64,000 bases of DNA from Hemicentrotus pulcherrimus (lineage: Eukaryota; Echinodermata; Echinoidea; Camarodonta; Strongylocentrotidae): contig BEXV01001750.1 in NCBI GenBank assembly GCA_003118195.1, positions 29,939 to 93,938 on the forward strand. Direction: 5' to 3'. The translations under genes and the position numbers were made by a program. Shown in pieces: positions 1 through 64,000 of the stretch. The notes under the pieces were generated by a model. The model was given only the letters and a program-made list of their open reading frames with translations. It was not told the origin of the DNA and ran no database searches. How positions within the stretch are numbered: position 1 is the stretch's first letter; every line of letters starts with the position of its first letter.

Positions 1-141
1 CCATCAATGATTTCTTGTTTGGTCTTTTGTAGTTCTTTCCTCATTTCTGTCAAGATCTCTTGCTTCAGTTTCTCATAATCCAGTGAGTTTTCACCTCCTC
101 CACTACCATTGCTGTTACCGTTGAGAGCAGGCTGTGATGGT
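1..141 (-). CDS. ena: Ena/VASP exon: tetramerisation coiled coil (partial, runs off window)
   Basis: This is the C-terminal part of the Ena/VASP protein. The exon opens after a TAG acceptor (CT on the plus strand at 142-143) and begins by completing a Gly codon. A Gly/Ser/Asn-rich spacer follows, then a heptad-like helix containing LDYEKLKQEILTEMRKEL and KTKQEIID. The family's tetramerisation domain has the same pattern of Leu/Ile/Val with alternating Lys and Glu; in VASP the helix reads LKxEL-like repeats and forms a right-handed parallel four-helix coiled coil. It lets the protein act as a processive tetramer on filament barbed ends. The window ends inside the helix, so the last dozen or so residues, the stop codon and the 3' UTR are not seen. 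Frame is continuous with the exon at 4226-4339. Confidence 0.93.
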
Positions 142-3100
142 CTACGTCTATAGTGGAGACAACATCATAGATGAAAGAAAGGGGTATAAAGTCAGACACA
201 TTGTCTTTCATCACAATGAATTATCAGGGTATTTGATGGGCCTATCTTTTGTTTGTTCCTGAGAATTATATCACATTTGCCGATAACTATTATTCTATTG
301 CAAATCATACGTTTTTCACAATAGCTTTTCAAATTAAAAGGGGTTTGCAAAAGCAGAAAAGGGATGGATGGGGAGCAAGTGGGAAGGGGTGGGGAGGGAT
401 GGAGAGAGGGCAGAATTTCAACAAAAATAAAGTACTGCAATTTGTATACACAGTTGACAGGTGTTAACAATACACCAATTTATACTTTAGATCAAGACTT
501 TAAAAAATATAATAATAAGAAAGCAAATACTTCCTTTAGGCTTTTACACTTTCAAACTGTCGGATACAGATGTATCTTTTCGAAAAAAGTACAGGTTGTT
601 ACTTAGCTATCATCTATGTATGAATAATTTTATGTAAGCGTCATAGTGCAAGTGGGATCAATCCAATTCTAAAATTTAGTAAGAAAAACTGAACAATGTT
701 CATTTTTTCAAATATTGATTCGAATTCTTATGTTCTACTAGTACTGATTTTGTTTACCGGTATATCTGAAAATTTGTGCGAACAGTTTTCTTTATAATTT
801 GTTATCTTTATGTAGTCAAATATCCATTTCAAAGTGTATTTTATCATAATTTATTTTTAAACAATATCATGCAAAATTATTTAGCTGTGCAAAGAAGGAA
901 ACACTTAAAATTGAAGATTTTGTACTTTTTTCTCTTTGTGATACAAGTCAATTAAAGATAACTATTCTCAACCCAATCAAAGGTTCATCATTGTCTGGCC
1001 AAACCGCATGTTTAATGATTATACTCAATTTGCAATGTCTTGAAAAGAAAATTTGGCAACAAATCTGTGGCCTGTCAACAGCTAATTGACCGGTAAACAC
1101 AAGATCTATGAAAGTAAATTGGCCAGAAAATGTTACAAGACTGAAGCATCGCAACTCTATGCTGTCTCAAATCTCTTTGATTTTAATGAAATGGTCGGTT
1201 TCCCCTGATTTTAGCATCACAGTGAATATAGGTTGAAGAAGTCTAAACTTTTGTGAGTGCAGTTTTATCACTATTATTATTTCTTTAACTTGGTGGGTGG
1301 CAAGAATCAGAGTATTTGTGACATAATATTATATCACTGTGTACAATGTTTAAAAATGTGAAGGTCTTCAGCTTTAATAGTCTCTGACTCTAATTTGATA
1401 ATGAACATAAATAACACATATCAAACCTTTTATGTCAAATATCAGTGGTGATGGATTACAAAATTATATTAAAATGTGCTTCTCCCAATATGTTGTCTAT
1501 ATATGAATATATGTACATTAAATATATTTAAAGAGTGGATATTAAAAAGTGCTACATATACATCATGATATAGTAATTGTGCAGAAATATATATTTTAAA
1601 TTGAGGTGAGTAATTTGTTTCTCTTGATAAGGCATGTGTATATAAGTGTGTGTATAATTATTGCAATGGTATAAAAGGATCTTTATTATCATTTTTATAT
1701 AAAATAGAGAATTTGTTGAATTTGTAAAAATATATTGGAAAATTCTAAAGGAGTACATTTCAAAATAACATTTTTTTTTCTCTCCCCAAAGAAAGAAAAG
1801 CATGTTTACAAAGGCAAACATTAAAAAAATTAAAATTAACATAAATTCAAAAAAAGATTTGGGATTAGAAGCATATAAAATAAGAATATATGTACACTGT
1901 ATATTTCCACCAACACCTCATGAATATTTAATACTTCTGGATAGCCCCTATATCTGTGCATCAACACCAATTAAATACCTTGTAGTACTCGTCTTGGCTA
2001 TCATAGAATTATGCCCTGCACATAGTTATGCTGTGAACAACTCTGAGCAATATTACATGCATAATCTAGTGTGCTGGTGGAAGAGAGCTTTCACACATGG
2101 TTTGGTTTCATATTCTTACACTTCTTGCATTAAAATGATAGCAAAACCATTATATCCCTATGAGATTTTATTTATTTTCTCTTAAAGTTGAAACCATATT
2201 TCTGCTGGATTTTAAAAATTGGTTCCTATAGTTTAACCAGCGATTAACACACATCACCTAAGAATATAAACTTTTCTTTACATAATTGTATTTATAAAGT
2301 GTCTACGGTACATTTTTACTTTTCTCTTCTTCTAAGTTCTTTAACAATGAATTAATGCAAAGTGTTTATTTACATTAAACCAGACCATTGTGAAGCTATC
2401 TGTAGGCACATTCACAAAGAACACCACATGGCAATCAAATTAGGTTCAGTTGAATTTTGGCACATAGCTCTGTCCAAAATCACTTGAGATCCTCAGTAAA
2501 ATAGGTATCAAGAAGACAAGCATTTTCTAGGTAGAACCAAACTGGATTTCACTGCCATGCTTCATCCAATATGAATATTGGCCTGCATGACCATATAATA
2601 GATAGGTAGGGCGTGTGCAAGCTAGGGAACCAACATGAGAACCAGCTAATGGGTATAGCATGCAGTGGACTTATCTTACCCAACAGGCCTGGGGGACTGA
2701 CTCCCAGGCGTGGGGGTGGCAGCTGGAGGTCGCACGCCATGCTGTCGACTTAAATATGGAACATGAAAGCACAAGCACACCAAAGCACATGAAATAACAA
2801 GATTTTCACAACGAAAGGCAGAAGAGTTATAGAAATAAGTACACAATAAAAATGTTGACAATTCTGCAAATCATCTTCAGATCCAACTCTCTGATTTGAG
2901 GGGTGGGAAACATTAGCCATGCACAGAGACTCACATAAAATGGATTTGCAAAATTGTCCACATTTATCAATAGTCCTGTACAATACTGCTAGTAAAATGC
3001 ACATTCCACAAAACCAAATGATATCTATATATTTCCTAATTAGAGGTTACCCTTAAAGGCACATAATGATTTGATACATCGAACATGCTTCATATACAAG

Positions 3101-4225
3101 AAGGGAACAACATTGGATACAAAATATTGACTGGGATACTGATTGCCACTGATTTCAATTCTATAAAAAAGGGAAAGAGGGAAAACAAAACAAACAAAAC
3201 CTGATTTGCACATCAATGAATAGTTGCATTGCTGTCATCAATTATAGACCAATTCATATTAGAATCTGTTTGACCCTTCCATCTGAAATATTTGACTCAG
3301 ACATTGATGTCAGCTAAAAAAAGTTATATTGTCAAGTTTCTGTTTTCTCTTTATTCAGGTAAGAAGATAGGAAACTAGAATAAGTAATTATTTGTGTTAC
3401 TATTTTGTCTCTAAGTGACCTTTCCTCATCATTACATAATACGGACAATTACAGTTTTCATACTGACAACAAAATTAATGATTGGCTGGTTAAGGGTCTT
3501 TCATTTCTTAATTTTCTTTGAATTGTAATAGATTTAAATGTGAACAGGTCTATCCCACTCATAGTTTGCAAAGGTTGCGAGGGTGAGAGTTGCAAGCGTG
3601 TACGATAATAATATACGATGCTTGGGATGAAACAATGAAATATGCAATGAAAAAGTGATTATCTATAACCATATAGGCTGAAGATATTGGTTAACACTTC
3701 ATTGAATACCGCTTCATTTACAAACTAGACAACAATACATTGCATGTATTCCAGAAACCACAACAAGTTTTTATATGAAGGAATAATGAGAAGGATAATA
3801 TTTTTGGTCCTCGTTTGTCTTTCCTGAAAAGGATATTTTTTTCTGAAATAGAGAGGGGGTCATTCTTAACCTCACAGGATGATTTGCAGTAGAGTATGAA
3901 TGGTACCTCTAAATTCCTTTAATCTCTTTATTAATTAATACAACAGTGGAGTATGATGAAGCTCCAATGAATAGTCTTAACATTTGGATCCAACAGAGAA
4001 AAAAAAATCTATGAGGAATTCCAAAATAAAAGGGTTCTAATACTGCAACAGACAATCTTTGGTTACAAATACCCTGATACAAAAATTTGGCAAGGCCCTA
4101 TCTTAAATGAAAACTTAAATGTTTTGATAAGTACCCTTAATCCTCCTTTAACCCATAATACACAAGCCCATCACTATCCCTTTATACGTCCAGCTCCCAA
4201 CACCTCTGTCAAAAAGGCCTCTTAC
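142..4225 (-). other. Intron, 4.1 kb, AT-rich
   Basis: This intron lies between the 4226-4339 exon and the tetramerisation exon of the Ena/VASP gene. It is AT-rich unique sequence with short purine runs (about 360-415) and A/T homopolymers. No transposon ends, RNA gene or convincing coding exon were seen. Small open frames here have no recognisable family and no flanking splice sites. Confidence 0.6.
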
Positions 4226-4339
4226 CCTCCTGAAAATCCTGGAGATGTAGGGGTGTTGGTCTGATGTTGATCAACACCAGACGGAGGTCTCATGATCCTT
4301 ATACCATCCACGCTATTTCGATTGGACACAGGAGGAGGA
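4226..4339 (-). CDS. ena: Ena/VASP exon: Pro/Ser/Thr linker before the tetramerisation domain
   Basis: A 114-base exon (1 + 37 codons + 2) with acceptor AATGTAG and donor GTAAGA. It encodes a flexible linker that includes RPPPVSNRNSVDGIRIMRPP and ends TNTPTSPGFSGG. In VASP and Mena the same place, between the actin-binding motifs and the coiled coil, is a Ser/Thr/Pro-rich disordered stretch with phosphorylation sites; RNS here is a possible basophilic kinase site (inference). The frame joins the exons at 6179-6251 and 1-141 without a stop. On the transcript strand, a C-run and a long CAT/CAC-type repeat lie just upstream of the acceptor. Confidence 0.85.
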
Positions 4340-4394
4340 CTACATTGGTATACCAAGAGGGCAGGCAGGGAGGGGGGGGGGGGGTGAGATTAGA

Positions 4395-4622
4395 TAATGA
4401 TGATTAGGAGGAAGATGATGATGATAATGATGGTGATGTTGGTGGTGGTGATGATGATGTTGATGATAACGATAAAGATGATGATGATGATAATGATGGT
4501 GATGTTGGTGGTGGTGGTGATGATGTTGATGATTATGATGAAGATGATGATGATGATGATGACGGTATTGGTGGTGGTGATGATGATAATGATAATAATA
4601 GTGATAATAATAATGACAGTGA
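4395..4622. repeat. Imperfect (GAT/GGT)n trinucleotide tract
   Basis: A low-complexity run of GATGAT and GGTGGT triplets interrupted by GATAAT. Because the unit is a multiple of three, it opens every reading frame and creates spurious His-, Met- or Ile-rich frames on both strands. It lies about 55 bases upstream, in transcript terms, of the acceptor of exon 4226-4339. Confidence 0.9.
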
Positions 4623-4904
4623 TCATTGGAGGAGAACAAGTACAAGTGTGCAAAATTTGTGGAAGATTAAGGATGAGGAAGAGAATGAAAGTGAAAATGG
4701 TTACCATAGGAATAAATGGTGATTGTTTTTTTTTTTTTTTGAAGGGAGAAAAATAGATAAACAATGAAAATAAGGACAACGATGATTAAAAGTAGTTGTG
4801 GTTGTGGTGTTATGGCGGTATAGATCATATCACAGATGTTTATCATCACAGTGAGAACAAGTATTATGATGAATAATATGATGATGCCAATCATGACGAC
4901 ATGA

Positions 4905-5075
4905 TATAGAGGATGATGACATTGAAAAAGATGTTGATAATGCTGATGATAGTGATGATGATAGTGATGATGGTGGTGATGATAATGATGGTGGTGGTGG
5001 TGGTGACAATGATGGTGGAGATGACAATGGTGGTGATGATGATGATGGTGATGATTGTGACGATAGTAGTGATAA
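4905..5075. repeat. Second imperfect (GAT/GGT)n trinucleotide tract
   Basis: The same type of GATGATGGTGGT sequence as the tract at 4395-4622, separated from it by about 280 bases of mixed sequence. The spurious open frames it creates are not genes. Confidence 0.88.
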
Positions 5076-6178
5076 CAATTAATGTCAAAATGAAGAGAGA
5101 TGGTTTAACAATGGTAGATACAATAAGAGAGATAAGAACAGTAACTGATATTTAGATTATGTTCAAAGGTAAGTTTACTCTGATATCAAGTTGGTTTGAA
5201 TCAAAGCATACAATTATAAAAAAGGATCTATGAAGTTTGATGAAAATCTGATAAAACTAGGAAAACAACAAATATTAATTTCTAAAGTCATATTTGCTCA
5301 AACACAAAATGGCAATTCTGTGGAGAACTTCTCTCACTTACTCTATACTCAACATTTCATAAATTTCCACTTTCTTGATTGTTGAGGAGGGAACAGATCT
5401 TTTTCATTACCGGTAATAGGTTTTAAGAAACGTATGGCCAATGATTTTTTCTAGAATGGATGAATAACTTAAAATTTTCTCTAGGGAAGATTAGGTAGAA
5501 CAATAAATGGGGAAATCCTTGAAAATGCATCACAGAGTTGCCAATACAAGTTTGATTAAATTACAACTTTCTTACTTGTTATCATATTTTCCTCACACAT
5601 TCAGTGATCAGTTTCTCTAGGTTTTCTGCTTTTATTAAAACCAACTTAATATCAGGATGGACTGCCTTTTTAAATTAGATGCACTATAAGGAGGAAAACT
5701 TCAATAAGGAAAAACAAGTGATGACAATTTTTTTTTTTTTAAAGTCATGATTCATGAGAAATTCTGACAAATATTAAATAAAAGGAGTGAACACAAAAGA
5801 AAAAAAAAGTACTTATTAAAAGAATTCTTAAAAGAATCATGCTTCAAGGCACATCATGCAATGACGATGCTTGTATGATAAAACTAACTGGATGGAAAAA
5901 TGAAAACGAAAACGAAAACAAAGCATATAACATGAAAGACTATCATAAAGGTGATAAAAAAGAACTTTTCAAGTAAATTATAAGATATAGGGCTCTTTGC
6001 ACTGAAGAGAAATATAAATGTGTTTATAGAGTTAAACAAATACAGAACAAAATGAAATGTGATTCACACATCAAATCTCAGAGATGTATCATTCTAATAA
6101 AGTATACTGGTGTAGCATGCAAATCTCAAAATCAAATTATACATGTATTTGGGGGAAGAAATATGGATAAAACCTTAC

Positions 6179-6251
6179 CGATTAAGTTGAGGGGAGGCAC
6201 TAGCAGTGGTATTATCAACACCATTTTTTCTTTCCCATGGTTTGGTAGTGG
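6179..6251 (-). CDS. ena: Ena/VASP exon: TKPWER linker
   Basis: A 73-base exon (2 + 23 codons + 2) after the acceptor TTTGTTTCAG and before the donor GTAAGG. It encodes TTKPWERKNGVDNTTASASP and QLN. The PWER/PWEK motif followed by a Ser/Thr-rich stretch is a hallmark of the Ena/VASP region between the F-actin-binding motif and the tetramerisation domain (VASP has RRPWEK there). Both junctions keep frame. It is probably disordered and a site of phosphoregulation, as in the family. Confidence 0.92.
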
Positions 6252-6814
6252 CTGAAACAAAATATCACAGAAAACATTGGTACTTTTAGTAAAGAAAGAA
6301 TTCTAAAAAACCCTAGCTACTCGGTGAGCACACTTAATGTCGAGTCATACAAATGATTACATATTGCTCCCATACATGGAGGTTGTTGTTGTTGAATAAA
6401 TCTACTAGATGAAGTACCATTCTGGAAATGATCAGGAAACTAGCAGTCGAAAATGATGTCCTCCGCCATGGAGCGATTTTATAAACCAAACAGAATCAAA
6501 TTCTAAAATCCAAGCTTGATTGTAATCCATTAAAAAGTTCTCAGAATATTGTGATTAAAAGCTATTTTTCATAATATATACATGTATGACCCTTTTATCT
6601 AATCAGTTCATTGGCTGTGAGTCTGACAGTAATCCATCTGTCGGTTCTAATGATAATGTGATCACGAGCTAATAATTCTCTCTCACATACAATCTCTATA
6701 GGGGGGGGGACCATTTCAGTGCTGTGAGTTTGACCCATATTTCATCTTTTGGTGACACAACTCTCTCTACTCTACTAGCTATGATCCAGACTAGACGAAC
6801 CCTGGCATGCCTAC
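6252..6814 (-). other. Intron with a degenerate copy of the DR1-array element
   Basis: Short intron. About 6410-6690 resembles the left part of the element at 34487-35572: ATGATGTCCTCCGCCATGGA, then AATCTAATCAGTTCATTGGC-type sequence, then a GTCGGTTCTAATGATAATG segment. A G-run lies at 6702-6709. Confidence 0.55.
6410..6690 (+). mobile_element. Degenerate partial copy of the GCCTCCGCCA-ended element
   Basis: It shares several blocks with the left part of the 34.5-kb element, in the same order: TCCTCCGCCAT and GAGC, a TTGATTGTAATCC block, AATCAGTTCATTGGCT, ATCCATCTGTCGGTTCT and ATAATG followed by CACGAGCTA. The tandem nuclear-receptor-site units and the right end are missing. It is probably an old truncated insertion. 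Confidence 0.6.
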
Positions 6815-6881
6815 CTCTTGGAGCTCCCGGGGGTGATGTCCTACCCGATGGCTTGAGAGCCGAATCTGATGATGGATTCTC
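6815..6881 (-). CDS. ena: Ena/VASP exon: short Ser/Pro linker
   Basis: A 67-base exon (22 codons + 1) with acceptor TATATTTCCAG and donor GAG|GTAGGC. It encodes ENPSSDSALKPSGRTSPPGA and PR. It joins the F-actin-binding exon (phase 0) to the TKPWER exon (phase 1). The sequence itself is not diagnostic; the support is its position, two good splice sites, phase agreement on both sides, and a composition typical of the linker. GRTSPP could be a Pro-directed or basophilic phosphorylation site (inference). Confidence 0.78.
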
Positions 6882-7546
6882 CTGGAAATATACACACAAT
6901 CAAAAATGAATTCTTCTTTTGTATATCTGTATTTGAGCAAGAGCGCACTTTACCATTTAGGATGTATTTCATTCATATTACTTTGTTTTTTTATTTATTT
7001 ACCACTTGTTGGATGGAACACCCATATCAACACGATTCCTTATTTCATAGGGTTCCACTGCATTGAATTCTAAAGTTTGTACAGAAATATCTTTTAAACA
7101 CACAAGATTACACAAGATTTCACAACTGTTGATGTGGAGGTCCCTAAGAAAAGCTGTCTGTTACTCTTCATAATCAAGTGGTTCATAAGTGTGGGAGGCA
7201 GAGGAATTTGCCCCCTTGGTTTATCAGAATCATTAGAAATAAGCAAAGTTTATTATAAAGGAGAAGATGAATGCACTTAAAATGTGTTGACTTGTTGTCT
7301 CCTACCACTTTGTTTCACTAAATTAATGGATAGTGAGTTCAACACCATTTTGACAGTGAAAACATTACTGATGGTCCAGTCCGTTCATATTTCAGTAGTC
7401 ACATGCACAATGCCAGGTTCGACACATCTTTAACCATTCGCATCATATCTCCAAGATCTACTGAAAATAGAATGAAGAACAGTACAAATCTATCATGAGC
7501 TTCATAAGGGAAAAGCGGTAATATGTTATACCATTTACAAACTTAC
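6882..7546 (-). other. Intron, 0.7 kb
   Basis: AT-rich unique sequence between two Ena/VASP exons. Nothing else recognised. Confidence 0.6.
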
Positions 7547-7684
7547 TGAGGCTTGACGACGTTTGTTTAGTTTCTGCTGCAAGGAACTCATGAAATCACC
7601 TCCACCACCACCACCTGCAGGTGGTCTGTTACTACCGCCTCCACCACCGCCGCCTCCGCCAGACGAACCATCAGTGTTTTCATT
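7547..7684 (-). CDS. ena: Ena/VASP exon: poly-Gly and F-actin-binding motif
   Basis: A 138-base, 46-codon exon with phase 0 at both ends, acceptor TTTCAATACAG and donor TCA|GTAAGT. It encodes a Gly-rich segment with two Gly runs around SNRPPAG, then DFMSSLQQKLNKRRQAS. That last part matches the family's F-actin-binding (WH2-like) motif, in which an amphipathic helix of the type LMxxMxxxLxRRR is followed by basic residues; it tethers the protein along filaments. The exon follows the G-actin-binding exon directly, as in VASP, Mena and EVL. The basic cluster KRR is kept. Confidence 0.93.
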
Positions 7685-8089
7685 CTGTATTGAAAGTAAC
7701 ATGATAATAATCCATCATGTTACATTGAAACCAATAAATGGGGCCCTCCTTACATTAGGCTAAATCAGCTACATAGGAAACTCCATCTCCTGCAGTATCA
7801 TTGTGAGATTCTTACAGCAAGATGATTTGAGAGTCTATATCTGATTAGAATCAATTTGTGCTTTAAACTTTTGTCACACATCCAAGTGGTTCATTAGAGG
7901 TTTTTAGAGCCAAATTTGTTTTCAAACAAATGAGGATTAAACCTACATCAGGACAGTGGATAATTCTTGCAACTTATCAGAGCCAATGAGAAATTAGAAT
8001 AATGATTAAAATGACTTTGTCACAAGCAGAGGTAAATGCAATTTTGATTGGATGTAATTTTCAAATGTTCAATGTAATGAGATACATAC
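7685..8089 (-). other. Intron, 0.4 kb
   Basis: AT-rich intron between the proline-rich exon and the F-actin-binding exon. No other feature seen. Confidence 0.6.
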
Positions 8090-8463
8090 CCTGACAACTT
8101 TTTTTAATTTAGCTCCAGCTAATGCTGCTGCCAATCCTCCTGCTGTTCCTCCGCCTCCACCGCCGCCTCCTCCGCCTCCTCCTCCTGAGGATGCAGAGGG
8201 ACCCCCAATAGCTGGTGGTGGTGGTGGAGGGGGTGGGCCTCCACCTGCTGGTGGTGCTGGTGGGCCAGGAGGAGCAGGAGGAGCCGCTGGAGCTGCAGGA
8301 GTGGGTGGGGCTGCTGGAACAGCGGGTGGAGCCGGTGGTGCTGCTGGAACTGGAGGTGCTGCAGGAGCGGCTGGAGGCTGGGGCGGGGCTGGAGGAGCTG
8401 CTGGGGCTGGTCTGGATACGGCAGGAGGACCTGCTGGTGGTTCTGGTGGACTTGGTCTGGTGG
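8090..8463 (-). CDS. ena: Ena/VASP exon: proline-rich region and G-actin-binding motif
   Basis: A 374-base exon (2 + 124 codons) with acceptor TCCTTTGCAG and donor AGG|GTATGT. It encodes a long Pro/Ala-rich region of PPAPP and APPxP repeats, then GPPPPPPPPAIGG, a 13-Gly run, and TAGGLAAALAGAKLKKVVR. Known family roles: poly-Pro segments recruit profilin-actin and SH3/WW proteins, and LAxALAGAKLxKV is the thymosin-like G-actin-binding (GAB) motif that loads monomers. The octaproline followed by Ala-Ile-Gly, lying just before the GAB motif, resembles a profilin-actin loading site. In VASP the GAB motif is followed by a PKA/PKG-regulated Ser in the context KVSK; here the corresponding residues are KVVR, so that Ser is absent. 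Confidence 0.95.
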
Positions 8464-9510
8464 CTGCAAAGGAAGACAAGAAGAGCAAATCAATAACAAA
8501 TTTATCTTGCTGACTACCAACTTAAATTATTCCCATAGGCATGATAAAGGACCACTCTGTTTCTGTTACCAGTTATAGTTCAATACAATTCAATTACTGT
8601 ATGTACTGCCAAAGTGTACAAGAGAAAGTTTGTATGTTAACCCTATAGTACCACAGAGTTTTATAGTTTCATAACTGGAACTTCATTTGTCAAATTCATG
8701 AGTCTTAATTATAATTTGATTTGATTAAGTTTTACTCTAACACGGTAGCCCCACCACTATTTGACAAAAAAAGATCTTCCTGGGGGCACTGTATAAAAGA
8801 CTATCAATCTATTCCTATTGGTCAAGCAGGCAATCAATATTTCTTATGAAATAAAACTTTATCATGAACTTGGCTCTTTCTGTTTTTTTTAGAAAGAATA
8901 CACAAATTTTAGTTGAAATATTCACTACAACATTTAAACTCTCAGCTGAGTTATGCCACCTAGGACTTGGAAATGCCTTACAGACCAGTCATAATACACG
9001 TTTGTCAGCCTGTGTCAAAAGCGATCAACGCATTATCCATCACCTAATTTTGAAGGATAGGGGTAAGTTTGACCAATAATAAGAGGCAATTATAGCAAGG
9101 CTGTTCCCAAACAGTTGAAGTAGTCAGCTGTCCTAGCTAGCAAAGGAACTGGGATTTATAACTAGGTAGAAGGGCACATCCCTATGCCCCCCCCCCNTCT
9201 CTTAAAATAACTCTTATTTGAAGGAGCTGGATCATGATTTGTCTTCTAGGAAAGGTCACTGCGGATTGTGCATATGCCTGCATTAGTTCACAATGTCTGA
9301 ACAATGTGCACTGCAGGTATTGGACATTACCTAAAATGATCTGCAGATTATCAGAACATTTTTCTCTTTTGAAAACGGTATTTGCACACTATTATCAGTT
9401 CTAATGGATTAACCCAAAAACGAATCAATTGTATTCAAAATATGTCCATTGTAAGACTAAGATCTTCTCAAAGAGCTAATAGTTTTTTTCAATAATGGGT
9501 CATCTCCTAA

Positions 9511-9955
9511 TGCTAAGTTCACACCGACGCCGCATTGATGGCGCATTAAATCGGCGACCAAAGCGGCGGCAAAGCGTAACAAAGCTTGATTAAAGCGTAA
9601 AGACCGTAATAGACCATGAGAAAGCTTTGAGCAATTCAGGACATTCGGCAAGAACGCCAACATTTTTTTAAACTGTTTAAAAATTTGAGGCGATCTGTCA
9701 CGCATTGCGTAAAGCGGGGAGAGCGTATTAAAGCTTATCAAAGCGTCACAAAGCATATCAAAGCTTTGCTCAAAGCGTAGGAAAGCTTAACAGAGTTAAC
9801 ATTTTTTGGCGCTCTTGCCGAATGTCCCGAAATGTTAAAAGCTTTCTCATGCTCTATTACGGTCTTTACGCTTTAAGTAAGCTTTGTTACGCTTTGCCGC
9901 CGCTTTGTTCGCCGATTTAATGCGCCATCAATGCGGCATCGGTGTGAACTTAGCA
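9511..9955. mobile_element. PIF/Harbinger-like foldback MITE
   Basis: The left arm starts TGCTAAGTTCACACCGACGC and the right arm ends in its inverted counterpart, GGTGTGAACTTAGCA. The inverted repeat extends about 150 bases on each side, through GCATTGATGGCGCATTAAAT, GGCGGCAAAGCGTAAC and TAGACC...GAGAAAGCTTT, leaving a short centre. TAA flanks both ends (9508-9510 and 9956-9958), fitting the 3-bp TWA target duplication of PIF/Harbinger elements. No transposase is encoded. Repeated AAAGCGT/AAAGCTT words fill the arms. Confidence 0.8.
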
Positions 9956-9993
9956 TAACATATCTCAGGAGATCGTGAGATTTTTTGAAAAAA

Positions 9994-10052
9994 TGACGCC
10001 GCATTGATCGCCGATTTAAAGCGCGGCAATCGGTGTCGGTGTGAACTAGGCA
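9994..10052. mobile_element. Terminal fragment of the same foldback family
   Basis: GACGCCGCATTGATCGCCGA and GGTGTGAACTAGGCA repeat the terminal words of the element at 9511-9955, again followed by TAA (10053-10055). It is probably a truncated or rearranged second copy. Alternatively the original element ended here and the inner TAA-flanked unit is an internal derivative. Confidence 0.6.
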
Positions 10053-11363
10053 TAAGAAAGAGTGTCTATATTTCTGATCATTACAGTGTACATGTCAAAG
10101 CCCTAATGTCAATATATTGAATAATGAGTATCTACATGTACATATCAGGATAATGACAAAGACATAGTGGAAAGCTGAATTCTTGGCTGCACCATTCTTC
10201 ATTTCCTGAAGTGGGACCCCACTGAGGTTTCTCTAAAAACTTCAATGCTTAAAGAGATGAGTAAGAAAGTAGCCTGCCAAAACATATAAAGAGCAGTCAA
10301 ACTTGGCAATTGCCACTTACATTTCAATCTGCTGCAATTTTTCAGTAGTCTAAGCCGTTTAATCCTGATATATCATGCTAAATCTAAACCATATTTCCAC
10401 AACCAATATTCAGTTTTGTCTTTTAATATCTGTTTTCTTGATTCAAGTCAGTGTTTTAAAAGGGAAATTCTAAGAGGGGGAATGAACATTGTTTCTATTT
10501 TAGATGCCAATATAGAAAAGAAAAACACAATCTTACTTTGACAATTTCATAATGGGCATATCTCTTCCAAGATCTTAGAGCAGTTAATGTCTTTCTCAAT
10601 ACAAAAGTGGCAAGTGTTACATGTATTACAGCTGGAGCAAAATAACATGTAGGTAAAAACATTTTCAAGTTGAACCTAATGGGACTGTAAAACCACATTT
10701 ACCTAAAATTAAAGCATTTAGAAATTTGATCCTATGGCCCGTAAAAAAAAAAAAGAAAAGAGAATTGACATTTTATGACCTATTTCAGTTATTAGGGGCC
10801 TAATCTTTGATTAATATACTTAATAGACAAACAGCCGTTTATTCACAATAATGACCAATCAGTACTGATTAAATGGTAAGTTTTTTGTTAATTTGTAACT
10901 GGTCTAATATCCTTTGAACAGGCTTGCATGGATCTAAAAAATATACTCAAATTATTATCTAGCAATCTAGCCTACACAGACAGTTCTAAAGTAGTATTCA
11001 TTGTAATACTGATAAACTGTAGTTTTTTTCAGAATCTTCAATTCATTTTAACAAGTGACTTGCATGTCTGCCAAGTGTTTGCCCTGCCTGCCTAAGGAAT
11101 AACTCTAATAAATCCATATGGTGGAATGTTGTAGTTTTGGTTCCATGGTAGTAACGGAGTGTAAACAAATCTTGTATAATCCAACAAAATCTACACTAAA
11201 TGTGTATAAACAATAATACAAATGCATATATCTTATATATATATATATTCACTGGTAAGTTATTTCAAAAAACTTTTATTTAGATACTTTCCTCTCTGAT
11301 AGATCCTTTCTTTTAGTTACAATTTAAACACACCATTGTTCAATAACCCTGTTGTATACTTAC

Positions 11364-11428
11364 CGGGCATTGAATTATTGTCCAGACCTCCGCTTCTCCT
11401 ATTTGTATCCTGATGTTGGTTGTACAAC
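11364..11428 (-). CDS. ena: Ena/VASP exon: linker with RRS site
   Basis: A 65-base exon (1 + 21 codons + 1) with acceptor CTTGTGCAG and donor G|GTAAGT. It encodes RLYNQHQDTNRRSGGLDNNS and MP, directly before the proline-rich exon. In VASP the conserved regulatory PKA site (RRVS) is in this place, just upstream of the polyproline region. NRRSGG here may be its counterpart, though spacing differs from the classic RRxS pattern (inference). Both junctions are in frame. Confidence 0.82.
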
Positions 11429-12961
11429 CTGCACAAGAACGTAACATGTCCTTCATTATTTACCATTGCAATATACCATTCAGCTACAGAACGACTATCC
11501 AAGCAAATGTACTATTGTACAGTGATGATACACACGAGTCAATCAATTTCTTCAATTTTGTCTCGGGGCCCCAGTACCTAAGGGTCATAATTGTCTGTAA
11601 ATAATTATGTTTGCCAATGTTTCATAATAAGTCCTAACTACAACATAATTAAGGTCTGTTTGTAATAATTTTGACTCAGAACGATTGTGACATCATCACC
11701 ATTCAATCATTGTATGTCCGTCTGTCTGTATGTCTATGTGGATGTGGGAAGAGGTATGGTAGGGCATTTGTTTTCCATTCTTAGTGTAAAAATATGTCAA
11801 TAACAAAATATAAGGTTCATTTTTTTTCTCTTCCAAAGTGTATGACTGCAATATAAATTATCACTCTCCATCCAAATTACAACATTAGTTGAAAGAAAGT
11901 TTGATAAACATCCCATTTTGTTTGAACAACAGGATTAAACACAGAATCCTTGTATGGTACAAAATGATTCAGCAATACTGCAATGAAGCAGTCTTTGCAT
12001 TTTTCATATGGTTAAACATTTCTAGGCTTCTAATCTACTTGGATGGTTGGGAAAACTCATTAGTGTAGTCATAGTCAAACCTACTCATTAATCTATTCAT
12101 TGAAATACCTCTATATTAACAGCATTTCTCATATATCTGAATCAAAATACCAACTTCATGATACTTAGACAAAGCTTTTCAAAATATTAAAATGGGATTC
12201 ATGCATAACGAAGCTCAGATATCAATCCAGACCCTCCTTTGAAAAAAGTAAGTGTGGAATGAGCCCTGATTGAGATATAAAATGCTGCACTGTGGACCTT
12301 CTCAGATCATTTTTGCGACCCCAATTTGACCAAATGCAATATCATTCCCGAGGCTGACTAGGATTTCAATTTAAATTCCTCCTAAATTGATCATACACAT
12401 GCCAGTGGTATTACATAAATTGGTTTTGACACACTCTATGGAATCATATCTAGCTGGCATTTCAGATTTACAAATGTTATCAATTCCAGGCATTGCAATG
12501 AATGTTTACAGAGTAATCATGAATAGATCAAACCATTTTTCTGATGAATTATGTGGCTATTTGCCAGCTAATTATAGTCCTCTTTAGCAAATACATGTAC
12601 ATGTGTAAATAATTGCGATAGCATTGGGATTCATGAGAAGAAAAGAACAGGCCTTTTAACACAGTTTTCAATGATTGATAATTATGTATTTAGGCCATCC
12701 ACCTAAAAAAAAAATTGTCATGCCAAATTTCAGAATATGGGAATTGTTATCACATTAAATTAATTTTTGAACTTTGCGATATATTTCTATAAAATAGTTA
12801 TTCCATTAGAATAAAATCTTGAACACAAATCATAAAGAAGTTGTTTCTACTGAATGTGATTAACTGTTATCTTAAGTTAATATTCTCTCCTTTCATTTCA
12901 TGCCGTGATATCTTACTGGGGGGGGGGGGGGGNGGGGGGGGGTGAGGCATCATTTCCTTAC
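11429..12961 (-). other. Intron, 1.5 kb
   Basis: AT-rich unique sequence. A G-run (C-run on the transcript) with one ambiguous base covers 12918-12942, about 20-45 bases downstream of the donor of the next exon. No coding exon or transposon end was recognised. Confidence 0.6.
12918..12942. repeat. Poly-G run containing an ambiguous base (N at 12933)
   Basis: A homopolymer of about 24 G with one N. Its length is probably unreliable because of sequencing or assembly. On the transcript strand it is a C-run just inside the intron after the donor at 12961. Confidence 0.9.
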
Positions 12962-13037
12962 CTGTCATTTTGTGAAGGTCCATTCGACAGAGAGCTTGGG
13001 GGAACTGGTGGAGCCATCTGCTGTGGCCTCGGAGGAG
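12962..13037 (-). CDS. ena: Ena/VASP exon: linker after EVH1 / alternative module junction
   Basis: A 76-base exon (2 + 24 codons + 2) with acceptor TTATTTTGCAG and donor GTAAGG. It encodes APPRPQQMAPPVPPSSLSNG and PSQND. The NGPSQ word matches the family's post-EVH1 linker (Mena has QNGPSQ in the same region), and PPVPPSS is a possible SH3-binding site. The exon accepts phase 1. That is the phase in which both the second EVH1 exon (31785-31956) and the 749-codon exon (18626-20873) end, so it is the probable common join for two alternative N-terminal modules. Confidence 0.9.
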
Positions 13038-13810
13038 CTGCAAAATAAAAAAATAAATATATATTAATAAGATTATCTGTGAAATTGTTAATCCATGATG
13101 GAATTCAGGCATTCATGTTCATGAAATATTTAATCAAATTAAATATTCTGTCATTGGAATATTGGAATAGATATGCTGATACATTGATTTATCAATGACA
13201 ATCTTAGAAATAGTGTACAGAACAGTTTAAAAGAAAAAAAAAATATACAGCAAGTAGAAATTACAGAGATAAAGAAGTCATTAATATGTAAGACAACAAT
13301 TTTGGATAGAAGGAATGAAATGGAATTTGAGTAATCCTCAGCCACTTAATGATGTTTTCATTATTTTTTCAATTGTCCACCTATTCCTTTTTGAAAAATT
13401 CAAGTTCAAAAAGCATATTTTTACCAGGAAATTGTATGAATGAATGAAAAGAGGAATAACTTCAAATGAAATCATCATCATCATCACTACCACCACCATA
13501 GTCATCACTTCCAACATCATTAGCAACAACATGAGTATCATCATTAGCCTTTATACTTTCATATAATGTATAATATGATCAACTTTTATCACAGCAGTGA
13601 TTGAAATGCCGATAGGGATCTGGAGTGATGCTGCTAAGATTGTATTCCAGCAACTCGCCTTTCACCTCAAAACATAATATAAACTTAATATAACCATGTA
13701 GGTCCATGATATAACCCAGATTCATAAGATTATATATGGGCCTACAAGGAGAAGAGAAAGAGATAAGGGATAAAGAGTAATTAGACAATGGAGTGAAGAG
13801 ACTGAACAAG

Positions 13811-13813
13811 AGT

Positions 13814-13862
<49 letters not shown>
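13811..13862. repeat. (GA)n microsatellite
   Basis: About 26 dinucleotide units, beginning with GAGTGAGAGTGAGAG and then perfect GA repeats. Intronic. Confidence 0.95.
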
Positions 13863-13866
<4 letters not shown>

Positions 13867-15170
13867 AAATCTGTTTGGTATTTCTCCTTCATTATCTCTC
13901 AAGGATGAGCATCCAAACTTCCTCATCAGTCTCAAAATGTTTTCCATTCCTCAGATACCAAAGTCTGTGTAAAGAGTTAATTGCACACAGGGAGTAGATG
14001 CACGTAGATGGTCTACAATTCGTCCTTGTTTTCTGCTCCATAAGAATACATGTATAGCTAAGTTAAAAAGTGACAAAATCCAATAATGTACTTTGCAAGC
14101 TTATGGGAAGTATGTACTGCTATGTCAGTAGTGAATTGGCCTTGTTTTGGGTAGAGGCCTACCATGATCAAGGATATGAATGATTCATAGACTAAGTGTT
14201 CCTCAAAGAGAAAACATCTAAAACATCAAATAATGTGTATTGGATAGCGCATAGGGGTGGACCATAATAACTTTGATTGCAAGAACAGGGGCAGAGCTAA
14301 CTAAACGTAACCCTGCCAGGCAGCTAGATCTCCAAATACACGTACATTGGCAATCTGGGTGATTTGCCTCACAGCTAATGTAATATCTCCCTCAGCCCCC
14401 ATGGTAGCCCCTGTACTCTTCCTTGTCAAGACAATATTTCTTATGAGACTTAAAAAAGAACTCCCCCAAAAGGAAATGGCATCTAATATTTTTGGCACCC
14501 AGGCTGGTACATAAGCAAGGGCACTTTGGGGATGTGTCAGCCAAGGTTTAAACCCTACCTGAAGGATGACATTACCCCCCAGCACATCCATCTCAACAAT
14601 GACATCATGGTCTAAATATAACCTGCATGTCTACAACCACACATCACCTTTCCTATCATATCATCTTCACACAAGCGGCAAGATGTTGACACAATCTCCA
14701 GACCTATCAACATAGACCAGAAGCTTTTAGACTAGCTGACTTTTAAGATGCCATAGCATGACTAATAGCTTGATGGCCATGCATTTGTGGTATGTGACAG
14801 TGCAGCGATGTAACCAGGAGATGATCTATGGTAGACTATGTATTCTATCTGATTAGTGTTCTATTTCGAAAGTGCGTTGTCATAGAGTTACCCTGTTGTG
14901 ACACCTTACGTATCGCAAAGTCATGACAATGTTGGTCCTAAAGAGAGCTAACAAGATTTAGAGAGCTAAGTATTTTCTCAAGTTGCTTCATATATAACCT
15001 ACAAATTCATTGATATGGCCTATCTCAGTATAGCATTTTCATGAGAAATTAGTAATTTGTAACTTTTTTTGGTTACTATTTTGAGATAAGCTTTGAGGTA
15101 ATAGAAAGATGGTCCGTGCAAAAAAAAAGGCCATCACTATGGGCACTTTCCAAAACAAAACTACCATAAG

Positions 15171-15339
15171 CAGGGCTTAACATTAACTTTTTTTTTGAAG
15201 GGGTTCCGGGTTTTTATCTTTTTACAATCAGATTGTTCCGTATACATGAGCCCTATGTAAAAAACTTCAAAATCTTGGGGGCCCTGACTTACATTTTGGA
15301 CGCCCATGTGTCCCAGGTGCCTGATAGTGTTAAACCCTG
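15171..15339. mobile_element. Candidate short MITE with CAGGGYTTAACA ends
   Basis: CAGGGCTTAACATTAAC at the left and GTGTTAAACCCTG at the right are imperfect inverted repeats enclosing about 140 bases. CAGGG-type ends are common in hAT-related MITEs. I could not find a clear 8-bp target duplication, so this is less certain than the other elements. Confidence 0.45.
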
Positions 15340-15489
15340 CAAAACATTTAGAGAGGTGCCATAGAGAGGTGCCATATTAGAAAGTAATAATCTTCACTTC
15401 TATATACACTTGATACTAATACAATAACACAATGCAAACTGTGTTCAGCATCAACTTTATCAGTCTGTAAATGACTAATTCATTTGTAC

Positions 15490-16407
15490 NNNNNNNNNNN
15501 NNNNNNNNNNNNNNNNNNNNNNNNNNNNNNNNNNNNNNNNNNNNNNNNNNNNNNNNNNNNNNNNNNNNNNNNNNNNNNNNNNNNNNNNNNNNNNNNNNNN
15601 NNNNNNNNNNNNNNNNNNNNNNNNNNNNNNNNNNNNNNNNNNNNNNNNNNNNNNNNNNNNNNNNNNNNNNNNNNNNNNNNNNNNNNNNNNNNNNNNNNNN
15701 NNNNNNNNNNNNNNNNNNNNNNNNNNNNNNNNNNNNNNNNNNNNNNNNNNNNNNNNNNNNNNNNNNNNNNNNNNNNNNNNNNNNNNNNNNNNNNNNNNNN
15801 NNNNNNNNNNNNNNNNNNNNNNNNNNNNNNNNNNNNNNNNNNNNNNNNNNNNNNNNNNNNNNNNNNNNNNNNNNNNNNNNNNNNNNNNNNNNNNNNNNNN
15901 NNNNNNNNNNNNNNNNNNNNNNNNNNNNNNNNNNNNNNNNNNNNNNNNNNNNNNNNNNNNNNNNNNNNNNNNNNNNNNNNNNNNNNNNNNNNNNNNNNNN
16001 NNNNNNNNNNNNNNNNNNNNNNNNNNNNNNNNNNNNNNNNNNNNNNNNNNNNNNNNNNNNNNNNNNNNNNNNNNNNNNNNNNNNNNNNNNNNNNNNNNNN
16101 NNNNNNNNNNNNNNNNNNNNNNNNNNNNNNNNNNNNNNNNNNNNNNNNNNNNNNNNNNNNNNNNNNNNNNNNNNNNNNNNNNNNNNNNNNNNNNNNNNNN
16201 NNNNNNNNNNNNNNNNNNNNNNNNNNNNNNNNNNNNNNNNNNNNNNNNNNNNNNNNNNNNNNNNNNNNNNNNNNNNNNNNNNNNNNNNNNNNNNNNNNNN
16301 NNNNNNNNNNNNNNNNNNNNNNNNNNNNNNNNNNNNNNNNNNNNNNNNNNNNNNNNNNNNNNNNNNNNNNNNNNNNNNNNNNNNNNNNNNNNNNNNNNNN
16401 NNNNNNN
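15490..16407. other. Assembly gap (918 N)
   Basis: A run of N inside the intron between the 749-codon exon and the linker exon. Coding or repeat content cannot be judged. Confidence 0.99.
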
Positions 16408-18625
16408 CGCTATGCCCCTGACCGCCAAATGATTTCCCATACCAAGATTCACCATTCACATATCTTTCACAAATCTATATCATATGTGGTTCAGGAAACC
16501 CGAGTCCGTCTTTCAACCTAGCTTTGTGAAGCTCGTGAGGAATTCTTTGTCTTGGGGGATGATAATCAACATGGGTCTTCACTAACCACAGCCCCTACTG
16601 AGAATGACCTGCAGGATCGATACAGCTAAATTTGGAGACTGGAAATGGGTGGTGGTAAACAAGATCACATGAAATTGTTTCCTTCTAAGTGTATGCTACG
16701 ATTTTTTAATGGTGCATAGTAGGTCCATGGTAATTCTAATCAGAAAGATTAATTAGAATGACAGATTGAAAGTTGAAGTTTACTTTAAATATTCAAAATC
16801 TTAAAAGAAATAAATGGTATAAAAAGTATGATTTTGAAACAAAGCCTTTGTTAGACTTAAATTACTTGCTTTGAAGTTAAACTTCTATCCTAAATTCATA
16901 ACTAAAAGGTCAACAAATTTTGAAACATTCGATAATACGCACGTACATGAATATCTATTTCATGTATTTCCTGTCGGTAAGCAGTATTGGAGATACGTGC
17001 TTATCATACAATCAAGAACTCTGATCAAATATGGCGTATCATGTTCTCTGCAGTATCCGTTTCGGACCAAGCCCTTTGGCATGAGTCATATGTGTACACA
17101 AAAAGTACTTTTAAAATCAAAGTTTATTACTTGAAATTGCGCAACAAAAATTATAAGAATATAGAACTGGATGAGTGTGAACCATATTCAAGACAATTTA
17201 AAAGCTGAATCATAAAAGTGCCTAGCAAGGATATTCAGATATTCAGGAAAATGGATGAAACTGAAACAGAAGTACAAGAAAAGAGCAGACCTAAATCGAT
17301 AACAGTCTACTATTGCTAGATATGTATATCAAAGACACAAATATATACCTGAGCTGAAACATCCCATATGAAAAATTGAGATCACATCAAGAGCTGTATA
17401 ATCTGCTGAGAGTCATAAGGGTGTAAAATGAAAACCTCTCAAGAGTGAGCCGAATCTTCTGCCCTAATGTTCCTCTAGACACACAATACTTAGACTATTA
17501 TACAAAATCTCTACATACCGGCAGTAAGCAGTAACATCATTGATCTAAATGATCTCCTCCCAAACTTTGTCATCTTGTATTTTACTACTCTCCAAAACGC
17601 AGATCAATACGTGAGACACAAGAACCAATCACCGGAATGGCACCATTCACAAGCCAAAAAACTTTCTGAATTCTCTGCAGTCTCAGTCAAATTTACCCAC
17701 AAATCTGACCAAAAAAGAAGGCCCCTCTTGAAAAAAGAATCAAAACCTAAAAAATTGTTCATCTTATGGGTTGAGAAACTTGCCAATGCAGCTGTGTTTC
17801 CTCAAATGTGATTTGAATTCTTTTGGAAGCTTTTCAAATGGGGTTCAATACAAATCAAATCAAAGTAATTGCGTCAAGAGATCCAAATCACTCAAATGTA
17901 TATAGGTCTATCAATCCTGACATTGTGATGTTTTTAGAAGCTGCCAAATACGTTTGAAGTTATGTGCGGGTAAATAGTGTGAGGACTGAAAGGGGCAATG
18001 ATTTGATTGGTTACATGAAAAGGGTCTATCCAGAATATGCAATTTTAATTTCTCATTCATTGATTCATTAAATGTATTTGTAATCTTAAATTTCAGTAGG
18101 TAATTCAATTTATAGTAAGTGGAAAGAGAACGAAATGAAGAGACATACAAGAACTAATCAAGTTAGAAGATGAGTGTGACATAATCTGGGAAATGCAACA
18201 GCAAGTCTGCACATTTTACATTTGACACAAGATTCAATGGTCTGGTATTAGAAGGTACTAATTCTTATGCTGAATGTTCTTAAAATATTGTGCACTAAAA
18301 AACGACTACCACCTTACTTGCCCATCAATTTGTTTAGATCATTAAAAACAATCACACCTGCATTACCTGTAACTAAAGGTTCATCCCAACCATGGTTCAA
18401 ATCTTTTTGAGTGCAGTTGTACGCGTTGGCATATGTCATATGAATTGGCAAAATAAGCTTTCATATGGTTATTTCTGTCTGGCCCTTTGATTAATATCTA
18501 AACCTCCTTTGTGAATTTGGGCCATAGGGTCTACCTCTAAACCTTGCACTTGTCAGAAAGATGCTAAAACTACCTCAATCAAACAAAGTTTGCAGTTGAA
18601 ATGAAATAATTTAACAAGTACATAC

Positions 18626-20873
18626 CTTCTGCTATAATATCGTCCTGCTGGATTTCAACTTCATTTTCAACTTGATTCTCCTTCTCGATGGGAGCCTCAT
18701 TTCCTTCAGTAATTTCAGTGGAGCCCGCTCCCAATACAATACTCGCCGTACCGACTGCTGTAATCTCATCGCTCGCACTGCCTGCTACTTCAGGTACCTC
18801 CATCATTTCTGGCGATGATGGGGATGCAGCTATGGGCATTTGATGGGAGGATGATGACAAACTTGTGTTTGACAGATCAAGACCATCATCTGTCTTAGCC
18901 GGTGACCTTGGTTCCTCAAAGATAGGCGATAATGGAATCTGCGTCATCCCTATCTCTGCCAATGATGATGATGATGCTGTTGTTGTTAGACATGGTATTG
19001 GTAAGCTCATATCACGCATGTTGTTATCTTGGCAATCATTCCGCTGTTCTTGTTTTACATCATCTTGAACTTGGGCACTCTCACTTCCTTCCTGTTCTTC
19101 ATCTTTTGTTTCTGTACTGTCTGAGATTTCTACTGGCTTTTCTGTAACTTTGGTGGATTCTTTATCCTCGTTTACGGGAACATTATCAGCACTATTCAGC
19201 AATTCTTCTTTAACATCGCTTTCTACTTGAGAGTCATGAAAAGCACAATGAATAACATTATGCTCACTACTCATAACATCCATAGCAATACTTCCATCTT
19301 CACTTTTCTCAATAAGCTCACCATCCGTTTTGTCTTTGTTTTCGTCAGCATCTTCAGCCGGAGCTGCAGGTGATGCAGGCAGGAGGGTATCATTGACGGC
19401 TCCTTCATTAACTTCCGCCATGTCACTTTTATTTTCCTTTGTGTCTATCATCTCACACTCTGTGTTGTCTTCTTTATTGCTGGTGTCTTCATCAAGTTTA
19501 ATTTCTTGTTCATCTGCTGTGGCTGCTGGTGCAGACAATGGTGTGTCACTTGCAACTAGCTCTTGACTCTCAAATGCTGGCTGTTCAGGACTTGCCATCA
19601 CAGAAGGAGGTGATGGGTGCATTCCGTTGCTCATTTCTTCTACTTCAGGTAGGCAGTCAATGATGTCATCGGGAAACAGAATTTGAGGAGAGTTAAAAAA
19701 CTCTTGTGTCTCACCATGTCCTTCCTGTAATGAAGGTGGTGGTAGAGTATAGTCAGGTTCTGGTCCTGGCACATCATCAAGTTTTTTAGGTGTAGATTTG
19801 GCTGGTTTTGGAGGCACTGGTGGCAACTCTGTGTTATTGTTGGCATTCATATTATTGGATACAGAGCCATTCTCAATAAGAACTGACTTATTTTTGGTTG
19901 ATACATCATTTGCATTTGTATCTTGCCAGTTGGTTGACTTTCCTTGAAGACCTGTGATCCCCTCAGAATTCTTCATGTCGGATATGAAATTAACGTCAGA
20001 AGGATTATTTATGAGCTGGTTTGTTGTTAACTCTCCGTTTTCCCGGAACTGGTTGGCATCCATCATTTGATCAGAAGTGTCCATCTTGTTATCATCGATT
20101 GATTCCGAGTCTTCGTCACTCACAATCTTTGCTGCTGCCTTGGTCACAGACAATACAAGCTGTGAAGCAAGAGCTTGCTCAATGGCTCCTACTGCTAGAG
20201 CTCTAGCTTTCTCTTCGGCACTCAAAGGGCTGGGATCAATGTTCATAATAGTAGGTTCCTCGAACTGTACCTTGCTCACATTTGAGCAGTTAATGGAACC
20301 TGAATCCCCTTCATGGACAGAATTACCATTTAAGACGAGAGGGTGGAGCCCATCGGCTTCAATGTCAGGATACATAACAGACGATTCTGGAAAAGGGGCA
20401 GCAGGACCTTGGTCTAAGGCGGACAAAAGATTATTAACTGACATGGCATTCATGTTGTCTGTTGATATACCGACCGTCTGACAGGATCCCTGCTCATTAA
20501 CGCATCTCTCATGATCCCCGAGTGGCGTGATTAATCCCCCTTCCTGACTCTGACTACCACTTCCACCCTCAGCTCCGCCCCATGAACAGCCCCTGTCTGC
20601 TGCACAATTATTGCCCAACTTGGGAGCTACTGGTTGGAAGTTGCTGCTGCTGCTGCCTGTGACGTCGTCCATGTCACCTCCCAGTCCGCTGCTTTGATTC
20701 ATGGCAAAACCTACTTGCTTTCTCAGATTTATTGGTCTTGTATCCTGAGGTCCACTTGTTGCTACGTTCCCGTTGCTTCTGCCCAGTTGAACAGTAAGCT
20801 TAGAAACTGTCTTGCCCGCACCAGCTATGCTTCCATTAAAAGGATTAAAGCATTCCTTTCCTCGGTACGCCAT
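18626..20873 (-). CDS. ena: 749-codon exon with own start, spliced in frame to Ena/VASP C-terminal exons (candidate isoform without EVH1)
   Basis: One uninterrupted frame of 749 codons + 1 base, ending at a strong donor (GAAG|GTATGT). The ATG at 20873 has a strong context (CACAACATGG) and an in-frame TAA two codons upstream at 20880-20882, with no AG between, so the frame begins here unless an internal acceptor is used. Phase 1 at the donor matches the linker exon at 12962-13037. The protein looks mostly disordered, acidic and Ser/Asn-rich. Residues about 218-250 form a predicted Ala/Leu-rich amphipathic helix (core ALAVGAIEQALASQLVLSVT). Residues 350-359 (LPPVPPKPAK) fit an SH3-binding motif, and PEPDYTLPPPS follows. 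I recognise no folded domain. It could be an alternative first exon giving an isoform of about 1,100 residues without EVH1. It could instead be an internal exon entered through a weak AG at 20807-20808, which would also be in phase. A separate gene is unlikely, since the frame would need other downstream exons. Confidence 0.8.
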
Positions 20874-22369
20874 GTTGTGTTACTTCAAGTAAATTAAATA
20901 AGCAGTCAAGAGAAGAGGTGTTAAAAAGGTGATGAAAAATGTCCAACCTTCACCTCTTAGAGAATGCTCTCTCAACCCCCACTCTATGAATGGCACTTTG
21001 CCTCTAAACACAAACACGAGTCATTAATAAGCCATCAGCTATGATGAGTAAGAGTTCATGATAACATCACTCGTCTGCTCTTTGAATAACTCAGTAGTCA
21101 GATCACAAGACAGAAGTAACAAACTCCGCAAACGGGTTCACTTTTAGTCAAGCCGGAGCGATGTCAGCGTAGACTGAGCGTAGACTGAGTATAGACAGAG
21201 TTGCATCCATGCGCATGGGTTATCTACCCCATTAAATCAAGCATTTAGAAAAGAAAGGCACGCATGCTCCCCATTCCTGATGGGTCACGAAGACCCCTTG
21301 CTTTTAGGAATGTCACAGCAGTACTGCAAACATCACTGTCATCATCATCATCTTCATATAATCTAGCACTCGCTGTCTTCTGATAAGCCCCATCTCAATG
21401 GCTATGGTGACAGAATTCATACTTGGCACATCCTTCCTCACCTTTGCTTACCCATATCATGCTCCCAGTGGAAAGGGATACTTCTCCGGACCACAGATGA
21501 TCTCATGTCCACATGAGTGACCCATAAATACCTTCATTCCAATAAGATTGTCATGGTCACTTAAGTTTACTCAATGGACATCCCAGATATGAAACTGAAA
21601 CAACTTTCCGGTCATAGAAATTGCAATTACAACTTTAAACAGAGCACTTGATCTACTCAAGTTTTATCAGTGAACATAACATATTTTTAGATATGGAACA
21701 AGATACTTTAATGCACAATGCTTATTTGGGGAGACAAAGCTATTAGACTAGTTAAATGCAAAGTTCTTTCAAATAATCAATCATTCACGTTACGAATTTC
21801 CCTTCGGAAGTAGGGGAAAGCAATGTACAACTTTGCTTACTTCCTCAATAAGCTCCTTAAAAATTAAACCTACTAAGCTCAAAGATAAAAAATCAGAAAA
21901 ACCTATACATGACGGCAAATGTATTGATTTAGAATTTCCTTCCTCACGCTGTAACATTGTCTAGACATTGTTACAAACCCTGATGTGTATCTACATATAT
22001 AACTTTCACAAAAACGAGTCACATTTGAGCATGTTGTAAAAGATATGTGCATGAGGGGAAAGCAGAGATTTAGATCTAGCGCCACAGAATTTAAGTCCAT
22101 AATTCCCTTCTATAAAAAAAAATTTTCACAAAGAGAATTTTGAGAATTTTGAATGGGAATGCTAGATTTTTTGTTTTGTTTAGAGAGTCAAGTCATTTAA
22201 AGTATCGAATTCAGTCATGGAATTATGTATTCTGGTTCAACAGGGAGGAAAAATATGTTTTGTATGAAAGTGACATAATCTTTTGGAATGCTTAATCTGA
22301 AAGAAAGAAATAAAGGCATTTTTTTTTTTTAAATTAATGAAGTGAAAGACTGAATTGGAAGTAGAACAG

Positions 22370-22565
22370 AAAGAGGGAAGAAAAAAAGTAAGAGAATAAA
22401 TAAAAAGAGAAAGAGAAAGATAAGGAGGGGTAAAAGGTGAAAGAAGGAGGGAAAGAGGATAAGGAGAGAGAGATAGAGAGAGATAGAAAGAGGAAAAGAT
22501 AAAAAGAGTGAGATGGAGGGAGGGAGTTAGAAAGATAGAGGAGTCAGATAAGGGGAAGAGAGATA
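22370..22565. repeat. Purine-rich GA/GAAA low-complexity tract
   Basis: About 195 bases almost free of pyrimidines on the plus strand (AGAGAAAGAGAAAGATAAGG and similar), just before an ambiguous base at 22574. Its translations on either strand are low complexity and not genes. Confidence 0.85.
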
Positions 22566-24635
22566 AATATAATNTACATACATGCATGATAACAATCTAG
22601 ATTATGGAAATGATTTGTCAATCCATTGCAGACATGGGGTATCAAGATAGGGAGCTCACTATCAGTATCAGATGTGGACATGTGGACATGTAAACTCACA
22701 AACCTATCCAACATATGATTCTTTTGACCTCATATCACTTTCATATATTTCATTTACAGCCCCTATTGGTTAGTTTTTATTTAAGTTAATTCTTGCCTTA
22801 ACCTAACTCGTTTTTTTTGCAATTAAATCATTTGTAGTTGTTGTCTCCATCAGTTCAATTTTTAATGTGAATCTGGGTTGTAATAATTTATTATAATCTC
22901 TTCTAGGGTCTGCATCATTTTTAAACAAAAACTCTCTACAGAGTTGTCTTTATATAATTTCGAAAGATTACTAGTTTTAAGCCTGAAACATTTCATTGAA
23001 ATCCTTTGTTGGCTTCTAAATAAGGGCATATGCATTTAAATAGAATCTAGACAAGAGAGCATAGATGACTGCAGTACTGCACTTCTTACAACACCTTGGG
23101 TGAAAGGAGGAGAAAGTTAGACAAGAATCACCTGTGAATCTCTCAACACAATATGTTACGGGACAAGAAAAATAGAGAAATACACCTACAAAGGTTGAAC
23201 AGGCACTGGTACAGAATGTTGGTATCAACCAACACCAATAACAACAACCTTTGGGTTTCTAAGAATCTCTCTGAGATCCATAGCGATGAAGGAGGTGAGA
23301 TGGAATCAAGTCTGACCATGTGACATAGCTTTGAGAACCATCTCCGGTGACTGTACGTGACTTACTCCCGCTTTCCTTCTACCAAAGGCATGCAGCTTGC
23401 ATATTCATATCAAAGACAGAGAACTTCAAAACATTACCCAATTACCCAGCTTTGAAACTAGGTCATTTACAGCACTTGCTCCAACAAATATACTCGCCCT
23501 ACATCATTTTTTTAGGCAATGTCTTTAATGAAATAATTAAGGTCCTCTATCAAACATCACTGATTTTAAATTGGCAACACATGGTACAAATTTCATTGTG
23601 ATATAAAATCACAGATGTATAAGTCTATCACATTGTATATATGTCTCTCACATTGTGGTAAAATGAAGTGCCACAATTAGTTCAGTATTTGTCTAACAGC
23701 CCATGGTCTAGAAATCTAATCAGCTGGACAGGCACTTTGAATTATGCTATATACAATCTGAAATTTAGCTGGCGATACAGACAAAAGAATCATCAACAAC
23801 AACTACCAAAAAGATTTTGGGTTCTAACTTATGGATCAAACTTATTTTGAAACATACATAACATATTTGATGTGATTTATTTTCATGACTTGAACACTTA
23901 TCAATAATATTGAATAGAAATCATGCTAACAAGTCTGAAATAAAAAGATATATATTTCATGCTTTTAGGGCACGTCAAACTTTTATTTTTGTTTTGTGTT
24001 TCATATAGTTTATAAACACAATGAGGAAAACAAATCTGCCACAATTACATAGAAATATCAAAAATAAGGTAAGTTTTTCCAAGCAATGTATGTTTTTGCA
24101 AATACAGAAAAATAAAGAATATTAATCAATAATAGGTTTTAAAGTGATTATAAGGCAAGCAGAGATTAAAGTTGGGCAGGTGCAAAATTGCCTTTCATTG
24201 CATCAGTGGTTAAATGCTACCTGGACATCTCAAACCTACCGGTATATGGAATAATAATGGATTAATAATGTTCTTTGTCACATCTTTTTCTACCATGCAC
24301 AGTCACATTTTTGGTTACCCCTCTCAGTGATCTCGGGTTTTAAATTCATCTTCCTAGAAATCTTAGAGTCCATGATGAGAGAAGCAGCTGCGTACCAGTG
24401 CACATGGTTTACATGCCTGGTGGATTCTGATTAAGACACTCAAAACATTCATGCGTAACATTTCAAAGTCTGATTTAGGAGGAGATCCTTGAAGGAAGCA
24501 GCATTCACTGTGGAACAGAAACATCCGATACCCTATGATGAAACCTAAATATGGAACATGACGCAATCATGGAGACAGGCAGGGATAAAAAACAATGGAA
24601 TACGGAACTGGAAGTTGAAATTCTTAAGAGACAAA

Positions 24636-24638
<3 letters not shown>

Positions 24639-24676
<38 letters not shown>
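24639..24676. repeat. (GA)n microsatellite
   Basis: About 19 perfect AG dinucleotide units within the intron. Confidence 0.95.
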
Positions 24677-24679
<3 letters not shown>

Positions 24680-27600
24680 CGTGAAAGAAAACTTACAAAT
24701 AATACAAATAATTACTTATAAAATAAAATAAAAATATTTTTTAAAAAGAATAGCACAAAAACGTAAGATGTATGGTGCCAAGTAGTTAAAGTCTAATTTG
24801 TAGTCAAAATTATACTATTTCTAAATGAAATGTATATCTATTTTTATCAGCTTAATTCTTGACAACCAGTTTGTGAGTCATCAATTGAAACAACATACCA
24901 TACTCTTACAAAAATATCAAGTGGCTTATTGGTATTCTGCTATTTGATATTACATGATAGAATGAGAATTAAAATATAATATCATGTCTCTTCTAATGAC
25001 GTAGAGGGCCTTGGGCTTGGCAGACATATCTAATAACATGAATCCATTCTATCATATATATGACCGCACTTGGAATGATAATTTCTTGGTGTAAATGACT
25101 GTCACAGACGTTATTATAGGGTGATAATTGAAGACAATTAAAGGGAATGGGGGAAATTTCAAACTAAAGCACCTAGACTGTTATTTACCATATGGTATGC
25201 CAGTATCCTTACAGTCTAGCACAAAAATGGCTAACCTCGTTAAACTGATGAGTTCTGAGCCTAATTAAGGACATCTAAACCTGATATTATAATGATTCAT
25301 TTTATAAAAGGATTTTTTTTACTGAGAGAAGCCAGAAAGGCATCAAGTACGTGTTAAAGATACATGGCCGCAATCCCATATGACCCATTGTCTTATTGTT
25401 GCAGTTGGTTTTTAGTTCTTTTAGAGTATTTATGATTTTAAAAATGAATGGGTGTTCATAAAATACAATATTCCTAAAGTTCCCAGATGATTTGGAGGCC
25501 TGGAAAAAAAAAATCTTTTTTTTTTCTTCATATTTTTTAAACTAGAGGCAAGGCAGACAAATTCTCAAAGTACCTAACAGGATACTAAAATCACATGAAA
25601 GGCAAATAAAGTGGTAATGAGGGAGCTAAGAATCTCAACATCGTATATCTCTGTAACATACATGCACTTGTATCCTTCTGTTACTAACCATCAGTTGTCT
25701 AACTAAGATATGGAACTACTCTCTTGATGTAAAAAGGATTGTATTGACACATCTTACACCACATCCCTAAAAATAAAACTCAATGGAAAGCATACCCGAA
25801 TATCAAACAAACAGCTATCAACCAATGAAAAAAAAAATGGAGAAAAATCACTATCATCTGCATTTCTTATAATAATCATATGACTTTGAAAGCAGTAACC
25901 TAAATTTGTTTTGCATTTAGGAGACTATATCATTCATTCAGAGTAAGAGGGGCAAAATCCCATAAATATATTTAAACATACTTAATGCCCTTCTAGTCTC
26001 ATCAGTCCCACAAGTGCTAAGATGTGTATGTACATGAAAACAGCATGATAGGTCATGGGTGTGCATGTATTCTTTTGACAAGAAACACAAACACTTTTAA
26101 TTTTCAGGTCTCTATAAAGTAATTCTTCTTGAGTGATGAAAACTGAGAGTGTGATGAAGAGAACTTCATTGTCAAATTGTATAGACAGAAAATGACTTTT
26201 ATGCTGTTTGCAGATGATCAAACAGCATCTGCATGAATAAAAAGTGACACACACATGGAGATGGGTAGTTTATTAACACCAATTGAAATTTGTAGACTCA
26301 CCTAAGGAAATCGAAACAGCTGATCTTCTCATCATGGCCCAACAGATGTGTTTATAGTACTTGAGATCAAAATATGAGCATCAAAATGACAGAAACAGAA
26401 GAATGCCAATGGGGCAAATCGTCCAAATATCGAACCAGAAAATTGAAATATTGTTTGCGATGGACGTATCTGACAGGGGCCTGTCAAGCTCGCATCCGCT
26501 GGTCAAGTTTTGTTCCCTAAATGGACATTGATGGAATGGTGATGATGGATATCAATGGAAAGTATCAAATTATCAAGCCTAATTTGGTCCAGGTAATGAG
26601 GATGGAGATTGCAGACACACACACTGAAATGGAATGTAGTTGCTATGACAGCTGGTAGGAGATTGCAGGCAAGCAATGCAGAGGCCAGTCGCTTGGATGC
26701 TGCCTGTAGGCTGTGCATGGGTTTGGTTGGTTGGTTCACTGGGGTGGTGGAGGATGATAATAATAGGAAATCTCAAAATAGCTAGGCTTGCTCCATCACA
26801 AGTAGCTCCATCTCCCCTTGGGCCTATAACATTCCATTGTATTTTAGAGGTATTTTATAGGAGTGTGTGCATGAGCATGGGTGGGTGGGGGCGTGTATAG
26901 AGGAGTGAGGTTTTCGAAGACAGTAAATGCTTGGAAATGCAGGGAAACAATAGTATGGCAGGGAGTAAGAGACAAGAAAAAAGCAATAAAAGAAGGAGGC
27001 ATGATTTTGTCACTGGAGCTTTACTCAAGTTTCATTTGACCATAATGTCATACACAGTGTTTTCTATCCATTAAAACCCATTGACAGAAACTTTCATTAA
27101 GGCTCTTGAAAGATTAGAAGGCACATTGTCTTGGCTGCCATCTGTTTTGCTTTGGCAAAATGAGGGAAAGAAGTAAAATAAGGGAGTAAAGTAAAAAGAA
27201 GGTAGAAAGAGAGGACCTTTAAATAATTTAGAAGCATTTCGTTATGTCTACTGATACACTATCATCTCAAAAACTGATTAACCTCGGTGCAAATGACCAC
27301 TTCCCATTTGACATACCAGGATTAGAGTAATGGAAAGCTTCCATCATACATGATAACTGTTAAAAATTTGTTTACCCTGATATCCTTCCCTCTACCCCAT
27401 TAATAGCTCTTATCCAACCTTATCCTACCTATCAACAACAGATAATCTAACTGGCCAAACTCAATATATTACATCATTCATCATAACAGATCAAAACAAC
27501 ATCAGCGCTGAATGAGGGAGCAGTTGTCAAGATCATATTTTCTGTTCAAGCCCAGAAGGACGTTGACTCTGTGTCAAAGTATATGATATAATGCCCTTCT

Positions 27601-27704
27601 GGCTCCAAACAGACAATATGATGGAATCAAAACTGTTCGGGGCGACAATCTTAGAGAGAGCCTAACGGGATATTTTTGGACGACAACGAGCTCAGAGTTA
27701 TTTT

Positions 27705-27775
27705 TATAACGTTGACGTCATCTTCTGGGCGGCACAGCTGTGTTCTGTTTGTAATTGGGCGCGTGCCCTCACATC
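27705..27775. promoter_or_regulatory. Candidate regulatory patch: CRE palindrome, GC box and E-box
   Basis: A GC-richer island in AT-rich intron. It has the full CRE palindrome TGACGTCA (27713-27720), then GGGCGG, the E-box CAGCTG and GGGCGCGTGCC within about 60 bases. In family terms these would be CREB/ATF, Sp-like and bHLH sites. It lies 6.8 kb upstream of the ATG of the 749-codon exon on the transcript strand, so it could act as an intronic enhancer or promoter. Motif matching alone does not prove function. Confidence 0.3.
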
Positions 27776-30039
27776 TAAACCTGCTCAGAGGGAGGCTCCC
27801 CAAACAAACAGGAGAGATTCGTCTGCATGAATATTATGGGGAGGGGTGTTAAAGAGTGAAAGAGAATCATCAGTAAGTATAAGATACAGAAGAAAGTTGG
27901 CTTTATCAAAAATACTGTAAAACATGACTATTTGTGTGCATGAAACTTATGAGAATTTCTCCAGTGATTCAGATTCGTAAAAGTTTCACACCGGGAAATA
28001 ATTAAATCACATTCAGTGTAACACAATTTGGAAATCTATCAAAATCTCTTGCCACGAAAGAGGTTGTCATTAACCATTCACAAAGGTTTCATGTCATATA
28101 AGTTTATGATTTTAAAGTAGGACATAATGATATACCATAAATTGAATTCATGATATATGAAGCTTACAAAAACCCTTAACCATAATAGTCCACACTGGCA
28201 AGGAGAGAATCCAGGGTTTTGTAATGTGGGGGGGGGGGCACCAGTTTTAAAAACATAACACAAATATGTAGGATACATTCTTTTTTAAAACTTAATTTTT
28301 GTCAATTGGTTACATAGAGATTATATTCTTCTACATCTATAGGGCAAGTTACTTCTTACAAGCAGCATTATATTTATCTGTTTTGGTTGCAAACAACGGG
28401 TATAAACTTTGAACTAGTGATGTCAGCAAAGTCTAATATATCACAGAGGGCATTCTTTCTCTGAAAGCTTGATATAGAATGCAGTGCTAGAGGTAGGTGA
28501 GCCATGGCCATTGGCTCCATGACCAAATACCACAAATTTCTTGACAATGGCTCACTACACTAGGTAGAAAATAACACAATAGAGCAGCTCATATCTACAG
28601 CTGCAAGTAATACAGTCATTAAATGTCCTGAAATATGATTTAATATTGGAATGAATAAAAGATCAAATTGAATTACCATCTAACAATCTATCAAAACTTG
28701 GAAGTGGCAGAGATAACAACCACATACAAAGCCCCATAAGGAAGTTGACCATTATCATTAATATAATGGGTTATAGTGGTTTCCATTTCGAGGTGGGAAG
28801 TGAAAACAATAATCTAAATTTGACACCCTTTCACAGATGGGTTGCAACTGAAACCAAATAATATTGATAATAATGTATCATTGCTCCTATTATATTATTC
28901 TCGTAACTCAAGTCCTATTAGTCTAAATTTAACATTTCAGGTGCTAAAGTGTTATTTCTTTTTAACCATACACTTTTAAATATGATATGTTTTAAATCAA
29001 GAGTTGTAGAAACAAACTTCCTATGAGGATGAGAGCTCAAGATTGAGACCCAAAATTTCTGCTTCACAGATCTTCTAAATAGACATCAGACAATTTATAA
29101 GACCATGAGCATCACAATCCAAGACACCAACATGTCGCTCTTGCAGGCCTTTTCTGGGGGTCATGAGACAGACCGTGTTGGTCTCATGAGCTATGGATCT
29201 AATAGGAAGAATTACTGTAAACCTCCTTGTAGTCTTTAGAGAAACCATCGAGATGATGGAGAACACAGGAAAACCACAGATAAAAATCAAGGGGAGCAAC
29301 GTGTACCGCCCTACCTTGTGGCCTATCCTGACATCCTGCCCAAGTCATGTGAATGCAACATATTCAAATCACCTGGCCTAAAGCAGGATTTACACTTGAT
29401 TAAGAAGGGAGGAGATATCTATTATTGAACAGCCTTCTTGAGAATGGATCACAAGGAGATCCGAGAAGGAAGATGTAATTTTATACTAGTTTATCATTAT
29501 TATTGATATGTTGTGTTTGTCAAATAAAACATTTCTTAGAAAGAAAAATAATGAGATTTGATCCCTACAGCATACCAGCCAGGGGCAATTAGCAGTTTGC
29601 AGTTTCATTACAATGACTGCTTCCTCAACCAATGACCTTTGTAAATCCATCGACAAAGTCTGAACAAAAGGCTGCCCTCTACGCGTACAGACAGTATAAT
29701 TTGGAACGTCCAACTAGGCTCATTCACCCCCATGAAAACAGACTTGCAATGTTGTCTTTTTACCAACAAATAATTTGAAACCTGTATAAGTTTTTTTAGC
29801 TTCACAAATTTTGAAACATTTTTGGTAAAATCTCATAAAATATGTTTTGATCCAAAAAGGCACATAAGTCTATCACGTCATCTTATCGTACACTTCAAAG
29901 TTTCACCTATAATTCTATTACTTCAAAATTTGTTTATCATTATGCCCATGCCTCACTTATACATTAGATATATCACATGTGTAGCCTGTTCCTGCAAATT
30001 GAGACAGAAAAATTAAGTCAAGGCTTTAACAGTTCTCTA

Positions 30040-30507
30040 TACAGTGCGTCCCAGAAAAAACGAAAACAAGAATTATCAATGTTTTATCATAACTTAGTCA
30101 CATTTCTAATTGATAAATGACACATATTTGGAAAGCTTACATCCTCCTCTTTCATTTGATGCAACTCATATCATGCATATTTCACGCATGAGTGATTAAA
30201 ATCAATTTGAAGAGAGGAAACCGAAACGTCACTTGGTGGCACTATCTGAATTTCAGAGAGAAAATCACATTTCTAAAAAGTTGGGTTTTTGCCCTTTCAT
30301 ACATTGTCTGCCAAATGAATATTTGTTTTCCTCACTTCAAATTGATTTTAATCACTCATGCGTGAAATATGCATGATAATAGTTGCATCAAATGAAAGAG
30401 GAGGATCTAAGCTTTCCAAATATGTGTCATTTATCAATTATAATTATGCTTAAGTTATGATAAAACATCGATCATTCTCAGTATCGTTTCGTCTGGGACG
30501 CACTGTA
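30040..30507. mobile_element. Tc1/mariner-like palindromic MITE with TA duplication
   Basis: The left end is TACAGTGCGTCCCAGA and the right end TCTGGGACGCACTGTA, flanked by TA at 30038-30039 and 30508-30509. The two halves are inverted copies over about 150 bases each; for example ATCAATTTGAAG on the left pairs with CTTCAAATTGAT on the right. The unpaired centre carries no transposase. TA duplication and CAGTGCGTCCC ends fit non-autonomous Tc1/mariner elements. Confidence 0.88.
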
Positions 30508-31392
30508 TATTCCCAATATATCAATTCCACTTGCAACAAAACATTGCAACACCAGTTTTCTTACTCAACAAGAACCAGACAGATTTGTAATCGACAATAT
30601 AGGTCATGATCATGATATATACATTATTCCAGTATTTCCCCACAAAGTAGAGCATCCACAAAGTAGAGCAACTACAAGTATAAATAGCTCAGATAGAACC
30701 TTACTTTTTATTTTAACCTGGATATTGGCCTGTCTGTCATGATCATGTTCTGATCCCTGCAGAGAGGTGACCCGAGAATCCTCTTTGAAATAACAGACTT
30801 GGCCTTCCCTAACCTTTCAAAAAGTTATTCTGGACCTCTGAACGAATCCAAATTACTTCAGACACACTTTTGATTTTTTAGGCTCAAACTGTCAACATTT
30901 GGAACAAAAATTTAGCCTTTTCAACTCATGATATGTTATTTGGCTAATGAACAGAAAATCCAGTTTCCGTTTAATCGCCTTGCACAATAAAATACTGTTT
31001 GCAGTTTTGTGATCAGATGCCAGATGCTTCTGTTGTACATGTTTTCCAATAGGATATAAAGGTTTAAGTCTTGCATTATTATCATCTTTGTGTCAATTAG
31101 TGAGTACTTTACAGCCGGGCAATGTAGAGACAGTTTTATCTAAAACTTTATACTTTTAACTTTGCAGAGCCACATGAAGTAGTTATCTTGCTCTCCAATG
31201 CTGTCAAAGGAATATACTATTCTGCCCTCTCTTGTCCTGAAACAGACAACTACCTCACAGTAAGTTGAAATGGGCAACAATCTACATGCACCCAACACCA
31301 CTACAAACAGATTGATGTAAAACTGTATAAATATGATTCCCTAGTTTTTTATGTGAAAAGGTCTAAGTCGGGAGGGGATATGTACTGTAAAG

Positions 31393-31566
31393 AAATGGAA
31401 CAAAATTGACAACCTGGACCATTTCAAAGCTTCACTCAAAACTCACATCTTCCTTCAGACATTTAAATGCTAATTTTATTGTAATTTTATTGGAGGAGCT
31501 CGCGCCTTTGAATGTTTTTTTAAACAGATATATGGCGCTGTACAAATGCTGTTCATCATCATCAAA
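31393..31566 (+). mobile_element. 3' end of a CR1/L2-like LINE (truncated)
   Basis: The plus strand reads WNKIDNLDHFKASLKTHIF and then a few residues to a stop at 31471-31473. This resembles the extreme C-terminus of the reverse transcriptase ORF in CR1/L2/Rex-type LINEs, where a WN-L--FK--LKTHLF motif is followed by a short tail. The following UTR has GGCGCTGTACAAATGCTG, then a short ATC microsatellite (ends about 31566), also typical of these 3' ends. It is a 5'-truncated, inactive insertion, antisense to the host gene. Confidence 0.65.
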
Positions 31567-31758
31567 ATACTGACAGGAGCCTTCTCCCTTGAATGTAGTC
31601 TCTCTCATCTCTTATCTTCCATTTCGAAGGTTGAAATAGCTACAATATCTTTTATTCACTTCTCACATCCTCAAAGTTAGGAATTAGGATAAAGACATCC
31701 CTTCCTTACTCTAGGGCAATCCTCATACAATATCACAAGCTCCAATAAAATTCATTTA

Positions 31759-32046
<288 letters not shown>

Positions 32047-33130
32047 TTAATGCAAAGGATGAGTAAAGAAGTAAAATGCAGCTTATTATAGTGAGAAAAT
32101 CATTCACAAGTCACCTTTATCGTTCAGTTCTACCAGCAAGTCACCTGCTTGGAGCAAGAAGGAGGCTTACTCATCATTTAACAGAGTTAAGACCTTCTGG
32201 CTCCAAAAAGATGATGTAACAACTAACAAGAAAATCATATTTGTCCAAAATGCTTCATTTGCTCCTCTGTGACCAACAAAATGTTGCAAACATATTTCTC
32301 AAATTTACAAGTAACACTACGGTTCAATTCAAAAGGCAACATTTCTTTCACCACAAACATGACATTCTTGCTCCTAAGGTTAAGACCTCAAGCTTACAAG
32401 TGGGGTTCGTTTTCATCAAACAATCACGACTGCCATATCAAAAGTGACAAATCCACAGAGAAAACATAAACGGATGAAGTCCCAGATCATTTGTTGAATG
32501 TGTGAAGAATGTGAGCCCAATTTTTATACATCCAACTTTCCTTTTGTTGTTAGGTCCACTTTCTTAAATAAAGATAAAGTTTTTTAGCCTGTTTCAAGAC
32601 TACAAAACAGCTTCACTAAATACAAATCTTACAAAAGAAATTGTATATGCTCATACACACAACATGTATGTACATGTAAGTTTAACCATGCAAAACACTT
32701 TGTTTGGCTCAAATCATAAAGAAACAAAGTAATATAGCTTGTATCATTCAATTTGAATTTCTATTTCCATTCTGATACTTTTGAGAAAAGACCTTAAATA
32801 GATCCAAGGTTAAATTCAGTCTTTGGAAATAAAAATAATGAATACTTAAAAATATTAAAAAAACAGATCAATAACAAAACACTATGATTGATATTATTTC
32901 TAAGAAAATCAAAACATTTACTAAAAATACTGCATTCACTCCTCTAACAAGGAAGTGGATTTTTCTAAAAAGATGATACAAACAAGGACCATTTCATTGT
33001 AATGAACAGGATATAGATGTGCATGGATAATTCTAAGTTCAATACACTATCCTTCAAAGCTGGCCTGGATATATGCAGCTCAAAACATCGTGAATGGAAT
33101 GGTTATTTGATATTTGCCCCGGCAACAATA

Positions 33131-33408
33131 CACCAGTTTACGGTTGTGTGCGCCATTTTAAACAAAGCCAATGACCGCGAGGTCATATATTTATGCGTAA
33201 ATTAAGATTGCGCCCATGCAAATTATGATGACATCACTGCCTACGCACTGCGTTGTGCGCGCACATCATCATTTACATGGGCGCAATCTTAATTTACGCT
33301 TAGCCTAATATCACTGACGTGACCTCAGGTCATTGGCACCCTGTTTGGATGCAATCTAAAATGGCGCCCAGTCTGCGCATGCGCACTGATACAACCGTAA
33401 ACTGGTGT
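33131..33408. mobile_element. Palindromic MITE with CACCAGTTTACGGTTGT ends
   Basis: CACCAGTTTACGGTTGT at the left and ACAACCGTAAACTGGTG at the right are perfect inverted repeats, flanked by TA at 33129-33130 and 33409-33410. Inside is a second inverted pair, GCGTAAATTAAGATTGCGCC against GGCGCAATCTTAATTTACGC, about 33196-33215 and 33280-33299. There is no coding capacity. The nested palindromes suggest a foldback of about 278 bases. It includes the word TGCGCATGCGCA, an NRF-1-like palindrome. Confidence 0.82.
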
Positions 33409-34486
33409 ATTATTCTGGTTCTTATTTTGTAAAAATTAAATGGTTAGGATTGCAATTGGGTTTTAGAATTTAAAGTTAGGTTTAGGGTAAGGGTTAATTA
33501 TAATTTTGGGTTATAGGGTTATAGTTATATATTTGGTCAGTGTACGGGATTACTAAGGGGTAATTGTCACAGAAGCATGTGATGTAAAATTGAATAAAAG
33601 ACATGCACATATATGTATATATTAATGCAGTCCCAGCATGGTCACATAACTTGGCTGAAATATATAATTCCTGGAATCACAGAGCGTCCATGTATGGTCG
33701 GAAAACAGTGGTAATAGATCAATATTAAATTCTGATCCATTACATAATCTTGCCACAAGTTAATGGTATTAAAAAATGAGTTAAATGCCTACATTACTGT
33801 CCTGTATATAAAGAGTCTCATCTTAATATGAAACATTCTAAATTAAGACATCCACATTTCTTATCTTAAATGATCATGACAACGCTTTCCTGAACAAACA
33901 TCTGGGAGTCCCAAATTTAGGGTGACAACACTTTCAATCCCAAAGACTTCAAGCAACAACTGTGTGTTACACTATAACAACTTTATTTAGAATTTCATTG
34001 ATTGAGAGCTCTTACAAATTCACATATACAAACTCATCTAGACTGCTATCAGTGATTTAACTGGACATTGATTAATTAATCAGTGCCCTCAAATGATATA
34101 AATGAATAAATACTTAACGCCAGGAGAGTACATCGCACATGCATATTTAATGTTTGATTTTGTGATAACTTAAGACTTAATGAGAGTATACTTGCTAATG
34201 AGAACTTACACTAATTGTGCTGTTTATATACTATTTAAAATTTAAGTACTTGTGAAACCGAGACACTGATCATGACTGTCAAGTTTCCAGTTTCTCATTG
34301 AAACTTCAATCATTAATATCATGTTTATGTTATAAATGGCAAACTTGTCTTGGTGTTAGTGTGGTGATGCTGGTGTACCCTGTTAATCACTTCTTTCAAA
34401 TATCACCAATGTGATAAAGTCCTTGTACAAATTGTTTGTTTTAAATATGAACTAGATGGAATTTTGACTGCGCGCAGTCCAAAATG

Positions 34487-35572
34487 ATGCCTCCGCCATA
34501 GAGCAATTTTTAAAATTCAAGTTGATTGTAATCTATCTGTCGGTTTTTTAATGATAATGCACTCACAAGCTATTTATAGGCATACATAATGAGCCACATG
34601 ACCTTTGACCTGATGACCCTAAAATCTAATCAGTTCATTGGCTTTGCAAGATACATACATGACCCAAGTTTGGCAGGAATCCATCGATCGGTTCTTGAGA
34701 TAAGGCGATCAGGAGCTATTTTTTAAAAACATAATGAGCCCTGTGACCTTTGACCTACGTGCTCCAAAATCTAATCAGATTGTCTTCCTATGGTGATACA
34801 CACTATCATTTAGTTTGAAGTTTAAATCTCCAGTGGTTCTTGAGATATTATGATAACAATCTCAATATATGGAATTTCATAAGTTGACCTCTGTGACCCT
34901 TGACCTTTGACCTACGTGCTCCAAAATCTACTCAGATCGTCTTCCTATGGTGATACATACTATCCTTAAGTTTGAAGTTTTCACATCTCCAGTGGTTCTT
35001 GAGATATCATGATAACAATCTCAATGTATGGAATTTCATAAGTTGACCTCTATGACCCTTAACCTTTGACCTACGTGATCCAAAATGTAATCAGATTGTT
35101 TTCCTATAGTGATTCACACTATCACTAAGTTTGAAGTTTAAATCTCCAGTGGTTCTTGAGATATCAAGATAACAATCTCAATATATGGAATTTCATAAGT
35201 TGACCTCTGTGACCCTTGACCTTTGACCTACGTGCTCCAAAATGTAATCAGATCGTCTTCCTATGGTGATACATACTATCCTTAAGTTTGAAGTTTAAAT
35301 CTCAAATGGTTCTTGAGATATTGCGCTAACAAACTCAATACAAGGAATTTCATAAGTTGACCTCTGTGACCTGTGACCTTTGACCTACGTACTCCAAAAT
35401 CTAATCAGATCGTCTTCCTATGGTGATAAATACTATTCCCGAGTCTTAAGTTTAAATCTTAAATGGTTCTTGAGATATTGTGATAACGGTCAAACGGGAC
35501 GGACGTACGGACGTATGGACGGACAACCCGAAAACATGATGCCTCCGGCACCACCTTCGGTGGCGGAGGCAT
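34487..35572 (+). mobile_element. 1.1-kb non-autonomous element with tandem ~155-bp units carrying DR1 sites
   Basis: The ends are ATGCCTCCGCCA and TGGCGGAGGCAT, inverted, with a small hairpin (GCACCACCTTCGGTGGC) at the right and a GGACGGAC-type stretch before it. The body is a ladder of imperfect units of about 155 bases, each with TGACCTTTGACCTACGTG, AATCAGATCGTCTTCCTATG, TGGTTCTTGAGATAT and GGAATTTCATAAGTTGACCT. TGACCTTTGACCT is a DR1 direct repeat of the nuclear-receptor half-site on the minus strand. It encodes no protein. Similar short elements are widespread in marine invertebrate genomes (general recollection, not checked). Confidence 0.8.
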
Positions 35573-37567
35573 AAAAATAAACAAAATAACATTCACAAAC
35601 TAAATATATTCCACAGTCAAAATAATTTCATAACCCTGAAAGAAGATTATACATCGATTTCATATCGATTCTATAGTTAGCAGATATATTTGCTCAATGG
35701 ACTTGTCTCCAAGTCTTTAAGTTTCTGTCAGATATCCTTGTGACACTTGACATTACTACACACATACATGTAGCCTTCAAATAGTCATGTTTAAAAGATC
35801 AAAATGTGTAATTTCAGCTCAAGGAGAGAAGTAGAGACCTAAATACGCATCAAGACAATTCTATCATGCTCGCTACACACACATGAAAGTGTGTAAACTT
35901 CCGGGTAGGCAGTCAGTAATCGACAGACAAGGAAATATATTGACAAACTCCCTCTTGACTGGTGGCACTTCATGTAACATTCATTAGTGGGTTCAAATAT
36001 CATCATGTACATTATTCTAATTATCAACTTATACCTATACATAGGCCTATAAACACATGGATGTGGATAGATAATATTAGTCTAATTTTATTAATATACC
36101 CCAAATTGTATACCACCAGTAATTATTTAATCATTGAAAACTAGTCAATGTTCTTGCTAAACTTTAATCACATTTAGAAATCAAAACTTCAAAGATCCTC
36201 GTTAGCATCATTATACCTCAGATATGGTTGCATACTATCACATTTGATTTATTTAAATGATCATCTCTTCATGATCATTCAAGAAACCCATGACATGATT
36301 TATGTAATGGTTTTCATTAAATCCACAGCTCAACAAAATTATCTGCTCCATGTAAGGAACACTTCCTGAATGAAAATAAATCTCACAGAACACAAAAAGG
36401 TACACAAGATTCAACAATAGAGGCTTTGCAGTTTGTTTGTTTTCAAATCACTGATTAAGTTTGAAATATATATGATTAATTGTTTAGATTTTGTTGTAAC
36501 ATGATACAAAAGCAAAGTATCTCTTGTATTTTAATCACTACATTCAGCATGCAAAAATGACAAGACCTCTTCATCTCCAACACTACAGAGTGGAAAGATG
36601 CCACGTTTCCTTCCTGTGTGTGAACGCAACTCACTATTTCTTACATCATCAGAATAATGATCATAGGGGGGCAGTTAGGAAACGGGTCAAATTAAATTAT
36701 AGAACATTCAAACAAGATTAGTGTGTAAAGTACCCCAAGACCTCATTTAATTAGAGCTGGTCAACGAGTAATACTACATATGTCTGGTTTATTACATGTC
36801 TCGTTTAGTCCAAATTTAAGAAACCAAATAAGGAAATAACCAAGGATATAATCTTTCCAATCACAATGAAAGAATCTTTCTAAGTTGCATACCTTTATAA
36901 GTTGTTTTCTACCTTATATACTTATTTCCAGTTGTTTATGTGCACTTAATTCAGTCCCTATTTAACACCAAAACTGATAAGATGTGAAAACAGGTGTATT
37001 GAATTTTGTATTTGATTAACTTCCAATGCCATCAAATGTCTCATTCTGATATCTTTTTTAACCACTAGCACAGGCAACTGGTCAAATTGTTTGTGAGCAA
37101 GGAAGTGGATTAAAATTGAGTTATGACAATGTCAAAAACAATTAGTGAACATGTTCAAAGACGTCATGAGGATGGAGAGGCGACATAAGGTAGTGTTTAC
37201 ATCTATGATATATGCATATTCTTATGTTTCTGTTGCTGTTAAATAAACAAATAAAACTCTGATCATGATCATGAACATCAAAAATTATTTTCAAATCATC
37301 CATCAGAGTTAACTTTGAGAAGATGACTCATACATGCATATCTTGGAATTCCTCAACATCCAATAAGTCAATATCTGCATACTTAACATTTTTTAATGTT
37401 AAAGTATCTCTGAATGTGACAGTACTCACCAGTCTATAATTAACACTCAAATTTACAAGTTATAGTAATATAAAAGAGATTCCTGAACAAATGCAATACT
37501 TATTAAGAAACAATAAAAAGCTCAGTCGCCTCCGATGACTTTCTTTTTTCCCCTTTTTTAATTGAAA

Positions 37568-37606
37568 GGGGGGGGGGGGGGGGGGNNNNNNNNGGGGGGG
37601 GGGGGG
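37568..37606. repeat. Poly-G run with 8 N
   Basis: G homopolymer interrupted by N at 37586-37593; its true length is unknown. Confidence 0.95.
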
Positions 37607-40600
37607 AGTGGATATGGACTCTTATGAAATCAAATCAATTAGGTTCAAGTGTCTCAAAGGTGCAAACAAAAAAATATGATAATTTATTTCCTCTTCTTAT
37701 CTGTGAGACTAGAATGGAAACAAACATAAACAGTAGATCTACATCGACTTAAGATGTAGACAAATGGATCAGCATTTATTCATCAGAGCTTGAAAAGTTC
37801 ATCTCTCTCTGAATAGTTGGTATTATCACCACTATGTTTGTAAACCATTTTGTTGGTACACTAAACTCTATCTGTACTTATCCCTGTAAATAAGGCACTG
37901 ACAGCTACATAGTTGTGAGTTCATTGATAGGAGAGAAAGAGAGAAGAGAAAGAGAGAAAGTGCAGGAATGATTTTACGAACCCTGTTAAAAGTTAAATGT
38001 CAGTGTGATTATAATTATAATAGCATCAATTTCCACTGGATTTTACCCTATGCATTCTTATATTCAATCTCAAATGAGTTTAGATTCATCATTATGTGAA
38101 ATGATCAGGAATGGCACAACAATACGCTGCTTTTGGGTAATTTTACTCTGAAATTAAAATCAACATAATTTTTGTGTGATCCTTCAGTAAGAGAATTGTT
38201 TTGCAAAGAGTTAAATCAGTTCTTTGGAGTCTCAGAAACAGAGTGAACACCCTTCTGGCTCCCAACGTACTATAATGATGAACGAAGAAGAGTAGTATGC
38301 GGGTAGTCATAGCGATATCCACAGCAGGACAGTGTTACACCTGAACATTGTCAAACACCAAGGACAAAGCAGATCACATTACATAGACTCTACTCAAAGG
38401 ATCTCTATTCTTAGGCTTTCTGCTCCTCAGTGACAGGACAAAGGATTTGAATTATAAGAAGGGTAGGCCTTGGTAATGGCAAAAAAGGGGGCGGGGCAGA
38501 AAAGGGGGTGGGGTAGATATCAATGATGGTAGGCAAACCGACATGCATACACTTCCAGAGTAGTGGTGATGAGAAATGGATAGGGCTATCATATACATGG
38601 TGTATACTGCTTGCCTTTCCTACAAACACTTTAAAGGTAGAATGTTTGGTCTATATACACTCGACTCGGTACTGATAACAATGTAACCTGATATGGCATG
38701 TAATCAGTGACCAATAGCTCCTATCATACCATTGGGGTATCATCATCATCCTCCTCCTCCTTACATGATTAATAGGGAACTCACTACATACATAGGGTCT
38801 GTTTAGACCAGAGGAAATTAGTATGAAACTCATTCAAAGAAACATCATGAAAAAAAAATCATAGTGTAGCCAAAAGGGCGTACATGGTGGTTACATGATC
38901 AGAGTGTTATATTTTTTTTTAATGACGTTCAAAGAAACTATGCTTGAAGAGGTCAGTTGACGAGTCAGACGTCCAATCACAAGTGTGTGCTTACGATAAG
39001 CCCGCCCCATTATAATACATATTTTGTATGATACGATGTTCAGACAACAACGGGACCACTCATTAACTTTTTGTTTGAACGATGCTCATTTGTGCATCTC
39101 CCTACACAATGTTTCATCATACTCCTCACTATTACTTTTTTTACTCCAAATATAGTTACCGGTATATGGTTTACTTATAGCTTTACAATGAATTTGTGGT
39201 AGTCTGAAGGGAGTCCTGGGCTGGTATACATCACACAAAGTACCAGCTTGGGACCTAGCTATCATCGCTTCTTTATTCCCAGGTACATCAGCTATTCATG
39301 CTTAGATATTCTATTTCATCCTTCATCCTCAAGGGTTCATACATACTAAAATAGATGCTTCTCTCGGTTATTGTGAAAGACAATAAAGTAAACAAATCAT
39401 GGTGAACAAAAAAATCTCACTTTGTCTTAAAAGTTTTGTGAGAGCATATATTGGCAATACAGTGAATAGCAAATATGAGAATATGAATCCTTTATGAAGA
39501 AACTACATGTATCTCGCATGTCATAAAATCAGTTCCCATTTTTAAATTCAACACATAACCTGTTCTAATTCCTGTGTAATAGCCTCCAAAAAATATATAG
39601 CAATACTGTACAGAATTCACATCACATCACTTTGAAGATCTTAGGCATTATTTTTTTCTTCAAAAAGTTGAAGCATAAAAACCTGTTAAAGCAACTTCTT
39701 TCAAGCACTGTAACAACCTTATATATCAGCACCCCCAAATGAAGACATGAAGATGAATACATGACAGCTTTCTAGATCTGGATGATTTGATGGTGAATGT
39801 TTGGAACAATTCACTTGCATAGATAATGAGCATGATGGAGAAACGCACACCGAGAGAGGCTGGATTGATTCGTTAAGTTGACGTGTCATGTAGCCCAGGT
39901 GCCCTCATACATCTACCACGTGTATCTGCTTATTCTATTTCCACTGGAGGAACACACTTTTCCCTGGAGAGGATACATGGTAGATTACAATCTAAATGAC
40001 AGAGGTGAAACAGTTTTTTCCTTGCCGCACTTTTCATTTCTATCATAAGGAGTTTTGCGTCTGAGAAGACACGGGGACTTGTACAGAAACACATAATAGT
40101 TATATCAAGATGGAAACCATATTTTATATATATGGGTGAAGCAGTTCTTCCAAATAATCTTAATACATCTATTCAATAGAGTCAGGAGCATTATGTTCTT
40201 GTCACTGCTCATTCTACATTAGCGGACAAGCTTATTACTAATTCTTTGATTCATTTATTAAGTAAGCCAATCAGCTTCAAGAAAGTAATATTCGGCTCAT
40301 TAACCTCAAGAACTTGTAGAATGAAATGATAAAAAAATGACATGATGGGCATTTCAATTGTTGTGAAAAAAGGAGGAACAATAGAGAAATGAAAGAGATG
40401 TAATATCTATTTTAAAAAAAAGAAAGTTCAGGAGATATTGAATGTTTAAAATAAAATGCTATTAGTTTATTTTTTAAAATATTTGGATATATGGAGCTAA
40501 AGGTATCCTTTTCCGATCCATAAAAAGACTAAAATTGCATATTTCATGCCAAGAATATTTCCACGCATCAATCAAGGAAACTGCAAATTTTATGAAAATA

Positions 40601-40721
40601 CTCTGGCAACCACTACAAACATAAGCCCTGCCAAACATAGCTATGCATAGAGTGTGATAACAACTACGAAAAATGTACTATGACTCCGAATACATGAAGT
40701 GTTAGTAAACAATTGCATAAA

Positions 40722-40862
40722 ATAAAAAAAAATTTAATAATACATTTTTAAAAACATAATAATTAAAAATAAAAAAAAAAAAAAAAAAAAAAATATTTTA
40801 AAAAAAATGAAACAAAAAAAAAAGAATATAAAAAAATAAAAAAAAAAAATATTTTTTTTAAG
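40722..40862. repeat. A-rich low-complexity tract
   Basis: About 140 bases of nearly pure A with scattered T. Apparent Phe-rich frames on the minus strand are artefacts. Confidence 0.9.
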
Positions 40863-42316
40863 GCCATGGATGAGACAGGATTGAGAATGAGAGAGGACGT
40901 GGGTAAAAATAAAGTCCCAAATGGGCAAAAAATTGGTTTACTATTTTTAGCCACAAGACTGCACGAAAAATATTGTCAGCGTTTATGAATGTATACTGTT
41001 CTTTGCGAGTTGATAATTCTGCAACTATAACTATAAAAATATACACATGTATAATATTGGTAGATTCATCTCATTTTCTGAAAATGATCTATTACTTTTT
41101 TAATTTGAAAGAGGAAATCAATGCTTTTTATGATATCAAATCATGCCTTGGCAAAAATAGTTAAAAAATATGTCATGACATCACAACTTGCACATTTTGT
41201 ACTTCCTCATGTTACAAAGCTAATGATATTACATGAAAAGAACTTCCTTGTTTTCTTTTTCTTTCAGTGTAATGTCAAGCATTCATGTTTTTTAACAAAT
41301 TTCATGTTTATGAGGTACAATTGGTACACTGCAATTCAATTGCTAATTTCATGTACCAGTGCATACATGGGCTAACTATTGTAATAACAAATAACAACTA
41401 CTTTCTTTATTCTCCACCTTGTTTACTTTTCATTGATGAGTGTCTTTTTATTTTCTGTCATAATCCTATGCTACAAACATTTCATATTTCATTTTCCTTC
41501 AACATGCATGTCCAATGAGTTCAGGTAATAATTATACTGGTTACAGCAGGTTATGCACATAATCATGCTTTCACTTTTGTTGGATGGGTTCATAAATTTA
41601 AAAGGAAAAGATGCGATAACCGAAGCTGTTACATGTCTTTGACAACTCAAGGGTATTCACATTCAAACTTTGGGAAGTGAATCAGCATGGTTTTTGCTCT
41701 TTTTTGTTTCCTTTCAGATTAATTGGCAACATAAAATGAAATAGAAAGTATGATGAAGAGTAACGTTCCCCTTTCAACTTTCCTGATGAAAGGCATTGAA
41801 ACCATGATGGTTATAAAAACCATTAAATCAGTAATTAAAACACAACATGATAAAGAGGAAGAGATATAATTTTTTGTTCCTTTCTTGTAATGATGAAAGG
41901 CACTGAAACCTTGATAATGGCTACCATTAAATACACTATCAATAAATGTTTAAAGCAATTTTTCATCCACACCTATAATTACATTAATTCATCTCGTCTT
42001 GTGAAAAGGCATTACTCAAGTGAACAAAGACTGTTGGACAAGTGGTAAACCTCTAGGAGAGTTGTCACCCAATGGCATTTTCATTTAAAACGCATTTTCA
42101 AAGAATTTCACAGAAAACTTATTTTCAAGCTAAGAATTCAATGTCTTAAAAAGTGGATGGATGTGGTATATGGATATGGAGCATCTGTAGTTTTGTTATC
42201 ACTGATCTCTTTTTAATAATGATTATCAAAAAAAGAATACCACATCCATTACTAGTCAAGTGAAGGCCACTTTGCTGCCTTTTAATAGCATACATGATAA
42301 CATGCTTATTATACCC

Positions 42317-42782
42317 CCTGTCCACACACAACATTTTTCGTGCTTAGCTATACCGTTTCGCGATAGCGATACCGTTTCTCAATAGTTTTACGATGTAATA
42401 TGTAGGTGTGGACGCTGACTAACGATACGTTGTATAACGAAACTGGTCTAACGAAACGCATGTTTGGGCATCGTTTCGAACTGAAACTCGATAAAGAATC
42501 ACAAAAATGTTGTGTGTGGACGGAACTAGTCTAACTAGTGTAACTAACTGGGCGGGGCTTAACGTGACCTCGCGCGAAAGGAGACCTGACCTGTCATCTC
42601 AGCTTCTATTTCATGCCCGCAGGACATTTCGCTATAGAGTTTCAGGATTACTTTCTTCTGTTGGTGGACATCTGGAATTTAAATGATGATTAGTTAGACG
42701 ACGTTTCTTGTGTGTGGACACTCTGAAATTTATATGATGATTTTTTATAGAGTTTCGCAATAAATTGTTTTGTGTGTGGACA
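42317..42782. mobile_element. Foldback element with repeated TGTCCACACACAA ends
   Basis: The left end TGTCCACACACAACATTTTT pairs with three right-side copies: AAAAATGTTGTGTGTGGAC (to 42521), TTGTGTGTGGACA (to 42721) and TTTTGTGTGTGGACA (to 42782). The interior repeats CGATACCGTTTC/GAAACG words. There is no coding capacity and no clear target duplication. It may be one MITE with internal deletion/duplication, or a nest of related copies. Confidence 0.65.
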
Positions 42783-43817
42783 CGCTGATAGGCTCTACTG
42801 GTTCATAATCCAAAAGAGTGTTGCCCACCCACTTCGTTGACCCCTTAATTGTTCACTCATTCTATGTTGGTCAGTCTAGGATATAATTCTCATGTAAAAC
42901 AGATGGAATCATTAAAATACACTTCCTGTTTAAATGTTTCTGGACTACCCAAAAAGGGCTCCAAAGTATAATCTTATATTCTGTATGAGTTTAAAATAAT
43001 TGAATTGCTGTTAATATTCTTTTGAGGAAAATAATGGATGAGCTATTTTACTGTCAACACCATGTCAGATGTCATAATACTTCAGCAACACAGAACATTT
43101 CACATTGTATGGTCAGACAAATCGATAATCAGTTTCAATTTTAAACTTTGGGAACACATGTAGATTCATGGTTCATCATCACAGTCACATCATAAAGTCC
43201 TGGTGGGTTCTGTTTAAACTATCCGCCCTTACATCAACCAGGATGTACAAAAAAATTGACAGATCAGATAAAAGGAAGTACATATTCTATTTCTAAACTC
43301 ATTCTACATGTACCTGCAATAGATTTAATATTGACAATCACCAGTGCAGGTTTATGTATCTTGATCTAGAAGTACACAACTGAGTTCTTAATACTGACAA
43401 CAGTTAAGAAACACTGAGTTTATAAATGTTTTGAAGCGGATCCAATCAAAAATTAAAAACTAAAGATGTTATCAAAATTTCTGGTTATGTATATTGAAAG
43501 GCTAGGTAAAGAGAAATTGAAGGAATTCCAAATATTGAGAGACATTCAAAGAATATTAAATTTAATTGAAATTGCCTATTATGTAAATACTTGACTATAC
43601 TTGGGGTATTCCCACATGTTTGAAACAATGACAGAAAAAAATGCACGGAATCTCTATAATTACTTCCTTCAAAATTTCAAATGTACTCAAATTTTTGAGT
43701 ACACTAAAACTAAATTAATCCATCTTGTGAAAAGGGATCAATACTTATTATCCTTTTCAAGTTTTTCTATGAAAAGAGAAGGTGAAAGAAATAGCAAACC
43801 CATACAGTACATGTATG

Positions 43818-44490
43818 ATTAAGAGATGTTAGGTTTAAAAATGAGTTTCATATCATTTTCCTTTTAATATCCTGATAAGTTTCATATCATTTCCATTTGT
43901 ATATCCGGATTAGTTTCATATTATTTAATTCTAAGAATATCCCAAATGAGATATTCCCTTCAGTTTACATGTATCCTCTTTATGTATGAGTTTATAGAAA
44001 TTTTGGTACAATGCTATCAGAGTAATACTACTCGATTCCAAATAGAAACACACATATAATTGATTAAGAGGTGTTAGCTTTGAAAATGAGTTTCATATCA
44101 TTTTCCTTTTAATATCCAGTTAAGTTTCATATCATTTCCCTTTTAATATCCTGATAAGTTTCATATTATTCAGTTCTAAGAATATCCTAATTCAGTTTAC
44201 ATGTATCCTCTTTATGTACAAGTTTATAGAAACGTTTGTACAATGCTGTCAAAATAATATTATTTAATTCCAATTAGAAATACACATACAAATGTATGAT
44301 TGATTAAGAGGTGTTAGCTTTGAAAATGAGTTTCATATCATTTTCCTTTTAATATTCTGATAAATTTCATATTATTCAAGAATATCCTATTCCCTTTAGT
44401 TTACATGTATGCTTTCTATGTACAAATTTACAGAAACTTTTACAGAAATATTACTTGATTCCAAATGAAAATTTGCGAACCTATGCTAAG
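43818..44490. repeat. Tandem array, ~240-bp unit, about 2.7 copies
   Basis: Each unit begins near GATTAAGAGGTGTTAGCTTT, then has GAGTTTCATATCATTTTCC, TTTCATATTATT, AATATCC, CAGTTTACATGTATCCTC and ends near GATTCCAAATAGAAACAC. Unit starts are about 43818, 44063 and 44302; the third is shortened. Inside each unit, TTTCATATCATTTCC itself repeats two or three times at shorter spacing. Confidence 0.82.
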
Positions 44491-45107
44491 CATTTTAATA
44501 GGCATAAAGCTATCTTCAACAATAGGAACATGCAATGCTTCTCCAAGTGATGATGTTGGTTATGGATGACATGAAGACTTCCTTTCTGGTAACCTGATTC
44601 TGAGCCCATCACTTTTCAAAGTACTGACATTAAGCTCTGAACTAAGAATTGAAATGTATAAACCAACATCATAGCAAAAGGCATAAAACGAGGCTGCACA
44701 GGTTGCTATTAAGTCCCCAAGTCTAAACGAGAACTAAAACTTCTAAACCCAAGTCCAATTTGAGACTGACATCGACAGTCATTATACCTTTTGGTTCCAA
44801 AATGGTAACAAATAAAGACCAAACCCTTAACATGCTGGAACCGCAAAGATCTCCCAAGTCAGGTAATGCCCAGAGTCTGTGACCAAATCCTCAAGAATAG
44901 TGTTCCACCATACACTCAATATGAACTCCCAAACACTTGTTATATAGAGGATACTTACTGCATCCTCCTTTACTATCCTACCTTAAACCAACAAATGCTG
45001 GACCATCAAGGAATTCAAAATCAGATCCTTAGGGTACTACCAAAAGTTAGGACAGAGTCCTCAATAACTGTGTTCCTGGGAGACTTCCCATAATGGAGAA
45101 TACTTAC

Positions 45108-45276
45108 TGTGTTATCCTGCATTATCCTCCCTACAACTCGGTAGGTGTTGTTCTGTTGGTGTTGGTAGATTTGAACTCTAGCTACTCCTTGGATGCCTTC
45201 AGCAGGCAGCCATTTCCTCGCTTCATTATCGTAGATCATCACCGCCGCATGCGATGAACACACTGGTCTCTCCATG
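45108..45276 (-). CDS. ena: Ena/VASP exon: EVH1 domain, N-terminal half, with candidate start
   Basis: A 169-base exon (1 + 56 codons) with acceptor TTTCTTTGGCAG, one base, then ATG at 45275, and donor ACA|GTAAGT. It encodes MERPVCSSHAAVMIYDNEAR and KWLPAEG, then RVQIYQHQQNNTYRVVGRIM. This is the first half of an EVH1 domain. Tyr15 and Trp22, counted from this Met, correspond to the polyproline-binding Tyr16 and Trp23 of Mena. The ATG two bases after the splice acceptor (ATGG context) fits a protein starting here from a non-coding upstream exon. The single base before ATG would also complete a codon from a phase-2 coding exon upstream, giving an N-terminal extension. Confidence 0.96.
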
Positions 45277-45393
45277 CTGCCAAAGAAAAACAAGAAAAAG
45301 AGTTAAAAGAAAAGCATTGTCATGTGACTAATGGATTTTAAACATCATACAATGTTACACAATACGTAAATTTACTCCAGAGGCATTATGAGA

Positions 45394-45513
45394 GTCCCCG
45401 TCTTACAAAGAGTTGCGATTGATCCAAATCAATCGCAAGTTTGCAGTCTCCTATCTCTTGTGTATCAATCACAAATAAGTTTTGATTAATATCAACTAGT
45501 TGTAAGACAGGGT
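45394..45513. mobile_element. Short MITE with CCYYGTCTTACAA ends
   Basis: CCCCGTCTTACAA at the left and TTGTAAGACAGGG at the right are inverted. The inside has GTTGCGATTGATCC and a short palindrome AATCAATCGCAA. About 120 bases, no coding capacity. It sits 120 bases upstream of the first EVH1 exon in transcript terms. Confidence 0.6.
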
Positions 45514-47915
45514 TCTTACATTTTGCTGTTGTTGTAAACCACTATACATGTATATTCAAGAGAATAAACCAAACTTTATATAAACCATTGCAGCAGTATT
45601 TCCATATCATATCAGCATTTTCGAACCTGACACAGCTTCCATCTACTGGAGCATAAACTTTCACACATATGAATTTTTGGCGTTAATCATCATGGACTTT
45701 TATATAAAATATCCTTTCATCGATGATTTTTTTTTGTTGTTGTAGTACACCATCTCTAGCCTGAATCCACCTCTTATTGCATGCATCCTACACCAACAAA
45801 CCAGAGTGTCTGAGAGTCTTGCAGGAATGATCTGAAAAAATAACAATTAATTAAATCATTGGATAGATGAAGTGTTTATTCCAGAGGATAAAAATCACCA
45901 ATTATTGTCTCAGAATCAGAGAGGTGTTAAATCAATGTAAAATTATGAGTTAAAGGGATCCAGTAACTTTGTCTCAGATTCTGAAACAAAATCCTGGATT
46001 TAGCTCATGCTGCAATCATAATTATGAACCTTTAGGTCAGTCAGGGACCCCATGACTTTTAAAAGCCAAATCGACTGTCTGATTATCAAGATATTTATGA
46101 ATGAAATTACAGATTTGACAAACAGTTTTCAAAACACTACAGTCTATTGGGGAAAACGAGTATGGTAAAACCTGTCACTCAAAGATACTTTTTTGAGACA
46201 CTTCTTAACAGACAGACACTGAGTAACAGTAGGGCCGTGCATCTCGGATTTAACATTGTTAAACGATGCCTTTAATGGTCTTCTGGATCTAAACAGACAA
46301 TATTTTCATTACCCAAGAAAGGAACAAACTGTGTTTACCAGATTGAACGATCATTTCCTCTGCATGATCCTCTGCGTATACTGGATTTTCTTATGCTTGC
46401 AAATGACATGGTGAAAATGCAACAAATGTTCTCATACTGTTCACAAGAAAGTAAAAATAACCAAAATTCCCCTTTTCAGAGCCAGTTCCATACATCCATA
46501 TTGCGGTATTCCATAATAAATATATCCATGGTGAACATAGTATCATCCATATTAATGAAATAGTACTGCAAGTTCTAAAATTAGTAATCCATCTAGGTTA
46601 TGGCTAATGAAAGCAAAATCTTTCATGCAAATCCACTTGCAAATTGTAGATGAATTTATTGACAAGTCACTTGTTACAAGGAAATATGGCGACACCAAGC
46701 ATTTCTACCAACTATGGACTGTATGCTACACATAAATAAGATGATTCCAACCAATCCAGGTAATATATATATATCTCATTTCAGGAAGGGTATATCATTG
46801 CTACATGGAGGAGTTCTACTTTTACAGTGATCACTGTAACCCAAAACCGGAAAACAAGAAAGTCTACATCCTGGAATCACAAACAAAACGTTCCTGATGA
46901 AGTATTTTACTTTGATAAACTTTGGATGAAGGCATGCAGTGATATGGTAAACAGCAGGAATCATGTTTTAATGTTTTTCTTTGACCCACTTAATCCCACT
47001 TATATATTACTGCATGAAAATAAAAATAATAACATGACTATTAAAAATATGAAAAATATTATCATATTTATGGTGTTGTTTTATGTTTGACTTTGAAATC
47101 ACTTATTTCTTTGAAATGTTCTTATGCCTTTTTGTCTGGACTTTATTACATTTAACTGACCATAGCAATGTTCCATTACCTATTTTCAAAAACTCTGAAC
47201 AGACAGGAATTTTTAACATTGTTCTTTTGTCTAATACAGAATTGTATGTAAATGTATATGCAACTTGGTGACTATAAACAAGGCCATCACAATATTCATA
47301 AGACACTGTATGTACAAGATATGTTTACTTCCTTGAAACAGAATTGTACGAGCACATACAGTTCACTTCTTCACATTTTTGCTGGCATGAATTCGTCTAA
47401 CTTCATCTCAGAACTGAATTTGGGAGAAATGCCTGTTATATAACTGTCCCTTCACTCGGTGTGAATGAGAGAGACTAAGAGGGTGAGTGCATAAGTGCTG
47501 GTATAACCTTATCATAGAAGGTATAAAGCTGGGCATGTGTTAAGATGATCATCATTTCCCTTTACATTATAATGCTAACATATAATGTATTAACTACCAA
47601 GTATTATCATATGAAAAATGATGGTGTGAGCTAGTGCTGTAAGTCAGACGCTATGTTCATGTTCGGTTCGGTTCGGCAGAGTTCGGCAATTTTTCACCCG
47701 AACTTGATTCGATTCGGGGTTTGGTAATATAATAGCAAGCATCGTTATAGCCACTGCTGTTGGCACTGGGCAGAGCGGCCAGCGGGCCGGCCCTGACCAG
47801 CGCGGAGGACTTCTGCCCACTCCTGATGAAAAACAGTGCTTCCGATCAGCAAAAATTTCACATTAAAAAACTACTCTAAATGTCATTATTTGTGAAGAAA
47901 AGTACTACTTACATT

Positions 47916-48409
47916 TAGTGCTGTAACATCACGGATATCTCCAATTCCGTTTAATCGCCAGTCAAAACCGGATGGTTTTCGGTTAAACGATTTAAAAAAA
48001 AAAAAAAAAAANNNNNNNNNNNNNNNNNNNNNNNNNNNNNNNNNNNNNNNNNNNNNNNNNNNNNNNNNNNNNNNNNNNNNNNNNNNNNNNNNNNNNNNNN
48101 NNNNNNNNNNNNNNNNNNNNNNNNNNNNNNNNNNNNNNNNNNNNNNNNNNNNNNNNNNNNNNNNNNNNNNNNNNNNNNNNNNNNNNNNNNNNNNNNNNNN
48201 NNNNNNNNNNNNNNNNNNNNNNNNNNNNNNNNNNNNNNNNNNNNNNNNNNNNNNNNNNNNNNNNNNNNNNNNNNNNNNNNNNNNNNNNNNNNNNNNNNNN
48301 NNNNNNNNNNNNNNNNNNNNNNNNNNNNNNNNNNAAACCATCCAATTGAAAACGGAATCCGCCATGGGCGGTCAGATACCGGACGGTTAAACGTTTGACT
48401 ACAGCACTA
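47916..48409. mobile_element. Inner hAT element inserted in the outer one
   Basis: TAGTGCTGTAACATCACGG at the left and GACTACAGCACTA at the right are flanked by the perfect 8-bp duplication CTTACATT at 47908-47915 and 48410-48417. Sub-terminal CGGTTAAACG words occur in both arms. The centre is unresolved (N at 48012-48334), so coding content cannot be judged, but at 494 bases as assembled it is too short for a transposase. Confidence 0.88.
48012..48334. other. Assembly gap (323 N) inside the inner hAT element
   Basis: A run of N preceded by an A homopolymer. It probably marks a repeat that could not be assembled. Confidence 0.99.
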
Positions 48410-49554
48410 CTTACATTCGTATTTCCGTCTTGAATCGTATTTCATTTTCAATTTTAAAAGAATTATGTTTTCAATTTGTCAATAAATTATATTTTTAAAA
48501 GATTTTCTGAGACGATTGTTGCCTACATGTAATGTTATCACGAAAGTTGCCATCTTGAATCAGGCTCGTCGATTACTGTTTTTTATAAGTGTTTATTTTC
48601 AATAGGAAAAATACAAAATCCCTATTTTTCCTGAATAAATAAATTGCATACTATAATAAATAATTATTTCATTATTTATGTTGTTAAATTTGTCCGATAT
48701 TGTTATAATTAACATATTTTTTTTGTTGATGAATTGGTTTGAACTGAACTTGTTTTGATCAGCGCCTAGATCACACACATATATTCTTGTTTATGGCTTA
48801 CGATCGCGACGTAGCAGAGGTCAGGATTTGGGATTTAAATGGCACCAGTAAAGTTGCGCCCAACACTGGATAGGAATAAAATCACAAAATGGGAAAAAAG
48901 TCAACATAAAATGAGCAGTCATGACATGAAAATCAGGTAAAAAATGACAAGTTTATTAGCTTGCAAAAATGTTGTTTGTTTTTTCCTACCGAACATCCGA
49001 ACCAGGCCTTTGTGTTCGGTTCGGTTCGGTTTGGTTCGGAAGTGCCATGTTCGGCGAACTTCCATTCAGTTCGGCGGTTCGGCGACAGCACTAGTGTGAG
49101 CATACATAAGACAAAGAGACTAAGAAAACTGTCCATTGCCTTTAGACCGAAATAAATTATGCTATTAAATACGTTCATCATAAATAACACACTTTAAGCA
49201 GTTAAAACATTATGTCTATGCAGCCAATTTGGCTATGATGATATCATGTATAATACAATGTAATCTGGATTCAAAATATGCATCATGACTAGTAAATCGC
49301 ACAAATAGAACCATGCAAACGTAGTTTAGCATTCATATTTGATGTACCAGTACACAAAATTCTCAGTTTGTAATGTAATTTTTGCTGATTCCCGAATATT
49401 CCTGTAGGTCATGAATAAATATGGTAATGTCCAATGAAAGATGACCTAAATCAAATGTCTCACTTACAATCCCCAATTAGAGGAGATATGAAAGAATGAT
49501 TCATCATCTTCATCTGATTTCAATCGTCACATTGACTCAGGAGAGAAAGCTAGC

Positions 49555-49946
49555 ACACCTTGAAACAGGGTAAACAAAGAGAAATAGTCTCTACAACTAG
49601 ACCCTGAGATACTTGCACACCTTGAAACAGGGTAAACAAAGAAAAAATAGTCTCTTCAACTAGACCCTGAGGTACTTGCCCACCTTGAAACAGGGTATAA
49701 ACAAAAAAAGATAGTCCATAGAAATAGAACCTGAGATAAAACAAGGTAAACAGAGGCAGATATTATCTAGAACCAAAGCAATGTTACAAACTAGACCCTG
49801 AGATACTTGCCCACCTTGAAACAAAGTAAACGAATGTAAACAGTCTCTGGAACTAAACCCTAAGACTTGGAATAGAACCTGTGCACACCTTCAAACAACA
49901 AAAACAAAGAGATATAGTCTTTTGATATAGACCCTGAGATTCAGGG
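49555..49946. repeat. Minisatellite, ~62-bp unit, about six degenerate copies
   Basis: Each unit contains CACCTTGAAACAGGGTAAAC, AAAGA, ATAGTCT, ACTAGACCCTGAGATACTTG. The first two copies are nearly identical; later ones decay. Unit starts are roughly 49555, 49617, 49679, 49741, 49810 and 49884. Confidence 0.85.
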
Positions 49947-52068
49947 ACAAATCTTGTCTATCTTACATTCAGAACTTTTACAAAGGGTTCTTGTCTCTGC
50001 AACTACATGTACAACTGTAGACCCGCCATAATATGAGAGCAAGCTTTTCCATTGATCTTACAATGGTGCAGTTATTTGTACTGTTATGATGAAAGACTAA
50101 ATTAAATAAATAATTCATATGATGCAATATTTAAATGGAATCAATACAATTTGGAAACTCCTGTTTAAATTGCAAACATGCATACATGCCTACTATCTAG
50201 TCTACATTTCAGACATAGCAATGATACGATTGTTCGTACAAGCCAAAATAATGACCAGTGTATATAAGGCTAATTCTTTTGCATCCTTATTCATTAGATC
50301 TGAGAGAACATGAATAGTATGCTACACATGTACATACATGCTACAAAATATACACTTAGTGTATTGCTTGTAACCCTTTGTTGCAATCACCATGGAAACA
50401 CATTCAAGGTTCACCTGAGAAAGACTGGTCAGCGAGACTAGAGACAAAAAGCCTAATTAGACTTGGTATTGCGATAAACATTGAGTCATCATTGATTACT
50501 TTCATGCCTAGATTATACAGCAGTCCGATCCCAGCCTTGTCAGATTGTGGCACGTGTGATTCATTGACACACACTCTAGACTGGCATGCCCTGACCGCAC
50601 ATGCATCATTGCTCATAAATATCATCTACCCATTCACTACTATTCATTACTCCTACAATATCTACATAATATTGAAGCTTTACTTATGATAGGTCACTCA
50701 TAAAAACATTGGTAAATTTATCCCTGATTTTCTTTCTATCCGTCTATCATGACAAATTTTCTTTCCCTAATTATTTCTGAAGACAATTTCACAGATCAGA
50801 CTTGAATCTTGGTAATAGATCGATATCCCAATGTATATAATGGATATTCAAGAAAATTTGATGAAGAATTACCATGATGATTCAATATTTAATACCGCCA
50901 TAAAAAACACACTACTCTACATGTACCTAATCAGACTTGAATCTTGGTAATAATAATACAGTACATACACAGTGTACAGTATATCCGAAACAAGAAAAAT
51001 CATATTTTATATGCTATACCATATTTTTCAACGAGCAGTCATGTCTTTTTTAAATAAAAAAAAAAATGATATAGAGATAGAAGATGAATTTTCAGGATAT
51101 CTGTCATCAATCAACTAACATGTAATATGATATGCTCATGTATGATATATGCTCAATATGTCTTGCTCTACAGTTCATTGATACCTTACAATTTCTTGAT
51201 TTCCTGATTTTGTATTGACTTATATCTTGAGATATGATTAATCATTTCCTGTCATATTGATCACCTTGTCATTAGAAATTATGGCCAACTTCAAGATTTA
51301 TTACTGTCATTCATACAGGCCTATATTATTAGTCATCTGATTCATGACCCAAATATGCAAAATTGATCTTGGTTTAGCTTCTATTGTGGTTTACTGTTTT
51401 GTTTGAGAGTCTGGTTCAATAGGATTCACCTTCTCAATGCAGCCTTCTCTCTTATAATTATTTGATTATCAATTTCTGTTAAGCTTTAGCCTTTTATAAA
51501 TCTCATTCCTTGCGCATAAATGATCCATCCTGTGACTTTTCATTCGTGGATTCACAGTAGATGATCCACAGTGCAGTTTACACGCAAATTTTTTTGAACT
51601 TGTAGAATACTATGAAAGCACAGATCAATCAGGTCTCTTGAAAATGTGTTGTACCAAAATCAACTTATACATGAATGAAGGTACAACCAATTGATAAACA
51701 CATACTGCTACAACTCAATCGCTTGTTTATTTAGATAGAACCCGTCTGTGCTATAATAAACATCAGAAAATATGACAAAAGTCTACAAAATGGCACAGGC
51801 GTTTTTGCGAATGTTGTTCCCGCAGGAGTAAAAACAGTCTGCAGAGGTTGTGTGGGCTGGCCCGCTGTATATGAAGCAATGCAGAAGTTCAAGGTCGAGC
51901 CACCAAAGCCTCATTACAATCTGCAAATACACATTGGCTTCACGCACTCCGATTCACAACTTCTACTTTCCAGCCAGAGTCTTTGAATTATTTCATGCAC
52001 TACCGCCAAAGGACATGCCACATTGCTTCCAAAATGGGGTAAAACCTGAAACGTTCAACTGCATGAAC

Positions 52069-52097
52069 CTCATATATATATATATATATATATATAT
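52069..52097. repeat. (TA)n microsatellite
   Basis: About 14 TA units in otherwise unremarkable AT-rich sequence. Confidence 0.9.
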
Positions 52098-55000
52098 ACA
52101 GTAATACCCAAATGTTAACAATTTACTAATAATATATTTTGCATTCCTACACAATCACATTTATTGCCAAAAAACACTTAAATAGCAAACTTTCATTCAT
52201 GACCTACCCCATTAAAACATGCAACAAATATTTCAGGCATAGCTTTCTTTTCTTATCAAGGATACAGGTACCCTATCACTAACCAAAAATACTGGAAAGG
52301 GCACTAACCAAAAATACTGGAAAGGGCACCAACCAACCTTTTGATGTCAAATGCAGACCCCAAAATAAATGGAACACTTTGTGACATTGTTTCAGAAATA
52401 GCCAAGTACATGAAATGAAAAAGTGGGTTATTTTCATCTGTATGTATCATTCTGAAAATAAATAATTTTCTAACAATTTGTTTCATTATGTAATGTCGGA
52501 GTATGTGCATGATAGGCCCACATGAATGTCTAAGATTCTTATTGCAATTTTATCACTGATTACTGGTCGATATTAAAAGTACTTGCTCCTACTAGTACCA
52601 TTATGTTTCTAGTGATAGTTTAATGAGATATGAAACCGACCTCTCAGTTCGTCATTTTCTACTATAATTAGATCATGAAATATTCTGCATGGATCGCATT
52701 TAAAGCTTACTAAATGCTGATGGGAGGGAGGAAGGAATGTGTGAGATACGGACATTAACCAGTCATTGCATTTAATTACAACATAACTGAAATACCCGCC
52801 TGGTTTGGGCAATGGGGGCAGCACTGACATAATTGGCTTAAATGCATCCCACATCTGGATGCCATCTTCACTTCAATTGAAGGTTGAGGATGACAGAACA
52901 GTACCAAATAAGAAGCACAGATTTCCTCAACTTCTGCTAAGTTTATACGCTGTTTCATACTGTTTCTTCACCTTCTGATCTCTGTTCGATATTAATACAG
53001 ATACAAATATTGCAACAACTTACAATACATATGTAGTCTTGCTAAGTTTTTACACTTTTTTCAGATTTGTTCTTTCTGATCTCTGTTCAACTTCACTATT
53101 TTAGCAAATTAATAATATGTGGCCCTGATAGTACACAGTTTTGAAAAGTAAGAATAAGTTTAGGACATCAGATTCAGTATGTTACTAAATTTGAAGTACA
53201 TAATGAAAGTGAAGAAAGAAATGGAATACAAATTTAATAGAAATAGTAGTTCAGGTAAGTAAAAACCTAGCTTGAGGAAAATAAGTTCAAAGGTTTAAAG
53301 TACATGTAAAAAGTCAAGCCTATACAACAAAATAACTGTTTGGTGTATTGTATGTCAACACAACTTTATCAGTCGATGCAACACTATTCACTGTCAAGCA
53401 CAGTGTATGTCTTTATTTGAATTCTGTTCTCATTTTTACCCATTCAGAAAAAAGAAAAAAAAATATTCACCCCATTGTGGTTCTTGTATCCTTGTAACAG
53501 TCCAAGGTATCAAACTTTTCAAAGCTTCTCACTGCTACCGTAGGCTTCTGCCCCTACAGTTCACAAACACTGATCAAAAACAGAATGCAGTCCCAGTAAT
53601 TTCATGGACTGTACACACTCGGTCAAAATCCGAAAGGTTCAACAACGGTCTCCACAGACGAATGTGACACTTGAAAATATGCATCCAAACATTGAAAGTT
53701 TCAGCCTCATGAAAACAGGGTAAGTCAGTGGAGCACGAGTCCACCTCTGGAAACACTATATAAGACAGCACAAGAGACTACCTGTTTTACTTCAAGCACA
53801 TCAACACCTACATAAATGGAAAAGGAAATGAGGAACTGCAACCAATTTTGCGAGGCAATTAACAGACAAATAAGCAGACTTTGGTCTCGCCTTCAAAAAA
53901 GAGTAAATATTCTCTCAAAAGCTCATGTTCATTGGATAGTTAACGCTTCCAAGGTCTGTTTATTTGTGGAATACGAACATTTGAACAGATTTAAACACAT
54001 CAGTCATTGTGACAAACTGAACAATACTTTTTAATTGTATTGGAACATCAATAAAATCACCTGTGATTACATATTACAAAATGAATTGTAAAATGAGGAA
54101 TGCAATTGTTAAATGAAAGAATAAATCAGGGGAATCGTCATGGAGTCTGAAAGGGGGATTTCCTAGTTCATCTATTCTGTAACCAAAGCTGTAAACTTTT
54201 ATTTTAGTGTTCCACTTCCTTGTGCATTGAAGCTGACAGGTACAACTTGAAGATTGCTACATTCATTACAAAAGTGTTGAGTTTGGATGGCTTATGTCAT
54301 GCACCAGATTCTTAATAGCGTTTAAACACTGTCTGATCCCTTGCTCGACTGTTAAAAAAGGATCTACATTTTGTTTTTGTGGCATGATACTTGTTTTAGG
54401 CACATACATGTATGCAATTGTCACCTTATTTATAGCACAACATAATACATGTAACATGTGTAATCATAAGGAGCTAAAGACACACAGTGACCCAAAAAGT
54501 CTACAATTTCTAAATTACACTTCTGCCCAAATCACTTAATTTTGTCACTTGTATCATCTCCATACATTGGCAAAAAGTTAGAAAGGAGTATTTCATCTGT
54601 TTGGAGCCAGAAGAGAAAAAACTTTATAAAATACCCTTCCAGGACCACAGACGGTCTCCCTTGATGCCTATGTTTCAGCCTTGGTCCATAAGATAAAAGA
54701 CCCAAGGATTAGTACACAAAGGGTCAAAGGGTACTTCTAATCCTCTCATTAGTCCCACCTCCTAACTTTAGTGATGGTGGTTGACTGTCGATGAGCTATC
54801 TTTAATATGAAGACAGGTGATACAAAAGTGTGGCTGGCGTGAGATCAACAGTGAGATCATGACACACAATCTCTGGACTCATCGCTCATGAGGAACTGTT
54901 CATCAAGTATTTTGCACAGGTGAATTCCTCACAATACCTCAATAATATCTCCATTTAAGAACATAGCACAAGTTACAAAAACAGAAGTGTCAACTACAAG

Positions 55001-55390
55001 CTACAGGAAATTCCGCTATTATCCTGGACTGCAGTCAAAAGCATCCATGATGAAAAATCTATTCCTGATGTCCACTTCCGTATCTGCAAATTTCAACTCA
55101 AGTCAACATGATTACATGTACATGTTTAGCATCGAAGAGTGCAGTTGTTAACTATTTAATAATACCTGATTTATTCACGTCCTCTAACTTCTCAGATGCC
55201 TAATACAACTGTCACATTTGTTTGAACTATAGAAGAACCAACATTGTATCTACTATGGGGAAAATAAACTTACTTATTATCTTGGCCGAGATACAAACAC
55301 CAACAACACTATACAATCTAGTGGACAAACAGTATGGCTGACAAACGTATGCATGCCACAACACTAAAAATGACCCATGCCGATACAGAC

Positions 55391-55539
55391 CTAACTTTCG
55401 GCACTCCGTATTTTGTGCCGTTGCGCTTAATTGTGTAGAAACCATAATCTTGGTCCTGACTGTCCCCTTTTCCATCGCATTGCTTAGAATGGTCATAATC
55501 CTCGTAAAGATCCAAAGCTTGTTTCTCCTTTCGTGGCAT
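55391..55539 (-). CDS. Weak candidate alternative first coding exon
   Basis: An ATG at 55539 with A at -3 (CCAAGATG) and an in-frame TGA a few codons upstream opens 49 codons beginning MPRKEKQALDLYEDYDHSKQ, rich in charged residues. The first phase-2 donor in the frame (AG|GTCTGT) would join the EVH1 exon at 45276 in frame through an AGC codon. That donor is poor (C at +3), no family similarity is recognised, and short frames like this arise by chance. It is listed as a possibility only. Confidence 0.25.
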
Positions 55540-58500
55540 CTTGGAAATAAATGGTCATCTCACTAATGAAGTCAGTGATGCACAACTGGAAATGGTTCTC
55601 TCGCCAACAAGATGATGCCAACCCGACTATCATCCAATCTCATATACACCTATATGTATCAAAGGATTGTACTTGGCTACTTATTCCGTTTTCGTCTTCT
55701 AGGATCTCTCTCTCTGTCAGGGGGTTCTACATCTATCTCAAGATGGTTGCCAGTTGTGCGGCATCACATAATCCCTTACTGGAGCAATGACAGATTGCTG
55801 ACACTAAATCGCATTCCACATTTTGACAAGTCACAAAGCAACCGCTTTAATAAAGTGGAACGTGTCGACAGTTCAGCATAGTTTGTTGTTTGAATACTAG
55901 TATTGTCAGTGTTTCATTGATTAATTTTGGGCGAGCCAAGGACGACTGTGTATGAACTCTTTTCTCAATGGCCTCAATCATGCATCTATGCAAATGAGCA
56001 ATTAGTACACTGATGAAGATGAGGTTGTACCATTCACACATGCATATCTAATGTGTTAATTAGTATGCAGAACTACTGACCCAACGACAGCTTGTGCTTC
56101 ATAGTTCAAGCACAGATTTCAAGAGCCATTGAGTCACAGGATCATGAGTACCGGTAGGTACATTAATTATGTACATTTATTGATCATTAGCTACCAATTA
56201 AATTCTTTCTGGCTGAATTCACAAATCTCAAACGATTCTTTGTTTGCATAAACATAAAATGTGGGCCTACATATAGTCTACATATCATACTGATGCCTTT
56301 TTTAATCACCTATTTTTCATGGGAGTGATTTGTAAATCACTACCAGTACATAAGAGTATTACCATGCCATAACATGAGAAGAGTAGCTTTCTAAGTTTGA
56401 AATGAGAGCCGCAGGGGTTGATCTCTTAGATAGATCTATTACGCAGGAATTATTTCAGTTTTGCATTAAGACCACATGTACATTGTTGCCATTCATTATT
56501 TATCCCAAAATAAAATAAGTTCTTTTGAAGTAGTATCACTAAAATTTAGACTTCTCCAAATGTAAGACTCTCACTTCAAGTGTTCCTAATGGTCTGATAG
56601 CCATATACATGTACATGTACATAGAAAGTAGCACTTCAACTCAATTGACATCTGCTACCATATGTAGGTTGCTTCTAACCCTTGACACAAACTACGCAGG
56701 ACTCCATGACTCACTAGCGAGATGATGGCCAGTCATGTTTGGAGGAATTTTGAGTCCATCTGCTTTTATATGATCAAATGTCACTAATACTAACACAATC
56801 AGGGCACAAGATTTCGAGCGTATGACTTCAGGAGTTTCACTTCAATATAGATTTCATTAAATAACTCTTCCTCATGTAGTGGGTGGATCTTGTTATAGGT
56901 TATGAGACACTACACTGATTATTATGTCTCTATTAGTTCTGTTCAATATACAGTATACAATTGAAAGTGGATTTTAAAATCATAAAAATATGTACTTGAA
57001 GTCTTAAAACAAAAAATGATTTAATTCTCTTTGCATGCTGTACACAATAACGATTTCTTAAAGAGAAAATGATGATTAATGGTGATAAATCAATATACTG
57101 TCCACAAATCTATGCCAGTCTGAATGTGAAACTAAATGTGGTTAAGACATTTCTAATACTAGCTCCAAATGTATATTTTCATAAGCTTCCTTGTAAGCAA
57201 TGCTGGACTAAGACGGAACCAGCAATGTATGCAAATAATAATCTGCCAAACTTAAAACAAGTTCCACATATAACTTGCTAAAACCAATTTTTATAAAATA
57301 TCAAAAGTTTGGCCCGATCACTTGACTAGGCTAGCATATGAATCTAAACAATTATATTCTTAGTATATGTATACCGGTATGTGCAAATGCTTCCAGTGTA
57401 TCTACAGTGTAGGTGTTGGTTTGTAAGACAAGGAAGTAAGTATTGTAGTGGTCCAAGGATGCAAGACCATAGAGGGCAGAGGTTACACGGCAGGATGTTC
57501 ATATAGGAAAGTGAAATGATAATAACATATTTCCTTTCATTTCATCTTTCATATATAAATTCATGAGCAAAGCATTAAACTTGATGTTTGAAGTGTTTGA
57601 AAAATACTTGTCATAATCAGCTGTTGATAGCCAGCAGAGTGTTGAGCTTTAACTCAAATCATTCTTCATTGAATCAATACCCTTCTGCATCTCGGCAACC
57701 AACACATATCCATTGAGGAAATGATCTAAAGGAAAAATGTTCTTCATGTAGACATAGTCCTACAAAAACACAGAGCCTAAACCTTTAAAAAGTCATGAAA
57801 ATTATATTAATGCATCTTATCTTTGTTGTATATCACATTCTAGGAAAGAAGCTGCTTTATGCCCCAAGGCCCAATTCATACATGATAAATTCAGAAATGA
57901 TCATAGCAAAACTCAAGTAAATACAAACAGATGTATGCTGAATCTGCATTGCAATTTGAATTTGCCAGACGTTAAACATGTACTACACAAACTTCATTAG
58001 TTTAGATAAGCTCGTATTAAAGTCACTCATAAATACCTCAGAAGTTACAGCTTAATCTGTGTCTTTGCAGCAAATCCAGTTGATATTTCCACAGAGACAG
58101 CAAACAGATCAAACGTAATTACCTACAGACATTGGCGAAAAACACTAATACCTGAAGAACGCTATTCAGTGCTTACTCTGAGCATTCTTCAATATAGACA
58201 TGCAAGATCTCATATAAGATCGAGTTATTTGTAGAACTCACAGCAAAAATAGAACATTTGGTTGGGTCCCCCCAGGAACAAAAGGCATACCACAGCCAAA
58301 ATATTGCTCTATATGAAACTGTTATTATCATTTCCTTTTCAGTGATGCATTGGCCCAGCTGAACTTCATATTTCATCTTTTTGTGGGCGGGGAGGTGTAT
58401 ACCAACCCGACACGTGCCAAAATATACATAGTCCAATCAGGGAAGGAAGAGAGAGGAAACAAGAATAGCACAACAAAGTTTTCCATTCATAACCACAGAA

Positions 58501-58852
58501 GCCATAGTCAACAGGCAGATCTAGTTAGAGGGCAGTTGATGCTGATGTGAAAAACAGGAACCACAAGTCTCGGTCAATTTCAGATGGAAGTTCACGTTAT
58601 GTGGTGGTAACAAGAACTGGTGTACATTACAAGTCATGGACCTACTCCAGCGATGTAGCAAATAGATTTACTATTCTCATAAACACTCTATGACAGAAAA
58701 TATAATTGCTCTGTTGGAGTAAATGATTTCTTCAGAAAGCATGGTATTAAAGGTAGAGCTCACCATAATGAACACAAGTCTTCATATCTTGTTATTAGAA
58801 AATATAACATCTCCAAACATCAACTTACATGTACATGTATGTAACACAGAGA

Positions 58853-59365
58853 CCTTAAAGGTAATACAAAGTTTTGGTATGGGGTCATGAATTTGGTTCA
58901 AATGAACATATTGGAAGCATATGCAATCCTACAATATTCAGTGATCGTTGTCGAGGTTGAAATCGAGTCTACAGTTATGAAATTATAAATAATAGATTCC
59001 TTAATTGTATAGCTCCCTCTCAAGGTCAAGATATTGATTAAGCTATAAAACAACGTTTCTTGACTAAAATCAACCGATTAGCTAATACCGTTTGGAAATT
59101 ATATATCACAACTACATATTCTGAGATTTTCATGGTCGCAGCTACTATCGTACGGCTATTGTACAGCTATTTGAAATTCATCAAAATTTATCAGGAGCAC
59201 CGATAAATTATTATATTCAATTTTTCTTAAAACAGAAGTGTTTTAGGGGCTAATTTTCTAGTGCTTATAAAACATCCACAGGGGCATCCAAATATAACAA
59301 AATTGTAAAGAGTCACTATCCACCCAATTTTCGAAATTTCCCAAAACTTTGTATTACCTTTCAAG
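58853..59365. mobile_element. MITE with AAAGGTAATACAAAGTTTTGG ends
   Basis: Left CCTTAAAGGTAATACAAAGT and right ACTTTGTATTACCTTTCAAGG are inverted repeats extending about 25 bases with one indel. The interior (about 460 bases) is AT-rich and non-coding. Target duplication is unclear. Confidence 0.72.
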
Positions 59366-59628
59366 GGATGGCCTGCTGGAAATCCATGCATGTTGAATGT
59401 CATTCGCTTGTCCTATATTGCACGCAAATGCGGAGCGATCATTTTGAAGCAGCGAAAAATTAGCGTTAAGGGTGGGGTGGGTTGCTTTCATGTTCGTTAT
59501 TCTTCGTGTGAATGCGAGCTGCATAGGGAATTATGTGTCCGTTTTACCGATTATATACGGAGAATCCCGATTACTGCTCGAGCCGGGCCAAGCTCGAAAC
59601 CACCACGATCAGTGACTTTCTGATCCCT

Positions 59629-60068
59629 TTAAAGACCCTGTCCGAAGTGAAAAATGAAATAGATGAATTATATATAAAAGGAAAGCTAACAAGCCATAGA
59701 TTACACTAATACCATTTATATGCTACTTTAGTGCCTGTCAGACGAGTAACAGCTCTCTGAAAACTCGAAATCTAAAACTTTGAAAATCGGGAGTTGAATT
59801 GATGACATCATCTTATGTGGAGTACGCATATTCACAATGACTTTGCATTAATTAAGCACGGCTCATCGCCTCAGCTATATAGGAGAGCCGATCGGTGCAC
59901 ATGTTATGTCGTCACTGTAACTTGGAGAGATGCGGAAAATAAGGTTTTGATTCGCTTTTATGCAATACTGAAAGGGAAAATATTTTTGAATTCCTTTACA
60001 TTTGTATTCTATGTTCATTCAGCTTTCCATTGATAAAAAGTTGAATTTTCATCGGAAAGGGTCTTTAA
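59629..60068. mobile_element. MITE with TTAAAGACCC ends
   Basis: Left TTAAAGACCCTGTCCGA and right TCGGAAAGGGTCTTTAA form imperfect inverted repeats about 440 bases apart. Sub-terminal GTGAAAAATGAAA and GAATTTTCATC also pair loosely. It starts about 260 bases after the previous MITE and shows no coding capacity. Confidence 0.65.
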
Positions 60069-60855
60069 GACAAAAATTGTAACTCCTGTATATCACATGT
60101 ATGTACTGATTTCCAAGAAACGGTCATTCAAATTTCATATCGAGAACATGAAAATAGCATCCAACACTTGAAACCTTACATATTTTATACTGGGGCTCAA
60201 ACTCACAGCCTTTGCATCTCCAGATGTAGATGTTGATTGAGAAACTTTTTTTTACTTTTTTTTCAAAAAGTATTTTTATAAATACTTCACTTACAAAAAT
60301 ATCTTTTCAAGAACACACGGATGAAAACATTGCAGTATACCATGATTAAGATTGAATAAATGTAAGGCTTAGCTGTTTCTGCCAAGTCAAACAAAATAGA
60401 AGGATGCCATTCTTCAAAAGTCTCCATAGATAACAATCTAGATTTAACCAAACATTATATAAGCCTACATGTACTCCATGTTACATAATTGTTTGGAGTA
60501 TGGCAAGTTTTGCATACCTATCTTGTAAAATGATAGAAGTTGAATGACATATTAAATATGAAACGTAGGCAACTAGCTGAAGCTGGCAGAGACTCAGAGT
60601 TCAAATTAATATAGATCCCTATAAGATATCATAAATGAGATCTGATATTACGTATTCTTTGAGTCCTTCCTTGATATGGAATACCCATCTAATCAATCTA
60701 TGCACAGGTGTAATTCATGACACATAGGCAGACAACAACAAGAGGATCCATGTCTTTCTCTAATCCTTCTTAATTTCTGCGGTTGCCTTCATGGATTTAT
60801 TCCAATCCAAGACAATTAGCTATGTCTACTCATATGCAAAAAGGAAGACATTCAC

Positions 60856-61388
60856 CTCATCGATTCCTTCACTTCCCTGCTCTTCAATTCTTTTGCAATC
60901 TGTTGCCAGCTGTCCTGGCTTTGTGGGTAATCTTGTTGAGGAGGCAACGCTATTCCGCGTCTTTTGTTGTACCACTCCTGATCATAGGCTGGCCTGCATG
61001 TAGCTGAAGCAGGAGGCTGCATTGGTGTGACCGGAAGGTTCATGAGCCTTTGATTTCCTTGATAGTGTTCACAAGGGAGGCCAAACCTGGAGGATGATGG
61101 GAGCATTGCCGATGGTGCACCAGCATCAAACCTTGAGGCGGGCTGGTGGGGCTGGTGCTGTCCCTCCCCGTCATGGGAACCTGTAGCCAGGGGCACTGCA
61201 GAGGTATCGAAAAAACCAGAGCTGCCGCAACTTACGCCAGAGCTACTCTCACAAACACTACTAACCCCATCGCCCCCTTCTCCTCCTCCTTCTTCAATCA
61301 TCTCCACGACAGGTCCCGAACGTAGCACTCCCTCTCGCATTCTGCCAAATTGCAGCGAAATGGTTATTTCTGCAGTCCAACCAGACAT
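60856..61388 (-). CDS. Candidate 177-codon first exon encoding an N-terminal extension of EVH1
   Basis: The frame opens at ATG 61388 (MSGWTAEITISLQFGRMREG) and runs 177 codons + 2 bases to a plausible donor, ATGAG|GTGAAT, just before an in-frame TGA. Phase 2 fits the one base before ATG in the EVH1 exon at 45108-45276, so the two would fuse as ...KESM-S-MERPV.... The protein is Gly/Glu- and Ser-rich, then Pro/Gln-rich with PAYDQEWYNKRRGIALPP, and looks disordered. I recognise no domain. Drosophila Ena also has long N-terminal isoforms (family knowledge), so an extension is not without parallel. It could also be the first exon of an unrelated gene or a chance frame, but 177 codons in AT-rich sequence is unusual. 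Confidence 0.5.
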
Positions 61389-64000
61389 ATCTGCAGGATA
61401 TAGGCCCCACGAAATACCCCCACACAGACCCTTGCAAACTGCAATCGCAAATTTGTGATTTTAAATATACAACCTGGCAGCTGTGCAATCGTGTTCGGCA
61501 CAAATTGCAAACATACTACCCACTTTCCTGCATGTGACGAAAACCTTTGATGCAGTTCAGTAAAAATAGTCAGATAGAAAGTTCCACAGGTGGAATAGAG
61601 TGTCAAGCATGCTCTGATTAGCGAAGGAAAACAGAGGGGCCTGTGCTTTTGGTAGAGCAGGGGGCATAGAGGAAGTGATTACTTACAACCTTGCCCCCTA
61701 GATGCTGACAATTTGCCAGCAGATTCTCTCACTTCTTCTTGTCCTACGCAGAAAAGGGGAAGACAGGCTCATAGTGGGGGAAGCGGAAATGAGGCAGAGG
61801 GGAATAAAGCTTGCTCATAGTCCACAGTGCTACAGTTTCAGCACAATGACAAGGGAATAAAGTTGTTTTGAATAAGGTTGTTGTGTGTCCTCCCTTACAA
61901 AATGTTCTTCTAACGAAAGCCAACTTGCCGTTTCCCACAAGTACACTTTGATGCATACAAGCATATCAACCTCACTGATATTCTCTCACCTTAATCAATA
62001 AAGTATTTACTTTACAACTAGAAACAACATACCCAAATAGACTTTAAAAAGTTATATCCACTTCTCACCTCCCAGTATTTCTTGGCTTCGCACGGGTCAG
62101 CTAAGACACATTCCGTCTAGCCTCTGGGATATCCCAACTAGTATCATCATTAAAAATGTACCTGAATTCTACTTTTGATGTCTGAATATTCAATCTAATG
62201 GGGCTTTTCACAGGACAATTTCAATCTGCATGAAGAGCATTGCTGCTGAGGCTATAGATACAGAGAAATCGCAGGTTGACCTATAAGCACTTCTTTGCAT
62301 TTTGGGAATCTGCATTAAAGATCTAATCAGCAATGAAAAATGCCTTCACTCCCATTTTTATCCACATAACTGAGCAAATGTAAATGTCACTTTCACTTTG
62401 GCTTCATGCAACCAAGCCAACATCAACACATAATCTCACATGATTCTTGCATTCAAAGTTTCCCATATTAATGTAATACAGCCAGCCTGTGTTGTTATTT
62501 TAGTTTTTATTGACGTGTACATCATTCATGAATATTTATGCCTGTTGTTGTTTTAGTCTTAAGAGCATGTGTCATTCAATAATGAATATTTACGCCGAAT
62601 TCAAGTTTCATTAATAATTTTAAATGGAAGCAGACAAAAGGAGGAAGAAAAAAAAATTGACGCTGTTCAATTTTTCGCATTTTGCAGAGATTCCAGACAG
62701 GCTGTCTACATTAAATCATTTGGCCGTTTTTTGCGTATTTTCTGGCCAGCCCGGTTCGGTACATTAAACAGGCTTCTCGGCTTGCATGTTTATGCGCAGC
62801 CTAGGACCTCCAATACCGTATCTACAAACACCAGCCTGGCTTCCAGACTGAGTGACATTTGCTTTCCCTCGCTGATAATCACGTCAACTCTGTCTAGACA
62901 GTCTACTATTCTCAATCTGACTCTGGTGTAAGGACAAGAAAGTGAGATGGGCTTGTCCAGTACACACCATCTAAGGGGATGTATTCCTTTGACAGGCCTA
63001 AATTATATTTGTCAACATACACATACATTGGTATGGAAATACTGTTTGAGAACAGCTTCCTCTACAATATAGGTGCTGCAAACTGGCTTTCAGTGAATGC
63101 AGCTATGTCAACTGTTACATTTCAAATTGTCTAGGCACCTTTGATGGTCGTTTACATGTAATTTAATCATTTCAGAATTGAATAAGTGGTTGGGTCATCA
63201 TTAATTCAATAAACAGAATTGCTCACAGATGTTGCTCACATATGATGCGTACAGTGTAGCCTCACAGGTTTCCGATGATAATGGCTTGTGAGTGACATTG
63301 AGGTCAGTGGTGTATACCTTGTAAGCCTGTAAAAGAGCCACTCTGGATGTGCTTTTGCATGGAACATTTAGGCTGTGTATTCTGGTTGTCAATCTCAGCA
63401 ATCTAGACCATTCATTGTCAAATGTACAAAGCAGCCTGTACCACGTCCATAAGTTTATGTAACTTTGATAACCATTCAATTATGCTTGATTTTTCATAAC
63501 AAACATATTAAATGGACTGAGCAAATTCTGTCATGAGAATTTTTTATTTTTTTACCTGGTAAGTTACCATACTGGCCACACAAGCAGGACTTTAAAGTTG
63601 GCTACCAAGAATTCTAAAGATATTAAAATGGCACCAGGGCAACTACTAATTTAAAGCTCTACACTGTACCACTGCTTGTCAGTTACAGGCAACTGGGACA
63701 CATGAACGCCCAAATTCTAAAAAGGGTCAAGCATACAAACCCCGAAAATTGGAATCCAGAACCCTATAAAAAGTCAACAAAAAGCCCTGCCTTCATACAG
63801 AGCTCAGTTCATTAACACTTATGAATATTAACATGGTTTGCTATAAACTTATTTAGCCAATAAACTTGCCGCAATCATAAAATGTCATTGGAGGAAATAT
63901 TTCGCTGCTGCCCTTACACTTTAATTTTACTTCATCAATTCATTCCATAGAAGCACCTTTAAGGCATCCATGATATTGATTTGCCATTAGCTTTACACAC
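61389..64000 (-). other. 5' flank of the candidate first exon, 2.6 kb
   Basis: If 60856-61388 is a first exon, this is its 5' UTR and promoter. I see no TATA box at a convincing distance and no CpG-rich island. A 120-codon open frame on the plus strand at 62569-62931 has no recognised similarity. No transposon ends were found. Confidence 0.45.

Follow-up and report, generated by a model that had tools for sequence, protein, structure and literature searches.

Within an intron of an Ena/VASP gene of the sea urchin Hemicentrotus pulcherrimus lies a reading frame of 749 codons, which raises the question of whether it belongs to that gene and, if so, what protein the combination would encode. The window, meaning the whole stretch of 64,000 nucleotides analyzed here, comprises bases 29939-93938 of its contig, and its end is the end of the contig; genome-wide searches covered the assembly of 414 Mb in 4189 contigs. 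We put the probability at about 0.84 that the frame is a conserved alternative first coding exon of the Ena/VASP (enabled) gene, spliced from 18626 to 13037. This reading is preferred because the frame is open, contains conserved blocks, ends at a strong donor and matches the phase of the downstream exon, and because the same join is found in a gene model from Diadema setosum.

The minus strand of the window appears to encode an Ena/VASP gene, whose exons were read from the sequence. EVH1 exon 1 of the canonical isoform (45108..45276, minus strand, ATG at 45275), which was missing from the earlier note, was found by tblastn. EVH1 exon 2 (31785..31956, minus strand) ends in the phase-1 donor cag/GTATGT. 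The first shared exon, 12962..13037, accepts phase 1 and starts APPRPQQ..., with APPRPQ identical in the Diadema protein P0002. The remaining shared exons on this strand are 11364..11428; 8090..8463, which carries the proline-rich region with PPPPPPPP and the G-actin-binding-like LAAALAGAKLKKV; 7547..7684, with the F-actin-binding-like MSSLQQKLNKRR; 6815..6881; 6179..6251; 4226..4339; and 2..147, which encodes most of the VASP tetramerization domain. The last coding exon (AIKLELSRR stop) is on the same contig just beyond the window (L002, 9364 downwards). Both actin-binding-like motifs were read directly in the sequence and aligned with P0002, and we take them to resemble the human G- and F-actin-binding motifs. 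A stretch of 62 bases with GT-AG borders between shared exons (2680-2741, minus strand) breaks the frame and was left out of the models.

The canonical joined frame is 473 amino acids long with a terminal stop only, and its product matches WH1 (8.7e-30) and VASP_tetra (1.5e-16) in Pfam; the best PDB match of its EVH1 domain is Enabled homolog (7.8e-42). The EVH1 form is predicted to be encoded by this same gene, since the EVH1 exons lie on the same contig and in frame with the shared exons. Throughout the genome, VASP_tetra was matched in at least one place (five candidates scored) and WH1 in at least eight, two of which are the EVH1 exons of the Ena/VASP gene. Four of the six other WH1 places had no tblastn match at 0.01 to Ena/VASP EVH1 queries (two human EVH1 domains and the window's own EVH1), and the other two gave weak tblastn matches of 31-39 percent identity over 36-59 residues. 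Two introns hold inverted repeats. One, with arms of 168 bases at 9510-9677 and 9789-9956 (90 percent complementary, 111-base spacer), looks like a small foldback element; the other, in the intron after EVH1 exon 2, has 199-base arms at 30038-30236 and 30311-30509 (88 percent complementary, 74-base spacer) and is probably a foldback element too.

The 749-codon frame (20873..18627, minus strand) contains no stop, and together with one further nucleotide, 18626, it forms an exon at 18626..20873 that runs from an ATG at 20873 to the phase-1 donor aag/GTATGT. The probability of 749 open codons is 3.1e-19 given the dinucleotides of the exon and 1.8e-22 given those of the window. Only five ORFs of at least 130 amino acids (table 1) occur in the window: that of the exon, which runs on into the intron to reach 764 amino acids, two that span the N run 15490-16407, another spanning the N run 48012-48334, and one of 178 amino acids at 60852-61388. 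The exon ATG has a strong context (A at -3, G at +4) and is preceded by an in-frame TAA at 20882-20880, six bases upstream. Scored with a splice-site matrix, the exon donor ranks 9th among the 3534 N-free GTs of the minus strand, and that of EVH1 exon 2 ranks 8th. The earlier note had described an open frame with a strong-context ATG, an in-frame stop just upstream and a near-perfect donor in phase 1, and each of these features is borne out. The exon is located within an 18.7-kb intron that separates EVH1 exon 2 from the proline-rich exons, and one place in the genome matched it. Its composition is acidic, with 134 D/E against 44 K/R, and its charge-hydropathy value of -0.074 falls on the disordered side; on composition alone, the encoded N-terminus is probably disordered. 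No Pfam family scored above cut-off against the exon and no PDB chain matched it up to E 0.1. A Pfam match to TpcC at 0.12 was taken as chance.

EVH1 exon 2 and the 749-codon exon both end in phase 1, each making an alanine with the first bases of exon 13037-12962, which continues both in frame. The frame joined from 18626 to 13037 is 1109 amino acids long and, like the canonical frame, has its only stop at the end, as expected from the phase match that had been proposed. The predicted 1109-residue isoform matches the VASP tetramerization family PF08776 at 1.7e-16. WH1 is absent from it: the exon alone has no Pfam match above cut-off, and VASP_tetra is the sole family matched by the final 700 of the 1109 residues. 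Against the PDB, the top row is 8gav_A (1.4e-06), labeled Neuraminidase, with further rows representing VASP-neuraminidase chimeras; the VASP chains 1use and 1usd were matched at 5.8e-05 and 1e-04. The proline-rich region would be kept, and with it, judging by sequence, a putative capacity for profilin binding.

A protein search with the exon recovered three relatives, P0001 to P0003, among 7966 scored candidates. P0002 is an NCBI protein of Diadema setosum, a database model of 1012 amino acids filed as "uncharacterized protein". Its first two thirds are a homologue of the exon and its last third is Ena/VASP; the junction reads EEAPPRPQ, compared with IIAEAPPRPQ predicted from the window, and the two agree in start region, frame and donor position. 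In a global alignment, the exon part is identical at 233 of 547 aligned positions and the tail at 203 of 329. Pfam assigns VASP_tetra to P0002 (3.2e-16) and neither WH1 nor any other family up to E 0.1. The prediction of an EVH1-less Ena/VASP protein of about 1,100 residues, made by joining 18626 to 13037, is thus matched by this gene model. P0001 (755 amino acids) is 88 percent identical, with 659 of 739 positions identical to the exon, and P0003 (868 amino acids) is 31 percent identical over 56 percent of the query. The exon aligns with P0002 at an E value of 9e-31 and with P0003 at 1e-37, and all three relatives are without stops by construction, because they are predicted proteins. The ends of P0001 (...AEGMYWLNCF...) and P0003 (...EEKGMS) appear to fit read-through of a GGTATG donor at the same place.

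P0002 was the sole annotated protein found with the exon-Ena/VASP join among the scored candidates. A search with the C-terminal part found three proteins among 635 scored candidates, namely P0002 and two EVH1-containing Ena proteins of ordinary lengths (400 and 493 amino acids), one from Apostichopus japonicus and a second, unnamed one. The C-terminal part is 52 percent identical to Diadema, versus 41 percent to Apostichopus. Neither this search nor a profile search, which gave two matches among 7997 scored candidates, yielded an additional exon-bearing protein. P0002 was not among the profile matches, though its N-terminal part is a row of the profile. The 635 candidates of the C-terminal search also returned no echinoid EVH1-form Ena, so little can be read into the lack of the exon in other annotated urchins.

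The phase shared by EVH1 exon 2 and the 749-codon exon would equally suit a cassette, in which all of the exon, or the final three quarters of it, is included after EVH1 to give a long EVH1-containing Ena/VASP protein. The earlier note had suggested such inclusion through the AG at 20808-20807. That site is indeed in phase, but it is weak: with 20806 as first exon base it scores -7.39, at the 0.255 quantile of 3545 AGs. There are 204 AGs inside the exon, 101 of them in phase and open to the donor, and 14 of these 101 score above -0.82, the value of the weakest of nine acceptors scored for the gene. The ten in-phase open AGs between 20873 and 20600 are weak, however, the best of them (20824) scoring -1.47 and so falling below -0.82. 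The five highest-scoring AGs in 21400-20600 (20778, 21038, 21276, 21184 and 21173) lead to stops after 5-13 residues, as does the AG nine bases 5' of the ATG (20882). The best in-phase acceptor inside the exon, cctttt-ccag with first exon base 20386, lies 487 bases within it and scores 8.17 (0.996 quantile); its use would yield EVH1, 587 exon residues and a further 360, or about 1060 amino acids. Beginning at 20386 would, however, remove two conserved blocks (residues 13-32 and 111-130), and the residues surrounding this site are common to P0001 but not to P0002 or P0003. Because it skips these blocks and its surroundings are unconserved in P0002 and P0003, we regard the 20386 form as a possible extra form and not as the explanation. 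Moreover, P0002 has no WH1 match, and the three proteins found (length window 412-1310 amino acids) included none with both parts. Overall, inclusion as a cassette seems unlikely to account for the exon.

We also considered whether the exon belongs to another gene, nested within the Ena/VASP intron, and splices elsewhere, for instance into the N run 15490-16407, the Diadema model then being a false merge. In favor of this, the exon matches neither a Pfam family above cut-off nor a PDB chain, and 918 bases of the intron are unread. Against it, the exon is compatible in phase and frame with the shared exon, P0001 and P0003 end as expected for a donor at that position, and the join in the Diadema model is precisely there; a false merge would need the same phase and the same exon boundary by chance. 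We consider a nested gene very unlikely. That the exon is a leftover from which no active isoform is made is more improbable again: most of it is poorly conserved (16 percent three-way identity) and its composition is acidic and of low complexity, but it keeps 749 stop-free codons in the window, aligns significantly with P0002 and P0003, and has one block above and three at the shuffle limit given below.

The 16 percent of exon positions that are identical in the window, P0002 and P0003 are clustered. The best 20-residue segment, 341-360, has a three-way identity of 0.65 (13 of 20 identical); segments 111-130, 230-249 and 405-424 reach 0.55, 13-32 reaches 0.50 and 645-664 reaches 0.45. The limit, 0.55, is the 99.9th percentile of the highest value obtained when the conserved flags were shuffled 1000 times; by that test alone one block exceeds it, three equal it and two fall short. 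The strongest block contains NMNANNNTELPPVPPKPAK (exon residues 341-359; 19797..19853, minus strand), in which LPPVP overlaps PPVPPK. Class II SH3 ligands follow the pattern PxxPx[KR], which is present at this block in all four sequences. LPPVP or YPPVP is likewise found there in four of four sequences, two of which are 88 percent identical, compared with 0.13-0.21 matches expected per shuffled sequence. The block consensus, NNNTx[LY]PPVPPKP, thus fits the patterns of both EVH1 and SH3 ligands, and LPPVP/YPPVP is a candidate EVH1 ligand that conforms to the consensus (F/W/L/Y)PxPhiP (PMC10340426).

A second conserved stretch, AEEKARALAVGAIEQALASQLVLSVTKAAAKI (exon residues 219-250; 20124..20219, minus strand), is probably a helix. 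A permissive AKAP signature had four matches in the exon, three of them between residues 223 and 254, compared with 0.6-0.7 expected, and it also matched the counterparts of residues 223-254 in P0002 and P0003. Because the stretch is alanine-rich, an AKAP-like anchoring helix is a lead only. In P0003, residues ~427-625 hold repeats of the PPxPxRPxFxFxKEGE type that multiply SH3-ligand-like motifs (431, 494, 558 and 616), and this protein also has one FPPPP motif (554).

We propose that the 18.7-kb intron downstream of EVH1 harbors a promoter, or a non-coding first exon, from which a transcript would start; its translation would begin at the ATG at 20873, and splicing would connect 18626 to 13037. 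The product would be a 1109-residue Ena/VASP protein retaining the proline-rich region, actin-binding-like motifs and tetramerization helix, with 749 acidic, probably disordered residues replacing EVH1. Such an isoform would tetramerize with itself or with canonical chains and would still elongate actin. It may be placed by its own conserved linear motifs (the overlapping EVH1/SH3 ligand, the helix and the acidic blocks) and not by EVH1 binding to FP4-type ligands, and EVH1-dependent effects would be missing. We infer placement by its own motifs, and mixed tetramers, from these motifs together with the EVH1-deletion results in C. elegans and Drosophila described below. A more tentative idea, which we consider doubtful, is that the alternative promoters produce opposite partners, the canonical chain reading FP4-type ligands and the EVH1-less chain carrying such a ligand at its best conserved place. 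If this were true, mixed assemblies could attract canonical Ena/VASP or SH3 adaptors, or cluster them, with no need for external EVH1 ligands.

The direct counterpart of the predicted isoform is P0002, with an exon homologue and an Ena/VASP half but no EVH1; it differs in length (1012 versus 1109 residues) and in being a database model that is not named Ena/VASP. The vertebrate Mena "+" or 6L exon of the large neuronal form is similar in being a large alternative coding exon that adds SH3-ligand sequence. It encodes 228 or 242 amino acids (PMC10340426, PMC2898656) and is internal, in the proline-rich region, whereas the present exon would stand first, in a product that lacks EVH1. The variants mentioned in the available parts of reviews and of a splice study are EVL-I, Mena-INV, Mena11a, Mena delta-v6, a form from spleen that lacks the proline-rich region, and the large "+" exon of Mena; none of them is described there as EVH1-less. 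Mena-INV, Mena11a, Mena delta-v6 and EVL-I are also Ena/VASP isoforms generated by exon choice, but as described there they carry small inserts, or skip an exon, after EVH1.

Engineered proteins come closer in architecture. Drosophila EnaProEVH2 and C. elegans UNC-34 delta-EVH both combine the proline-rich region with EVH2 and lack EVH1, although they are laboratory constructs without a replacement N-terminus. According to the portions available of the respective studies, EnaProEVH2 did not reduce Dia-induced filopodia, unlike full-length Ena, and it can lower Dia actin assembly in pyrene assays (PMC3992947); localization of UNC-34 delta-EVH was reduced but not abolished, and EVH1 binding in C. 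elegans was predicted from an LPPPP motif (PMC8290545). The earlier note knew of no described isoform of the present form. This agrees with the accessible parts of the open-licence literature, in which we found no natural Ena/VASP isoform that is EVH1-less or has an alternative first exon, the EVH1-less ones being laboratory constructs, and with the open-licence echinoderm and sea urchin papers listed, whose titles and opening abstract lines showed no such isoform. A conserved natural EVH1-less isoform, if real, would imply that actin elongation and tetramerization have been uncoupled from EVH1 targeting, in at least one lineage of animals, through the choice of first exon, and it would be a natural counterpart to the EVH1-deletion constructs. 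Searches based on EVH1 would miss such isoforms, as illustrated by the filing of the Diadema protein as uncharacterized.

One further frame concerns the EVH1 form. Upstream of EVH1, 60856-61388 (minus strand) holds 177 codons plus two bases, with no Pfam match and no similarity to the 102-residue extension that precedes EVH1 in P0005. Its donor, gag/GTGAAT, is fair (rank 44 of 3534) and in phase 2, and the frame would join EVH1 exon 1 (cag/C ATG) in frame as ...S-MERPVC. In P0005, an S also stands before the M at the border of the extension. The 60856-61388 frame may be an exon that extends the EVH1 form at its N-terminus.
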